A DNA stretch of 56,786 nucleotides from positions 1-56,786 of the forward strand of contig NZ_RCWA01000030.1 of assembly GCF_018448905.1 (NCBI RefSeq), read 5' to 3'. A program made the translations under genes and the position numbers. The notes under the pieces were generated by a model. It was not told the origin of the DNA and ran no database searches. It saw only the letters and a program-made list of their open reading frames with translations. Of this stretch, positions 1 to 56,786 are shown piece by piece. This DNA comes from Photorhabdus heterorhabditis. GTDB taxonomy: Bacteria > Pseudomonadota > Gammaproteobacteria > Enterobacterales > Enterobacteriaceae. Each line of letters begins with the position of its first letter. The stretch's first letter is position 1.

Positions 1-1151
1 ATCGTCTGGCGTTGCCGGCGCCGGACGGAGAGGCGTTTGCCCGTCAGGTTTACGAGGCCCCGCAGGGAGAAACGGAAATCGCGTTGGCGGCGATTTGGCA
101 TGAGTTGCTAGGGATTGAGCAGATCAGCCGGTACGATAGTTTCTTCGCTCTGGGTGGTCATTCACTGCTTGCCATGCGAATGATAAATCTTGCTGCGGGT
201 CGGGGTTTGGTCTGTACATTGAATGCTTTATTCCAATTCCCGGTGCTGACCGAACTGGCGGCAAAAATCACATTAGATTTGCTATCTCAGCCACAAACCA
301 GCGTCATATCGGTGCGATCTGGTGGAGCAGGATTGCCTGTGTTCTTTGTTCCTAGTGGGACGGGTGACTATTCCTATGTCTTTGGGTTGGCTCAGAGTAT
401 CCAATCAGGCTACCCGATTTATGCGTTGCCTTGGCCGTCCATCAATGAAAAACCGATGGCGACTATGGAGGAGCAGGCGGCAAGAATGATCACCTTGATG
501 AAGGCGGTTCAACCGGAAGGACCGTACCAGTTATCGGGCTACTCTTCCGGTGGGATATTGGCTTATGCGATTGCCCAGCAGCTTTTGAATGCCGGTGAAA
601 TGGTTAATTTCCTCGGGCTGATTGATACGCCGGCTCCTCATTATTTAGGTGAGCAGATAGCGCAGCCTAAATATCAATTCTTTACTGAATTGGTCAGGCA
701 ATTAGGGGAAGGACACGCTGAAGAGATTGCGGTGTTGTACCAGCGAATTGATGAACTGAGTTTGGTGCAGTTTATTGCCGCTGCGCAGGAACTGGCGTTA
801 TATCCATCCAGTTTGTGTCCTGATTTAATCGCAGGACGTTGGGAGCAGATAGCGCATTATGCGCAAATAGTCAGGGATTATGAGCCACAGGTATTAACAA
901 TAACGTTGCATCAGTTCTATGCAATGGAATTTTGCTCACTTTCTTCTGTTATGGATGAAGAACCGGAGTCTTTAAATATAGAACCGTCGTTAGGTTGGGC
1001 ACGAGTCGTCCCTGATGCTTTACTTCACTTAATAGCTATTCCGGGTAACCATTTCAGCTTATTGGAGGATAACGAGAATAAAGTCATTTTAGTTAAAGCC
1101 CTTAATATGACACTGGCAATCAACGGTAACGGGGAGGTTTTGCCATACTGA
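1..1151 (+). CDS. Nonribosomal peptide synthetase, C-terminal part (T-TE), 5' truncated by window
   Basis: This is the end of an NRPS gene that begins upstream of the window. The frame is already open at base 3 and reads RLALPAPDG, which fits the junction after an adenylation-domain A10 motif. A carrier-protein domain follows with the phosphopantetheine site LGGHSL (Ser51 counted from the TTG at 12). After it comes a type I thioesterase of the alpha/beta-hydrolase fold: GYSSG with nucleophile Ser178, a later LIDTP Asp and GNHFSLL as the probable catalytic His. The thioesterase would release the finished peptide by hydrolysis or cyclisation. Only the termination module is visible, so the product cannot be predicted. 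The TTG at 12 is internal to the gene and is not a real start. Confidence 0.9.
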   Translation, partial: RLALPAPDGEAFARQVYEAPQGETEIALAAIWHELLGIEQISRYDSFFALGGHSLLAMRMINLAAGRGLVCTLNALFQFPVLTELAAKITLDLLSQPQTSVISVRSGGAGLPVFFVPSGTGDYSYVFGLAQSIQSGYPIYALPWPSINEKPMATMEEQAARMITLMKAVQPEGPYQLSGYSSGGILAYAIAQQLLNAGEMVNFLGLIDTPAPHYLGEQIAQPKYQFFTELVRQLGEGHAEEIAVLYQRIDELSLVQFIAAAQELALYPSSLCPDLIAGRWEQIAHYAQIVRDYEPQVLTITLHQFYAMEFCSLSSVMDEEPESLNIEPSLGWARVVPDALLHLIAIPGNHFSLLEDNENKVILVKALNMTLAINGNGEVLPY

Positions 1152-1190
1152 TATATTAAGAAATACTGAATAATTTAGCGTTGGTGTGAT

Positions 1191-1224
1191 AATCCGGTAT
1201 ATATTGCTTATACCGGATTTTTCT
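1191..1224 (+). terminator. Rho-independent terminator after the NRPS gene
   Basis: A perfect 11-bp stem (1191-1201 with 1209-1219, AATCCGGTATA) encloses a 7-nt loop and is followed by a T-rich tail. It lies 40 bp past the NRPS stop codon. Confidence 0.85.
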
Positions 1225-1665
1225 TGATTAAAACAGTATAAGGAAAGTGATAGTTACAAGAGAATAATTTTCTCCATATAGGACCTGATCTGTTTATCTA
1301 ATTCAGATAAATCATTGAGATAAGGCATGATACGATCAATTTTTTATAAATAATCTGGCTAGGCGGTAATGCCGTTATTATTTGCAATATAAGAGGGTTT
1401 AGATATCACTAATCTTCTGAGGTGGCAGTTAATTTTGTATTAAGTGATAGTCAGATTGTTCACTTATTTTGTTATTTTATTGATAGAATTAGCTTGGTTA
1501 TTACAAAATTAGAACCCGTCAAATTTTATTTCACATTCGAGTAGGTCAATTTCAAACGTTATTGATGAATAATTATTTATTTATTCTTTTCACCTATATA
1601 CAGTAGGTTTAATTTATTCACTATTTATTCTTTTATTATTCACATTTAGTGCATAAGTCGTGCAT

Positions 1666-1712
1666 AAAAATACTTTTTGGAATTTTGAACGGGATCAAAA
1701 AGTATTTTTTTT
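1666..1712. terminator. AT-rich 14-bp inverted repeat, possible bidirectional terminator
   Basis: AAAAATACTTTTTG (1666-1679) is perfectly repeated in inverted form at 1696-1709, with a 16-nt loop and a run of T on the plus side. It lies in the 814-bp gap between the NRPS gene and astC, so it could insulate the ast operon. The rest of that gap (1152-1965) is AT-rich. I see no gene in it and no clear sigma-54 -24/-12 site. Confidence 0.5.
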
Positions 1713-1965
1713 GTTTATAACTTGTGTTGACTTTGTTAAGCGCGAGCAACAGTATCTGTCCAATGACTGAGGGATTGTTTTTCGAAAATATTTATAATAA
1801 TTATAATATTAACGAAATCATGTAATCTTATTTATCTTTTAAAACTTTTTAGAATTCCTTTCCCTCAGTATTTATTAATTAGTCATACCAGTACGAGCTG
1901 AAAAGTAGCGAAAGTTATATTTTTTATTTCGTTCAGACGCTCTCTATTTTAAGGGGAAATGATCC

Positions 1966-3174
1966 ATGTTAGAAAATATTCAGAGAAGTTGGTTTGATCA
2001 CTATATGGTACCTTGTTTTTCGCCTGCTAAGTTTATCCCTGTTCAGGCCAAAGGCTCGAAAGTATGGGATCAGGATGGAAAGGAATATATTGATTTTGCT
2101 GGTGGAATTGCGGTTAATTCATTAGGACATGCCCATCCTGAATTAAAGGATGCGCTAATTTCTCAGATTGAAAAAATATGGCATATAGGAAATGGTTACA
2201 CGAATGAGCCAGTTCTTAAATTAGCAAAGAGACTTGTGGAAAATACTTTTGCTGATAAAGTGTTTTTCTGTAATTCAGGTGCAGAAGCTAACGAGGCAGC
2301 ATTAAAGTTAGCCAGAAAATATGCTGCTGATAAGTATGGAAAAAATAAAAATGAGATTATCTCATTTAACGATTCTTTTCATGGCAGAACATTATTTACC
2401 GTTACAGTTGGAGGGCAACCAAAATATTCACAAGATTATGCACCTCTTCCTCAAGAAATTACTCATCTTCCTTATAATGACTTGTCTGCGATCAGGGAGC
2501 ACATCTCTGAAAATACTTGCGCGATTATTGTTGAACCTATTATTGGGGAGGGTGGAGTTATTCCCGCAGATCCTAAATTTTTGCAGGAATTGCGTACCTT
2601 ATGTGATCGCTTTCAGGCACTACTCATTTTCGATGAAATTCAAACTGGAGTAGGTCGTACCGGATATCTTTATGCTTATCAGGGGTATGGCGTGGAGCCT
2701 GATATTCTGACCAGTGCAAAAGGTCTGGGTGGGGGTTTTCCTATTGGTGCTATGTTGACGAAACAACATATTGCAGAAGCCTTTCAACCCGGCACGCATG
2801 GTACAACTTTTGGCGGTAATCCTCTGGCCGCAGCAGTCGCTAATAAAGTGCTTTCGATTGTTAATCAGACAGAATTTCTTGCCGGAGTTCAACAGCGCCA
2901 TGATTATTTTATGGATAGATTATCGAAACTTAATCAGCGTTATCAAATATTCAATTGCTTGCGGGGCAAAGGGCTGCTTCTGGGGGCTGAATTGCATAAG
3001 AATTGGCAAGGTAAGGCGAAGCAGTTGACCAATATTGCAGCAGAGGAAGGGTTGATTGCATTGATTGCCGGGCCGGATGTATTGCGCTTTGCGCCTGCAT
3101 TAAACATTGAATTTGCTGATATTGATGAAGGTCTGGTTCGTCTTGAAAGTGCCATTATGCGGTTTGTCGGTTAA
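1966..3174 (+). CDS. astC: Succinylornithine transaminase AstC
   Basis: PLP-dependent class III aminotransferase that converts N2-succinylornithine plus 2-oxoglutarate to succinylglutamate semialdehyde plus glutamate, the third step of the arginine succinyltransferase pathway. At 402 residues it has the family length. The cofactor Lys252 (in TSAKGLGGG), Asp223 (IFDEIQTG) and the phosphate-binding CNSGAEANE segment are all present. AAGGGG lies about 9 bp before the ATG. The enzyme is close to ArgD (acetylornithine aminotransferase), and the sequence alone does not separate the two well. Being first in a complete astCADBE operon decides for AstC. Cytoplasmic. Confidence 0.93.
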
Positions 3175-3195
3175 TAGCAGATTGAAGGTGACGTT

Positions 3196-4227
3196 ATGAT
3201 GCTTTTCCGAACTGTCCAGAATAGTGATTTAAAGGGGATTCAGGCTTTATCCGAACGAGCTGGTATAGGTCTGACATCTTTGCCAAATAACTTGGATCAA
3301 TTACGTTCACGTATTTCACGTAGCGTTGATACTTTCGCTGGAAAACTGACCAGAGCCAAACAGGGATTCTTTTTTGTGTTGGAAGATACCAGTGCGAATC
3401 GCGTAGTAGGCGTAAGTGCTATAGAAGCGGCGGTAGGACTGGAGGAACCGTTTTATAACTTTCGGGTACAGAAAACGATTCGTTCATCACGTGAGTTGGG
3501 CGTTTATAAGGCTATTGAAGCGTTAACTTTAGAACAAGATCAGACGGGTAACAGTGAATTATGTACCTTGTTCCTAGACCCGGAATATCAGAAAGGAAAA
3601 AATGGCACATTTCTCTCTAAAGCGCGTTTTCTCTTTATCGCCGCATTTAGGGATCTGTTTTCTAAAGTAATATTCGCTGAAATGCGTGGCGTTGCCGATG
3701 AGCAAGGAAATTCACCTTTCTGGAACTCGCTGGGACAACATTTTTTTGGCATTCCTTTTTCTCAGGCAGATTACTTAACCGGTATTGGTTCGAAAACTTT
3801 TATTGCGGAACTCATGCCCCTGCATCCGGTTTATATATCCTTATTACCCCCCGAGGCGCAGAAGGTGATCGGGCAGGTTCATGAGAAAACTGTCCCAGCC
3901 CGTGCAATTCTTGAGAAAGAAGGTTTTTCCTATCAAGGCCATATCGATATTTTTGACGCAGGTGCCTTACTACAGGCTGAGATCGACCGGATACGCGCAG
4001 TAAAAGAGAGTCGGCTTGTTACTGTCAGCAAAGTTAAGTCAGTCATCCGCAACGATGGAGTTGCTTGCATCGTTGCCAATCAGCACTTTAGTGAATTTCG
4101 AGCGCTTTTACTGAATATTGCGTATGACTGCGAGGAGCTTTCTTTAACACCCGTTGAAATGGATGCACTTCAGATCAGTGATGGGGAGCAGGTGCGACTC
4201 GTCAGTCTCTTTCCAGAGGAAAACTAA
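3196..4227 (+). CDS. astA: Arginine N-succinyltransferase AstA
   Basis: Transfers succinyl from succinyl-CoA to the alpha-amino group of L-arginine, committing arginine to the ammonia-producing AST route. At 343 residues it matches the family length. Characteristic blocks are recognisable: LTSLP near the N-terminus, [11 protein letters not shown]-like (here [13 protein letters not shown]), [24 protein letters not shown], and [21 protein letters not shown]. It starts with a double Met (3196 or 3199), and AAGGTGA lies just upstream. It begins 21 bp after astC and ends 2 bp before astD, so it is tightly coupled in the operon. Confidence 0.93.
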
Positions 4228-4229
4228 TT

Positions 4230-5708
4230 ATGATGAATCATAAAGCACATTACATTGGGGGAAGATGGGTAGAGGGGCAGGGTGAATCGATAACCAAATT
4301 CTCTCCAATAGATCAACAGATCCTGTGGCAAGCTAACAGCGCTGATGCCTCTCAAGTCAGCGCTGCTTGTCAATCTGCCCGTGAAGTATTTTACGCTTGG
4401 TCGCATTTGCCGGTCAGTGAGCGAATAAATGTCGTCCAGAAGTTTGTCGCTTTGTTGAATGAAGATAAAGAAGCCCTCGCCCGTGTTATCAGTCAAGAAA
4501 CCAGTAAACCATTATGGGAAACACGTACTGAAATACAATCCATGATAGGTAAAGCGACTATTTCCATTGAAGCATGGGAACAGCGTACAGGAGAATCGGA
4601 AATCATTATGCCGGATGGTCGGGCGTTATTGCGTCATCGTCCCCACGGTGTGATGGCGGTTTTTGGTCCGTATAATTTCCCAGGTCATTTACCCAATGGT
4701 CATATTATTCCCGCACTGATCGCGGGTAATACGCTGGTGTTTAAACCCAGTGAGCTAACACCGATGACCGCTGAAGAAACTGTCAAACTGTGGGAAAAAG
4801 CAGGTTTGCCCGCAGGGGTGCTTAATTTGGTTCAAGGTGCGCGTAATACAGGGACCGTATTGCTGGAGGATAAACAGCTCGATGGTGTGCTGTTTACAGG
4901 GAGTGCTAATACTGGCTTTCACTTTCACCGCGTGTTTGGTGGTCAGCCCGAAAAAATGTTGGCACTTGAAATGGGAGGAAATAATGCACTAATCGTTGAT
5001 GCTTGTGATGATATTGATGCTGCTGTTTATACCATTGTGCAGTCAGCATTTATCTCCGCAGGTCAACGTTGCACCTGCGCCCGCAGATTGTTGGTAAAAA
5101 ATGGTGCACATGGAGACGCAGTAATTAAACGTCTGGTGGAAGTGACTAAACAGATTGTTCCATCCCATTGGGATGCACAACCTCAACCTTTTATTGGCGG
5201 AGTCATTTCTCTACAGGCTGTTCAGAATTTGTTGGAAGCGCAAGATCGGCTACAAAAACTTGGTGGGATTTCTTTGGTTTCGTTGGAGCAGCTCGCTCCT
5301 CAATCAACGTTGCTGGCACCAGGGATTATTGATGTTAGTCAGGTAGTTGAGCTACCTGATGAAGAATATTTTGGTCCGCTACTGTCCCTCATGCGTTATG
5401 ACACGTTTGATGAAGCGTTAACAATCGCAAATAACACCCGGTTCGGGCTGGCTGTTGGTTTAATTTCACCAGATGCTTTCTTGTTCCAGCGTTTGTCAGA
5501 AGATGCGAGAGCCGGAATTGTGAATTGGAATAAACCGCTGACAGGGGCTTCCAGCAAAGCGCCTTTCGGTGGTATTGGCGCATCAGGAAACTTCCGGCCC
5601 AGTGCTTATTATGCTGCTGATTACTGTGCCTGGCCGATGGCATCCCTTGTTACCGATAAACTCTCTTTACCTGAAACGCTTGCTCCGGGAATTCATTTCC
5701 CTGATTAA
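4230..5708 (+). CDS. astD: N-succinylglutamate 5-semialdehyde dehydrogenase AstD
   Basis: NAD-dependent aldehyde dehydrogenase that oxidises succinylglutamate semialdehyde to succinylglutamate, the fourth AST step. The 492 residues equal the usual family length. The catalytic Cys281 (AGQRCTCAR), the general base Glu247 (LEMGGNN), the cofactor-binding GPYNFP segment and FTGSANTG are all present. The start is 2 bp past the astA stop, with AGAGGA in the astA 3' end serving as ribosome binding site. The second ATG at 4233 is an alternative start. Confidence 0.93.
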
Positions 5709-5735
5709 CTTAATACCATTTTTCCAGAGGTATCT

Positions 5736-7079
5736 ATGTCTGGTTTTGAAGTAAATTTTGATGGGTTGGTCGGTCTGACCCATCATTACGCGGGGCTTTC
5801 CGTGGGTAATAAGGCATCTATCTATAATAGGGATAATGTGTCTAACCCACGTAAAGCCGCGTTGCAAGGGTTGATGAAAATGAAATCTCTGGCTGACATG
5901 GGATTCTTTCAAGGGGTGCTTCCACCACAACAACGTCCTAATATTCCCGCGTTGCGTAACTTAGGTTTTGCAGGCAGTGATGAGCAAGTACTCCAGAAAG
6001 CGGCTCAATATTCTCCTGTGTTGTTATCAAAGCTGAGTTCTGCGTCATCAATGTGGACAGCAAACGCGGCGACAGTGTCACCTTCTGCAGATAGTGCCGA
6101 CCAGCGAGTGCATTTCACAGTGGCAAATTTAAATAACAAATTGCATCGTTCACTGGAAGTAGAAACGACGGCAGCCGTGTTAAAAGCCACTTTTGCGAAT
6201 CAAAACTACTTTATTCATCATCGTGCTCTACCACAACATGAAGACTTTGGTGATGAAGGGGCGGCCAACCATAATCGTCTCGGTGGTGACTATAATATGC
6301 CGAGCGTACAGGTATTTGTTTATGGGCGTAGCGTGCTGCGTGGTGGTCCGATACCCCAGCTTTACCCCGCGCGACAAACACGGGAAGCCAGTGAAGCTGT
6401 TGCACGGTTGCATCAACTTAATCCGGCCCAAACCGTCTTTGTGCAGCAAAAACCTGTCGCCATTGACAGTGGTGTTTTCCACAATGATGTCATTGCAGTG
6501 AGCAACCGAAATGTCCTCTTTCATCATCAATATGCTTACCTCAATCAGGCTCAGGCTCTTGCTGAAATTAAGGAAAAAATGGCGGCGTTGGGACATGATT
6601 TTGTCGCGATTGAAGTGCTTTCTGAGCAGGTCAGTATTAAAGATGCGGTTGATTCTTATCTCTTTAATAGCCAGTTACTGAGTAAAACTGATGGAAAAAT
6701 GATGATCGTTGTTCCTGAAGAGTGCCGTCAAAATGCTGTCGTCTGGGATTATTTACAGTCACTGATTGTGCAAACCTCTTCACCCATTAATGAAGTCTGC
6801 GTTTTTGATCTTCGGGAAAGTATGCGTAATGGCGGTGGTCCAGCATGCTTACGTCTAAGAGTTGTGTTAAATGATACCGAATTCAGCGCTGTCAATCCTG
6901 CAACATTGATGAATAACCCACTTTATGATCGCCTGACTAAGTGGATAGAACAGCATTATCGCGATCAATTATGTTCCAGTGATCTGGCTGATCCTCAATT
7001 ACTTCGTGAAGTTTATACCGCTCTGGATGAGCTTACGCAGATCCTGAAATTAGGATCAATCTATGAATTTCAACGCTAA
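5736..7079 (+). CDS. astB: N-succinylarginine dihydrolase AstB
   Basis: Hydrolyses N2-succinylarginine to succinylornithine, two NH3 and CO2, the second AST step and the one that frees nitrogen. The product has 447 residues. The amidinotransferase-fold catalytic triad is visible at Glu174 ([10 protein letters not shown]), His249 (GVFHNDV) and Cys371 ([11 protein letters not shown]). The N-terminus [18 protein letters not shown] is typical of the family. CAGAGG lies about 9 bp upstream of the ATG. It sits 27 bp after astD and is followed closely by astE. Confidence 0.94.
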
Positions 7080-7091
7080 ATTGGAGTGGAT

Positions 7092-8078
7092 ATGGATCTG
7101 TTAACGTTATTGCTTGAAAAGAAACTTGCCGATCATTTAACGTTTCCGGAAACAATCAGTGCGAGTTGGTTGGCAGAAGGTGTACTGCAACTGATTCCCT
7201 GTGAAGGGAAAAATCGATCTCTGGTGATTTCTGCGGGTATTCATGGCAATGAAACGGCACCTATTGAAATATTAATTCAATTATTGGCACAGTTGGCTGA
7301 TGGCACGCTAACATTAGAAAATAACTTATTGATCATCTTCGGTAACTTGCCCGCTATGCGTGCGGACCGACGTTATTTGCACAATGATTTGAACCGAATG
7401 TTTGGTGGTCGTTATCTAAATTTCCCACTGGGAAATGAGCGGTTGCGTGCAGCTGAACTTGAAAATGTTGTGAGTCGTTTTTTTGCTGAACCTTCGGTAT
7501 CTTCTACAAATATTCGCTGGCATATTGACTTGCATACAGCGATACGGGCCTCTCATCATGAGCAATTTGCGTTATTACCCGCTCAGGGCCGTCCTTTTTC
7601 TGCTGAGTTTATGCAATGGTTGAGTGATAGTGATATTGAAGCACTGGTTTATCACAAAGAAAAAGGAGGGACTTTCAGCCACTTCCTGGGAGAAAAATTT
7701 GGCGCAGACAGTTGCACGATGGAAATTGGCAAAGTAATGCCTTTTGGTAAAAATGATTTAAAAAGATTTCAGAAAATCATTGCGGCTCTTTATAGCTTAA
7801 TCGCTTATTCACAAATAACTGCACGCACTAAATCTGAGCTGAAACATTACCGAGTAGTTGATTCGATTATTAAGAGTGATGACAGTTTTCAACTTCATAT
7901 ACCTGCCGATACCATGAATTTCACTGAATTACCTGAGGGATTTGAAATTGCCAGCCAACGGGATCGCCATTGGAAAATAACATCCTCAGTAAACTTTATA
8001 TTATTTCCTAATGCTGAGGTTGCTAATGGATTACGGGCGGGATTGTTACTTGCTCTAAATAAAAAAATAACTAAATAA
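7092..8078 (+). CDS. astE: Succinylglutamate desuccinylase AstE
   Basis: Zinc-dependent hydrolase (aspartoacylase/AstE family) that splits succinylglutamate to succinate and glutamate, the last AST step. From the ATG at 7092 it has 328 residues. Zinc ligands are His51 and Glu54 (GIHGNE) and His148 (WHIDLHT). The general-base Glu211 lies in TMEIGKVMPFG. An in-frame GTG at 7086 is available, but GGAG at 7083-7086 has the right 5-nt spacing only for the ATG at 7092, so I chose that start. It follows astB by 12 bp and ends the catabolic operon. Confidence 0.92.
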   Translation: MDLLTLLLEKKLADHLTFPETISASWLAEGVLQLIPCEGKNRSLVISAGIHGNETAPIEILIQLLAQLADGTLTLENNLLIIFGNLPAMRADRRYLHNDLNRMFGGRYLNFPLGNERLRAAELENVVSRFFAEPSVSSTNIRWHIDLHTAIRASHHEQFALLPAQGRPFSAEFMQWLSDSDIEALVYHKEKGGTFSHFLGEKFGADSCTMEIGKVMPFGKNDLKRFQKIIAALYSLIAYSQITARTKSELKHYRVVDSIIKSDDSFQLHIPADTMNFTELPEGFEIASQRDRHWKITSSVNFILFPNAEVANGLRAGLLLALNKKITK

Positions 8079-8092
8079 AATATTACGACATT

Positions 8093-8131
8093 TTCTTTCT
8101 GAAGCAATGGTACTTTCTTCTTCAGAAAGAA
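8093..8131. other. 12-bp inverted repeat between astE and the permease gene
   Basis: TTCTTTCTGAAG (8093-8104) is perfectly inverted at 8120-8131 with a 15-nt loop and no T-tract. It may be a processing or attenuation hairpin that sets permease expression apart from the ast genes, or a protein-binding palindrome. Confidence 0.4.
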
Positions 8132-8175
8132 TTCAGCAGTGTGCTTCTTCGCTTTAATGACAGACGGGTATTATC

Positions 8176-9630
8176 ATGATAAAAAATAATAAAACTCAAC
8201 AAAATCTTTCGGCAGAAAATTTTACTGATTCGCAAAAGCTTCATCGAGGTCTGAGTGCACGTCATATTCAAATGATTTCTATTGGCGGTGCTATTGGTAC
8301 CGGATTATTTATGGGATCGGGCAAAACTATTGCCGTATCTGGAACATCAATCGTTATTACCTATGCCGTTGTCGGTTTTTTTGTGTATATGGTGATGCGA
8401 GCTATGGGAGAATTACTGCTCACTAAATTAAATTATCGCTCTTTTGCTGATTTCGTATCTGATTATTTGGGGACGAAGGCAAGTTTTTTTCTCGGCTGGA
8501 CTTACTGGATGAGTTGGATTGTATCCTGTATTGCTGATGTGGTGGTTTGTGGCGGATACATTCAATATTGGTTTCCCGGTGTTTCTCTTTGGGGGCCTGC
8601 ATTTTTAACCTTGGGTTTACTTTGTACTTGTAATCTTCTTTCTGTCCGGTTATTCGGTGAAGCTGAATTCTGGTTTGCGATTATTAAAGTCATTGCGATT
8701 TTAGCGTTAATTATTGTGGGTATCGGTATGGTGATGATAGGTTGGAAATCACCAGACGGTATGACGGCATCTATTAATAATCTGACTGATCCATCAGTAT
8801 TCCTGCCGAATGGTATTTTTGGTTTTTTTGCCGGTTTTCAGATAGCGATTTTTTCTTTTACCGGGGTTGAACTTGTTGGCACGATGACCGCAGAAACAAA
8901 AGATCCAGAAAAAATATTGCCGAAAGCCATTAATAAGATTCCGATGAGAATTTTTATTTTCTATATTTTTTCAATGTTAAGCATTATTGCTGTGACTTCT
9001 TGGGGACGTATTTCATCTGAAACTAGCCCTTTTGTAACGCTATTTGCCTTGGCGGGTTTGCCAGCGGCGGCTGCAATTGTTAACTTTGTTGCATTAACGT
9101 CGGCAATGTCTTCTGCTAATAGTGGGTTATATGCTTGTACACGTATGCTTTATGGGTTATCAACGGAAAGAAATGCTCACCAGAAATTTAAAATTCTTTC
9201 CCGTAATACTGCGATTCCAGTACATAGTTTGATATTTTCTTGTTTCTGTATGATAGTTGGCACATCACTTTTATTTGTCGTACCGGATGTCATGCGATTA
9301 TTTACTATTGTGTCAACGGTTGCTTCTATTATGGTTATTTATAGCTGGTGTATGATATTAGTGGCCTATTTAGCTTATCGTAAACACCATCCTGAATTGC
9401 ATAAACGATCAATATTTAAGATGCCTTTGGGAGTGCCGTTGACGTGGATCACTCTGATTTTTTTCATCCTTACAATAGTGATAATGGTTTTTGATCCCGA
9501 TACCTTGGTGGCACTCTGTGGTACACCTTTGTGGTTTATCGCGTTAAGTATTCTATGGCGCGTGAAAAAGAAAAATGAAGCACAGGAAGAACAAGGTTAT
9601 CAGATAGAGAAAGAGGGTTTTCGTCCATAA
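8176..9630 (+). CDS. APC-family amino acid permease, CycA-like
   Basis: Inner-membrane amino acid:H+ symporter of the APC superfamily, 484 residues and about 12 hydrophobic segments. The signature blocks are those of the enterobacterial CycA/AnsP/GabP group: HIQMISIGGAIGTGLF, MRAMGELLL, FTGVELVGTMTAETKDPEK, and TSAMSSANSGLYACTRML. It resembles E. coli CycA (D-alanine/D-serine/glycine permease) along its whole length but is clearly divergent, so the substrate is unproven. Its position about 100 bp after astE in the same direction makes uptake of an amino acid feeding the AST pathway a reasonable inference. A terminator follows at 9713. Confidence 0.8.
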   Translation: MIKNNKTQQNLSAENFTDSQKLHRGLSARHIQMISIGGAIGTGLFMGSGKTIAVSGTSIVITYAVVGFFVYMVMRAMGELLLTKLNYRSFADFVSDYLGTKASFFLGWTYWMSWIVSCIADVVVCGGYIQYWFPGVSLWGPAFLTLGLLCTCNLLSVRLFGEAEFWFAIIKVIAILALIIVGIGMVMIGWKSPDGMTASINNLTDPSVFLPNGIFGFFAGFQIAIFSFTGVELVGTMTAETKDPEKILPKAINKIPMRIFIFYIFSMLSIIAVTSWGRISSETSPFVTLFALAGLPAAAAIVNFVALTSAMSSANSGLYACTRMLYGLSTERNAHQKFKILSRNTAIPVHSLIFSCFCMIVGTSLLFVVPDVMRLFTIVSTVASIMVIYSWCMILVAYLAYRKHHPELHKRSIFKMPLGVPLTWITLIFFILTIVIMVFDPDTLVALCGTPLWFIALSILWRVKKKNEAQEEQGYQIEKEGFRP

Positions 9631-9712
9631 TGAGGATGATTTACACCTTCATATTTAGCTGTTTTGGCATTCAAATAGGTTTTCCATGCTAAGTACATCA
9701 TTAGTTTAATTC

Positions 9713-9746
9713 AGCACCGAATGTTCATAACTTCGGTGCTTTTTTA
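9713..9746 (+). terminator. Rho-independent terminator after the permease gene
   Basis: A 9-bp perfect stem AGCACCGAA (9713-9721) pairs with 9732-9740, followed by a run of T. It ends the ast-permease transcription block. Confidence 0.85.
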
Positions 9747-10332
9747 TTGGTAATAAATTTTAAGTGAATTTATCCATGTTACCGGGAAATAAATATTCAT
9801 GATAATATTTATTTGAATTATATAGATAGTCATAATTGCAATTATATGATATTTCTTATGTTATTGTGGAATAATAAATAAGCGAATTTTATTACATATG
9901 ACATTGTAATAACTGAATAATTATCTATTTTATATAAATAGCTTTCCAAAATAGTGCTACACCTTACACACGCCACGTAACATATAACTCTATGTATAAC
10001 AATTAGTTGAAGAAAGCCATGTGTAGCAGAATTATGAAACCTTATTTATTATTGAAATCATCTTTTTTTATGTTTTTTTCTTGTTTTTAATTTAATTATT
10101 ATGGGGATTGTTTTTTTGATTTAGTCATCTGCCTTTATTTAAGATGGTTAATGAAAAAATAAATGAATTGAATCATATAGTTTATGTTGTTAGTTTGTTT
10201 TGTAATATTTACAATTACATTATACATTAAGTCATTATATGTTGGTAAAGATCATAGATTTATTAATAACAGCTATGAAGTATTTTTTATTTGTTTGGTT
10301 GTCAAGATTATCAATAAAACAAGGAGAAAAAT
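9747..10332. other. AT-rich intergenic region before the exported toxin-like genes
   Basis: No convincing open reading frame. The stretch is very AT-rich. An 8-bp inverted pair TGCTACAC (9955-9962) and GTGTAGCA (10021-10028) is present at long range. The part nearest the downstream gene shares short blocks (for example CTGCCTTTATTTAAG at about 10130) with the region upstream of the second paralogue at 11274. This suggests that the gene was duplicated together with its promoter. AGGAG precedes the ATG at 10333. Confidence 0.5.
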
Positions 10333-10980
10333 ATGATCTTTAATAAAAAAGTTTTTCTGATTTCCCCTTTATTATTCGTTAGTAGTCAATTTAGTGTGGC
10401 ATGTAATATTGACCCAAGGGTGGAAAGTATAATAAAAAACTATGGATTACAAGAAACTAAATTGATGTCTATGTATAAAAAGTGCGAATTTGATGTGGTG
10501 AATACTGGAAATAGAATTATATTAACTAATAATGAATCCAGAAATAGTGATGAGCGCGCAGAACTAGCGATATATTGATATAGAGGAATGGGAATAGATG
10601 AATATAAACTATTTGATAGCAATAAGTATACAAGAGTTCCTTGTGCTAACATTCCGAATCGCTTTTTTAGAGTTTCTCCTGAATATACTTATGCGAAAAG
10701 CTATCCGATGAGAGAGGATAAAAAATTTGTTATAGAATTTAGAATGATAGAAACAGGCTGGTTGTATCATGAATTTACAACTAAACATAACTGCGAAATT
10801 AATATTGAATCAAGAGGAGAATCATATGGGCTTGGTGAAATAACTACATTTATAAAAGATGAGTCAAATTGTGAGCCTAAAGGTTATAAAATGGGGGATG
10901 AATTCAACAAGTGGTTATCAGAAAAGCCAGTTAAAATAGAGACGACAATTTCTTATGTACAATTACCAATATCGAAATAA
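10333..10980 (+). pseudogene. Exported toxin-like protein, paralogue 1, interrupted by in-frame TGA
   Basis: One reading frame of 216 codons is broken only by TGA at 10576-10578. The downstream paralogue (11274-11924) aligns along its whole length: signal peptide, K(T/L)xxMSxY, then YRGM, YxxGY/YAKSY, (V)VIEF, GWLYxxFTTKH, YGLG and a C-terminal (S/A)YV. At the TGA the paralogue has TGG (Trp in MYWYRGM against IY*YRGM here), so one G-to-A change explains the stop. The N-terminus is a signal peptide ending ...SVA before Cys24. The stop could be read through at low level, but no recoding element is evident, so decay is the simpler reading. Family is unknown; see the paralogue. Confidence 0.75.
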
Positions 10981-11273
10981 TTCTTAAATCTGTCCTGTGA
11001 TTATATAATTGTTGGTTTTTTTCTTTTATGCCGTTATTATATTGTTTTACATATATTCTAATAAAATATTTTTTAATTTAATCATGCTGGAATTTGTTTT
11101 TGTTTTTTCTAATTAAATAATCTACCTTATTTAGGTCAGATAATATAACAGTGTGGATTAATACAGTAGGTTAATTAATTTTATATTATCTGCAATAAGT
11201 GTTTTTCTAAATATATAATAATGAAATCAATTTAATTAGGTACCGAAAACATAAATAGACCAAGGAGATAGAT

Positions 11274-11924
11274 ATGAATTTAAATAAAAAAGCTTTCCTT
11301 ATTTCCCCGCTTTTATTAGCTATTAGTAGTGTCAGTATGGCATGTATGAAAGATCCGGAGAACATTAGAAATCAGGTGAAAGATGCAATAACGGCAAACG
11401 GATTGGCAAAAACCAAAGTAATGTCTTTATATACAAATTGTGTTCTTCGAGTTAAAGACAACACACCGAATAAATTGACACTAAAGAATGGTAAAACTGC
11501 AAATAGTGATAATGTAGAAGAAAAATCGATGTACTGGTATCGAGGAATGGAGACAAAGGAATATCAAACATTTGATAAGAATAGGAACGAGAAAATTTCT
11601 TGCGTTCAAGAAAAAAGTTTCTGTGGAATTGCGCCTCAATTCACTTACTCACAAGGTTATCTAACCAATAAAAAACCGGGTGTTGTTATTGAATTTAAGA
11701 CGGAAAAGGCAGGCTGGTTATATAATGACTTTACAACTAAACATGGATGTAAGACTAAAGCTGAAGGAGGAGGAACATATGGGCTTGGTGTAACAGGAAC
11801 ATCGGCAAGTTGTGATTCTGCATATAAGCAAAGCGGAATAGGAAATATATTTAATGGGTGGTTATCAAGTAACAAAATACAAGCTCAGGTCGCGTATGTA
11901 TTATTACAGAAAAAGAAAAAATAG
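11274..11924 (+). CDS. Exported cysteine-rich toxin-like protein, paralogue 2 (intact)
   Basis: 216-residue protein that I do not recognise with certainty. A classic signal peptide (KK, hydrophobic stretch, SVSMA cleavage near residue 23) predicts export. The mature part has six cysteines, consistent with disulfides outside the cytoplasm, and a basic KKKK tail. The pattern YRGM (residues about 86-89), then PQFTYSQGYL, VVIEFKT and a C-terminal IQAQVAYV, faintly recalls the Arg / Ser / Glu-x-Glu order of ADP-ribosyltransferase toxins. The acidic third motif is not conserved, however (IQAQ here, IETT in paralogue 1), so this is only a hypothesis. AAGGAG lies 7 bp before the ATG. It is the intact member of a tandem pair. 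Confidence 0.7.
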   Translation: MNLNKKAFLISPLLLAISSVSMACMKDPENIRNQVKDAITANGLAKTKVMSLYTNCVLRVKDNTPNKLTLKNGKTANSDNVEEKSMYWYRGMETKEYQTFDKNRNEKISCVQEKSFCGIAPQFTYSQGYLTNKKPGVVIEFKTEKAGWLYNDFTTKHGCKTKAEGGGTYGLGVTGTSASCDSAYKQSGIGNIFNGWLSSNKIQAQVAYVLLQKKKK

Positions 11925-12007
11925 GCTTCTCTGTGCTGAAACCATGCAATTATCAATCTTAAATTTGCGCAGGTAAAAATGTGAAGTGCCGCATATATGC
12001 GGCACAA

Positions 12008-12418
12008 TTAAACTGTTTTTTGTAGTTCATTGCGTGCGGCCTGAGCTAGAAAACCACTTCTGCTACCATACTCAGGATGATCATGAACAATCGTATCAAT
12101 ACGATGTAATAAACGGTGTGGCAAGGTAATATTGCTCCGTTCTGCTTTGCCATCGAATTTATCCATATTGACATCGACTAAGATCCATTGACCATCAATA
12201 TACTTACCCATGTTTTCAGCGAGATGTTCTTGCATTGTTCTGGCTTTCGGCAGCTCTGATTCATTTTGCGTTAATAATTCAAAATGTACCTCAATAGCAC
12301 TTTTAGCATCTTGCTAGGTTTCTTCCAGTGTATCGCCAGCAAAATAACAGCCGGGTACATCAGGAAACCAGCCGTTTGCACTGCTGTCTGTATCAATTTC
12401 AATAAAAGCGGGATATAC
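12008..12418 (-). pseudogene. hicB: HicB-type antitoxin remnant
   Basis: On the minus strand a HicB-like protein can be read from VYPAFIEID (12418) to ELQKTV (12010). It has the partial RNase-H-like HicB fold (NGWFPDVPGC, AGDTLEET) followed by a ribbon-helix-helix domain (ERSNITLPHRLLHRIDT, SGFLAQAARNEL). The frame is stopped by TAG at 12314-12316. The natural start is gone, because the reading frame runs directly into a copy of the dispersed palindromic repeat at 12414 with a TGA just upstream. The intact piece from the ATG at 12235 holds only the C-terminal half. The expected toxin gene hicA is absent on both sides. A dead toxin-antitoxin locus is the likely reading. Confidence 0.85.
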
Positions 12419-12528
12419 CCGTCATCTTTCAAGTTGCTGCTTTGTTGGCTGCGTTCCACATAGTTATCTATGCTCCTAGGGATGCGTTCACTTGCCGCCG
12501 CACTGCAACTTGAAATCCATAGGGTATA
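12414..12528. repeat. Dispersed palindromic repeat, copy A (115 bp)
   Basis: Imperfect palindrome with ends TATACCC...TTTCAAGTTGC and the inverted GCAACTTGAAA...GGGTATA. Related copies lie at 16378, 23457, 45990 and 52386. This one replaces the 5' end of hicB. Confidence 0.8.
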
Positions 12529-12640
12529 ACATATTTTTTCTCCTTAATTTGAATGTTTCGAGTTACTTCATTAGAGAACATTATATTTAATAAATTGGCA
12601 TAATTTTCCAATCTTATCTCTTTCTGGAGATAAAAAGAAA

Positions 12641-12680
12641 ATAAAAAGGCTGAATCCAGTGAGTACAGGATTCAGCCTTT
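12641..12680 (-). terminator. Native pta terminator (minus strand), left behind at the duplicated pta end
   Basis: A 13-bp perfect stem (12668-12680 with 12645-12657, core GGCTGAATCC) has a 10-nt loop and a run of T when read on the minus strand. It sits 35 bp beyond the stop codon of the truncated pta copy, exactly where a pta terminator belongs. Confidence 0.85.
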
Positions 12681-12704
12681 ATCAGTTACTAATCTGCTAT
12701 GGAT

Positions 12705-12834
12705 AAGAAGCGGTTACGCTTCTCCCTGTGCTGATTGAATCGCAGTCAGTGCGACAGTGTAAACAATATCGTCTACCAAAGCGCCACGGGACAAATCGTT
12801 CACTGGTTTGCGCATACCTTGCAGCATTGGCCCG
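12705..12834 (-). repeat. 130-bp direct repeat, left copy (pta 3' end)
   Basis: Identical at every base to 16515-16644. It contains the last 40 codons of pta, with the stop complement at 12714-12716, plus 9 bp beyond. At 12835 the identity ends abruptly in unrelated AT-rich DNA. Confidence 0.95.
12714..12834 (-). pseudogene. pta: Truncated pta 3' fragment
   Basis: The C-terminal 40 codons of phosphate acetyltransferase without the rest of the gene, identical to the end of the complete pta at 16524-18665. It has no start signal and is followed by the native terminator, so it is the original gene end displaced by the DNA now lying at 12835-16514. Confidence 0.9.
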
Positions 12835-13145
12835 CAAGGGCTGGTTGGAAGAAGAGTATAATTATGAAATGACTTCTTTAGAAAATTAGTAAATAAAATT
12901 TTGTATTATTTAGTGATTATTGTATATCGGTTATACTGTGTTTTTAATAAATAACAATTAATAAGCGTAAGAAGTTATAAAACATAAAAATATAACTTTG
13001 ATTTATAATTTCATTAAAGTCACAAAATATAATAATATAGAATCTTAAAGTGTGTTTTTATTCTGGTAATTACTTTAATAACTGATAATATAGTTTAAAA
13101 CACATAATTAAATTAAATTAAATTAAAATAACTAAGGGTATAAAA
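12835..13145. other. AT-rich leader region of the oxygenase gene
   Basis: About 310 bp with no open reading frame of note. The base composition is much more AT-rich than the flanking pta sequence. It contains the pentanucleotide tandem repeat listed separately and an AAGGG ribosome binding site at 13134-13138. No integrase gene or tRNA is present. Confidence 0.5.
13106..13125 (+). repeat. (AATTA)4 tandem repeat upstream of the oxygenase gene
   Basis: Four exact copies of AATTA end 20 bp before the ATG at 13146, in the likely -10/5' leader region. A change in copy number would alter promoter or leader spacing. Confidence 0.7.
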
Positions 13146-14240
13146 ATGGAATGTAATCTAGTTGTAGAAAAAAATAAAAAGATGATTTCATCGGATACTG
13201 TACAAAAAAATAAGGAAATTAACTTATTTATATTTAATGAACATCAAGCTAACCTGCTTCACTATTTTTCCGAAGATATTGCTAAACGTGGTGGTCCACA
13301 GGTTAGCGGAATTAGAATGATTGTGGTACAAGCTGGTATTGAATTAAAACAAACATTTTCAGAAATCCAACAAGAAGTGATCAGAATATATTCTGATGGT
13401 TTAATGTCCGCTCTAGTTTTTGAAGGGATGAAAAAAGTTACCAATGATATACTCCCTGATAAATTACCCTCGTTTTCTTCACTAGATAATCAATATGCTA
13501 TCCTTTATTTGGCGGCTCGTAATCAAATCTTACTGGAACTTGTTGAACATAGAGCTTTTGCATATGATATTGAAAATTATGATAAAATAGTGCGTCTGGT
13601 TGCTCATTTTAAAGAGGGAGGTTTGCAGGATATTGATTCTGAAAATAATAGAGTAGAATTAAGTTCTCATTCAGGCTTATCCCTTGGCCCTCACACCGAA
13701 GGACCATATTGGAGCGCAGTGAAAGTTAAAAATAGTCATTCTCCTTCACCGTCTTCTTTGATTTTATCATCAATGTGGAATCCTCTAATGGAACCTACAT
13801 TTGTTATTCCAATGCCTGAAGTATTAGAAAGGGTTGGTGCAACTAATGTTTTGGCTCTGTCGTCATGCAACTTTAATTTTACATATAGTGACTCTTATGC
13901 CGACGAAAAGGAAGAAGATGGTAAGGGGGTATCTATAATAGATTTTAATGAAAAATTCTCTTTCTCTATCCGATATAACTCCTACCGTTTTTCTGTTGAT
14001 GAAAAAGCCTCAGATGTTGTCAAGAAAGCATATGAAATATTTTGTCAGGCAGTTAACGATGCTATACCGTATCGATATGTATTAACACAGGAATCTGCAA
14101 TTGCTATTAATAATTATCGAGCATTACATTGTCGGGATATAGTAAAGGATAATCGTCGATTGTTAGTTCGGTTGTTTGGTCTTGCAAAATATGCGGAAGG
14201 AGTTGTTATCTCAGATGATCCTTTATTGCTTAAAGGCTAA
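13146..14240 (+). CDS. Fe(II)/2-oxoglutarate-dependent oxygenase, clavaminate synthase/VioC-like
   Basis: 364 residues. The metal-binding facial triad of the clavaminate-synthase-like group is visible: His183 and Glu185 in LGPHTEGPYW and distal His328 in NNYRALHCRD. Arg342 (RRLLVRLFG), 14 residues after that His, is in the expected 2-oxoglutarate-binding place. This HxE...H...R layout and the NYRALH block are those of VioC, AsnO, OrfP and related hydroxylases of free or carrier-bound amino acids (arginine, asparagine, lysine). A hydroxylated amino acid product is therefore likely, but the substrate cannot be read from sequence. It lies on the inserted segment with a TauE/SafE permease 286 bp downstream in the same direction. 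Cytoplasmic, no signal peptide. Confidence 0.8.
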   Translation: MECNLVVEKNKKMISSDTVQKNKEINLFIFNEHQANLLHYFSEDIAKRGGPQVSGIRMIVVQAGIELKQTFSEIQQEVIRIYSDGLMSALVFEGMKKVTNDILPDKLPSFSSLDNQYAILYLAARNQILLELVEHRAFAYDIENYDKIVRLVAHFKEGGLQDIDSENNRVELSSHSGLSLGPHTEGPYWSAVKVKNSHSPSPSSLILSSMWNPLMEPTFVIPMPEVLERVGATNVLALSSCNFNFTYSDSYADEKEEDGKGVSIIDFNEKFSFSIRYNSYRFSVDEKASDVVKKAYEIFCQAVNDAIPYRYVLTQESAIAINNYRALHCRDIVKDNRRLLVRLFGLAKYAEGVVISDDPLLLKG

Positions 14241-14526
14241 ATAATTACTCGTTGTGTTATTACAATGAAATTTAATAAAGTATAGTTATATTTAATTTTT
14301 AATTATTTGGAATGCTATATTAAATGGCACTTTTAAAGTGTTGGACTAAAGTGCTGCACTTATTATGTGAATCCAAGGGTTTTTTTGATTGGATTTTTAA
14401 GTATGTCACATTCTTTTGCAAAAAGGGTTGACTGAGTATGAAGTACAATTATGAAATTCTATTGAATAGCTTGCATTATTAATAATTTAAGCTATTTTAA
14501 AACGTTTAATAATATATGGAATCATT

Positions 14527-15309
14527 ATGGAATGGGACCTAATAGGCATACTAGCAACTATTGCTTTTTTGGCAGGTTTTTTTGATGCAATAGCAGGTGG
14601 AGGAGGATTAATAACATTGCCCGCGCTATTTCTAGCAGGAATAGAACCTATCAGTGCTATGGCAACTAATAAACTTCAAGCAACTTCGGCTAGTATATCA
14701 GCTACTGTAATTTTTGCGCGTAATGGATTGATTGAGTGGAGAAATTCAGTATTTTTAGTACTTTTTAGCCTATTAGGAGGAGTTAGTGGTGCATTATTTG
14801 TTAGTGTGGTTAGTAAGAGAGTATTAGAAGCTTGTGTGCCAATATTATTAATCGTCGTCGCAATTTATTTTATCTTCGCTCCGAAACTTAGTGGGAGAAG
14901 TAATAGGAAAAGAATATCTGTATTGTTATTTTCATTTTTAATCGCTCCGGTACTTGGTTTTTATGATGGCATATTTGGACCAGGAACGGGTTCTTTTCTC
15001 ATGATGAGTTTTATGTTCTTCTGTGGCCTTGAGATGATGCGGGCAATGAGTTTTACTAAGTTAGCAAATGCTTCATGCAATATTGGTGCATTGTTCATTT
15101 TTATCACTAAAGGCGTCATTATATGGCCGTTAGCCTTAGCAATGGCTATAGCGTCCTTTGCTGGAGCACAGTTAGGCGCACGTTATGCTGTTAAAATAGG
15201 TCCTCGTTTAATAAGGCCGATGCTGATATTGGTATGCTGTGTGTTAGCGATTAAACTTATTAGTGCTGAAAACAACCCGCTACGGATTATGATCCTTAAT
15301 CTTCTATAA
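14527..15309 (+). CDS. TauE/SafE (TSUP) family membrane transporter
   Basis: 260-residue polytopic inner-membrane protein with about eight hydrophobic segments and the family's N-terminal glycine-rich motif FFDAIAGGGGLITLPAL. The repeat of that motif is FYDGIFGPGTGSF in the second half. TSUP proteins move small organic anions or sulfur compounds, often as exporters. Its place after the oxygenase on the inserted cassette suggests export of the oxygenase product or uptake of its substrate; that is inference only. Codon use is AT-rich, like the oxygenase gene. An ATG with weak upstream GGAAT is used. Confidence 0.85.
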   Translation: MEWDLIGILATIAFLAGFFDAIAGGGGLITLPALFLAGIEPISAMATNKLQATSASISATVIFARNGLIEWRNSVFLVLFSLLGGVSGALFVSVVSKRVLEACVPILLIVVAIYFIFAPKLSGRSNRKRISVLLFSFLIAPVLGFYDGIFGPGTGSFLMMSFMFFCGLEMMRAMSFTKLANASCNIGALFIFITKGVIIWPLALAMAIASFAGAQLGARYAVKIGPRLIRPMLILVCCVLAIKLISAENNPLRIMILNLL

Positions 15310-15369
15310 ATTGTACTGAATTAAAATAAATCACTAAGCGGACTGAATTATGCCCAATTTCATTAATTA

Positions 15370-16346
15370 ACCTCAGCTTCGTTTAAAAATAGCGATATCA
15401 CAATCCCGTAAATTCAAGCTCGGTTTTTTAGGTTGGAATGTATAAGCAATTAGGCCAGCGACGATTTCCAATAAAAAACCGAGCTGACTGCGGTGTCTTG
15501 AATGCTCTATCTGAGAAATATTTTTAAGCTGAACCACGACCGTTTCTATCAAAAATCGCCTTCTTAACATCAGCTTATCCCAGAGAGATAATTCTTTTGC
15601 CTTCATGTTATTACGGACATGAGTGATTAACGTTATTCCTTCTGCTTCTAGTTCATCGCACAAAGCCTGCGACAAATACCCTTTATCACCATATAAACAT
15701 CCGGTTAACCCTTGTACCAGCGCTTTGACGGGATGGCGATCATCCTTATTTCCTGAAGTCAACTTCACTGCCAGAAGTTCACCACAATCATTGATAACCC
15801 GATGAAGTTTAAAGCCATAAAACCAGCCGGTACTGGTTTTCCCTCGCTGTGCGATGCCCTGAAATACGCGATGACGGGGAATACGGAGATTGTGGCAAAC
15901 GGCAATTTTGGTTGAATCAATAAAAGTGATCCCCTGGGTTTCAGCCTTGCGTGACGAAAGAAAAGCACAAAGAGGAATGAGCGCCCTTTGCTTCAAGGTT
16001 AACATCCGGGTGTAGCTGACCAACTGGGGAAAATCGGCCTGAAGATAGTGTTTAACCTGCTGAATATAAAACGTTTTAAAATCACGATAATGGCTCATGT
16101 GGAATAGAATGAGTATCGTCATGACTTCACTGAGAGAAAGGGAAGCTTCGCGGCGACGTTTGAGCAAACCATGTTCAATTAACTGTTGATGCCAGAGAGG
16201 AATAAATTTTTGGCAAAAGTCATCGACGCAGCAGTAAAGTTCTTCTAAATTAAACATGCCTGAGGATCTCCACGATTTTGTTTTCTTTGACAAAAACTTT
16301 GATCGTGCCTCAGGCACTTAGTTCCCTTCTTAAGCAAACCTCAGGT
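15370..16346 (-). mobile_element. IS982-family insertion sequence
   Basis: A complete element of about 977 bp with one transposase gene. The ends form imperfect inverted repeats: ACCTCAGCTTCG...TTAA at 15370 and ACCTGAGGTTTGCTTAA read from 16346 on the other strand. Flanks TTAATTA (15363-15369) and TAAATTA (16347-16353) could be a degenerate target duplication. The right end lies 11 bp from a truncated MITE/repeat fragment. Confidence 0.85.
15373..16257 (-). CDS. IS982-family transposase
   Basis: DDE transposase of about 294 residues. Family blocks are clear: CCVDDFCQKF near the start, RREASLSLSEVMTI, HYRDFKTFY, the first Asp in ITFIDSTKIAVCH, GNKDDRHPV, the second Asp in LYGDKGY, the Glu in RRRFLIETV, and QIEHSRHRS with LIAYTF at the end. 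I took the ATG at 16257 because it has GGAG 10 nt upstream and matches the usual N-terminus MFNLEELY. A GTG at 16317 would add 20 residues. The gene is uninterrupted, so the element may still be active. Confidence 0.88.
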   Translation of the reverse strand: MFNLEELYCCVDDFCQKFIPLWHQQLIEHGLLKRRREASLSLSEVMTILILFHMSHYRDFKTFYIQQVKHYLQADFPQLVSYTRMLTLKQRALIPLCAFLSSRKAETQGITFIDSTKIAVCHNLRIPRHRVFQGIAQRGKTSTGWFYGFKLHRVINDCGELLAVKLTSGNKDDRHPVKALVQGLTGCLYGDKGYLSQALCDELEAEGITLITHVRNNMKAKELSLWDKLMLRRRFLIETVVVQLKNISQIEHSRHRSQLGFLLEIVAGLIAYTFQPKKPSLNLRDCDIAIFKRS

Positions 16347-16357
16347 TAAATTAAATA

Positions 16358-16436
16358 CAAAGTGGAATCCCGCCCTGGTGACCGGGGTGAGTGAGTGCAG
16401 CCAACAAAGAGGTAACTTGAAAAGATAACGGGTATA
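16358..16436 (-). repeat. Dispersed repeat, half copy B joined to a MITE end
   Basis: 16378-16436 is one half of the palindromic repeat, ending AGATAACGGGTATA. 16358-16377 is the 20-bp end of the CAGGGCGGGAT element described at 52444. The same junction GGTCAC/CAGGGCGGGATT occurs at 52443/52444, so the two loci share a composite structure. Confidence 0.7.
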
Positions 16437-16457
16437 TAACGCAGAAGAATAAATTCA

Positions 16458-16490
16458 AAGGTCTGAATCTTATTAAAGAGGTCAGACCTT
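16458..16490 (-). terminator. Substitute terminator for the rebuilt pta gene
   Basis: A 9-bp perfect stem AAGGTCTGA (16458-16466) pairs with 16482-16490 and is followed on the minus strand by a T-rich tail. It lies 34 bp past the pta stop codon, in DNA unrelated to the native pta downstream region. Confidence 0.6.
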
Positions 16491-16514
16491 GATTAATTTA
16501 ATTGGGGCAAGTGC

Positions 16515-16644
16515 AAGAAGCGGTTACGCTTCTCCCTGTGCTGATTGAATCGCAGTCAGTGCGACAGTGTAAACAATATCGTCTACCAAAGCGCCACGGG
16601 ACAAATCGTTCACTGGTTTGCGCATACCTTGCAGCATTGGCCCG
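16515..16644 (-). repeat. 130-bp direct repeat, right copy (pta 3' end)
   Basis: Identical to 12705-12834. This copy is continuous with the complete pta gene; identity stops at 16645, where only the full gene continues. Confidence 0.95.
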
Positions 16645-18665
16645 ATTGAAACCAGATCCGCAGAACGTTGTACTGCTTTGTAGGTGGTGTTACCGGTATT
16701 CAGATCAGGGAAGATGAACACGGTAGCTTGACCGGCAACCGGTGAGTTGGGTGCTTTGGATTTCGCCACATCTGCCATGATTGCGGCGTCATATTGCAAT
16801 GGGCCGTCAATGATCAGATCTGGACGTTTTTCCTGCGCTAAACGAGTTGCTTCACGAACTTTTTCAACATCACTACCTGCACCAGAGTTACCGGTAGAGT
16901 AGGAGATCATGGCAACACGTGGCTCGATACCAAATGCTTTAGCTGAATCTGCCGATTGAATGGCGATTTCAGACAGTTGTTCAGCCGTCGGATCTGGGTT
17001 GATCGCACAGTCACCGTAAACCAGAACTTGTTCTGGTAGCAGCATAAAGAATACGGATGATACCAATGAGCTACCCGGTGCAGTTTTGATTAACTGCAAT
17101 GGTGGGCGGATGGTGTTTGCTGTGGTGTGTACTGCACCGGAAACCAAACCGTCAACTTCGCTCTGTTCCAGCATCAGTGTACCCAGAACAACGTTATCTT
17201 CCAGTTGTTCACGTGCAACGACTTCAGTCATACCTTTGTTTTTGCGCAGTTCAACCAGACGCGGAACATAACGCTCACGTACGGCAACCGGATCAACAAT
17301 TTCGATACCGGTACCCAATTCTACTCCTTGAGCAGCAGCAACACGACGGATCTCTTCGGGATCGCCCAGCAGAATACATTGTGCAATACCACGGTCAGCA
17401 CAGATAGAAGCTGCTTTCACGGTACGAGGTTCATCACCTTCCGGTAGCACAATCCGCTTGCCTGCTTTGCGTGCCAGTTCTGTTAATTGATAACGGAATG
17501 CTGGTGGAGACAGACGGTGTGGGCGTTCAGAATTCGCTGTCAGGGAATCGATCCACTCTTTATTGATATGTTGGGCAACATAGTTTTGCAGCTTTTCGAT
17601 ACGTTCATGGTCATCTGCGGGCACTTCAAGGCTGAAACTTTGCAGGCTCAGGGAAGTTTGCCAAGTGTTGGTGTCAACCATAAAGACTGGCAGGCCCGTT
17701 CCGAAAGCGCGTTCACACAATTGTTTAATGGGTTCATCGATGGCATAACCTCCGGTCAACAGAATTGCACCGATTTCAATACCATTCATGGCAGCCAGAC
17801 AGGCTGAAACCAGAACATCTGGGCGATCAGCAGAAGTGACCAGCAGGGAACCCGGACGGAAATGTTCCAACATATGTGGAATGCTACGTGCACAGAAAGT
17901 CACGGATTTCACCCGACGGGTTTTGATCGCACCTTCATTGATAATACGGGCGTTCAGGTGTTTTGCCATATCAATTGCGCGTGTTGCAATCAGGTCAAAA
18001 CTCCATGGAATGCAGCCGAGAATTGGTAGCGGACTATTTTTGAATAATGTATTTGGATCGATGTTAGCAACTATTGCTTTAGAGGATTCATCGAAAATTT
18101 CTGACAGGTCAGGTCGGGTACGGCCTTGATCGTCAACTGGCGCATTCAGTTTGTTAATAATAACACCGGTGATGTTCTGGTTTTTGCTGCCACCAAATTC
18201 AGCACGAGCCAGTTCAACACGTTCTTTTAACAGTTCCTGGGAATCATTACCCAGCGCCAGTACGAACACAATTTCAGCGTTCAGGGTTTTGGCGATTTCA
18301 TAGTTCAGAGACTGAGCGAACGGATGTTTACGAGTTGGAACCAGACCTTCAATCAGGATAACTTCTGCGTCTTTGGTGTTTTCGTGGTAAAGGGCCACGA
18401 TCTTTTCCATCAGTACATCTTTCTGATTCGTCGTCAGTAAGGATTCCACATAGGCCATATCCAGCGGTTCAGCGGTTTTAATGCTGGAATGAGAGCGGAT
18501 GATTGTGGTGGTCTGGTCTTGTGAGCCACCGCAACGAGCTTGGGCTATGGGTTTGAAAACACTCAGGCTGACGCCTTTTTGCTCCATTGAGCGGATCACA
18601 CCTAAACTAACACTGGTCAAGCCGACGCTGGTGCTGGTAGGGATCAACATAATTGTACGGGACAC
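16524..18665 (-). CDS. pta: Phosphate acetyltransferase Pta
   Basis: Interconverts acetyl-CoA and acetyl phosphate; with AckA it forms the acetate overflow and ATP-generating route, and acetyl phosphate also acts as a signal. 713 residues, the long enterobacterial form. The N-terminal part is CobQ/BioD-like ([21 protein letters not shown]), a DRTGG domain is in the middle, and the C-terminal phosphotransacetylase domain has [39 protein letters not shown] and FPDLNTGN. It lies 69 bp after ackA on the same strand. Its last 120 bp are duplicated 3.8 kb away (12714-12834), yet the reading frame here is full length. Confidence 0.96.
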
Positions 18666-18734
18666 GGAAACCTCTTTACGGTTGCTCGTTGGTCAAAAGA
18701 GTACCGCCAGCATGGGCTGGCGGTTGGCAAAATA

Positions 18735-19937
18735 TTACGCAGTCAGACGCGCTGCATCTTGAGCGATCACTAATTCTTCATTGGTTGGGATCACTAAAGC
18801 AAGACGACTGTTGTCGGTGGTGATAGCACCGGATTTACCGAAACGGGCGGCCAGGTTACGTTCGTGATCATATTCAAAACCTAACAGAGCCAGCTTTTTC
18901 AGTGTCAATTCACGGACCAGCGCTGAGTTTTCACCGATACCACCGGTAAAGATAATTGCATCCAGATGACCTTCCATCAATGCGGAATATGCACCAACAT
19001 ATTTAGCCAGACGATGGCAGTAGACATCCATAGCACGTTTGGCATCGGCTTTGGTTTCGTAGTTATCTTCTATATAACGGCAATCGCTGGTGACTTCAGT
19101 CAGACCTAGCAGGCCAGATTCTTTGGTCAGTAGTTTGTTGATTTGTTCAACGCTCATGCCCAGAGAGTCATGCAGGTGGAAAATGATAGCCGGGTCGATA
19201 TCACCGCTGCGGGTACCCATTACCAGACCTTCCAGCGGCGTTAGTCCCATAGAAGTGTCAACACATTGACCATTAACGATAGCAGAGATGGAACCACCGT
19301 TACCCAAATGGCAAACAATGACATTCAGTTCTTCAACCGGTTTGTTCAGCGTTTTTGCTGCTTCACGGGAAACGAAGAAGTGGCTGGTTCCGTGGGCGCC
19401 ATAGCGACGAATACCGTGTTCTTTATATAGATTGTATGGTAATGCATACAGGTAAGCTTCTTCTGGCATTGTTTGATGGAAAGCGGTATCGAAAACGGCA
19501 ACGTTTTTGTCAGTCAGGTGTGGGAACCCTTTTTTCGCTTCTTCAATGCCAATCAGGTGAGCAGGGTTGTGCAATGGTGCGAATGGAACCGCATCTTTAA
19601 TCCCCTGAATAACTTCTTCATTGATGGTGACCGAAGAGGTGAATTTTTCACCACCATGAACAATACGATGACCGATTGCGGCGATTTGGGCAGAAAGTTC
19701 TGGTTTTTCAGCCAGAATAGTATTAACAATAAAGTTCAATGCTTCACTGTGGGCTGCACCAGCACCTAAAGCGGCTTCATGTTTCGCACCATCCATTTTC
19801 CACTTAATACGGGCTTCAGGTAGGTTAAAACATTCAGCTAGACCAGAAAGATATTCTTCACCGTTAGCAGGATCGATGATAGCAAATTTCAGAGAAGAGC
19901 TACCGCAATTGAGGACCAGTACCAGCTTACTTGACAT
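18735..19937 (-). CDS. ackA: Acetate kinase AckA
   Basis: Converts acetyl phosphate plus ADP to acetate plus ATP. 400 residues, normal length. Family signatures are the N-terminal [14 protein letters not shown], the catalytic-region [39 protein letters not shown] and TGGIGENS. It is transcribed with pta downstream; the gap of 69 bp has no obvious terminator, so the two are probably one operon. Confidence 0.97.
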
Positions 19938-20330
19938 GGAAATACCTATATCGTGTTTGTCAATGAGTCTTACAGATAAGACATGTGATTAATAAAACGT
20001 CAATTACTCATCAGCGTAGCGCATAATAGTGATGACATTAAATGATTAACATCATGCTAAGTGTAAAGAGCATGATGATAAGGTGTAAATTTTCAAAAAA
20101 ACCTTTTTTTGCTGCCCTAATGTTAAGATATAAGGTGATTTGTTAACAAAATGAGCCTAAATGCAGTGAAAAAGGTAAAAAATGCCGCTTTACCGCTGTG
20201 TTCAGCATAAAAGTGGGTGTAGGATACCGATAGCTAGCAGTAAAGACAAAATATACTTAATCCTACAAAAAATATTTTATCATTTACAACCTTTTTTTAA
20301 AAATTATGTTTTAAATTGATCGAGGTCATG
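19938..20330. other. Divergent ackA / yfbV promoter region with a hairpin
   Basis: About 390 bp between divergently transcribed genes. A perfect 9-bp inverted repeat CATCATGCT (20050-20058 with 20069-20077, 10-nt loop) lies in the probable ackA leader. No clear FNR or ArcA site could be assigned by eye and there is no gene. Confidence 0.5.
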
Positions 20331-20786
20331 ATGAACGCAATGCCTCCTGCCAGTGGCGGATGGATAAAGAAGATGCAACTGGGTCAAAAATATATGAAGA
20401 CCTGGCCGATTGAGAAGCAACTGGCGCCAATGTTTCCTGAAAACCGGGTTATTAAGGCAACCCGTTTTGGTATCCAGTTTATGCCACCATTGGCTATTTT
20501 TACCCTGACGTGGCAAATCGCTTTGGGTGGTCAACTTGGCCCCGCTATCGCGACTGCACTATTTGCATGTAGTTTGCCAATACAGGGGTTATGGTGGTTG
20601 GGGAAACGGGCATCAACACCATTACCTGTGGCATTGCTGAAATGGTTTCATGAAATCCGTGATAAATTTGCCGAAGCAGGTATTGCAATGGCACCTGTGC
20701 AGCAAACGCCTACTTATCAATCTCTTGCTGAAATTCTCAAACGGGCATTTAAACAACTTGATCGGTCGTTTTTTGATGATATTTAG
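20331..20786 (+). CDS. yfbV: UPF0208 membrane protein YfbV
   Basis: 151-residue inner-membrane protein of the enterobacterial YfbV family. E. coli YfbV has been linked to chromosome Ter-domain confinement; the molecular role is unclear. Conserved blocks seen are [61 protein letters not shown] and [15 protein letters not shown]. Two hydrophobic segments lie between residues 38 and 85. Of the clustered starts (TTG 20316, ATG 20328, 20331, 20340), the ATG at 20331 has GAGG at a 5-nt spacing and gives exactly the usual family length. Confidence 0.9.
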
Positions 20787-20983
20787 CTGGAAAATATCAT
20801 GAGATTGGATCAGGTCGATTGGTGTTTGAAATCGGTGATTGAGAAATCTGCAGATAAAATAGCGGCTCATGGCAAAAAACAGGCATGTTGTTGATCGTAA
20901 TTAGAGATTTTCCCCCAATAAAATAGTCTACTAATCAAGATGAAGTTTTCGACATATCTTCTTTTTCGTTGATAGAGGCCATT

Positions 20984-22815
20984 TTGAATAGTGAACTCTT
21001 GTGGGTATTGACCCTGTTATTGATAGCTATCGTTCTTTTTACCACCAATAAATTGCGTATGGATATTGTTGCGTTATTGGTGATTATTGCATTTGTCATG
21101 AGTGGAACGCTGACACTGGGTGAAGCAACCAGTGGTTTCAGTGATCCCAATGTCTTACTGATAGCGGCCTTGTTTGTTATTGGTGAGGGGTTGGTGAGAA
21201 CGGGTGTCGCTTATCAAATGGGGGACTGGTTGGTAAAAGTTGCCGGAAACAGCGAAACCAAGATGTTGGTTTTATTGATGATGACTGTTGCGGGGCTTGG
21301 TGCTTTCATGAGTTCTACAGGGGTCGTCGCGATTTTCATTCCCGTTGTGCTCAGTGTTGCGGCAAGAATGCAAATTTCTCCAGGGCGGTTGATGATGCCT
21401 CTGAGTTTTGCCGGGCTTATCAGTGGAATGATGACGTTGGTAGCGACGCCGCCTAATATGGTGGTTAACAGTGAGTTAATCCGTGAAGGGCTGCCTGGTT
21501 TCAAATTTTTCTCAATTACCCCTATTGGTTTTCTGATTCTGTTTGCTGGCATTAGCTATATGTTGATTGCTCGTCATTGGCTGGGAAGCAATCAGCCGGA
21601 TAAGGGGCGTGACAAATGGAACCGCCGTACTTTCCGTGATCTTATCCGCGATTATAAATTATCCGGTCGTGCTCGTCGTCTGGCAATCCGGCAAGATTCC
21701 CCGTTGATTGGCTTCTCTCTGGATGAATTGAATCTGCGCGCCCGCTATGGGGCTAATGTCGTTGGTATTGAGCGTTGGCGGCGCTTCCGGCGTGTTATGG
21801 TTAACGCGACTGGAATACAGAACTGAGAGAACGAGATGTATTGCTGATTGATATGTCAGACAGTGACGTGGATTTGCGGGAGTTTTGCAGTGAGCAATTA
21901 TTGGAGCCGATGGTGCTGCGTGGAGAGTATTTTTCTGCGCAATCCCGTAATGTGGGTATGGCTGAAGTATCGCTGATCCCGGAGTCAGATTTGCTGGGTA
22001 AGTCTCTACGCGAGATGAGTTTTCGTACCTGTTATGGTTTGAATGTTGTTGGCATCCGGCGTGATGGTGAGCCGTTGTTGGGCAAACTGGTGGATGAGCC
22101 ACTACAACTTGGGGATATTTTACTGGTTATTGGTGACTGGAAATTGATCAGCGTCCTGAAAACCAAAATGCGCGATTTTATTGTACTCAATCTGCCCGTT
22201 GAGATTGAGGAGGTGGCACCGGCAACATCACAGGCTCCACATGCACTTTTTAGTCTGGTGCTGATGGTTGCCATGATGTTGACTGATGAAGTACCCAATG
22301 TGATTGCCGCATTGATAGCTTGTCTGTTGATGGGAAAATTCCGCTGTATTGATATGGAAAGTGCTTACCGATCCATTCACTGGCCTAGCATAATTCTGAT
22401 TGTCGGCATGATGCCATTTGCATTGGCGTTACAGAAAACGGGTGGGATTGATCTAATTGTCCGTGGTCTAATGGATATTGCCGGTGATATGGGGCCAAGG
22501 GTGATGTTGTTATGTCTGTTCGTGCTTTGTGCCATTATTGGTTTGTTTATTTCTAATACGGCAACGGCGGTATTAATGGCACCGATAGCTATTGCGGCTG
22601 CGCGTGAAATGGCTGTATCACCCATGCCATTTGCCATGATTATTGGTGTGGCAGCTTCTGCCGCATTTATGACTCCAGTTTCATCACCCGTTAATACTTT
22701 GGTTCTTGGCCCAGGTGGTTACAAATTCTCTGATTTTGTCCGTCTGGGGGTGCCATTTACCCTGTTGGTGATGGTGATAAGTGTGCTGGTTATTCCTTGG
22801 TTGTTCCCATTTTAA
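20984..22815 (+). pseudogene. yfbS: YfbS-like SLC13-type transporter, frameshifted
   Basis: Reads as two pieces that together match the about 610-residue YfbS family of polytopic anion transporters with two central TrkA-C (RCK-C) domains. Piece one starts at TTG 20984 ([16 protein letters not shown] 5 nt upstream) and ends at a TGA at 21824. The continuation is in another frame, reading [24 protein letters not shown] from about 21817 to the end ([11 protein letters not shown]). One extra A in GGAAT near 21813-21816 would restore one frame ([13 protein letters not shown]). The rest is well conserved, so the break is recent or a sequencing error. Its 3' end overlaps convergent yfbR by 3 bp. Confidence 0.85.
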
Positions 22816-23405
22816 TGTGGGATATCGAGGCTAATTTCGTCGAGTGACAGGCTAAACCCCGGTACAAAAACTTGCATAAAATAATCCATCTCTTGGCTGT
22901 GGCGATCAGCCAAGGTTTTTTCAAGCCGGGTTTTTGCCAGATTGAATTCACTGTTACCTGCCGAAAGTTCTTCCAGACATTTGAGATAAGCACACAGGGA
23001 ATCGGCTTGTTTAACAATAAAAATTTCTTCTTCTGTATGCTGGCTGTCATCCAGTATTGAACGGAAATCTTCTTGCAACTCTGTTGGTAGCATTTCCAGC
23101 AATCTCTTTTGCGCGATTTTTTCTATCTTTTTGTACTCACGAGCAATATGTGGATTGTGATATTTGACTGGGGTCGGTAAATCCCCGGTGATAACTTCGC
23201 TGGCGTCGTGATACATGGCCAGCAACGCGATACGTTCAGCATTCACATTGCCGTTAAATTTGCGGTTTTTGATGATAGCTAAAGCGTGAGCGACGAAAGC
23301 AACCTGTAGACTATGCTCGGAGACATTTTCTGTACGCACATTGCGCATAAGCGGCCAACGGTTAATCAGTTTCAAACGGGAAAGGTGGGCGAAAAAGTGG
23401 CTCAT
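22812..23405 (-). CDS. yfbR: 5'-deoxynucleotidase YfbR
   Basis: HD-domain phosphohydrolase that removes phosphate from deoxyribonucleoside 5'-monophosphates and takes part in dNTP pool control and thymidine salvage. Metal ligands are visible in [13 protein letters not shown] (His) and in AMYHDASEV (His-Asp). [16 protein letters not shown] and [10 protein letters not shown] are family blocks. The ATG at 23405 ([11 protein letters not shown]) has AAGAG 6 nt upstream. The ATG at 23411 would add two residues (199 in total, as in E. coli) but would have its ribosome binding site directly adjacent. Confidence 0.93.
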
Positions 23406-23456
23406 AATCATCTCTTACAATGGAACATCGTTTTTGTTGTGAGTGGTTGGCAGAGA

Positions 23457-23613
23457 TATACCTGTTATCTTTCAAGTTGCCTCTTTGTTGGCTGCACTCA
23501 CTTACCCCGGTCACAGAGTTCTCTATGACATAGTTCTTTATAACATAGTTATCTATGCTCCCGGGGATTCGCTCCCTGGCCGTCGCGATCCATCTTGAAA
23601 TCTATTGGGTATA
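23457..23613. repeat. Dispersed palindromic repeat, copy C (157 bp)
   Basis: Ends TATACCTGTTATC and ...TCTATTGGGTATA. It matches copy D over its full length on the opposite strand, apart from about 15 extra bases around 23533 made of a partial repeat of GACATAGTT/AACATAGTT. Confidence 0.85.
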
Positions 23614-24253
23614 AGTAAATTTTGAAGTCGCTTGTTAATTTATCCCTGACTTTAAGCAGGAAATACTCTTAGCTAACACATTAACAATATTCGTTAACTG
23701 GAGACCAGCAGTATAACATCCCCAAGATGACTGGTTAATTTACATTTACTATTACCGGAAACGTTATAATCGTAATGGAAATATTTTTTAAAAGAAATTT
23801 ATTTTTCCATTCCATTTTGCATACAAATTGTATACAAATATTTCACCTAATTTACAATAGGTCACTATTACTTCAAGTACTCTTTTTTATCAAGTTTAAC
23901 AAATGCAATGTTTAATTCTTTTTTGTCTTTAAAAATCCTTATATAATCACTATAAGACCCCTATAAAATAAAAAAAATTAACCTTTGTTACCGGTAAAAA
24001 ATGAAAATTTACTGGCTTTATTCTGTAAAGAACTATCATCTTATGTCAGTAAAGCAAGTATTGGAAATTACTATCAAGGATCTGTATCTGGCAGGTGATG
24101 TTTTGTCAGTGAAGAAGAATTAAGCAAGCTAATTTGTTGGTTGTAGAAGAAATGGGTTTTCTTCTACAACTGATAAAACTCATGGTGTGGATATGGCGTG
24201 AATAATGCTCATTATCAGTAGGACTTACGTTTTAACAAACGGCTCTGATTTTT
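23614..24253. other. Intergenic region yfbR-alaA
   Basis: AT-rich, with no supported gene. An ATG at 24001 opens a 40-codon frame without homology that I recognise. Near 23820 there is a GCATACAAATTGTATAC partial palindrome. Confidence 0.4.
24140..24170. terminator. 13-bp hairpin after alaA, possible terminator without T-tract
   Basis: GTTGTAGAAGAAA (24140-24152) is perfectly inverted at 24158-24170 with a 5-nt loop, 84 bp past the alaA stop. It lacks a uridine run, so termination is uncertain; it may protect the mRNA end. Confidence 0.45.
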
Positions 24254-25468
24254 TTACTGATGATATTTGCCAATAAATCTGGCGAATTTCTGAATCGCCA
24301 TTTCCAATTCATCGAGTCTTGGCAGTGTCACTATGCGGAAGTGATCAGGTTCTGGCCAGTTAAATGCGGTTCCCTGCACTAACAAAACCTTCTCCTGTAA
24401 CAAGAGGTCAAGTACCATTTTCTGATCATCGTGAACGTTAAAACGCTTAGCATCAATTTTTGGGAACATATATAAAGCCCCTTTGGGTTTCACACAGGAA
24501 ACGCCGGGGATTTGATTAATTAATTCCCATGCATGGTTACGCTGCTCATATAAACGACCACCAGGTAAAATGAATTCGCTGATACTCTGATAACCACCTA
24601 AAGCGGTTTGAATCGCGTGCTGCATTGGCACATTTGCACATAAGCGCATTGATGCCAACATTTCTAAGCCTTCAATATAACTTTTAGCGTGCTTTTTCGG
24701 ACCGTTTAATACCATCCAGCCTTGACGAAAACCTGCCACGCGATATGTTTTAGATAATCCGTTAAACGTTACCGTTAACAGATCTGGAGCGAGTGCAGCA
24801 ATTGAATGATGCTCGGCATCGTCATATAAGATTTTGTCGTAAATCTCATCAGCAAAAATGATTAAATTATGCTGACGCGCTATTTCAACAATTTCCAATA
24901 GCAATGCTTTGCTATATACAGCACCCGTTGGATTATTGGGGTTAATAATCACAATTCCACGTGTACGGGGAGTAATTTTGTTACGGATGTCATCCAGGTC
25001 AGGAAACCAATCTGAGTTTTCATCGCACATATAATGTACGGCTTTACCGCTAGAAAGTGAAACGGCTGCGGTCCAGAGAGGATAATCAGGAGCAGGAACC
25101 AGCATTTCATCGCCGGTATTCAGTAATGCTTGCATTGCCTGAACGATTAATTCAGAAACACCATTTCCAATATAAATATCTTCAACACTCACATCCAGCA
25201 TATTGCGGGCTTGATAATGTTGCATGATGGCTTTACGCGCAGAATACAAGCCTTTTGAATCTGAATAACCCTGTGCTGTTGGTAAGTTACGGATAACATC
25301 TACCAAGATTTCATCTGGTGCTTCAAAACCAAAAGGTGCTGGATTACCAATATTTAACTTGAGGACTTTATTACCTTCTTCTTCCAGGCGTTTAGCTTCT
25401 TTGAGCACAGGTCCGCGGATGTCATAACAAACATTATCGAGTTTGCTGGATTTTTTAACTGTTAGCAT
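24254..25468 (-). CDS. alaA: Glutamate-pyruvate aminotransferase AlaA
   Basis: Class I PLP aminotransferase that makes alanine from pyruvate and glutamate; the older name is YfbQ. 404 residues. Family blocks are DIRGPVLKEAKRLEEEG, NIGNPAPFGFEAP, YIGNGVSELI, INPNNPTGAVYSK, DEIYDKILYD, the cofactor Lys in FNGLSKTYRVAGFRQGWM, and the C-terminal FRIVTLPRLDELE. It lies upstream of and divergent from lrhA/hexA, as in other enterobacteria. Confidence 0.95.
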   Translation of the reverse strand: MLTVKKSSKLDNVCYDIRGPVLKEAKRLEEEGNKVLKLNIGNPAPFGFEAPDEILVDVIRNLPTAQGYSDSKGLYSARKAIMQHYQARNMLDVSVEDIYIGNGVSELIVQAMQALLNTGDEMLVPAPDYPLWTAAVSLSSGKAVHYMCDENSDWFPDLDDIRNKITPRTRGIVIINPNNPTGAVYSKALLLEIVEIARQHNLIIFADEIYDKILYDDAEHHSIAALAPDLLTVTFNGLSKTYRVAGFRQGWMVLNGPKKHAKSYIEGLEMLASMRLCANVPMQHAIQTALGGYQSISEFILPGGRLYEQRNHAWELINQIPGVSCVKPKGALYMFPKIDAKRFNVHDDQKMVLDLLLQEKVLLVQGTAFNWPEPDHFRIVTLPRLDELEMAIQKFARFIGKYHQ

Positions 25469-26283
25469 TGAGAATTTTACCTTAAATCTTGGTAGAAAAT
25501 GGGGTTCGTTAGCATATAGTGTGTAACATTTAATGTACTCTTCCCGCCTGACGTTTTGAAGGTGTGTTGATATATTTGGTTAAAATGATTGTGTTAGTAA
25601 GGATGTGGTTGTTTTAGTGTCTTTTTATGCTCATTAAGTTGGATTTAAATTCTTTATTTTTAAGTATTATTGGATTTATGTTCTTTGATGTTGTTGTTTT
25701 TTAGTGTGGAAATGAGATGTTTTTAACGTTAAAGCAGTGTGTCTGGCGATTACGGGGAGAAAATGCGCATAGCTCAATTTGCCAATAAAAATCATTATGT
25801 TTGTATAATTTATTCTTATGTATAAGATTTGGCTTGAATTGGCAATTCAGTACTATATATTTTAGAAAGTTCGAACAATATTTTTGAGCATTTCTGGAAA
25901 CTAGTTGTAAATTTATCTGAATAGGATTATTAAACATTAACAATATTGAAGATTTTTACTTTATATTTAGTTTTTCTGATATAACTTATGTTATTCTTTG
26001 ACGTGAGTCAGAAAACAAAATAATCAAACTAGAAATCACATATAGGGTGTTGTAAATAGGGATTGTCCTCAGTTCTATTTAGGAATCCGAGTAACTTTTG
26101 CTAAGAAGAGGAGAAAATAAAACCCACAATGGGTTCAATAGGTAAAAAAACAGCAGTAAATCTTTGCCCTATTTAATAGAGTAGAGTACTGTCTAATCAT
26201 CGATGTTATTTAATTTGATAGTGCTTACGTAAAAACACCAGGTTAGTTAGTAATTAAAATCAAAAAAAAGTGATGAATAAACA
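25469..26283. other. Long divergent regulatory region alaA / lrhA(hexA)
   Basis: 815 bp without a supported gene; an 80-codon minus-strand frame at 25701-25943 has no recognisable domain or start signal. The length and AT content suggest a complex promoter for the global regulator, or a long 5' leader. No specific operator can be assigned by eye. Confidence 0.5.
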
Positions 26284-27213
26284 ATGATAAATGCAAATCG
26301 TCCGATAATGAATCTCGATCTCGATCTGCTAAGAACTTTTGTTGCTGTTGCTGATTTAAATACTTTTGCAGCAGCAGCAGCAGCAGTATGCAGAACGCAA
26401 TCGGCTGTAAGTCAGCAAATGCAACGTTTGGAGCAGTTGGTAGGTAGAGAGTTGTTTGCCCGCCATGGCCGTAATAAGCTTCTTACAGAACATGGTCTTC
26501 AACTTCTTGGTTATGCAAGACAAATTCTGCGCGCTAATGATGATGCCAGCGCATCATTGACCTATAGCGATGCAGAAGGTGAGTTGAGAATCGGGGCATC
26601 CGATGACACTGTGGATACACTGCTCCCTTTTCTGTTAAATCGTATTGCTTCTGTTTATCCGCGTATGGCAATAGATGTTCGTATAAAACGAACTCAATTT
26701 ATTGAAAGTATGTTGGATAACCATGAGATCGATTTGGCACTGACCACCGCGAAGATCAGTCACCACCCAAGGACTGTTTTGCGCTCAACCCCAGTATTAT
26801 GGCATTGCGCTCCAGATTTCCAGCTACAGCCAAACGAACCTATTCCGCTGGTTGTGATGGATGAAACTAACCCATTTCGCCAGTTAGCATTAGATACGCT
26901 GGATGAAGTGGGAGTGTCGTGGCGGATTGCTTATGAAGCGGCTTCTTTGTCTGCGGTTCGCACAGCAGTCAATGCGGAAGTGGGGATTACTGCCCGTCCT
27001 TTAGAAATGCAAAATGCTGATCTGCGTATTCTAGGTGAGAGTGAAGGACTTCCTCGTTTGCCTGAAACCCAGTTCTCTCTATATAGACATAGTAATGAAC
27101 AAAATGAATCTGTTCTGACTGTTTTTAGTGCAATAGAGAATAAGAAAACACCATACACGATATCTAGTCTTGCTGAAGAGCCTTCTGATGGTGACGATAA
27201 TATCGATGAGTAA
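26284..27213 (+). CDS. hexA: LysR-type global regulator LrhA/HexA
   Basis: 309-residue LysR-family transcription factor. The N-terminal winged helix-turn-helix spans residues about 13-70 (LDLLRTFVAVADLNTF, TQSAVSQQMQRLEQLVGRELF) and an effector-binding domain follows. The N-terminal third is nearly the same as E. coli LrhA; the C-terminal half diverges. The orthologue in Photorhabdus is called HexA and is known to repress symbiosis factors and secondary metabolites. The position between alaA and nuo is the conserved enterobacterial one. The helix-turn-helix contains six Ala codons, all GCA (26368-26385). The C-terminal tail is acidic (EEPSDGDDNIDE). Confidence 0.94.
   Translation: MINANRPIMNLDLDLLRTFVAVADLNTFAAAAAAVCRTQSAVSQQMQRLEQLVGRELFARHGRNKLLTEHGLQLLGYARQILRANDDASASLTYSDAEGELRIGASDDTVDTLLPFLLNRIASVYPRMAIDVRIKRTQFIESMLDNHEIDLALTTAKISHHPRTVLRSTPVLWHCAPDFQLQPNEPIPLVVMDETNPFRQLALDTLDEVGVSWRIAYEAASLSAVRTAVNAEVGITARPLEMQNADLRILGESEGLPRLPETQFSLYRHSNEQNESVLTVFSAIENKKTPYTISSLAEEPSDGDDNIDE
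26368..26385 (+). repeat. (GCA)6 microsatellite inside hexA
   Basis: Six consecutive identical GCA codons encode the Ala run just before VCRTQSAVSQQ in the DNA-binding domain. Confidence 0.85.
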
Positions 27214-27921
27214 TATCTGAAACATTCACCCTTAGCTAATACCTCCATTATGGATGATCAGGAGGTATTAGCATCTCAAATATATTTATAAGTAATTATC
27301 AACTAAACACACCTTATTTTACCGTTATGCTAATTGCTGAATATACGGTAGCTTTTTTCCTAATTTCCTTATGATTTGGTTAACAAATTGTTACTTTGTT
27401 AACAAGGTAATAATTTGTTTAATTGATAAAATAAGAATTTCTATAGTTAATTAGAGCATTTCTCTTATCGATGTATAAGAAAATATAATTTCTTCAGATT
27501 TGAATGAATTATCATCAGCATTCAAAATTTTTTCTGCTAAATTGTGTACTTGATCAAAGAAATATTCCCTATGAGACAGTGGAAAGGCAGGTTTTTCCTG
27601 AGATAATGATGTAGTAAAAGCGAGTTATCGGTTAAACTAGTTTCCGCTGCTGTTTATGTGTCAACTGACTGACACGTTTTAGCAGCTTGGTAGCACAATC
27701 CGTTAAGATCAAGTTTGCTGTTTGTAAATAAATGTTAGATTAATTTTGTCATAACAGACAAAATATTGTTGAGAGGAGTAAAAACCAAGAAGATCCACTC
27801 CATCAATCATTGATTAGTAGTGTTTCAGATTTGGTTGTTACCCCTTCCCTTGAATCGATGTGGTGCAACACTGCCAGACAAAAGAGCAGACATTTTTGAC
27901 ACCACTTTTGATGAGTAAGCA
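27214..27921. other. hexA 3' hairpin and long nuo promoter/leader region
   Basis: 708 bp without a gene. 27235-27246 (GCTAATACCTCC) is perfectly inverted at 27261-27272: a hairpin 22 bp past hexA with no T-tract. 27646-27686 forms an imperfect stem (GCTGCT/AGCAGC outside, GTGTCA/TGACAC inside) about 240 bp before nuoA. The remainder presumably holds the nuo promoters; I could not assign individual sites. Confidence 0.55.
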
Positions 27922-28371
27922 ATGAGTATGTCAACATCCACTGAACTCTTTGCCCATCACTGGGCATTCGCGGTATTTCTTTTAGGTGCTTTCGGTCTGT
28001 GTGCTTTGATGCTGTTAGGGGCGTTTTTCTTGGGCGGGAAAGCTAAAGCCCGGGCAAAACACATCCCTTATGAATCAGGTATTGATTCTGTCGGCAGTGC
28101 TCGTCTCCGCATGTCGGCAAAGTTCTATCTGGTCGCCATGTTTTTCGTCATCTTCGATGTTGAAGCTCTGTTCTTATATGCATGGTCAGTCTCCATTAAA
28201 GAGAGTGGCTGGTTAGGCTTTATCGAAGCAAGTATTTTCATTTTGGTGTTACTGGCAGGCTTGTTCTATCTGGTACGTATCGGTGCGCTGAATTGGACGC
28301 CATCCCGATCAAGTCGCCAGGTAAATAAACCAAGTGTTGTAATTAACACTAATAACAGTCATCCGCAGTAA
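27922..28371 (+). CDS. nuoA: NADH-quinone oxidoreductase subunit A
   Basis: Membrane-arm subunit of complex I near the quinone site, 149 residues with three transmembrane helices. The conserved loop [31 protein letters not shown]-type region is present, with the family's E/D residues ([17 protein letters not shown]). First gene of the nuo operon. It begins [16 protein letters not shown], closely like other enterobacteria, and nuoB follows after 16 bp. Confidence 0.97.
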
Positions 28372-28387
28372 TAGCGAGGCATTAAAG

Positions 28388-29062
28388 ATGGATTATACGC
28401 TCACCCGCATAGATCCGAACGGTGAGAATGACCGTTATCCCCTGCAAAAACAGGAAATTGTCGCTGATCCACTAGAACAACATGTCCACCGTAGTGTTTA
28501 CATGGGCAAACTGGAGCATGCTCTGCATGATTTGGTGAATTGGGGGCGTAAAAACTCCCTGTGGCCCTACAACTTCGGTCTTTCCTGTTGTTATGTGGAA
28601 ATGGCGACATCATTCACTGCTGTTCATGACGTTGCCCGTTTTGGGGCTGAAGTTTTACGTGCATCGCCTCGTCAGGCAGATTTTATGGTGGTAGCTGGAA
28701 CCTGCTTTACCAAAATGGCTCCGGTTATTCAGCGCCTTTATGACCAGATGCTTGAACCGAAGTGGGTTATCTCCATGGGAGCATGTGCTAACTCTGGTGG
28801 TATGTACGATATCTACTCTGTGGTGCAAGGAGTCGATAAATTCATCCCCGTTGATGTTTATATCCCTGGTTGTCCTCCCCGCCCTGAAGCTTATATGCAA
28901 GCTCTGTTGTTGTTACAGGAGTCTATCGGTAAAGAGCGCCGTCCATTGTCGTGGGTAGTGGGAGATCAAGGGGTTTACCGTGCCAATATGCAGTCAGAAA
29001 GAGAACGTAAGCACGGGGAACGTATTGCAGTGAAAAATCTGCGTACACCGGATGAAGTTTAA
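28388..29062 (+). CDS. nuoB: NADH-quinone oxidoreductase subunit B
   Basis: Carries the terminal [4Fe-4S] cluster N2 that passes electrons to quinone. 224 residues. All four ligands are visible: the tandem Cys67-Cys68 in GLSCCYVEM, Cys133 in GACANSGG and Cys162 in PGCPPRPE. It is a peripheral-arm subunit in contact with the membrane. A 132-bp gap separates it from nuoC, the largest gap inside this operon; no terminator was seen in it. Confidence 0.97.
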
Positions 29063-29194
29063 AAATCTGCTTTTTAGGCAGTAGGCGTTATTGGTACATG
29101 ACAGACAAAACAGCCTAATGAATGTGACCAGAGCAATGTGTTGCGATACTAATCCTGATCAAAACAAACACTGATCAAAGCGTTGTGGTGAAAA

Positions 29195-30994
29195 ATGATG
29201 ATAGATCAGATAGCGCAAGAAAGCGCCCGGCCTGCGTGGCAAACTCATGACCATCTTGATGATCCGGTAGTGAGCGAACTGCGTAACCATTTTGGCCCGG
29301 ATGCCTTTACTGTTCAGCCAACTCGTACCGGTATACCGGTTGTCTGGGTGAAGCGTGAACAATTACTGGAAGTAATGACTTACCTGAAGAAGCTGCCTAA
29401 ACCTTATGTCATGCTATTTGATTTGCATGGCATGGATGAACGTCAGCGTACTCACCGCCAGGGTCTGCCAGATGCAGACTTTTCTGTGTTTTATCACCTG
29501 CTTTCTATTGAGCGTAATCGCGACATCATGTTGAAGGTTGCGCTCAGTGAGAAAGACCTGAATCTCCCGACTGCAACGCCTCTATTCCCAAATGCCAATT
29601 GGTATGAGCGCGAAACATGGGAAATGTTTGGGATTGTCTTTAATGGTCATCCGAACTTACGCCGCATTATGATGCCACCAACTTGGGAAGGGCATCCGTT
29701 GCGTAAGGATTATCCGGCTCGTGCGACAGAGTTCAATCCTTTCGAGCTGACCAGGCAGAAAGAAGATCTGGAAATGGAAGCATTGACTTTCAAACCAGAA
29801 GAATGGGGGATGAAACGCGGTACTGAGAATGAGGATTTCATGTTCCTTAACCTTGGGCCTAACCATCCTTCTTCTCATGGTGCATTCCGTATTATTCTTC
29901 AGTTGGATGGTGAAGAGATTGTCGATTGTGTACCTGATGTTGGTTACCATCATCGCGGTGCGGAAAAAATGGGTGAGCGTCAGTCTTGGCACAGCTATAT
30001 CCCTTATACCGACCGCATTGAATACCTTGGTGGCTGCGTCAATGAAATGCCTTATGTACTCGCGGTGGAAAAACTGGCTGGTATTGAAGTGCCGGACCGG
30101 GTGAAAACCATTCGTGTCATGTTATCGGAGCTATTCCGTATTAACAGTCACCTGTTGTATATCTCGACTTTTATCCAGGATGTTGGCGGGATGACGCCAG
30201 TGTTCTTTGCCTTTACTGACCGACAGAAAGTTTATGATCTGGTGGAAGCTATTACAGGCTTCCGTATGCATCCGGCATGGTTCCGCATTGGTGGTGTTGC
30301 TCATGACTTGCCGCGGGGTTGGGATAGATTGTTGCGCGATTTGCTGGACTGGCTACCTAAACGTCTTGATTCCTATGTGAAGGCGGCACTGAAGAACAGC
30401 ATCCTGAAAGGCCGTTCTATAGGCGTTGCTGCCTATAATTCTAAACAAGCTCTTGATTGGGGTACGACTGGAGCAGGCTTACGGGCAACGGGGGTTGCGT
30501 TTGATGTGCGTAAATGGCGCCCATACTCCGGTTATGAAAACTTTGATTTTGAAGTGCCAATTGGTAATAACGGTGATTGCTATGACCGTGTGATGTTGAA
30601 AGTAGAGGAAGTGCGTCAGAGCCTACGTATTCTGAGGCAGTGTCTGGACAATATGCCTGAAGGCCCATTCAAAGCAGATCACCCACTAACGACTCCACCA
30701 CCAAAAGAACGTACTTTGCAGCATATTGAAACCATGATTAATCACTTCTTACAAGTGTCATGGGGGCCGGTAATGCCAGCAAATGAGTCTTTCCAGATGA
30801 TTGAAGCAACCAAGGGTATCAACAGTTACTATCTGACCAGTGACGGCAGTACCATGAGTTATCGTACTCGTATCCGTACACCGAGTTATCCGCATTTGCA
30901 GCAGATTCCTTCGGTAATCCGCGGTGGTTTGGTCTCTGACCTGATCGTGTATCTGGGCAGTATCGATTTTGTTATGTCTGATGTGGATCGCTAA
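29195..30994 (+). CDS. nuoC: NADH-quinone oxidoreductase fused subunits C and D
   Basis: 599-residue NuoCD fusion as in other enterobacteria. Residues about 1-190 are the 30-kDa NuoC part ([31 protein letters not shown]). From about 205 comes the 49-kDa NuoD part ([32 protein letters not shown], and the quinone-site His/Tyr region), which ends FVMSDVDR. It forms the quinone-binding connection of the peripheral arm. It starts with a double Met, and the ribosome binding site is weak. nuoE follows after 2 bp. Confidence 0.97.
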
Positions 30995-30996
30995 CT

Positions 30997-31545
30997 ATGC
31001 AAAGAGAAATTAACGCGAATGAGCAACAGGCGCGCCTTGATGTGGTTAACGTGACAGTGTCTCAGGCAAAAGCAGATTTTGTGCTGAGTACCGAAGAGCA
31101 CGATGCTATTGAGCAGGAAAAACACCACTATGAAGATCCGCGCGCTGCTTCTATAGAAGCACTGAAAATTGTGCAGAAGCATCGTGGTTGGGTGCCGGAT
31201 GGTGCCATTTATGCGATTGCTGATGTTCTTGGTATTCCAGCCAGTGATGTTGAAGGTGTGGCAACGTTCTACAGTCAGATTTATCGCCAGCCAGTGGGCC
31301 GTCATATTATCCGTTATTGTGACAGTGTGGTTTGCCATATTACTGGTTATCAGGATGTTCAAGCTGCAATTGAAAGACATTTGAATATCTGTCCAGGGCA
31401 AACTACACAAGACGGGCGTTTTACGCTGTTGCCAACGTGTTGTCTGGGTAACTGTGATAAAGGTCCGACCATGATGATCGATGACGATACTCACAGTTCT
31501 GTAAAACCTGAAGAGATCGAAAAGTTATTGGAGCAGTATCCATGA
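30997..31545 (+). CDS. nuoE: NADH-quinone oxidoreductase subunit E
   Basis: [2Fe-2S] subunit (N1a) of the NADH-dehydrogenase module. 182 residues, about 16 longer at the N-terminus than E. coli NuoE. Ligands are Cys108 and Cys113 (RYCDSVVC) and Cys149 and Cys153 (TCCLGNC). The ATG lies 2 bp after the nuoCD stop and the gene overlaps nuoF by 4 bp (ATGA), indicating translational coupling. The additional N-terminal residues are polar and not conserved; an internal start is possible but no good one is seen. Confidence 0.96.
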
Positions 31546-32906
31546 CAGCATATTCAGGAATAAAAGAAATGATCCGTACTGCGGAGACCCATCCTCTTAC
31601 CTGGCGTTTACGTGATGACAAACAGCCAGTATGGTTGGATGAATACCGTAGTAAGAACGGTTATCGCGGTGCTGAAAAAGCACTGAAAAGCATGGCTCCA
31701 AATGAAGTGGTTTCTCTGGTAAAAGATGCCGGGTTGAAAGGCCGTGGCGGTGCAGGTTTCTCCACTGGCCTTAAATGGAGCCTGATGCCAAAAGATGAAA
31801 GCATGAATATCCGTTATCTGTTGTGTAACGCAGATGAAATGGAGCCGGGTACTTATAAAGACCGCTTGCTAATGGAGCAACTTCCTCACTTGCTGGTGGA
31901 GGGGATGCTGATCAGTGCATTTGCCCTGAAGGCTTATCGTGGTTATATCTTCCTGCGTGGTGAATATGTGGAAGCGGCTGTGCATCTGCGTAAAGCCATT
32001 GAAGAAGCCAAAGCAGCAGGTTTGCTGGGTAAAAACATTATGGGCAGCGGTTTTGATTTTGAGCTGTTTGTTCATACTGGGGCAGGGCGTTATATCTGTG
32101 GTGAAGAAACTGCACTGATTAATTCACTGGAAGGCCGCCGGGCTAACCCTCGTTCAAAACCTCCATTCCCAGCAACTTCTGGTGCATGGGGTAAGCCAAC
32201 ATGTGTCAACAATGTTGAAACCTTGTGTAATGTTCCCCCAATTTTAGAATACGGTAAAGAATGGTATATCGGCTTGAGTGAAGGCAAAAGTAAAGATGCC
32301 GGTACCAAACTGATGGGTTTCTCTGGTCGGGTGAAAAATCCGGGATTGTGGGAGCTGCCATTCGGTGTCACTGCTCGTGAAATTCTTGAAGATTATGCTG
32401 GTGGTATGCGTGACGGCCTGAAATTCAAAGCATGGCAACCCGGTGGTGCAGGAACAGATTTCCTGACTGCCGAACATCTGGATCTGCCAATGGATTTCGA
32501 AAATATCGCTAAAGCGGGCAGCCGTCTGGGAACTGCATTGGCAATGGCTGTTGACCATGAAATTAACATGGTTTCTCTGACGCGTAACCTTGAGGAATTC
32601 TTTTCCCGTGAATCCTGTGGCTGGTGTACACCGTGCCGTGATGGATTGCCATGGAGTGTGAAAATTCTGCGCGCAATAGAGCGTGGAGAAGGACAGCCAG
32701 GGGATATTGAAACGCTGGAGCAGCTCTGTCGCTTCCTTGGGCCGGGTAATACATTCTGTGCCCACGCACCGGGAGCTGTGGAACCATTACAGAGTGCCAT
32801 CAAATACTTCCGTGATGAATTCGAAGCTGGAATTGTGACCAAAGACTATGGAAACACCCACCTGATTGCGGGTATCCAGTCAAACCTGCTAAAGCAGCGT
32901 TGGTAA
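31542..32906 (+). CDS. nuoF: NADH-quinone oxidoreductase subunit F
   Basis: NADH-oxidising flavoprotein subunit with FMN and [4Fe-4S] cluster N3, 454 residues. The glycine-rich [14 protein letters not shown] loop and [19 protein letters not shown] bind NADH/FMN. The cluster motif [12 protein letters not shown] plus a later Cys in [11 protein letters not shown] are complete. It starts inside the nuoE stop. Confidence 0.97.
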
Positions 32907-32972
32907 TGGATTCTTCACGAAATTAGCAGAATTTTTGATTAACACTTGCTGAAAAGCAGGTCACTTGGAAGC

Positions 32973-35705
32973 ATGCTGACTATGGCTACGATACATGTAG
33001 ACGGCAAAAAATATGATGTAGACGGGGCTGATAACCTGTTACAAGCTTGCCTCTCTTTAGGGCTAGATATTCCTTATTTTTGCTGGCACCCGGCGCTGGG
33101 AAGCGTTGGCGCTTGCCGCCAGTGTGCGGTAAAGCAATATCAAAATGCGGATGATACGCGCGGTCGTCTGATTATGTCCTGTATGACTCCGGCAATGGAT
33201 GGCACCTTTATCTCTATTGACGATGAAGAAGCTAAACAGTTCCGTGAGAGTGTGGTTGAGTGGTTGATGACTAACCATCCGCACGATTGTCCCGTGTGTG
33301 AAGAAGGGGGCAACTGTCATTTGCAGGATATGACTGTGATGACGGGTCATACATTCCGTAAATACCGTTTCACTAAGCGTACTCATAACAATCAGGAACT
33401 AGGGCCGTTTATTTCTCATGAAATGAACCGCTGTATTGCCTGCTATCGTTGTGTTCGCTATTACAAAGACTATGCTGACGGCACTGATTTTGGTGTCTAT
33501 GGTGCTCACGATAACGTCTATTTTGGTCGCCCTGAGAGCGGCACTCTGGAAAGTGAATTCTCCGGTAACTTGGTAGAAATTTGCCCAACCGGGGTATTCA
33601 CGGATAAAACCCATTCCGAGCGTTATAACCGTAAATGGGATATGCAGTTTGCGCCAAGCATCTGCCAGCAGTGCAGCATCGGTTGTAACACCAGCCCGGG
33701 GGAGCGTTATGGTGAATTACGCCGTATCGAGAACCGTTATAACGGTACGGTAAACCACTATTTTATGTGTGACCGCGGTCGTTTCGGTTATGGTTATGTG
33801 AACCGTAAAGATCGGCCTCGTCAGCCACAGCAATTACGTGGTGATCACTGGATCGCACTTAATGCTGAACAGGCAATGCAGGGGGGGGCAGATATTTTGC
33901 GCCAGGCCAAAAATGCCATTGGTATCGGCTCACCTCGTGCCAGCCTGGAAAGTAATTTTGCACTGCGTGAGCTAGTGGGGGCGGAAAACTTCTATAGCGG
34001 AATCTCTGCTGCTGAACAGCACCGCCTTGATATGATGCTGGAAATTCTTCAGCAAGGTGGTGTTTATACGCCATCACTGCGTGAAATTGAAAGCTATGAT
34101 GCGGTGCTGATTTTGGGTGAAGACTTAACTCAGACGGGTGCTCGTATGGCACTGGCGGTTCGTCAGGCGGTGAAAGGCAAAGCCCGTGAAATGGCGGCAG
34201 CCCAGAAAGTCGCTGACTGGCAGATTGCGGCTGTGATGAATATTGGTCAGCGTGCTAAATATCCCCTGTTTGTGACTAACGTAGATGATACTCGTCTGGA
34301 TGATATTGCTGCGTGGAATTACCGTGCACCGGTTGATGATCAAGCTCGTTTTGGTTTCGCAATCGCTCATGCATTGGATAACACTGCGCCGGCGGTTGAA
34401 AATCTGTCGGATGAACTGAAAGCTAAAGTGGATATGATTGCGCAGGCATTGATTGGCGCGAAGAAACCCCTGATTATCAGCGGTAGTAACGTTGGTAATG
34501 ACGCTATCATTCAGGCGGCGGCCAATGTTGCTTGGGCACTGAAAGACAAAGGTTCAGATGTGGGGTTATCGTTTGTTGCCATTTATGCGAACAGCATTGG
34601 ATTGGCAATGATGGAAGCTCAGCCATTGGATGCGGCTTTGCGACGCATAAGCAGTGGTAAATCTGATACGGCTATCGTGATGGAAAATGATCTCTATCGG
34701 CATGCCGCAGAGGATCAGGTAGACAATGCTCTGAACAATTTGAAAAGCTTGGTTGTAGTTGACCATCAGCGCACTGCTATCATGGATAAAGCCCATTTGG
34801 TTCTGCCGGCTTCCAGCTTTGCAGAAAGTGACGGTACATTGGTGAATCAGGAAGGCCGAGCACAGCGTTACTTCCAGGTTTTCGAACCCTCTTTCTATGA
34901 CAAATCAGTGGTGATGCTGGAGAGCTGGCGTTGGTTGCACTCCCTGCATGCAACTTATACCGAACGTCATTTGGATTGGATTCAGCTTGACCATGTTATT
35001 GATGCCTGCGTTGCAGTGATGCCACAACTTAAAGGCATTGTTGATGCGGCACCAGATTCTACATTCCGTATTCGTGGTCAGAAGTTAGCGCGTTCACCGC
35101 ACCGTTACAGTGGTCGTACCGCTATGCTGGCAAATCTTAGTGTACATGAGCAACGTCAACCACAAGATATTGACTCGCCGTTTGCTTTCTCGATGGAAGG
35201 TAACAATAGCCCTGATGCATATCGTCAACAGATTCCGTTTGCATGGGCACCGGGCTGGAACTCACCGCAGGCTTGGAATAAATTCCAGTCGGAAGTGGGG
35301 GGGCATCTGCGCTTTGGCGATCCCGGTATACGCTTGATTGAAGCAACTGACGGTGGTCTGAACTATTTTGATCAGATTCCGGCGGAATTTACTGTACAGG
35401 ATAACCAATGGATAGTGGCTCCTTACCACCACCTGTTTGGCAGTGAGGAATTAACCCAGCGTTCTGATGTGATTCAGGAACGTATGCCGGAGCCTTATGT
35501 GATGCTCAATAGTAAAGATGCGGATCAACTGGGTGTGAAAATCGGTTCTATTCTGGAGTTTGATTGTTTTGGTCAGCAACTGCGTTTGGCAGTCCGTCTG
35601 AGTGACAATCTTGCTCAGGGGCAGATTGGTTTACCAATGGGAATGCCGGGCATTCCTCCAGTCATGGCGGGTGTTTCAGTGAATAATTTGCGGGAGGTTG
35701 TATGA
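32973..35705 (+). CDS. nuoG: NADH-quinone oxidoreductase subunit G
   Basis: Largest peripheral subunit, holding several Fe-S clusters. From ATG 32973 ([15 protein letters not shown]) it has 910 residues. The N-terminal [2Fe-2S] domain has [15 protein letters not shown]. Further ligands are in [30 protein letters not shown] and [10 protein letters not shown], and the rest is a molybdopterin-oxidoreductase-like domain. The open frame extends upstream to a TTG at 32946. I chose 32973 because the residues match other NuoG N-termini; the ATG at 32982 is also possible. It overlaps nuoH by 4 bp. Confidence 0.95.
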
Positions 35706-36682
35706 TGAATTGGCTAACCCCCGAAGTTATTGATGTGCTGATTGCTATTCTGAAGGCAGTGGTGATCCTATTAGTGGTGGTTGTTTGTGGGGCTTTAATG
35801 AGCTTTGGTGAACGTCGCTTGCTGGGATTGTTTCAGAACCGTTATGGACCAAACCGCGTAGGTTGGGGGGGATCATTACAGATCGTCGCTGACATGATTA
35901 AAATGTTCTTTAAAGAGGACTGGGTCCCCCGTTTTGCTGACAGACTGATCTTTACCTTAGCACCAGTGATTGGTTTCGTTTCTCTGTTGCTAGCGTTTGC
36001 CATTGTACCGGTCACCCCGACTTGGATGGCCGCAGATCTGAACATCGGTATTTTGTTCTTCATGATGATGGCAGGTCTGGCTGTCTATGCGGTCCTGTTT
36101 GCTGGATGGTCAAGTAACAACAAATACTCGTTACTGGGGGCGATGCGTGCTTCTGCACAAACCCTGAGTTATGAAGTGTTTATCGGCCTCTCTTTTATGG
36201 GCGTTGTTGCTCAGGCAGATTCCTTCAATATGGTAGATATCGTCAATGCACAGGAACACATGTGGAATATCATTCCCCAGTTCTTTGGTTTCCTGACTTT
36301 TGCTATTGCTGGTGTAGCGGTGTGTCACCGTCACCCATTTGACCAGCCGGAAGCAGAGCAGGAGCTGGCTGATGGCTACCACATTGAATACTCCGGTATG
36401 AAGTTTGGCCTGTTCTTCGTTGGTGAATATATCGGTATTGTCACGGTTTCTGCCCTGATTGTGACAATGTTTTTTGGTGGTTGGCATGGTCCATTCCTGC
36501 CGCCGTTTGTCTGGTTTGCGCTGAAAACAGCATTCTTCATGGTGATGTTCATCCTGATACGTGCATCTTTACCGCGCCCACGTTACGACCAGGTAATGGC
36601 ATTTGGCTGGAAAATCTGTTTGCCGCTGACCTTACTTAACCTGCTGGCGACTGCGGCAGTGATTTTGTACAACGCTCAATAA
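35702..36682 (+). CDS. nuoH: NADH-quinone oxidoreductase subunit H
   Basis: Membrane-arm subunit forming most of the quinone-access chamber, 326 residues and eight to nine transmembrane helices. Strongly conserved loops are [50 protein letters not shown] and [10 protein letters not shown]. It starts within the nuoG stop (ATGATG; either ATG may be used). nuoI follows after 14 bp. Confidence 0.97.
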
Positions 36683-36696
36683 GGGGGGAATGAACC

Positions 36697-37239
36697 ATGA
36701 CATTGAAAGAGTTAGTGGTTGGTTTCGCCACCCAGGTACGCAGTATTTGGATGATTGGCCTGCATGCCTTTCATAAGCGCGAAACCCAAATGTATCCAGA
36801 GGAACCGGTTTATCTGCCACCCCGTTACCGTGGCCGTATTGTGCTAACGCGTGATCCGGATGGTGAAGAGCGTTGTGTTGCTTGTAACCTTTGTGCGGCA
36901 GTTTGCCCGGTGGGGTGTATCTCATTGCAAAAGGCTGAGCATAAAGATGGTCGTTGGTATCCAGAGTTTTTCCGCATTAACTTCTCACGCTGCATTTTTT
37001 GCGGTCTGTGTGAAGAAGCTTGTCCGACTACTGCGATCCAATTAACACCAGATTTCGAAATGGGTGAGTTTAAACGTCAGGATTTGGTGTATGAAAAAGA
37101 TGACCTGACGATTTCAGGTCCAGGTAAATATCCTGATTATAACTTTTACCGTAAGACAGGTATGGCAATTGACGGCAAATCAAAAGGTGAAGCCGACAAC
37201 GAAGCGAAACCCATCGACGTTAAAAGTCTGTTGCCGTAA
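36697..37239 (+). CDS. nuoI: NADH-quinone oxidoreductase subunit I
   Basis: Ferredoxin-like subunit carrying [4Fe-4S] clusters N6a and N6b, 180 residues. Two complete CxxCxxCxxxCP motifs are present: [15 protein letters not shown] and [15 protein letters not shown]. The N-terminal helix leans on the membrane arm. AAGGGGGGAA lies before the ATG. Confidence 0.97.
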
Positions 37240-37251
37240 GGAGCGATATTC

Positions 37252-37797
37252 ATGGAGTTTACGTTTTATACCGCTGGACTGGTTGCTATATTGGCAACTA
37301 TCAGGGTGATTACCCACACTAATCCGGTACATGCGCTTTTGTATCTGATTGTTTCTCTGCTAGCACTTTCAGCGGTGTTTTTTTCGCTGGGTGCTTACTT
37401 TGCTGGTGCGCTGGAAATCATCGTCTACGCCGGGGCCATTATGGTGCTGTTCGTTTTCGTGGTGATGATGCTTAACCTTGGCAAGTCTGTTGTTGAACAA
37501 GAACGTATCTGGCTGAAGCCGCGTACCTGGATTGGTCCAGGTATATTGTCAGCGGCGCTGCTTGTCGTACTTGTGTACGCCATTATCAATGTTTCTCATG
37601 GCAATATTGCTGACAATATCACGGGTGAAGTTATCAGCGCTAAAGAAGTGGGTATCAGTTTATTTGGTCCGTATGTACTGGCCGTTGAACTGGCTTCTTT
37701 GCTGTTACTGGCGGGTATGGTGGTGGCGTATCACATTGGTCGTGAACACAAACAAGGTGAAGTGCTCAGCAACCGAAATTCGGAGGAACAACCATGA
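37252..37797 (+). CDS. nuoJ: NADH-quinone oxidoreductase subunit J
   Basis: Membrane subunit with five transmembrane helices, 181 residues. The conserved segment [23 protein letters not shown], with the pi-bulge region needed for coupling, is present. AAGGAG precedes the ATG; it overlaps nuoK by 4 bp. Confidence 0.96.
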
Positions 37798-38096
37798 TAC
37801 CTCTTCAACATGGCCTGATTTTGGCGGCAATTTTATTTGTTCTGGGCCTGACTGGGCTTATCATCCGCCGCAATCTGTTATTTATGTTAATTGGGCTTGA
37901 AGTGATGATTAATGCTGCGGCGCTGGCTTTTGTTGTGGTAGGCAGCTATTGGGGCCAGCCAGATGGTCAGGTGATGTTCATTCTGGCTATTAGTTTGGCG
38001 GCAGCAGAGGCGAGTATCGGCTTGGCGCTGTTATTACAGCTCTATCGTCGTCGCCAGAATCTGAATATTGATATAGTCAGTGAGATGCGCGGATGA
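37794..38096 (+). CDS. nuoK: NADH-quinone oxidoreductase subunit K
   Basis: 100-residue, three-helix membrane subunit with the proton-path glutamates in GLEVMINAA and [10 protein letters not shown]. It starts inside the nuoJ stop and ends inside the nuoL start (4-bp overlaps on both sides). Confidence 0.96.
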
Positions 38097-39940
38097 ACTT
38101 ACTCTATTTAACAATTCTGTTGCCACTGTTAGGATTTTTGCTGTTGGCATTTTCCCGTGGCCGCTGGTCTGAAAACACATCAGCCACCGTTGGGGTTAGT
38201 TCTATTGGCTTGGCTGCATTGGTGACTCTGTGGGTTGCTATTGATTTCAACAGCCAGAATGTGGCGGGTGATCTGGTTTACAGCCAGAACCTGTGGAACT
38301 GGATGGAAGTTGGGAATTTCAGTATTCCTTTCACATTGGTTCTTGATGGTTTGTCTCTTACCATGCTGAGTGTGGTAACCGGCGTTGGTTTCCTGATCCA
38401 TATGTATGCTTCATGGTATATGCGCGGTGAAGAAGGGTATTCTCGCTTCTTTGCTTATACCAACCTGTTTATCGCCAGCATGGTGATACTGGTTTTGGCG
38501 GATAACTTGATGCTGATGTATCTCGGTTGGGAAGGGGTAGGGCTGTGCAGTTATTTACTGATTGGCTTCTACTATACCAACCCAGCAAACGGTGCTGCTG
38601 CAATGAAAGCCTTTGTCGTTACTCGTGTGGGTGATGTATTCCTAGCTATCGGCATGTTCATTCTGTATGACAATCTGGGAACACTGAACTTCCGTGAGTT
38701 AGCGGTTTTGGCTCCGCAACATCTGGAAGCGGGTTCTTCTGTGATTACTTGGGCAACGCTGATGTTATTGGGTGGTGCAGTAGGTAAATCAGCTCAGTTG
38801 CCGTTACAAACCTGGTTGGCCGATGCAATGGCAGGCCCGACCCCCGTTTCTGCGCTGATTCACGCCGCAACCATGGTAACCGCAGGGGTTTACCTGATTG
38901 CTCGCAGCCATGGTCTGTTCCTGATGGCGCCGGAGATTTTACAACTGGTTGGTACTATCGGTGCCATCACTCTGGTGTTAGCTGGTTTTGCTGCGCTGGT
39001 GCAGACAGATATTAAACGTGTGTTGGCTTATTCAACGATGAGCCAAATTGGATACATGTTCCTAGCGTTGGGTGTTCAGGCATGGGATGCTGCAATCTTC
39101 CACTTGATGACTCACGCATTCTTTAAAGCGTTGCTGTTCCTGGCATCTGGCTCCGTTATCCTGGCGTGTCACCACGAACAGAATATTTTCAAAATGGGTG
39201 GGTTACGTAAATCCATTCCGTTGGTTTATATCTGCTTTTTGGTTGGTGGCGCGGCGTTATCAGCACTACCCATTGTCACGGCGGGTTTCTACAGTAAAGA
39301 TGAAATTCTGTGGGGGGCAATGTCACATGGTCATATCAACCTGATGTTGGCGGGTTTGGCTGGTGCATTTATGACGTCACTGTATACCTTCCGAATGATT
39401 TTCATTGTGTTCCACGGTGAAGCGAAAACCAAAGCTCACCCTGTTAAAGGTATTACCCATCATCTGCCATTACTGGTATTACTGGTGCTCTCCACCTTCG
39501 TGGGTGCGCTGATTGTACCACCATTGGCAGGTGTGTTACCGGAAGACCATGTAACGAGTGATACAGGCAAAATGATGTTGGAAGTGATTTCCGGTGTGGT
39601 TGCTGTTGCCGGTATTTTGCTGGCGGTAGCCTTGTATCTGGGTAAACGTCGATTAGTGAATAGTGTGGCACAAAGTTCTCCGGGCCGTTTCCTGTCTGTA
39701 TGGTGGTTTAATGCTTGGGGCTTTGATGTTTTGTATGACTGGGTATTTGTTAAGCCGTTCAAGAACATTACACATTTATTGCGAAACGATCCGCTAAATT
39801 CACTAATGAATATTCCCGCAGTGTTATCACGCTGGAGTAACAAAGGTCTTAGCCTGAGTGAAAACGGACAGGTCCGTTGGTACGTTGCCTCTATGGGGTT
39901 GGGTGCAGTGCTGGTTTTAGCTCTGCTGCTACTGGTTTAA
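38093..39940 (+). CDS. nuoL: NADH-quinone oxidoreductase subunit L
   Basis: Distal antiporter-like proton-pumping subunit with the long lateral helix, 615 residues and about 16 transmembrane segments. Conserved pieces are [55 protein letters not shown]-type region, and the [10 protein letters not shown] and [18 protein letters not shown] blocks. The gene overlaps nuoK by 4 bp; nuoM starts 20 bp downstream. Confidence 0.97.
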
Positions 39941-39960
39941 TTTAAGGGACACATTGCGCC

Positions 39961-41481
39961 ATGCTATTACCTTGGCTAATTCTTATGCCCTTCATCGGTG
40001 GTCTGCTGAGTTGGCAGGCTGAACGCTTTGGTACCCGTGTACCGCGTTGGATAGCGTTAATCTCGATGGGGTTGACTCTGGTGCTCGCTCTGCAATTGTG
40101 GTTGCAGGGGGGCTATACCTTGGCTAATCCGCAGGGAATACCTCAATGGCAATCAGAATTTCTTATGCCGTGGATTCCACGTTTTGGCATCAGTATTCAC
40201 CTTGCTTTGGATGGTTTATCTCTGCTGATGGTGGTATTGACCGCACTGCTGGGCCTGATGGCCATTCTCTGTTCCTGGACAGAGAATCAGCCTTATCAAG
40301 GTTTCTTCCACTTGAACTTGCTGTGGATACTCGGTGGTGTGATGGGGGTGTTCCTCGCTATCGACATGTTCCTGTTTTTCTTTTTCTGGGAAATGATGTT
40401 GGTACCGATGTACTTCCTGATTGCATTGTGGGGCCACAGAGGCTCAGGAGGTAAGACCCGTATCACTGCGGCGACTAAGTTTTTCATTTATACCCAGGCG
40501 AGTGGTCTGGTGATGCTAATTGCGATTATGGCACTGGTACTGGTCCACTATAACGCGACGGGCGAATGGACATTCAGCTATGAAAAACTGCTGAATACAC
40601 CGATGTCACATACCGTTCAATACTTGCTGATGCTAGGCTTCTTCATTGCTTTTGCTGTAAAAATGCCAGTCGTGCCTTTACATGGGTGGTTACCTGATGC
40701 GCACAGTCAGGCGCCAACAGCGGGTTCTGTTGACCTGGCAGGTATCTTACTGAAAACAGCGGGTTATGGTTTGTTGCGTTTCGGTTTGCCACTCTTCCCG
40801 GAAGCTTCCCATGAGTTTACGCCTATCGCTATGTGGTTAGGTATACTTGGGATCTTCTATGGTGCATGGATGGCATTTAGCCAGACAGATATTAAGCGCT
40901 TGATTGCTTATACCAGTATCTCTCATATGGGGTTTGTGTTAATCGCGATCTATTCTGGCAGCCAGCTTGCTTATCAGGGGGCAATTATTCAGATGATTGC
41001 TCATGGTTTGTCAGCTGCGGGTCTGTTTATTCTGTGTGGTCAGCTTTATGAGCGCTTACATACCCGTGATATGAATCTTATGGGTGGCTTGTGGAAACGT
41101 GTGCAGTTCTTGCCTGCGTTATCGCTGTCCTTTGCGGTTGCGACACTGGGAATGCCGGGAACCGGTAACTTCGTCGGTGAATTTATGATCCTGTTTGGTA
41201 GTTTTAGTGAATTTCCGTTAATTATAACGATTTCTGTGTTTGGTCTGGTTTTCGCTTCTGTCTATGCGCTGTATATGATGCAGCGTGCTTATTACGGTAC
41301 GCCAAAATCAGATGAACCACTAAGACGGATGGATATGCGAGAAATATCCATTGTAATGGTGCTGTTGGTATTACTGGTGATTATGGGTTTCTACCCACAA
41401 CCTATCCTTGATACTTCAGCGGCAGCGATGGATAACGTCCAGACCTGGTATTCAGCTTCAATTTCAACTACAAGGCCGTAA
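39961..41481 (+). CDS. nuoM: NADH-quinone oxidoreductase subunit M
   Basis: Antiporter-like proton-pumping subunit, 506 residues and about 14 transmembrane segments. The key Glu of WEMMLVPMYFLI, the Lys-containing FAVKMPVVPLHGWLPDAHSQAP and TDIKRLIAYTSISHMGFV are present. It lies between nuoL and nuoN with short gaps. Confidence 0.97.
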   Translation: MLLPWLILMPFIGGLLSWQAERFGTRVPRWIALISMGLTLVLALQLWLQGGYTLANPQGIPQWQSEFLMPWIPRFGISIHLALDGLSLLMVVLTALLGLMAILCSWTENQPYQGFFHLNLLWILGGVMGVFLAIDMFLFFFFWEMMLVPMYFLIALWGHRGSGGKTRITAATKFFIYTQASGLVMLIAIMALVLVHYNATGEWTFSYEKLLNTPMSHTVQYLLMLGFFIAFAVKMPVVPLHGWLPDAHSQAPTAGSVDLAGILLKTAGYGLLRFGLPLFPEASHEFTPIAMWLGILGIFYGAWMAFSQTDIKRLIAYTSISHMGFVLIAIYSGSQLAYQGAIIQMIAHGLSAAGLFILCGQLYERLHTRDMNLMGGLWKRVQFLPALSLSFAVATLGMPGTGNFVGEFMILFGSFSEFPLIITISVFGLVFASVYALYMMQRAYYGTPKSDEPLRRMDMREISIVMVLLVLLVIMGFYPQPILDTSAAAMDNVQTWYSASISTTRP

Positions 41482-41487
41482 TTCGCC

Positions 41488-42945
41488 ATGACAATAACTC
41501 CTCAACAACTGATCGCGCTGTTACCGCTGTTGATCGTCGGATTGACGGTAGTCGTTGTGATGCTGTCCATTGCGTGGCGACGCGATCACTTTATTAATAC
41601 AACTCTGACCGTGATAGGTTTGAACTTGGCGCTGTTGTCCCTCTATTTTGTCGGACAGCAGGAGGCAATGGATGTCACTCCGTTGGTTCATGTCGATAGC
41701 TATGCTATGCTCTATATTGGTATGGTGCTGGTTGCGAGTCTGGCAACGTCTACTTTCGCCTATTCTTGGTTGGAAAATTATCCAGATAATAAAGAAGAGT
41801 TCTACTTGCTGGTGCTGATTGCAACAGTAGGCGGTATTCTACTGGCCTGTGCAAACCATCTGGCATCATTGTTTATCGGCATTGAGTTATTAACTTTGCC
41901 GTTGTTTGGTTTGATTGGCTATGCATATCGTCAGAGACGCCCGCTGGAAGCCGCTATTAAGTACATGTTGCTGTCTGCGGCAGCCTCTTCTTTTATGCTG
42001 TTTGGTATGGCATTGCTGTATGCGGAATCGGGCGATCTCTCTTTTTCTGCGCTGGGGCATCGTTTGTCCGACAGTTACATCTATCAACCATTGATACTGG
42101 CCGGTCTGGGTATGTTGATTGTTGGCCTTGGCTTCAAATTGTCTCTGGTACCATTCCATCTCTGGACACCAGACGTCTATCAAGGAGCACCTGCACCGGT
42201 TTCTACCTTTCTGGCAACAGCTAGTAAGATAGCGATTTTTGCCGTAGTGATACGTCTGTTTGTTGAAGCACCAATGGCAGACAGTGAAGCATTGCGTACG
42301 GTATTAGCTATCATTGCGATTGCTTCTATGCTGTTCGGTAACTTGATGGCGCTGACGCAGACTAATATTAAACGCCTGCTCGGTTATTCTTCTATTGCTC
42401 ATTTAGGTTATCTGCTGGTGGCTATGGTGGCGGTACAGAATCATCAGCTGTCAGAAGAAACAGTGGGTATCTATCTGGCAGGTTATCTGTTTAGCAGTAT
42501 CGGTGCATTTGGTGTCGTTAGTTTAATGTCCAGCCCATATAAAGGGCCAGATGCAGATTCCCTCTACTCATACCGTGGCCTGTTCTGGCATAAACCTATC
42601 CTGTCGGCAGTTATGACGGTGATGATGTTGTCACTGGCGGGTATCCCAATGACGTTTGGCTTTATTGGTAAGTTCTACGTGATTGTATTGGGTGTGAAGG
42701 CTGAACTGTGGTGGTTGACTGGTGCTGTGGTGATAGGTAGTGCTATTGGGCTTTATTACTATCTACGGGTGATGGTTAGTTTGTACCTGCCTGCACCGAA
42801 AGCCCTTAACCGTGATGCTCCAAGGAACTGGGCATTGACTGCCGGTGGGATGGTTGTTCTGATTTCTGCATTACTGGTATTAGCGTTAGGTATCTGGCCT
42901 CAACCGCTGATTGATGTAATACAGCAAGCGAAAATTATTCTCTAA
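41488..42945 (+). CDS. nuoN: NADH-quinone oxidoreductase subunit N
   Basis: Third antiporter-like subunit, 485 residues. Family blocks are [41 protein letters not shown]-type region and [19 protein letters not shown]. It is the last gene of the operon and is followed by a strong bidirectional terminator 40 bp on. Confidence 0.97.
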
Positions 42946-42984
42946 ATAATCAATCGATTGTGATGAATTATTTGGAATAATTAA

Positions 42985-43018
42985 AACCCGGTAAGGTTGT
43001 CCTTACCGGGTTGTTTTA
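42985..43018. terminator. Bidirectional rho-independent terminator between nuoN and paxB
   Basis: Perfect 12-bp stem AACCCGGTAAGG (42985-42996 with 43001-43012) and a 4-nt loop. It has a T-rich tail on the plus strand and TTTTAATTATT on the minus strand, so it can serve both nuo and the convergent toxin operon. Confidence 0.9.
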
Positions 43019-43075
43019 CGTTCAATATCTTGAACGACACCCTATGCGGGTTATATCAAGGGCAGGGAATTGCGC

Positions 43076-44137
43076 TTAGTGCAGTATCATTGTGTGATAT
43101 TGCAGTGCCAAATCATCAAGGAAAGCTAGTTGGTTGTTTATAAGTTTGGGCAAATCTTGTTGGCTGGTTTTATTGTCTGTTGTTTCCTGTAATTGGTTGG
43201 CAAAGGTAGTCCATATCTGTTCTAGTTTAGTTGCCTGGAGTAGTAGGGTAGTGCGTTCTTTGTCAATTTGATGCGCATTTTCTATACCAGCAATCCGTTG
43301 CTCTACGCCTTTTAATTGGGTTTTTAAATCGTCGCAATCTTTGCCTAATTGAGAGATTTGTGCGTCTAATTTGATTCTTGCATCAGCTAGCTCAATATAT
43401 TTCAGCCCGGTGGAAATATGGCCTAGGATTTTTTTAGCGATCTCGACACCCTGTTTGATCGCCTGTTTGATAAGCTCTTTTTTAGGGCTATCCAGGTTCA
43501 GTTTGTCCAGTTCACTGGCATTGGGAATATAGTCCTTAAACATATCGGCTAGATTATATTGGCGAATAATATCTTGGCTTTCGATGATTTTGTTGCGATT
43601 TGGGAGCAGTTTGGCCTTATTTTGCTCTTTCTGGGTGATATCGGCCTGTAATTCCTCTTTTCTTTCCTGCTCTTCTTTCAGACTCTCCTCCAGGCGCTCT
43701 ACAATGATGACATTGCGAACATCGGCAATTTTGCTAGCCATTATGTTAGCTTCTTTATGTAAGTTGGAAATGACGTTCTTGATATCTTTGTTCAGACTGC
43801 TGATCTCCTCTGAACGAGCCTCCAACAGGGTATTTCGTGTCTCCTCATCCAGCTCAGGGTTTTCCAGAGCGGTATCAATTTCGATGAGAGTTTGGAAATA
43901 GTCTTGAGGAGGAAGTTGTCTCAGGACGGCTTGTAGTTGAGGTATAGAATCGCGAGCGGCTTCATCGATATCACGGCTATATACGCCTATCCGCAGAATT
44001 TTTTCCTGGATGATTTCAATGCCTGATTTTTGCTGGTGTGCTAAACGCCAGATGTTTTTCACCGCTTGGCTCAAAGTTTTTACGCTGATTTCTGGATAAG
44101 TAATAGTTTTCTGAGGGAAAGTGATGATTTCTGTCAT
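43076..44137 (-). CDS. paxB: XaxB/PaxB-like component of a binary alpha-pore-forming toxin
   Basis: 353-residue, mostly helical protein recognised as the B subunit of the Xenorhabdus XaxAB / Yersinia YaxAB / Photorhabdus PaxAB cytolysin family. A long heptad-rich central region (about residues 95-190, rich in Glu/Lys/Gln) predicts the extended coiled-coil stalk. There is no signal peptide, as usual in the family. In the published XaxAB pore structure, XaxB supplies the amphipathic helix that inserts into the membrane. AGGAG lies 8 nt before the ATG. It is second in a two-gene operon with paxA (45 bp gap) and convergent with nuoN. Likely role: lysis of insect haemocytes. Confidence 0.88.
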   Translation of the reverse strand: MTEIITFPQKTITYPEISVKTLSQAVKNIWRLAHQQKSGIEIIQEKILRIGVYSRDIDEAARDSIPQLQAVLRQLPPQDYFQTLIEIDTALENPELDEETRNTLLEARSEEISSLNKDIKNVISNLHKEANIMASKIADVRNVIIVERLEESLKEEQERKEELQADITQKEQNKAKLLPNRNKIIESQDIIRQYNLADMFKDYIPNASELDKLNLDSPKKELIKQAIKQGVEIAKKILGHISTGLKYIELADARIKLDAQISQLGKDCDDLKTQLKGVEQRIAGIENAHQIDKERTTLLLQATKLEQIWTTFANQLQETTDNKTSQQDLPKLINNQLAFLDDLALQYHTMILH

Positions 44138-44182
44138 TTTTGTGCTCCTTTTTTCTATAATTCTGTGTAATACGGGAAACGA

Positions 44183-45397
44183 TTAGTTATAGCGATGTTT
44201 GTATTCTTTCAACGCTTCATCGAAAACCTTGACTAATTGTTTGGCGGAACCTTCTACCTCTTTCCAGGGGCTTATTACTTGCTGGAATTTAGTTATAAAA
44301 GAGGTCAGGTTTAGTGCATCGTTAATTTGGGTGAATTTATCTTTAGAGGCATTGAGCTGGGTCAGCATGGATTGCCACATGTAATCCAAATGATTTAGTG
44401 CGACTTCTGCATCCAACAAACGGGTATCCATATCGCTAAAATCAAGGGATAAATTAGTAATGGATTTTTGCAGTGAGCGTTTACCTTTAATGTTTTCTTC
44501 CAGGCTACGCACTTCTTCGATCAGCATGTTTTTCCGCTTTCGTACTTCTTCTGCTTTGGAGCCAAAGATGCCGCCAGTAATCGCAAGACCTATAATCCCT
44601 CCGGCGATACCGGAAAAAGCCAGACCCACAAATTTGTTGTAATCTTGCCTAAGTTGGTCGATTTCTGCTTTTTTCTCGATGATCTTTTCGTCCAGATCTT
44701 CAATGTTGACCGACATTTTATTGTCTTTCATTAGCTTTCTTTTGCTTTCAACCTGTGGTTGTAAGCCCATAGCAATACTGCCGTTTGTCAGTCTGCCGCC
44801 GATAAGTTTTAATTTAAAATCGGATACTTCGTTTTTGACCTTTTCGGTTTTCTGCCGTTGTTTCTCGATGTCGTTCTTCATGGTGTCGAGGATTTCTCCC
44901 AGAGCATATGAGACTTCTTTGTCTTCGTGGGTGTAGGTTATCTCGGCAAGTTGTCTATTTGAGATGTTTCCCAATTTTTTCTTGATACGTTCAATAATTG
45001 GCATCTCATTGATAATACTGATTATATTATCTCCGGTTTCGGTAATTTGTTTACCAACAACTTCTAGATCTATGCTCTGTTGCAGAACATCTTTTTCTAC
45101 TTCACTCCAGCTAAGTGAGTGGGTACGGATTTCTTCAAATAAGGCATGAATATCCTCGGGTTCTAATCCAGCGATATTGACTTGTTGGTAGCCAAGATAA
45201 CTTTTCACTTGCTCAATATTAAAAGGTAGTGATAGCCCTTTCTTAACATATAGTTTGATATTAATCAGGTCTTCTTTGGTAAATATTCCGCCGGGGCGTG
45301 CAACACCTTCTTGTTTACCAGTCAGTAATTGTAAGGTAGCTAAGGGAATATCTGTTTCGTTCAGTATCTTTTCCTCTGGAAGTTGAGCTAATAACAT
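44183..45397 (-). CDS. paxA: XaxA/PaxA-like component of a binary alpha-pore-forming toxin
   Basis: 404 residues from the ATG at 45397, which has GGAGA about 6 nt upstream; upstream ATGs at 45409 and 45457 lack as good a site. It is helical with long heptads (about 160-255 and 285-330) and one glycine-rich hydrophobic segment at about residues 257-279 (LAFSGIAGGIIGLAITGGIF). This matches the A subunit of the XaxAB/YaxAB family, which binds and activates the B subunit. No signal peptide. The long AT-rich upstream region suggests regulated transcription. Confidence 0.86.
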   Translation of the reverse strand: MLLAQLPEEKILNETDIPLATLQLLTGKQEGVARPGGIFTKEDLINIKLYVKKGLSLPFNIEQVKSYLGYQQVNIAGLEPEDIHALFEEIRTHSLSWSEVEKDVLQQSIDLEVVGKQITETGDNIISIINEMPIIERIKKKLGNISNRQLAEITYTHEDKEVSYALGEILDTMKNDIEKQRQKTEKVKNEVSDFKLKLIGGRLTNGSIAMGLQPQVESKRKLMKDNKMSVNIEDLDEKIIEKKAEIDQLRQDYNKFVGLAFSGIAGGIIGLAITGGIFGSKAEEVRKRKNMLIEEVRSLEENIKGKRSLQKSITNLSLDFSDMDTRLLDAEVALNHLDYMWQSMLTQLNASKDKFTQINDALNLTSFITKFQQVISPWKEVEGSAKQLVKVFDEALKEYKHRYN

Positions 45398-46581
45398 ATA
45401 TTTCTCCATTAATAGTTCTTGCTTTATTGAAAAATTATTAAATACATCAAGGCACAACCGGAAGTCATAATACTCATGTTGTTAAATTCACGTTGTATTT
45501 TTTATTGAATAATCTTAATTAAAAATACATAAGTTTATGGGGTTGATTGTTGAAAAAATAGTTTAATTCATGAGTTTTATTAAATGTTTTTTTACATGAC
45601 TATTAATTTTAAATAAAATTATTCATGGTTTTTTTATATCTGATATATGGAATTAAATAGCGTAAATTATTATTTTATTAATTTAATGTAAAAATATTAT
45701 TTTTTCTTTCTTGTTTATATGGATTAAATATCTTTTTTTATTGACATTAGAATGTGGAAATATAAATTATTTAAATGTGTTTTTTAAAAAAATTCATTTA
45801 AAACAATTGGTTGTGTTTATATGGCGTGGTGATTACATGATCTCTGTATTTTTAATTTAAAAGGTAGTTAATATGGTATTCTTGTAAAGAGTAAGTCAGG
45901 TGTTTTTTAATTTATTATTTATGGCTTGTTTAAAAAATAGATGGAATTGTGTTCTATTTACCTTAAGTCATTGAATAAAGGTTTTGATTTATGCCCAATA
46001 GATTTCAAGATGCATCGAGACGGCAAGGGAGCGAATCCCCGGGAGCATAGATAACTATGTCATAGAGAACTCTGTGACCGGGGTGAGTGAGTGCAGCCAA
46101 CAAAGAGGCAACTTGAAAGATAACAGGTATATAATATCTTAATTAAATCCTTAATTGTTCATATAATGGTTAAAATTAACAAATAAGGTGTATGTTTTTA
46201 TAATTCCATTTGGCTATTGTGCAAATAAAATATATTTTTATAGAAAATGTTTTTTCAAAATATAAATGTTTATTTCTTGGTTGATAATAACGGTATTTAT
46301 TTAGTAAATTTTTCGTAGTAAATAAAAGAACCGTTTTTTTGTAAATTGCATATACCCAACAGATTTCATTTCTTCTGACAACCGATTGCAGTACTTACTG
46401 GCTGCAAGTCAGTTTCCACAGATCTGGGGGCTGAATGCCTGGGATCGTTACTGAAAGGTAAGTAAGTTAGCAAAAATGTTTTCCGATTAACTGTCAATTC
46501 ATTGAACTAGGATAAAGAAATAATTATCCATGTCGTTAGTATACTGATAGTCAGCTTTTATAAATATTTTCTGAGTAAAAT
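45398..46581. other. 1.2-kb divergent region paxA / menD
   Basis: Very AT-rich and without a supported gene. It contains repeat copy D at 45990-46131 and a shorter repeat end (TATACCCAACAGATTTCA) at about 46352-46369. In E. coli the isochorismate synthase gene menF lies directly before menD; nothing resembling it is here. Confidence 0.6.
45990..46131. repeat. Dispersed palindromic repeat, copy D (142 bp)
   Basis: Full-length copy in inverse orientation to copy C, ending GATAACAGGTATA. Internal blocks shared with copies B, C and E include GACCGGGGTGAGTGAGTGCA and the half near CCCCGGGAGCATAGATAAC. Confidence 0.85.
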
Positions 46582-48255
46582 ATGTCAAACAGCGCATTTA
46601 ACCGCCGCTGGGCGGAACTTTTATTGGAAGCACTTACTCGCTACGGATTACGTCATGTTTGCATTGCGCCAGGTTCACGTTCCACACCTTTAACAATGGC
46701 CGCCGCGTCAAATAACAAACTGATTTGTCATACTCATTTTGACGAACGCGGATTAGGACATCTGGCACTGGGATTGTCCAAAGCAAGTAAAGAGCCTGTT
46801 GCTGTTATCGTGACTTCTGGGACCGCAGTGGCAAACCTCTATCCTGCATTAATTGAAGCCAGTTTGACGGGCGAACGGATCGTTTTCCTTACTGCCGATC
46901 GGCCTCCAGAATTGATGGATTGTGGTGCGAATCAGGCTATCCGTCAGAATGGTATTTTTGCTTCTCATCCATGCCAAACAATTTCTTTGCCAAGACCAAC
47001 AGCTGATATAACGGCGAGCTGGCTAGTTTCTGTTATAGATCATGCTATGGCGAATTTGCAACATGGCGCTTTGCATATTAATTGCCCATTTGCCGAGCCA
47101 TTATATGGTAATGAAGAACCTCCATATGATGAGTGGTTGCGACAGTTAGGCGATTGGTGGAAAAGCAACAAACCTTGGTTGAGTCAACCAGTCGCGAATG
47201 TTGTGGCAGAAGTTCAGGATTGGCACTATTGGCAACAGAAGCAGGGCATTGTATTGGCGGGTCGAATGAGTGCTCAAGAGGGCGTTAAGGTGGCTAAATG
47301 GGCAAAGACATTGGGCTGGCCGTTGATTGGCAATGCGCTTTCACAAACCGGCCAGCCATTACCTTGCGCCGATTTATGGTTGAATAATCCTCATGCACAG
47401 GAAATTTTAGCTCAGGCGCAATTGGTAGTGCAGTTTGGTTCCAGCCTGACAGGAAAACGTTTGTTACAGTGGCAAGCTAAATGTCAGCCAGAGGAGTTCT
47501 GGATTATTGATGCAATACCGGGGCGGCTTGATCCCGCTAATCATCGTGGCAGAAAATTAACCTGTAATATTGCTGACTGGTTACTGGTTCACCCGGCACA
47601 ATCGCGTACACCGTGGGCAGAAGAGCTTATAATCTGGTCAGAGAAAGCGGTTAATTGCGTCAGGGCAGCACTGGCAGGGAAATTCAGTGAAGCAGCTGTG
47701 GCTTATCGATTGAATGAATTATTACCTGAATACGGGCAGTTATTTGTGGGTAACAGTCTGATAGTTCGTCTGATAGATGCATTGGGACAATTGCCAGCAG
47801 GCTATCCGGTCTACAGTAACCGAGGGGCAAGCGGTATTGATGGATTGATTTCTACTGTGGCAGGCGTACAGCGAGCAACGGCAAAACCAACTTTGGCTAT
47901 TATTGGTGATTTATCTGCCCTTTATGATTTGAATAGCCTGGCATTATTGCGTCATCCTTCCTCTTCAACAGTATTAATCGTCGTTAATAATAACGGTGGA
48001 CAAATTTTCTCTTTACTGCCGACGCCGGAAGAGGAAAGACAGCGTTTTTACTGCATGCCTCAATACGTCAATTTTGATCATGCTGCCGCTATGTTTGGCC
48101 TGAAATATGTTAGCCCACAAAGCTGGACTGACTTGAAGCAGTGTACTGAACAAGCATGGCAACAAAATGAAACGACATTGATTGAACTGAAAGTACCAGA
48201 TAGAGAAGGCGCTGAGTGTTTGCAACAGCTTTTAAAACAGGTGGTTATGCTGTGA
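46582..48255 (+). CDS. menD: SEPHCHC synthase MenD
   Basis: Thiamine-diphosphate enzyme that adds a succinyl-semialdehyde unit from 2-oxoglutarate to isochorismate, the first committed menaquinone step. 557 residues. The N-terminal pyrimidine-binding domain has [19 protein letters not shown] and [12 protein letters not shown]; the C-terminal diphosphate-binding motif is [21 protein letters not shown]-type signature ([10 protein letters not shown]) is present. First gene of menDHBCE; it overlaps menH by 4 bp. Confidence 0.96.
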
Positions 48256-49031
48256 ATCTGGTTTGCCATAAGTTCAACAGTCACAATGATCGCCCGTGGC
48301 TGGTTTGGTTGCATGGATTATTGGGCCGTGGTGATGAATGGTTGCCATTAGTGAAGCGGTGTGCTCAGTATCCCTCATTGATAATAGATTTACCCGGTCA
48401 CGGCGATTCCGCAGAGGTGCAGATAAAAGATTTCACAGATATGAATCGTCTTTTGTCGGAAACGTTAAGAGAACAGCAAATTGATCAATATTGGTTGATT
48501 GGTTACTCCTTGGGTGGACGCATTGCTATGAATTATGCCTGTTATGGTGATATTCGGGGGCTATGTGGGTTGCTGGTTGAAGGCGGAAACCCGGGTTTGC
48601 TTTCCCGGCGGGAGCGCAATGATCGTCTCAACCACGATAGAGGTTGGGCCAGACGTTTTCGTTCCCAGCCGATTGAACAAGTTTTGTCTGATTGGTATCA
48701 GCAGACAGTATTTTCTGATCTATTACCTGAACAGCGCCAGCAACTGATTAAAGTACGCCGCCAGAATAATGGCAATTGTGTGGCTGATATGCTGGAAAAT
48801 ACTTCGCTTGGACATCAACCTTGGTTGGTTCCTGTACTGCAACAACTGACATTACCTTTCATGTACTTGTGCGGCGAAAATGATAAGAAATTCCAGCAAT
48901 TGGCAGAACATTATGCCTTACCCCTGCAAACTATTCAGCATGTTGGGCATAATGGCCACAGAGCGAACGCGACAGCGTTTGCTACGGCAGTAAACCATTT
49001 TTTATCACTCTTTGATTATAAGGAATTATGA
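48252..49031 (+). CDS. menH: SHCHC synthase MenH
   Basis: Alpha/beta-hydrolase-fold lyase that eliminates pyruvate from SEPHCHC. 259 residues from the GTG at 48252, which overlaps the menD stop (GTGA); the open frame extends further back inside menD but homology starts at NLVCHKF. The nucleophile Ser is in GYSLGG, the oxyanion/HG motif in WLHGLLG, the DLPGHGDS block follows, and the catalytic His is in [10 protein letters not shown]. It overlaps menB by 4 bp. Confidence 0.93.
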
Positions 49032-49891
49032 GTATGATTTACCCGAGCGAAGAAGAACTTTACGCCCAAATTGAATGGCAGGACTGTTCCGAAGGGTTTG
49101 AAGATATTCTTTATCACAAATCCACCGATGGCATTGCTAAAATCACCATCAATCGCCCGCAAGTACGTAATGCGTTCCGTCCGTTGACGGTTAAAGAGAT
49201 GATGCAGGCATTAGATGATGCCCGTTATGATGGTTCTATCGGTGTGATTATTCTAACCGGTATGGGTGAAAAAGCCTTTTGTGCTGGTGGTGATCAGAAA
49301 ATCCGGGGTGACTACGGAGGCTATAAGGATGCCAATGGTATGCATCACCTGAATGTATTGGATTTTCAGCGCCAAATCCGTAATTGTTCAAAACCGGTTG
49401 TTGCTATGGTTGCTGGCTATGCTATTGGTGGCGGTCATGTATTGCATTTGGTGTGTGATCTGACTATTGCCGCTGATAACGCTATTTTTGGTCAGACCGG
49501 GCCTAAAGTTGGCTCTTTTGACGGCGGTTGGGGGGCGTCTTATATGGCGCGAATTGTCGGTCAGAAAAAAGCGCGCGAAATCTGGTTCCTGTGTCGTCAG
49601 TATGATGCTAAACAAGCGTTAGAGATGGGGCTGGTTAATACGGTTGTACCTTATGCGGATCTGGAAAAAGAGACTGTTCGCTGGTGCCGTGAAATGTTGG
49701 AAAATAGTCCAATGGCTCTGCGTTGCTTGAAATCTGCTCTGAATGCTGACTGTGATGGTCAATCTGGATTGCAGGAACTGGCAGGTAACGCCACGATGCT
49801 TTTCTACATGACAGAAGAAAGCCAAGAGGGACGAAATGCCTTCAATGAGAAACGCAACCCTGATTTCAGCAAATTTAAACGTAACCCATGA
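49028..49891 (+). CDS. menB: 1,4-dihydroxy-2-naphthoyl-CoA synthase MenB
   Basis: Crotonase-fold enzyme that closes the second naphthoquinone ring. 287 residues, almost identical in pattern to E. coli Men[57 protein letters not shown]. The ATG at 49034 (MIYPSEEEL) matches other MenB starts and has AGGA at 9 nt. The listed ATG at 49028 gives the ATGA overlap with menH; either may be used. Confidence 0.96.
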
Positions 49892-50862
49892 TGCGTACCG
49901 CAACTTTATACCGATTCAGCTTGCCGATGGAAACAGGCGTTGTCCTGCGATATCAGCGGCTTAAAACCCGTGACGGCTTTCTGGTTCACTTGCAGGAAAA
50001 TGGTCAACAGGGATGGGGTGAAATTGCACCTCTGCCCGAATTCAGCAAGGAAACGCTTGAGCAGGCGGGTGAAACTGCTACGACATGGCTTAAACAGTGG
50101 TGTCTTGGTGCTGAGTCTGACGAAAGTGAATTACCTTCTGTGGCATTTGGAATTAGCTGCGCAATAGCTGAATTACAGAGTAAATTGCCGGAAGAAGCTG
50201 ATTACCGGAAAGCACCACTGTGTAATGGTGATCCTGATGAACTGATTGTTCGTCTCAGTGAAATGAGTGGGCAAAAAATCGCCAAGGTAAAAGTCGGGCT
50301 GTATGAAGCAGTACGTGACGGTATGGTGGTTAATGTTCTGTTGGAAGCAGTACCGGATTTAGCTTTGCGGCTGGATGCTAACCGTAGTTGGAATCGTGTT
50401 AAAGCGGATGGCTTTGCTAAATATGTGAATCCTGATTACCGCCACCGAATTGCCTTTTTGGAAGAACCTTGTCAAACCGCGAAAGAATCGCTTGCTTTTG
50501 CCCGTGATACAGGGATCGCCATTGCATGGGATGAAAGTGTCCGTGATGAAGGCTTTAAAGTAGAGGCTCAGAAAGGGGTTGCCGCTATTGTTATCAAACC
50601 CACGTTAGTTGGCAGTCTTGCCCGCTGTCGTCAGTTGATTTCAGCTGCGCACAATGCTGGATTAGAGGCGGTGATCAGCTCCAGTATTGAAACCAGTTTC
50701 GGCCTGAGTCAGCTTGCCCGCATTGCTCATTGGTTGACGCCTGCGACTATTCCTGGGTTGGATACGCTGGAATTGATTCAGTTTCAGTTAGTGCGTTGTT
50801 GGCCGGGTAGCACGATTCCAGTAAAAGGATTGGACGAGTTAGAAATCGCATGGTGCAGTTAA
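49888..50862 (+). CDS. menC: o-succinylbenzoate synthase MenC
   Basis: Enolase-superfamily dehydratase acting on SHCHC. 324 residues. Catalytic lysine region [14 protein letters not shown], metal ligands in [16 protein letters not shown] and AWDESVRD, and the second Lys in VIKPTLVGS are all there, as is the family C-terminus [12 protein letters not shown]. It starts inside the menB stop and overlaps menE by 13 bp. Confidence 0.95.
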
Positions 50863-52250
50863 ATCCATTTACCCAGTGGCCGTGGCGCTACTGGGCATCT
50901 CTTAATCCTGAACATATTGCCATCAGATTGCCTAATCGCTCTCTAAACTGGCATCAGTTGGTGACTTCTTTGGATGCAATAGCGGCCAATTTTCGCCAAC
51001 AGGGGGTCGTTGAAGGAAGCGGAGTCATGCTGCGGGGGAAAAATAGCGAAGAGATGCTGTTTTGTTATCTTGCAGCACTACAGTGTGGTGCGCGGGTGTT
51101 GCCACTGAATCCTCAATTGCCTGAAATACTCCTGTCTGAATTACTGCCACATTTGAAGATTGATTTTGTTGCTGATTTCTGTGGTGATGATTTGCTCGTT
51201 ATAAATTCCAGTCCTCTTAATTGGCAAAGTAACTCACTGAATTCTGATGATAGTGCTGCTGCATGGGATGCAATGCGCCCAGCCAGTATGATTTTGACTT
51301 CCGGTTCTTCTGGATTGCCTAAAGCGGCTGTTCATTCAATCTATGCCCATCTTGCTAGTGCGCAGGATGTACTTTCTGTGATGAATTTCCAACAGCAAGA
51401 TAGTTGGTTGCTTTCATTGCCGTTGTTTCATGTATCTGGTCAGGGGATTATTTGGCGCTGGTTAATGAAAGGAGCTTCTTTGGTACTGAGAAATATTAAT
51501 CCACTGGAGCATGCTTTGGCAGATTGTACACATGCTTCATTAGTGCCGACTCAGCTCTGGCGGTTACTGGAGCAGTCACAAAATCCGCTACCAAATTTGA
51601 AAGAAGTGCTTTTGGGTGGTGCTATGATCCCGGTTGCATTGACTCAAAGGGCAGAACGGAGAGGCATTCGTTGTTGGTGTGGTTATGGCTTGACGGAACT
51701 GGCTTCAACGGTATGTGTTAAACGAGCAGATGAGTTTTCTGGTGTGGGAAATCCACTGCCGGGTAAGGAAATTCGGTTGATAAATGAGGAAATTCATATT
51801 CGTTCTGATAGCCTTGCCAGTGGATATTGGCTGGATGGTAAATTACAACTATTGACTGATAGTGATGGTTGGTTTCATACCCGAGATCGGGGAATGAGGC
51901 AAAATGGTGAATTACGAATACTTGGCCGGATGGATAATCAATTTTTCAGCGGTGGAGAAGGTATTCAACCGGAAGAGATTGAACGGGTGATTAATACCTA
52001 TCCACAAGTAAAGCAAAGTTTTGCTGTTCCTGTACCCGATCTTGAATTTGGTTATCGTCCCGCTGTTGTTATCGACAGTAATTCATCTGAGGTCATTGAT
52101 TCATTGCCCGAATGGCTGATTGATAAACTGGCTTCTTTTCAGCGTCCAGTGGCTTACTATCTGTTACCTCATCAGTTTAAAAATAGCGGTATTAAAATTT
52201 CCCGTCAGCAAATCAAAAAATGGGTATTGGATTTGCCAGGTTTATATTGA
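50850..52250 (+). CDS. menE: o-succinylbenzoate-CoA ligase MenE
   Basis: Acyl-adenylating enzyme that activates o-succinylbenzoate with ATP and CoA. 466 residues. Adenylation motifs are [37 protein letters not shown], the HTRDRG hinge region and the C-terminal [12 protein letters not shown] Lys. Pathway order D-H-B-C-E is the standard enterobacterial operon, minus menF. No terminator is evident after it. Confidence 0.95.
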
Positions 52251-52385
52251 GCTATTTTGATTTGTATTTTGTGTGGTGAGATGGATATCCATCTCTGAGT
52301 GCAATATTAAACATAAATGATAACAAATTATCCTGCCATCTTTTGGACTCACTATCTGGGGTAATGAAAAAATCATATATCCATC

Positions 52386-52640
52386 TATACCTGTTATCTT
52401 TCAAGTTGCCTCTTTGTTGGCCGCACTCACTCACCCCGGTCACCAGGGCGGGATTCTACTTTGCGTAAAAATTATACATTTCGCAGATATTGATAATTTC
52501 TCACATTCAATACGATTTTATTGATAGGTTTTGATATCTGGCATGAACATTTATTGAGCTAGTAGAGGGTTGTTTTTATCCACAATAACCATATAGAAAA
52601 TGTGAGATCCCGCCCTGCCCCGGTCACAGAGTTATCTATG
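52386..52640. repeat. Dispersed palindromic repeat, copy E, interrupted
   Basis: Left half 52386-52443 and the start of the right half 52618-52640 match copy C. They are separated by the 174-bp element at 52444-52617. The far end of the repeat is missing after about 52640. Confidence 0.8.
52444..52617. mobile_element. MITE-like element nested in repeat copy E
   Basis: 174 bp with terminal inverted repeats CAGGGCGGGAT (start) and ATCCCGCCCTG (end), no coding capacity, and flanked on both sides by CCCCGGTCAC (52434-52443 and 52618-52627). That is a 10-bp target duplication inside the older repeat. Confidence 0.8.
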
Positions 52641-52745
52641 ATGTGGCAAAAGCTGATGATGTAAATAGGAATTGAACTCTGCTACTGCCCATTATTTATC
52701 GTGTAATAATGGGCAGAGATTGTTAAAGAACAGCGTTGCTAGAAA

Positions 52746-54188
52746 TTAGCCTTTGATTTTTTTCAGGGCTTTTTCAACACCATCACCGTATTCTGGGTGA
52801 ACTTTTCTAAATAGCTCAACCTGACGACGTTGAGTATCTTCATGTGCTTGCGATAGCTCACTGGCGATACGATCAAACATACGTTGATGCTCTTTACTGT
52901 TTATTAACATAAACAGTCTACGAGGCTGGCTGAAATAATCTTCATCTTGACGATGGTTCCAGTTGTCAGCATCTCCTTCTAAAGCTAATGATGGATGTTT
53001 GAATTCAGGTTGTTCCTGGAACAACCCAGCGTTGTTTGGTTCATAAGTCACAGTATTGCCGCTGTTACCGTCGACACGCATTGCACCATCACGGTGATAA
53101 TTATGGAACGGACAACGAGGAGTATTGACCGGAATTTGATGGTGGTTAACGCCAAGACGATAACGTTGAGCATCACCATAAGAGAACAGGCGACCCTGTA
53201 ACATCTTATCAGGGGAGAAACTAATACCGGGTATGACATTAGCTGGGTTAAACGCAGCTTGTTCAACTTCTGAGAAATAGTTTTCAGGGTTACGGTGCAG
53301 CTCGAAATAACCGACTTCGATCATTGGATAGTCGCCGTGAGGCCAGACTTTTGTCAGATCAAATGGGTTGTATGGTACTGTAGCCGCTTCTTTTTCTGGC
53401 ATTATCTGAACTTTCAGTTTCCAGCGCGGATAATCGCCTTGTTCAATGGCTGTAAACAAGTCGCGCTGAGAACTTTCACGATCTTTACCGACTAGCGCTT
53501 CCGCTTCTTCATCCATTAAGTTCTTAATGCCTTGCTGGCAACGGAAATGAAATTTCACCCAGAAACGTTCATTATCTGAGTTGATAAAGCTGAATGCATG
53601 GCTACCAAAACCGTGCATATGACGGAAAGATTTAGGCATACCACGGTCACTGAAATCAATGGTTAGTTGGTGCAGTGATTCAGGCTGGTGAGAGAAAAAA
53701 TCCCATTTATAGGCAGGATTACGCAAGTTGGTATGTGGATCACGTTTAACAACATGGTTAAGATCTGGGAATTTCAGGGGATCACGAAGATAAAATACCG
53801 GCGTATTGTTACCCACTAAATCCCAGTTACCTTCTTCTGTATAGAATTTGAGTGCAAAACCACGAATATCACGTTCAGCGTCGGCTGCTCCGCGTTCACC
53901 GGCTACTGTTGAAAAACGGGCAAACATTTCTGTTTTTTTGCCTATTTCAGAGAAAATCTTAGCACGGGTATATTTGGTGATATCGTTAGTGACAACAAAG
54001 GTTCCATAAGCTCCAGAGCCTTTGGCGTGCATACGACGCTCTGGAATAACTTCACGATCAAAATGGGCCAGTTTTTCTAAAAACCAAACATCCTGCAACA
54101 TCATAGGGCCGCGTTGTCCTGCGGTAATGACGTTATTGTTGTCAACGACGGGAGCTCCTGCAACCGTTGTAAGTCCTCTCTTTTTCAT
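52746..54188 (-). CDS. katA: Monofunctional haem catalase (small-subunit, KatA type)
   Basis: Decomposes hydrogen peroxide. 480 residues from the ATG at 54188, which has AGGAG 6 nt upstream; the frame extends one GTG codon further. The distal His is in [14 protein letters not shown], the Asn region in [27 protein letters not shown], and the proximal haem-ligand Tyr in [14 protein letters not shown]. Length and the absence of a C-terminal flavodoxin-like domain place it in the small-subunit clade 3. Likely protects against host oxidative burst. Confidence 0.95.
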
Positions 54189-54462
54189 CACACTTCTCCT
54201 GTTTTACATGAAAAAAAACAGCGGGATCGCTGATAAGGAAAATGTTTTGGTCAACAGATTAAAATTTTATTCTGATATTATTTTTTTCTTTATTGTTGAG
54301 TAGAAAAATTATTTTATATGAGTAATGATTGCATTAAATAAACTCAATAAACAAATCCACACATATTTAGTAAGTATAGATGATTCATTTGTTTTTGTTG
54401 TCCATTGATTGAATTGTGTTTAAGTAAAATACTTAAGATTAAGTAAATAAAGGGGAAATATC

Positions 54463-55005
54463 ATGAAGGCTTATCTTATTGCGGGAACGACCAGTTTGTT
54501 ATTAATTACTGGATCAGCAAATGCGATTTCTATTAATCTTCAAGCTGGTCGTCATTTTACCAATACTTCAGCTGCAATTGGTGATAATAGTGCTGGATTA
54601 TCTTTTAATGGTAACTGGGTACGTAGTGATCATAATGGGCACTTGGGAAGTTTTGGCACCGCATTTAGCCTGCCTGTTGGTCCGTTAACCGCCAGTGTTG
54701 GCGGTAAAGCGCTTTATTTATTACCTAAAGATGGAAAAGATGGCGGGGCATTGGCTGGAGGCGTCGGTTTGAGCTGGGCTGTTACACCGTCTTTATCCCT
54801 GTATGGTGAAGTTTACGGTGCTCCGTCTGGTTTAACTTCCGGTATTGATTCTTATACTGAGGCAAATGGGGGTTTGCGTTTTACAGTATTTAAACCGCTG
54901 ACAGTGGATGCAGGTTATCGAATGATGAATATGAGAGGGAAAGAGGGGGATCGGGATAACAAACTGGCTGATGGATTTTATGTTGGTGTCGGTTTGAATT
55001 TCTGA
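54463..55005 (+). CDS. yfaZ: YfaZ-family outer membrane protein
   Basis: 180 residues with a signal peptide cleaved after ANA (about residue 21) and a beta-barrel-like alternation that ends in aromatic Phe (YVGVGLNF), as expected for an outer membrane protein. It matches the enterobacterial YfaZ family along its length; function is unknown. AAGGGG lies 7 bp before the ATG. Convergent with tyrP. Confidence 0.85.
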   Translation: MKAYLIAGTTSLLLITGSANAISINLQAGRHFTNTSAAIGDNSAGLSFNGNWVRSDHNGHLGSFGTAFSLPVGPLTASVGGKALYLLPKDGKDGGALAGGVGLSWAVTPSLSLYGEVYGAPSGLTSGIDSYTEANGGLRFTVFKPLTVDAGYRMMNMRGKEGDRDNKLADGFYVGVGLNF

Positions 55006-55016
55006 TCCACTTTTAT

Positions 55017-55052
55017 GAAATTGTCCACACTATTTCTGATGTGGACAATTTC
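55017..55052. terminator. 13-bp inverted repeat between yfaZ and tyrP
   Basis: GAAATTGTCCACA (55017-55029) is perfectly inverted at 55040-55052. It sits between convergent stops 57 bp apart and probably ends both transcripts, though T-tracts are short. Confidence 0.6.
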
Positions 55053-55061
55053 CATGCCTGA

Positions 55062-56267
55062 TTAACCCACTTCTGGCAGTAATCCGCTAACAATACCAAT
55101 CTGGATAGCAATAACGGCAATCCCGCAAAGAAACACTAGAACCAAAGTGGGCTTTCCGCCTTTGACCCGATAAGCTCTTTGTTCAATTTGGCGGCTACGC
55201 CATGCCAGCATTGAAGGCAAAAGCAGAGCGAGAATAGACAGCGCTACTGCCGCGAAAGTCAGAGCCATAACAAAGTTTGGATAGTATAAAGCGCAAAGTA
55301 ACGGTGGAACAAAAGTCACTACACCTGTTTGCAGGCGGCCTGTCGCATTTTTGCGGAGTTTGAACAGATCTGCTATGTAATCGAACAAACCTAAAGAGAC
55401 GCCAAGAAATGAGGTTGCCAGAGCTAAGTCGGCAAATAGATGGACAGCAAGCTCTACTCGAGGAGTCGCGACAACTTCTCTCACCGCTTGTAATAGTCCA
55501 TTTAACCCCGATTGTTCTGACAGAATTCCGACAAAAGTATGGGAAGAAATTGCTCCCAGTGTGGTTAATTGCCACAGGATATAAGCCGCCAGTGGGATAG
55601 CACTCCCGATGACAAATATCTTGCGTAACTTACGGGTATTGCCCCCCATATAACTCACAATACTTGGCACACTGCCGTGAAAGCCAAAAGAGGTGAATAC
55701 TACAGGAATGGCAGATAATACTAAGCCCCGCTCCAAAGGCATTGAGAGCAAGTTAGTACTTTTTATATGGGGCATCATGACTGTCAGCATAATAATCAGG
55801 AAGATGATTTTTGCGGTAAACAACAGGCGGTTCACCATATCAACAGATTGCGTACCAATAGAAACAACGCCGCCGGCCACAATAGTGAAAGTCAGTATCC
55901 CAAATGATACGGAAACAGGTTTATCCAGCCATGAAGAGAGGCTGCCTGATAGCAATTCTCCGGCACCACTGATATAAGCTGTTGTCAGAGCATACATCAG
56001 GAATAGCATACTGAAACCGGTAAGCCATTGACCGCCGCGCCCCAGATAGCGTTTTGCTAGTGTTCCCAACCCGGTATTTGCCGGGTTGTACTGGTAAACT
56101 TCCACCAGCAATAAAGCGGTATAGCTCATTAAAACCCAAAGAGCGACTAACATCACGAAAGTTGTACCAAAGCCAACACCCGCCGCCGCCAGTGGCATAG
56201 CTAGCATTCCAGCTCCAATAGTTGTTCCCGCTACGATGAAAATACTGCCAAGAGTGCGATTCTTCAC
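55062..56267 (-). CDS. tyrP: Tyrosine-specific transport protein TyrP
   Basis: Aromatic amino acid:H+ symporter (ArAAP/HAAAP family) of the inner membrane, 401 residues and 11 hydrophobic segments. It follows E. coli TyrP almost throughout: [78 protein letters not shown], and the C-terminus GLLPEVG. TyrP rather than Mtr or TnaB is the best fit. Two TyrR-box-like sites upstream support tyrosine-responsive control. Confidence 0.93.
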
Positions 56268-56335
56268 GCTTTCCTCATGTTTCTGAATTGATTGAAATAG
56301 TTATAGAAAGGTAGGCTAAAGGATCAATTTATTTC

Positions 56336-56376
56336 TGTCAAACAATGGTTACACTTAGTGTAAATAAATAATTACA
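56336..56376 (-). promoter_or_regulatory. Two adjacent TyrR-box candidates upstream of tyrP
   Basis: 56359-56376 reads TGTAAA-N6-ATTACA, one mismatch from the TyrR consensus TGTAAA-N6-TTTACA. 56336-56353 reads TGTCAA-N6-GTTACA, a weaker match. Centres are 23 bp apart. E. coli tyrP also has a strong and a weak box side by side. Confidence 0.75.
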
Positions 56377-56786
56377 TTTTATATTTTTGTATCAATCTGA
56401 ATTATGTATTTCATTAAATATAAAAAGTTACTTATTCTATTAATTTTAAAAAAAACCAGATTTTATTAAAACTTAAATAATATTTATTTTCATCATGGGA
56501 GCTTGCTATGGCCCGATTGCCAGGCTATCGGCGTAATACCATCACACGAAAACTGAAAGAGTCAGGCCGGGCGTAAGGAAACAATATCTCCAGTCTTATC
56601 GTGATTTTTCGGAATTTAATATATCTAATTCACCATTAACAGCAGTAAATAACTGATCTCTGATCACATTTCACACTATTCATTCTGACGGTCAATTAAT
56701 TTCACATTAGAATAGTTTGATGATGTCACTATTAAATCATCAATATTCTCTGTGGAAAGATGGCTGTTTTATCACCGCAGCCTGAC
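56377..56786. other. AT-rich end region with a 22-codon ORF
   Basis: After the tyrP regulatory region the DNA is AT-rich. ATG at 56508 with GGGAG 6 nt upstream opens a 22-codon frame to TAA 56574-56576 (basic peptide beginning MARLPGYRRN). The next frame stays open (RPGVRKQYLQSYRDF) to a TGA at about 56654. It could be a small protein, a frameshifted remnant or chance. Confidence 0.3.

Follow-up and report, generated by a model that had tools for sequence, protein, structure and literature searches.

A variable slot beside pta in Photorhabdus, probably refilled by homologous recombination anchored in the 3' end of the gene

Within a 56,786-nucleotide stretch of DNA from the insect-associated bacterium Photorhabdus heterorhabditis (NZ_RCWA01000030.1, hereafter the window), a small two-gene cassette lies between pta, the gene for phosphate acetyltransferase, and a set of genes that we read as an operon for amino-acid catabolism, with ast-type arginine genes and a permease. 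We propose that this position is a variable slot into and out of which gene blocks are swapped, probably through ordinary homologous recombination with the pta 3' end as its anchor and not by a dedicated integrase.

The cassette (12835–16514) is bracketed by two 130-bp direct repeats, 12705–12834 and 16515–16644, that agree at every base; each holds 39 sense codons of pta together with the stop and a further 9 bp past it, read on the minus strand. The left copy is a fragment that breaks off at base 130 of the gene end and lacks the remaining gene, and the right copy belongs to the intact gene (16524–18665, minus strand, 713 codons plus stop; Pfam PTA_PTB, E 2.3e-128). At the setting used, this pair is the only direct repeat longer than 100 bp in the 56.8-kb window, and searching the whole 5.05-Mb, 226-contig assembly with the 130-bp sequence returned the two copies alone (E ≤ 0.001). 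An assembly artefact is an unlikely source of the duplication, since three other species share the layout in separate assemblies, in one case within a 1.5-Mb contig.

The two pta ends are followed by different hairpins, so that two haplotypes with terminators of their own are directly observed. Terminator T1 (12632–12704, minus strand; −22.5 kcal/mol, z −5.3) is stranded beyond the left copy, and its sequence is what follows pta in 5 of 13 Photorhabdus genomes, namely those with an empty site. Terminator T2 (16441–16514, minus strand; −16.2 kcal/mol, z −4.2) now adjoins pta, is found in 6 of the 13, and was brought along with the cassette. The preliminary description of this DNA had reported identical 130-bp copies holding the pta end, the left one followed by what looked like the native pta terminator; base-by-base comparison and the match of T1 to the empty sites bear out both points.

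Adjoining the left copy, and fused directly to it, is the right part of a MITE-like repeat of approximately 170 bp (12835–12881, plus strand), whose left half is absent here; similar sequences occur at 28 places across 5 of the 13 genomes, and 10 of these places were read in context. The first gene (13146–14240, plus strand) encodes a 364-aa protein that we tentatively call a TauD-like Fe(II)/2-oxoglutarate oxygenase. Its best Pfam match is TauD (E 0.01; 16.2 bits against a cut-off of 27), a homologue in G159 scores E 0.015 against the same family, and the match to NCBIfam TMLD (E 0.018) falls far under the cut-off; an HTE...H...R motif appears to be present on our own reading. AlphaFold modeling with three sequences gave an unusable model (pLDDT 33), and a search of solved structures returned no matches. 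Across 295 genomes of the family, the oxygenase turned up in three: that of the window, G159 and, weakly, G060. Across 369 genomes of the class, it turned up in one, that of the window. Weak matches to distant proteins were also seen twice, at E 2.5e-4 in the window's own genome and 7e-4 in G060.

Next to the oxygenase gene lies a gene for a 260-aa TauE/SafE-type transporter (14527–15309, plus strand; Pfam TauE, E 6.6e-50); a related pair of genes is present in another genus at a different location. The cassette further holds an IS982-family transposase gene (15373–16317, minus strand; NCBIfam IS982, E 1e-77) and a dispersed short repeat (16378–16440) with many matches in the window's own genome and in relatives. 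The three further genomes with the cassette lack the insertion sequence at this position; it entered beside the cassette genes later than they did, and being found in the window only, it was rejected as the cassette's mover. Only a single IS982 copy is present, where a composite transposon would be bounded by copies on both sides. Phages or plasmids as the source of the cargo were likewise set aside: no oxygenase match was found in plasmids, viral contigs or phages, one of these searches consisting of six short peptide patterns of one protein.

Among 13 mapped Photorhabdus species genomes, four carry the cassette with the duplication (the window's, G000; G001; P. asymbiotica, G002; and G005), five have a clean empty site and four have other or partial forms. 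Two of the latter consist of T2 and the transporter gene's final ~120 bp beside one pta end, one of a third terminator with an interrupted transporter gene, and one of a third terminator alone. Slot contents thus differ between conserved neighbors, as at a hotspot; this comparison comprised a listing of 8 genomes and a mapping of 13, the stretch covered for G012 not reaching its left neighbor. The empty sites, together with other cargo in relatives, are what the preliminary description had suggested looking for, and they agree with its view that the block came from outside and left pta intact. That description had also held that relatives with the same genes and only one pta end would count against it. 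This holds in part: in G008, G010 and G011, the transporter gene (G011) or its ~120-bp tail with T2 (G008 and G010) adjoins a single pta end, and the duplication is therefore not obligatory. All 30 Xenorhabdus genomes showed a single pta end, and a scan of Xenorhabdus pta flanks, covering ~1.5 kb or less beyond the gene, returned no match to the cassette genes, hicB or the protein encoded at 11274–11924.

Divergence at fourfold sites indicates how the cassette travels. Between the window and P. asymbiotica, 8 of 262 such sites differ in the cassette (3%), against 140 of 558 in pta and ackA (25%; Fisher p 2e-17), and the step in divergence falls at the cassette edges. The cassette is closer than pta/ackA in five of the six genome pairs (p 0.006 to 2e-17); in the sixth, G001–G005, cassette and flank divergence are not different (p 0.2). 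Because the window and P. asymbiotica differ so much less in the cassette than in pta/ackA, we conclude from these sequence comparisons that it has moved horizontally.

A trace of recombination is also seen in the flanking gene pta, whose 3' end shows a weakened species signal. Distances between species correlate with those of ackA at 0.78–0.85 in five blocks spanning pta 401–2220, at 0.45 in 131–400 and at 0.28 in 1–130. The last value is weak on its own, since other single 130-bp windows in pta go as low as 0.29; that for 400 bp is stronger, at 0.53 against a minimum of 0.77 across 70 windows. In 30 Xenorhabdus genomes, correlation with pta 1201–2100 drops from 0.71–0.74 to 0.34 toward the 3' end, and the same design in Photorhabdus was noisy (0.42, 0.50, 0.52, 0.81, 0.55, 0.76). 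A breakpoint scan of pta identified 12 of 78 pairs at p < 0.01, with breakpoints also deep inside the gene, and divergence along pta between sister species showed no clean crossover point. The flanking gene thus carries an excess recombination signal, the comparison covering the rest of pta and ackA.

The edges of the repeat differ among genomes. Duplicated lengths are 128–130 bp or 143 bp, and G001 contains an extra pta fragment, bases 233–348, which is fused to part of hicB and lies ~6.7 kb to the left of that genome's left copy; this is an older, different pta remnant. At the inner left edge, the truncated MITE-like junction of the window recurs in G002 and G005, and G001 has another junction; the left junctions offer at most a debatable TTGG as microhomology. 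The loss of recipient DNA beside the insert that would mark homology-facilitated illegitimate recombination was not found, T1 and the hicB side matching empty sites (for instance, G002 against G003). Within genomes, left and right copies differ at 0 (G000), 0 (G001), 1 (G002) and 11 (G005) of 128 positions, whereas the right copies of these genomes differ from one another by 4–11, such that the two copies are species-specifically near-identical in three of the four. The left copy of G002 has one edge base in common with that of G005 and otherwise equals its own right copy, and the left copy of G005 has six amino-acid changes. Tree tests of left against right copies gave p-AU values of 0.37 and 0.27, 128 bp providing no power.

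Under the recombination model, a foreign fragment carrying the oxygenase gene, the transporter gene, T2 and a pta 3' end would recombine with the resident pta. Its far end would be joined without homology, either through a circularized fragment and a single crossover or through homology-facilitated illegitimate recombination. The structure found, in which two copies of a gene end enclose an insert and one inner edge shows a novel joint, is what a circularized fragment integrating by a single crossover would leave. The gene would remain intact behind a new terminator, its old end and T1 being displaced leftward as a fragment, which may later be truncated and, through gene conversion, kept uniform with the live copy; a crossover between the two could remove the cassette and leave no scar. 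The model calls for a conversion step once transfer has taken place, because the cassettes of the window and P. asymbiotica are so alike and yet both pta copies differ. We infer this conversion, as we do the role of RecA, the transfer route and the route of end joining. The single pta ends of G008, G010 and G011 speak against the model, in that the left copy is not always present. Still, homologous recombination with an incoming fragment, raised as an alternative in the preliminary description, fits the evidence best.

A related reading, which we regard as possible but doubtful, treats the pta 3' end as a docking site that strains share through homology, used by a mobile cassette without an integrase: recombination between the cassette's two pta ends would release a circle with one such end, the circle would enter other strains by homologous crossover at their pta, gene conversion would rewrite both ends to the host's sequence, which is why the cassette would look precisely inserted in every host, and successive dockings would build the slot. 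The preliminary description had instead pointed to the logic of integrative elements that attach at a gene's 3' end. On this reading the cassette would be a site-specific integrative element (a genomic island or satellite) whose integrase was lost or borrowed. Such an element would account for a direct repeat that restores the gene end in identical copies, for the clean empty sites in 5 of 13 genomes and for movement of the cassette between species without its flanks; passages of PMC3091717 use the label GI for the regions beside pta in P. luminescens and X. nematophila (RGP for the other two), and 17–30 integrase matches elsewhere in each of six genomes could act in trans. Yet the cassette encodes no integrase, its full-length genes being those for the TauD-like protein, TauE and the IS982 transposase, and ten proteins from the slots of five relatives include none either. 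A search for tyrosine integrases covered six genomes: none lies on the pta contig of G000, G001, G005 or G011, and the nearest is >280 kb from pta in G002 and >450 kb in G012. A constant attachment core at both ends is also missing, and no oxygenase relative came from plasmids, viral contigs or phages. Given this lack of a nearby tyrosine integrase, duplicated lengths ranging from 128 to 143 bp and the older, different G001 fragment, the attachment-site reading is not supported, and we consider it very unlikely. A perfect gene-end repeat around an insert does not on its own count as evidence for an attachment site, because conversion can perfect the repeat later.

It is also quite unlikely that cassette, T2 and duplicated end form an old genus-wide arrangement, lost through repeat recombination in some species and deletion in others. 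Recombination between the repeats would yield exactly the T1–pta sites, and the transporter gene or its remnants with T2 persist in G008, G010 and G011; against this stand the excess similarity of the cassette in all pairs except G001–G005 and the distinct left junction of G001. Simple tandem duplication across the pta end, another suggestion of the preliminary description, would leave a direct repeat of the gene end. It fits poorly and seems extremely improbable, because the two ends carry different terminators; the presence of a relative of the gene pair elsewhere in another genus also counts against it.

Much of this is already known: pta has been published as a site of plasticity, and both duplications of gene ends and hotspots of recombination at core genes have been described. 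Table 3 of PMC3091717 places pta beside GI63 (X. nematophila), RGP53 (X. bovienii), GI73 (P. luminescens) and RGP37 (P. asymbiotica), making this same locus a conserved site of plasticity in Photorhabdus and Xenorhabdus; that paper's passages on the locus do not mention the duplicated pta end, terminator exchange or conversion. The hotspots treated in passages of PMC5635113 (2017) are alike in that the content next to a core gene varies, no integrase was found nearby and the flanking core gene shows an excess recombination signal, whereas here the newest block has a duplicated part of the core gene left on its far side. According to sections of PMC3240628, the 14 clones sequenced after insertion of circularized fragments in E. 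coli carried duplications of 109–950 bp from the end of lacZ, and single crossovers were reported to be recA-dependent; that is a laboratory plasmid system, while the present case concerns natural DNA. The Vibrio cholerae T6SS effector arrays of PMC5361080, modeled there, in the portions concerned, by homology-facilitated illegitimate recombination, similarly gain successive blocks at a conserved anchor as old gene parts are pushed away, although that anchor lies within the effector cluster and ours is a metabolic housekeeping gene.

The locus clearly illustrates, in natural DNA, a process that is for the most part known. It offers a readable natural record of integrase-free gene swapping beside a core gene, comprising two haplotypes with their own terminators, a leftover gene end, its likely conversion and a species signal that fades toward the anchor. 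If the circle model is true, such cassettes would be portable and need host recombination only.

Direct comparison of the two copies of the pta 3' end, at 12705-12834 (left) and 16515-16644 (right), bore out the claim that all 130 bp are identical. At the setting used, this pair is the only direct repeat longer than 100 bp in the window, and the 130-bp sequence matches just these two places across the assembly. As the preliminary description held, pta (16524-18665, minus strand) is intact despite the insertion. The cassette between the copies encodes a 364-amino-acid protein, a 260-amino-acid TauE-type transporter and an IS982 transposase. We tentatively consider the 364-amino-acid protein TauD-like: TauD is its top Pfam match (E 0.01, under the curated cut-off), and likewise that of its homologue in G159, a genome of another genus. 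There, too, the oxygenase (46% identity) and transporter genes are adjacent, so the pair seems to travel as a unit; a gene beside them reads as a putative vgrG.

We mapped the features of the window onto approximately 17-20 kb around pta in 12 other Photorhabdus genomes, together with the window's first 23 kb, giving one genome for each of 13 species. The cassette and duplicated pta end occur in 4/13: the window's own genome (G000), Photorhabdus sp. CRCIA-P01 (G001), P. asymbiotica DSM 15149 (G002) and P. bodei LJ24-63 (G005). The IS982 copy at this site is confined to the window among the genomes compared, and the G005 oxygenase gene is frameshifted close to its start. Five genomes (G003, G004, G006, G007 and G009) have the empty site that had been looked for, with a clean pta end followed by a terminator, T1, that also adjoins the left copy, in keeping with its description as native. 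The pta end is also single in G008 and G010, which have a different terminator, T2, plus the final ~120 bp of the transporter gene, and in G011, which has a third terminator and an interrupted transporter gene; G012 has a third terminator and no cassette. All 30 Xenorhabdus genomes have one pta 3' end, adjoined by several different terminators; 29 gave a single match, and an additional 25-base match in the other, G344, we take as chance.

The variable slot beside pta holds other cargo in relatives, which the preliminary description had proposed to look for. In G005 this is a three-gene block (locus L036:3978-6865) comprising a weak LPD16 match, a class V aminotransferase and a methyltransferase; resembling ORFs occur in G006, G007 and G008 and are absent from the window. 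In G010 (L041:4515-5845), a RES-domain gene adjoins one with a weak HTH match, possibly a toxin-antitoxin pair, beside a transporter remnant. The type IV pilus-type genes of G012 (PilO, T2SSE, T2SSF; L043:6751-12406) lie within a few kb of its pta end and may belong to a larger island. In the window, 10333-10980 is an interrupted relative (two open frames, 81 and 130 amino acids) of the gene at 11274-11924, which matched no Pfam family. DNA relatives of these ~215-amino-acid proteins, whose N-termini resemble secreted proteins, lie in the pta-side stretch of 12/13 species, often several in a row, with none found in G011; their YWYRG motif may reflect an ADP-ribosyltransferase-like fold. The HicB-like antitoxin gene at 12008-12235 is a short frame (75 amino acids versus 137 in G001 and G006), with no hicA evident beside it on reading.

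A tandem duplication, one alternative raised in the preliminary description, would be expected to place one and the same terminator after each copy. The T1 and T2 hairpins differ, which argues against a simple tandem duplication; the structure therefore combines two haplotypes, one being [hicB side-T1-pta end] and the other [oxygenase-transporter-T2-pta]. The inner joint of the left copy, common to G000, G002 and G005, runs from the pta fragment into the inside of a MITE-like repeat found at 28 other places in 5/13 genomes. This repeat is ~170 bp long (e.g., L019 1501-1560), with terminal inverted repeats that read as imperfect. The G001 joint differs, comprising 143 bp of pta without the repeat piece. 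Some 6.7 kb left of its left copy, G001 has a further pta fragment (bases 233-348) that abuts a hicB piece; next comes a hemagglutinin-like/TPS block that includes a YezG-like immunity gene. To us this fragment looks like the trace of a previous round of the same process.

Left and right copies differ at 0, 0, 1 and 11 of 128 bases in G000, G001, G002 and G005, respectively, and right copies differ between these genomes at 4-11. The G002 left copy shares one edge base with that of G005 and otherwise equals its own right copy. With the left joint shared by three of these genomes, the simplest account would be that the live gene has overwritten the left copy by gene conversion; tree tests did not discriminate on this point. 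The G005 left copy carries six amino-acid changes, and one protein sequence is common to 12/13 live pta ends.

We compared divergence at fourfold sites between the cassette and pta plus ackA, using only the transporter gene for pairs with G005. The cassette differed at 8/262 sites versus 140/558 between the window and G002 (p 2e-17), with divergence stepping up at both cassette edges, at 44/242 versus 153/555 between the window and G001 (p 0.006), and at 48/243 versus 175/551 between G001 and G002 (p 0.0004). Transporter values were 12/112 versus 166/553 for window-G005 (p 1e-5), 14/112 versus 169/550 for G002-G005 (p 4e-5) and 22/110 versus 84/563 for G001-G005 (p 0.2). The lower cassette divergence in five of the six pairs points to horizontal movement.

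Numbering pta from its 3' side, we correlated pairwise species distances with those of ackA. Correlations were 0.78-0.85 in five blocks spanning 401-2220, 0.45 at 131-400 and 0.28 at 1-130. With 400-bp windows, the correlation at the pta 3' end was 0.53, and the lowest value among 70 windows was 0.77; with 130-bp windows it was 0.28, and the lowest among 84 was 0.29. Correlated with pta 1201-2100, a design that also includes a plain distance effect, 200-bp blocks taken in order inward from the 3' end gave 0.34, 0.55, 0.62, 0.66, 0.74 and 0.71 in Xenorhabdus (30 genomes) and, more noisily, 0.42, 0.50, 0.52, 0.81, 0.55 and 0.76 in Photorhabdus. A maximum chi-square scan of pta alone yielded p<0.01 for 12/78 pairs, four at 0/1000 permutations; breaks include bases 81 (G006 versus G011) and 360 (G000 versus G001), with other breaks deeper inside pta.

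The preliminary description likened the cassette to an integrative element and proposed looking for an integrase in longer versions, which our searches for tyrosine integrases near pta did not reveal. Pfam PF00589 matched 17-30 times in each of six whole genomes (the four with the cassette, G011 and G012), with none on the pta contigs of G000 (57 kb), G001 (42 kb), G005 (321 kb) and G011 (64 kb), and the nearest >280 kb from pta in G002 and >450 kb in G012. No integrase was found among ten slot proteins of five relatives or nine further ones, seven from G012; several slot ORFs look, on reading, like transposases of other IS types. Under the mechanism we propose, an incoming fragment ending in T2 and part of pta would recombine by homology within pta, its other end being joined without homology. 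The same product would arise from a circularised fragment by single crossover, or from homology-facilitated illegitimate recombination. One study (PMC3240628) describes both: in E. coli, single-crossover entry of circularised fragments duplicated 109-950 bp of the lacZ end, and the illegitimate route generally deletes recipient DNA and mostly uses 3-10 bp of microhomology. Because empty-site comparison revealed no recipient deletion beside the insert, and the left joints show no clear-cut microhomology on reading, we lean toward a circularised fragment; we infer the involvement of RecA and the transfer route.

In Table 3 of one study (PMC3091717), pta appears as one of the protein-gene sites that border plasticity regions in Photorhabdus and Xenorhabdus. 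Other reports describe hotspots that lack an integrase and show recombination at the core genes beside them (PMC5635113), stepwise addition of blocks to V. cholerae T6SS clusters (PMC5361080) and, in one comparison of bacterial species, repeats flanking 10-18% of variable segments (PMC2884548). Among the matches listed for titles and abstracts in one open literature library, none reported duplicated pta ends. We conclude that the duplicated pta end and its cassette are real, well explained and a good example of a known process.
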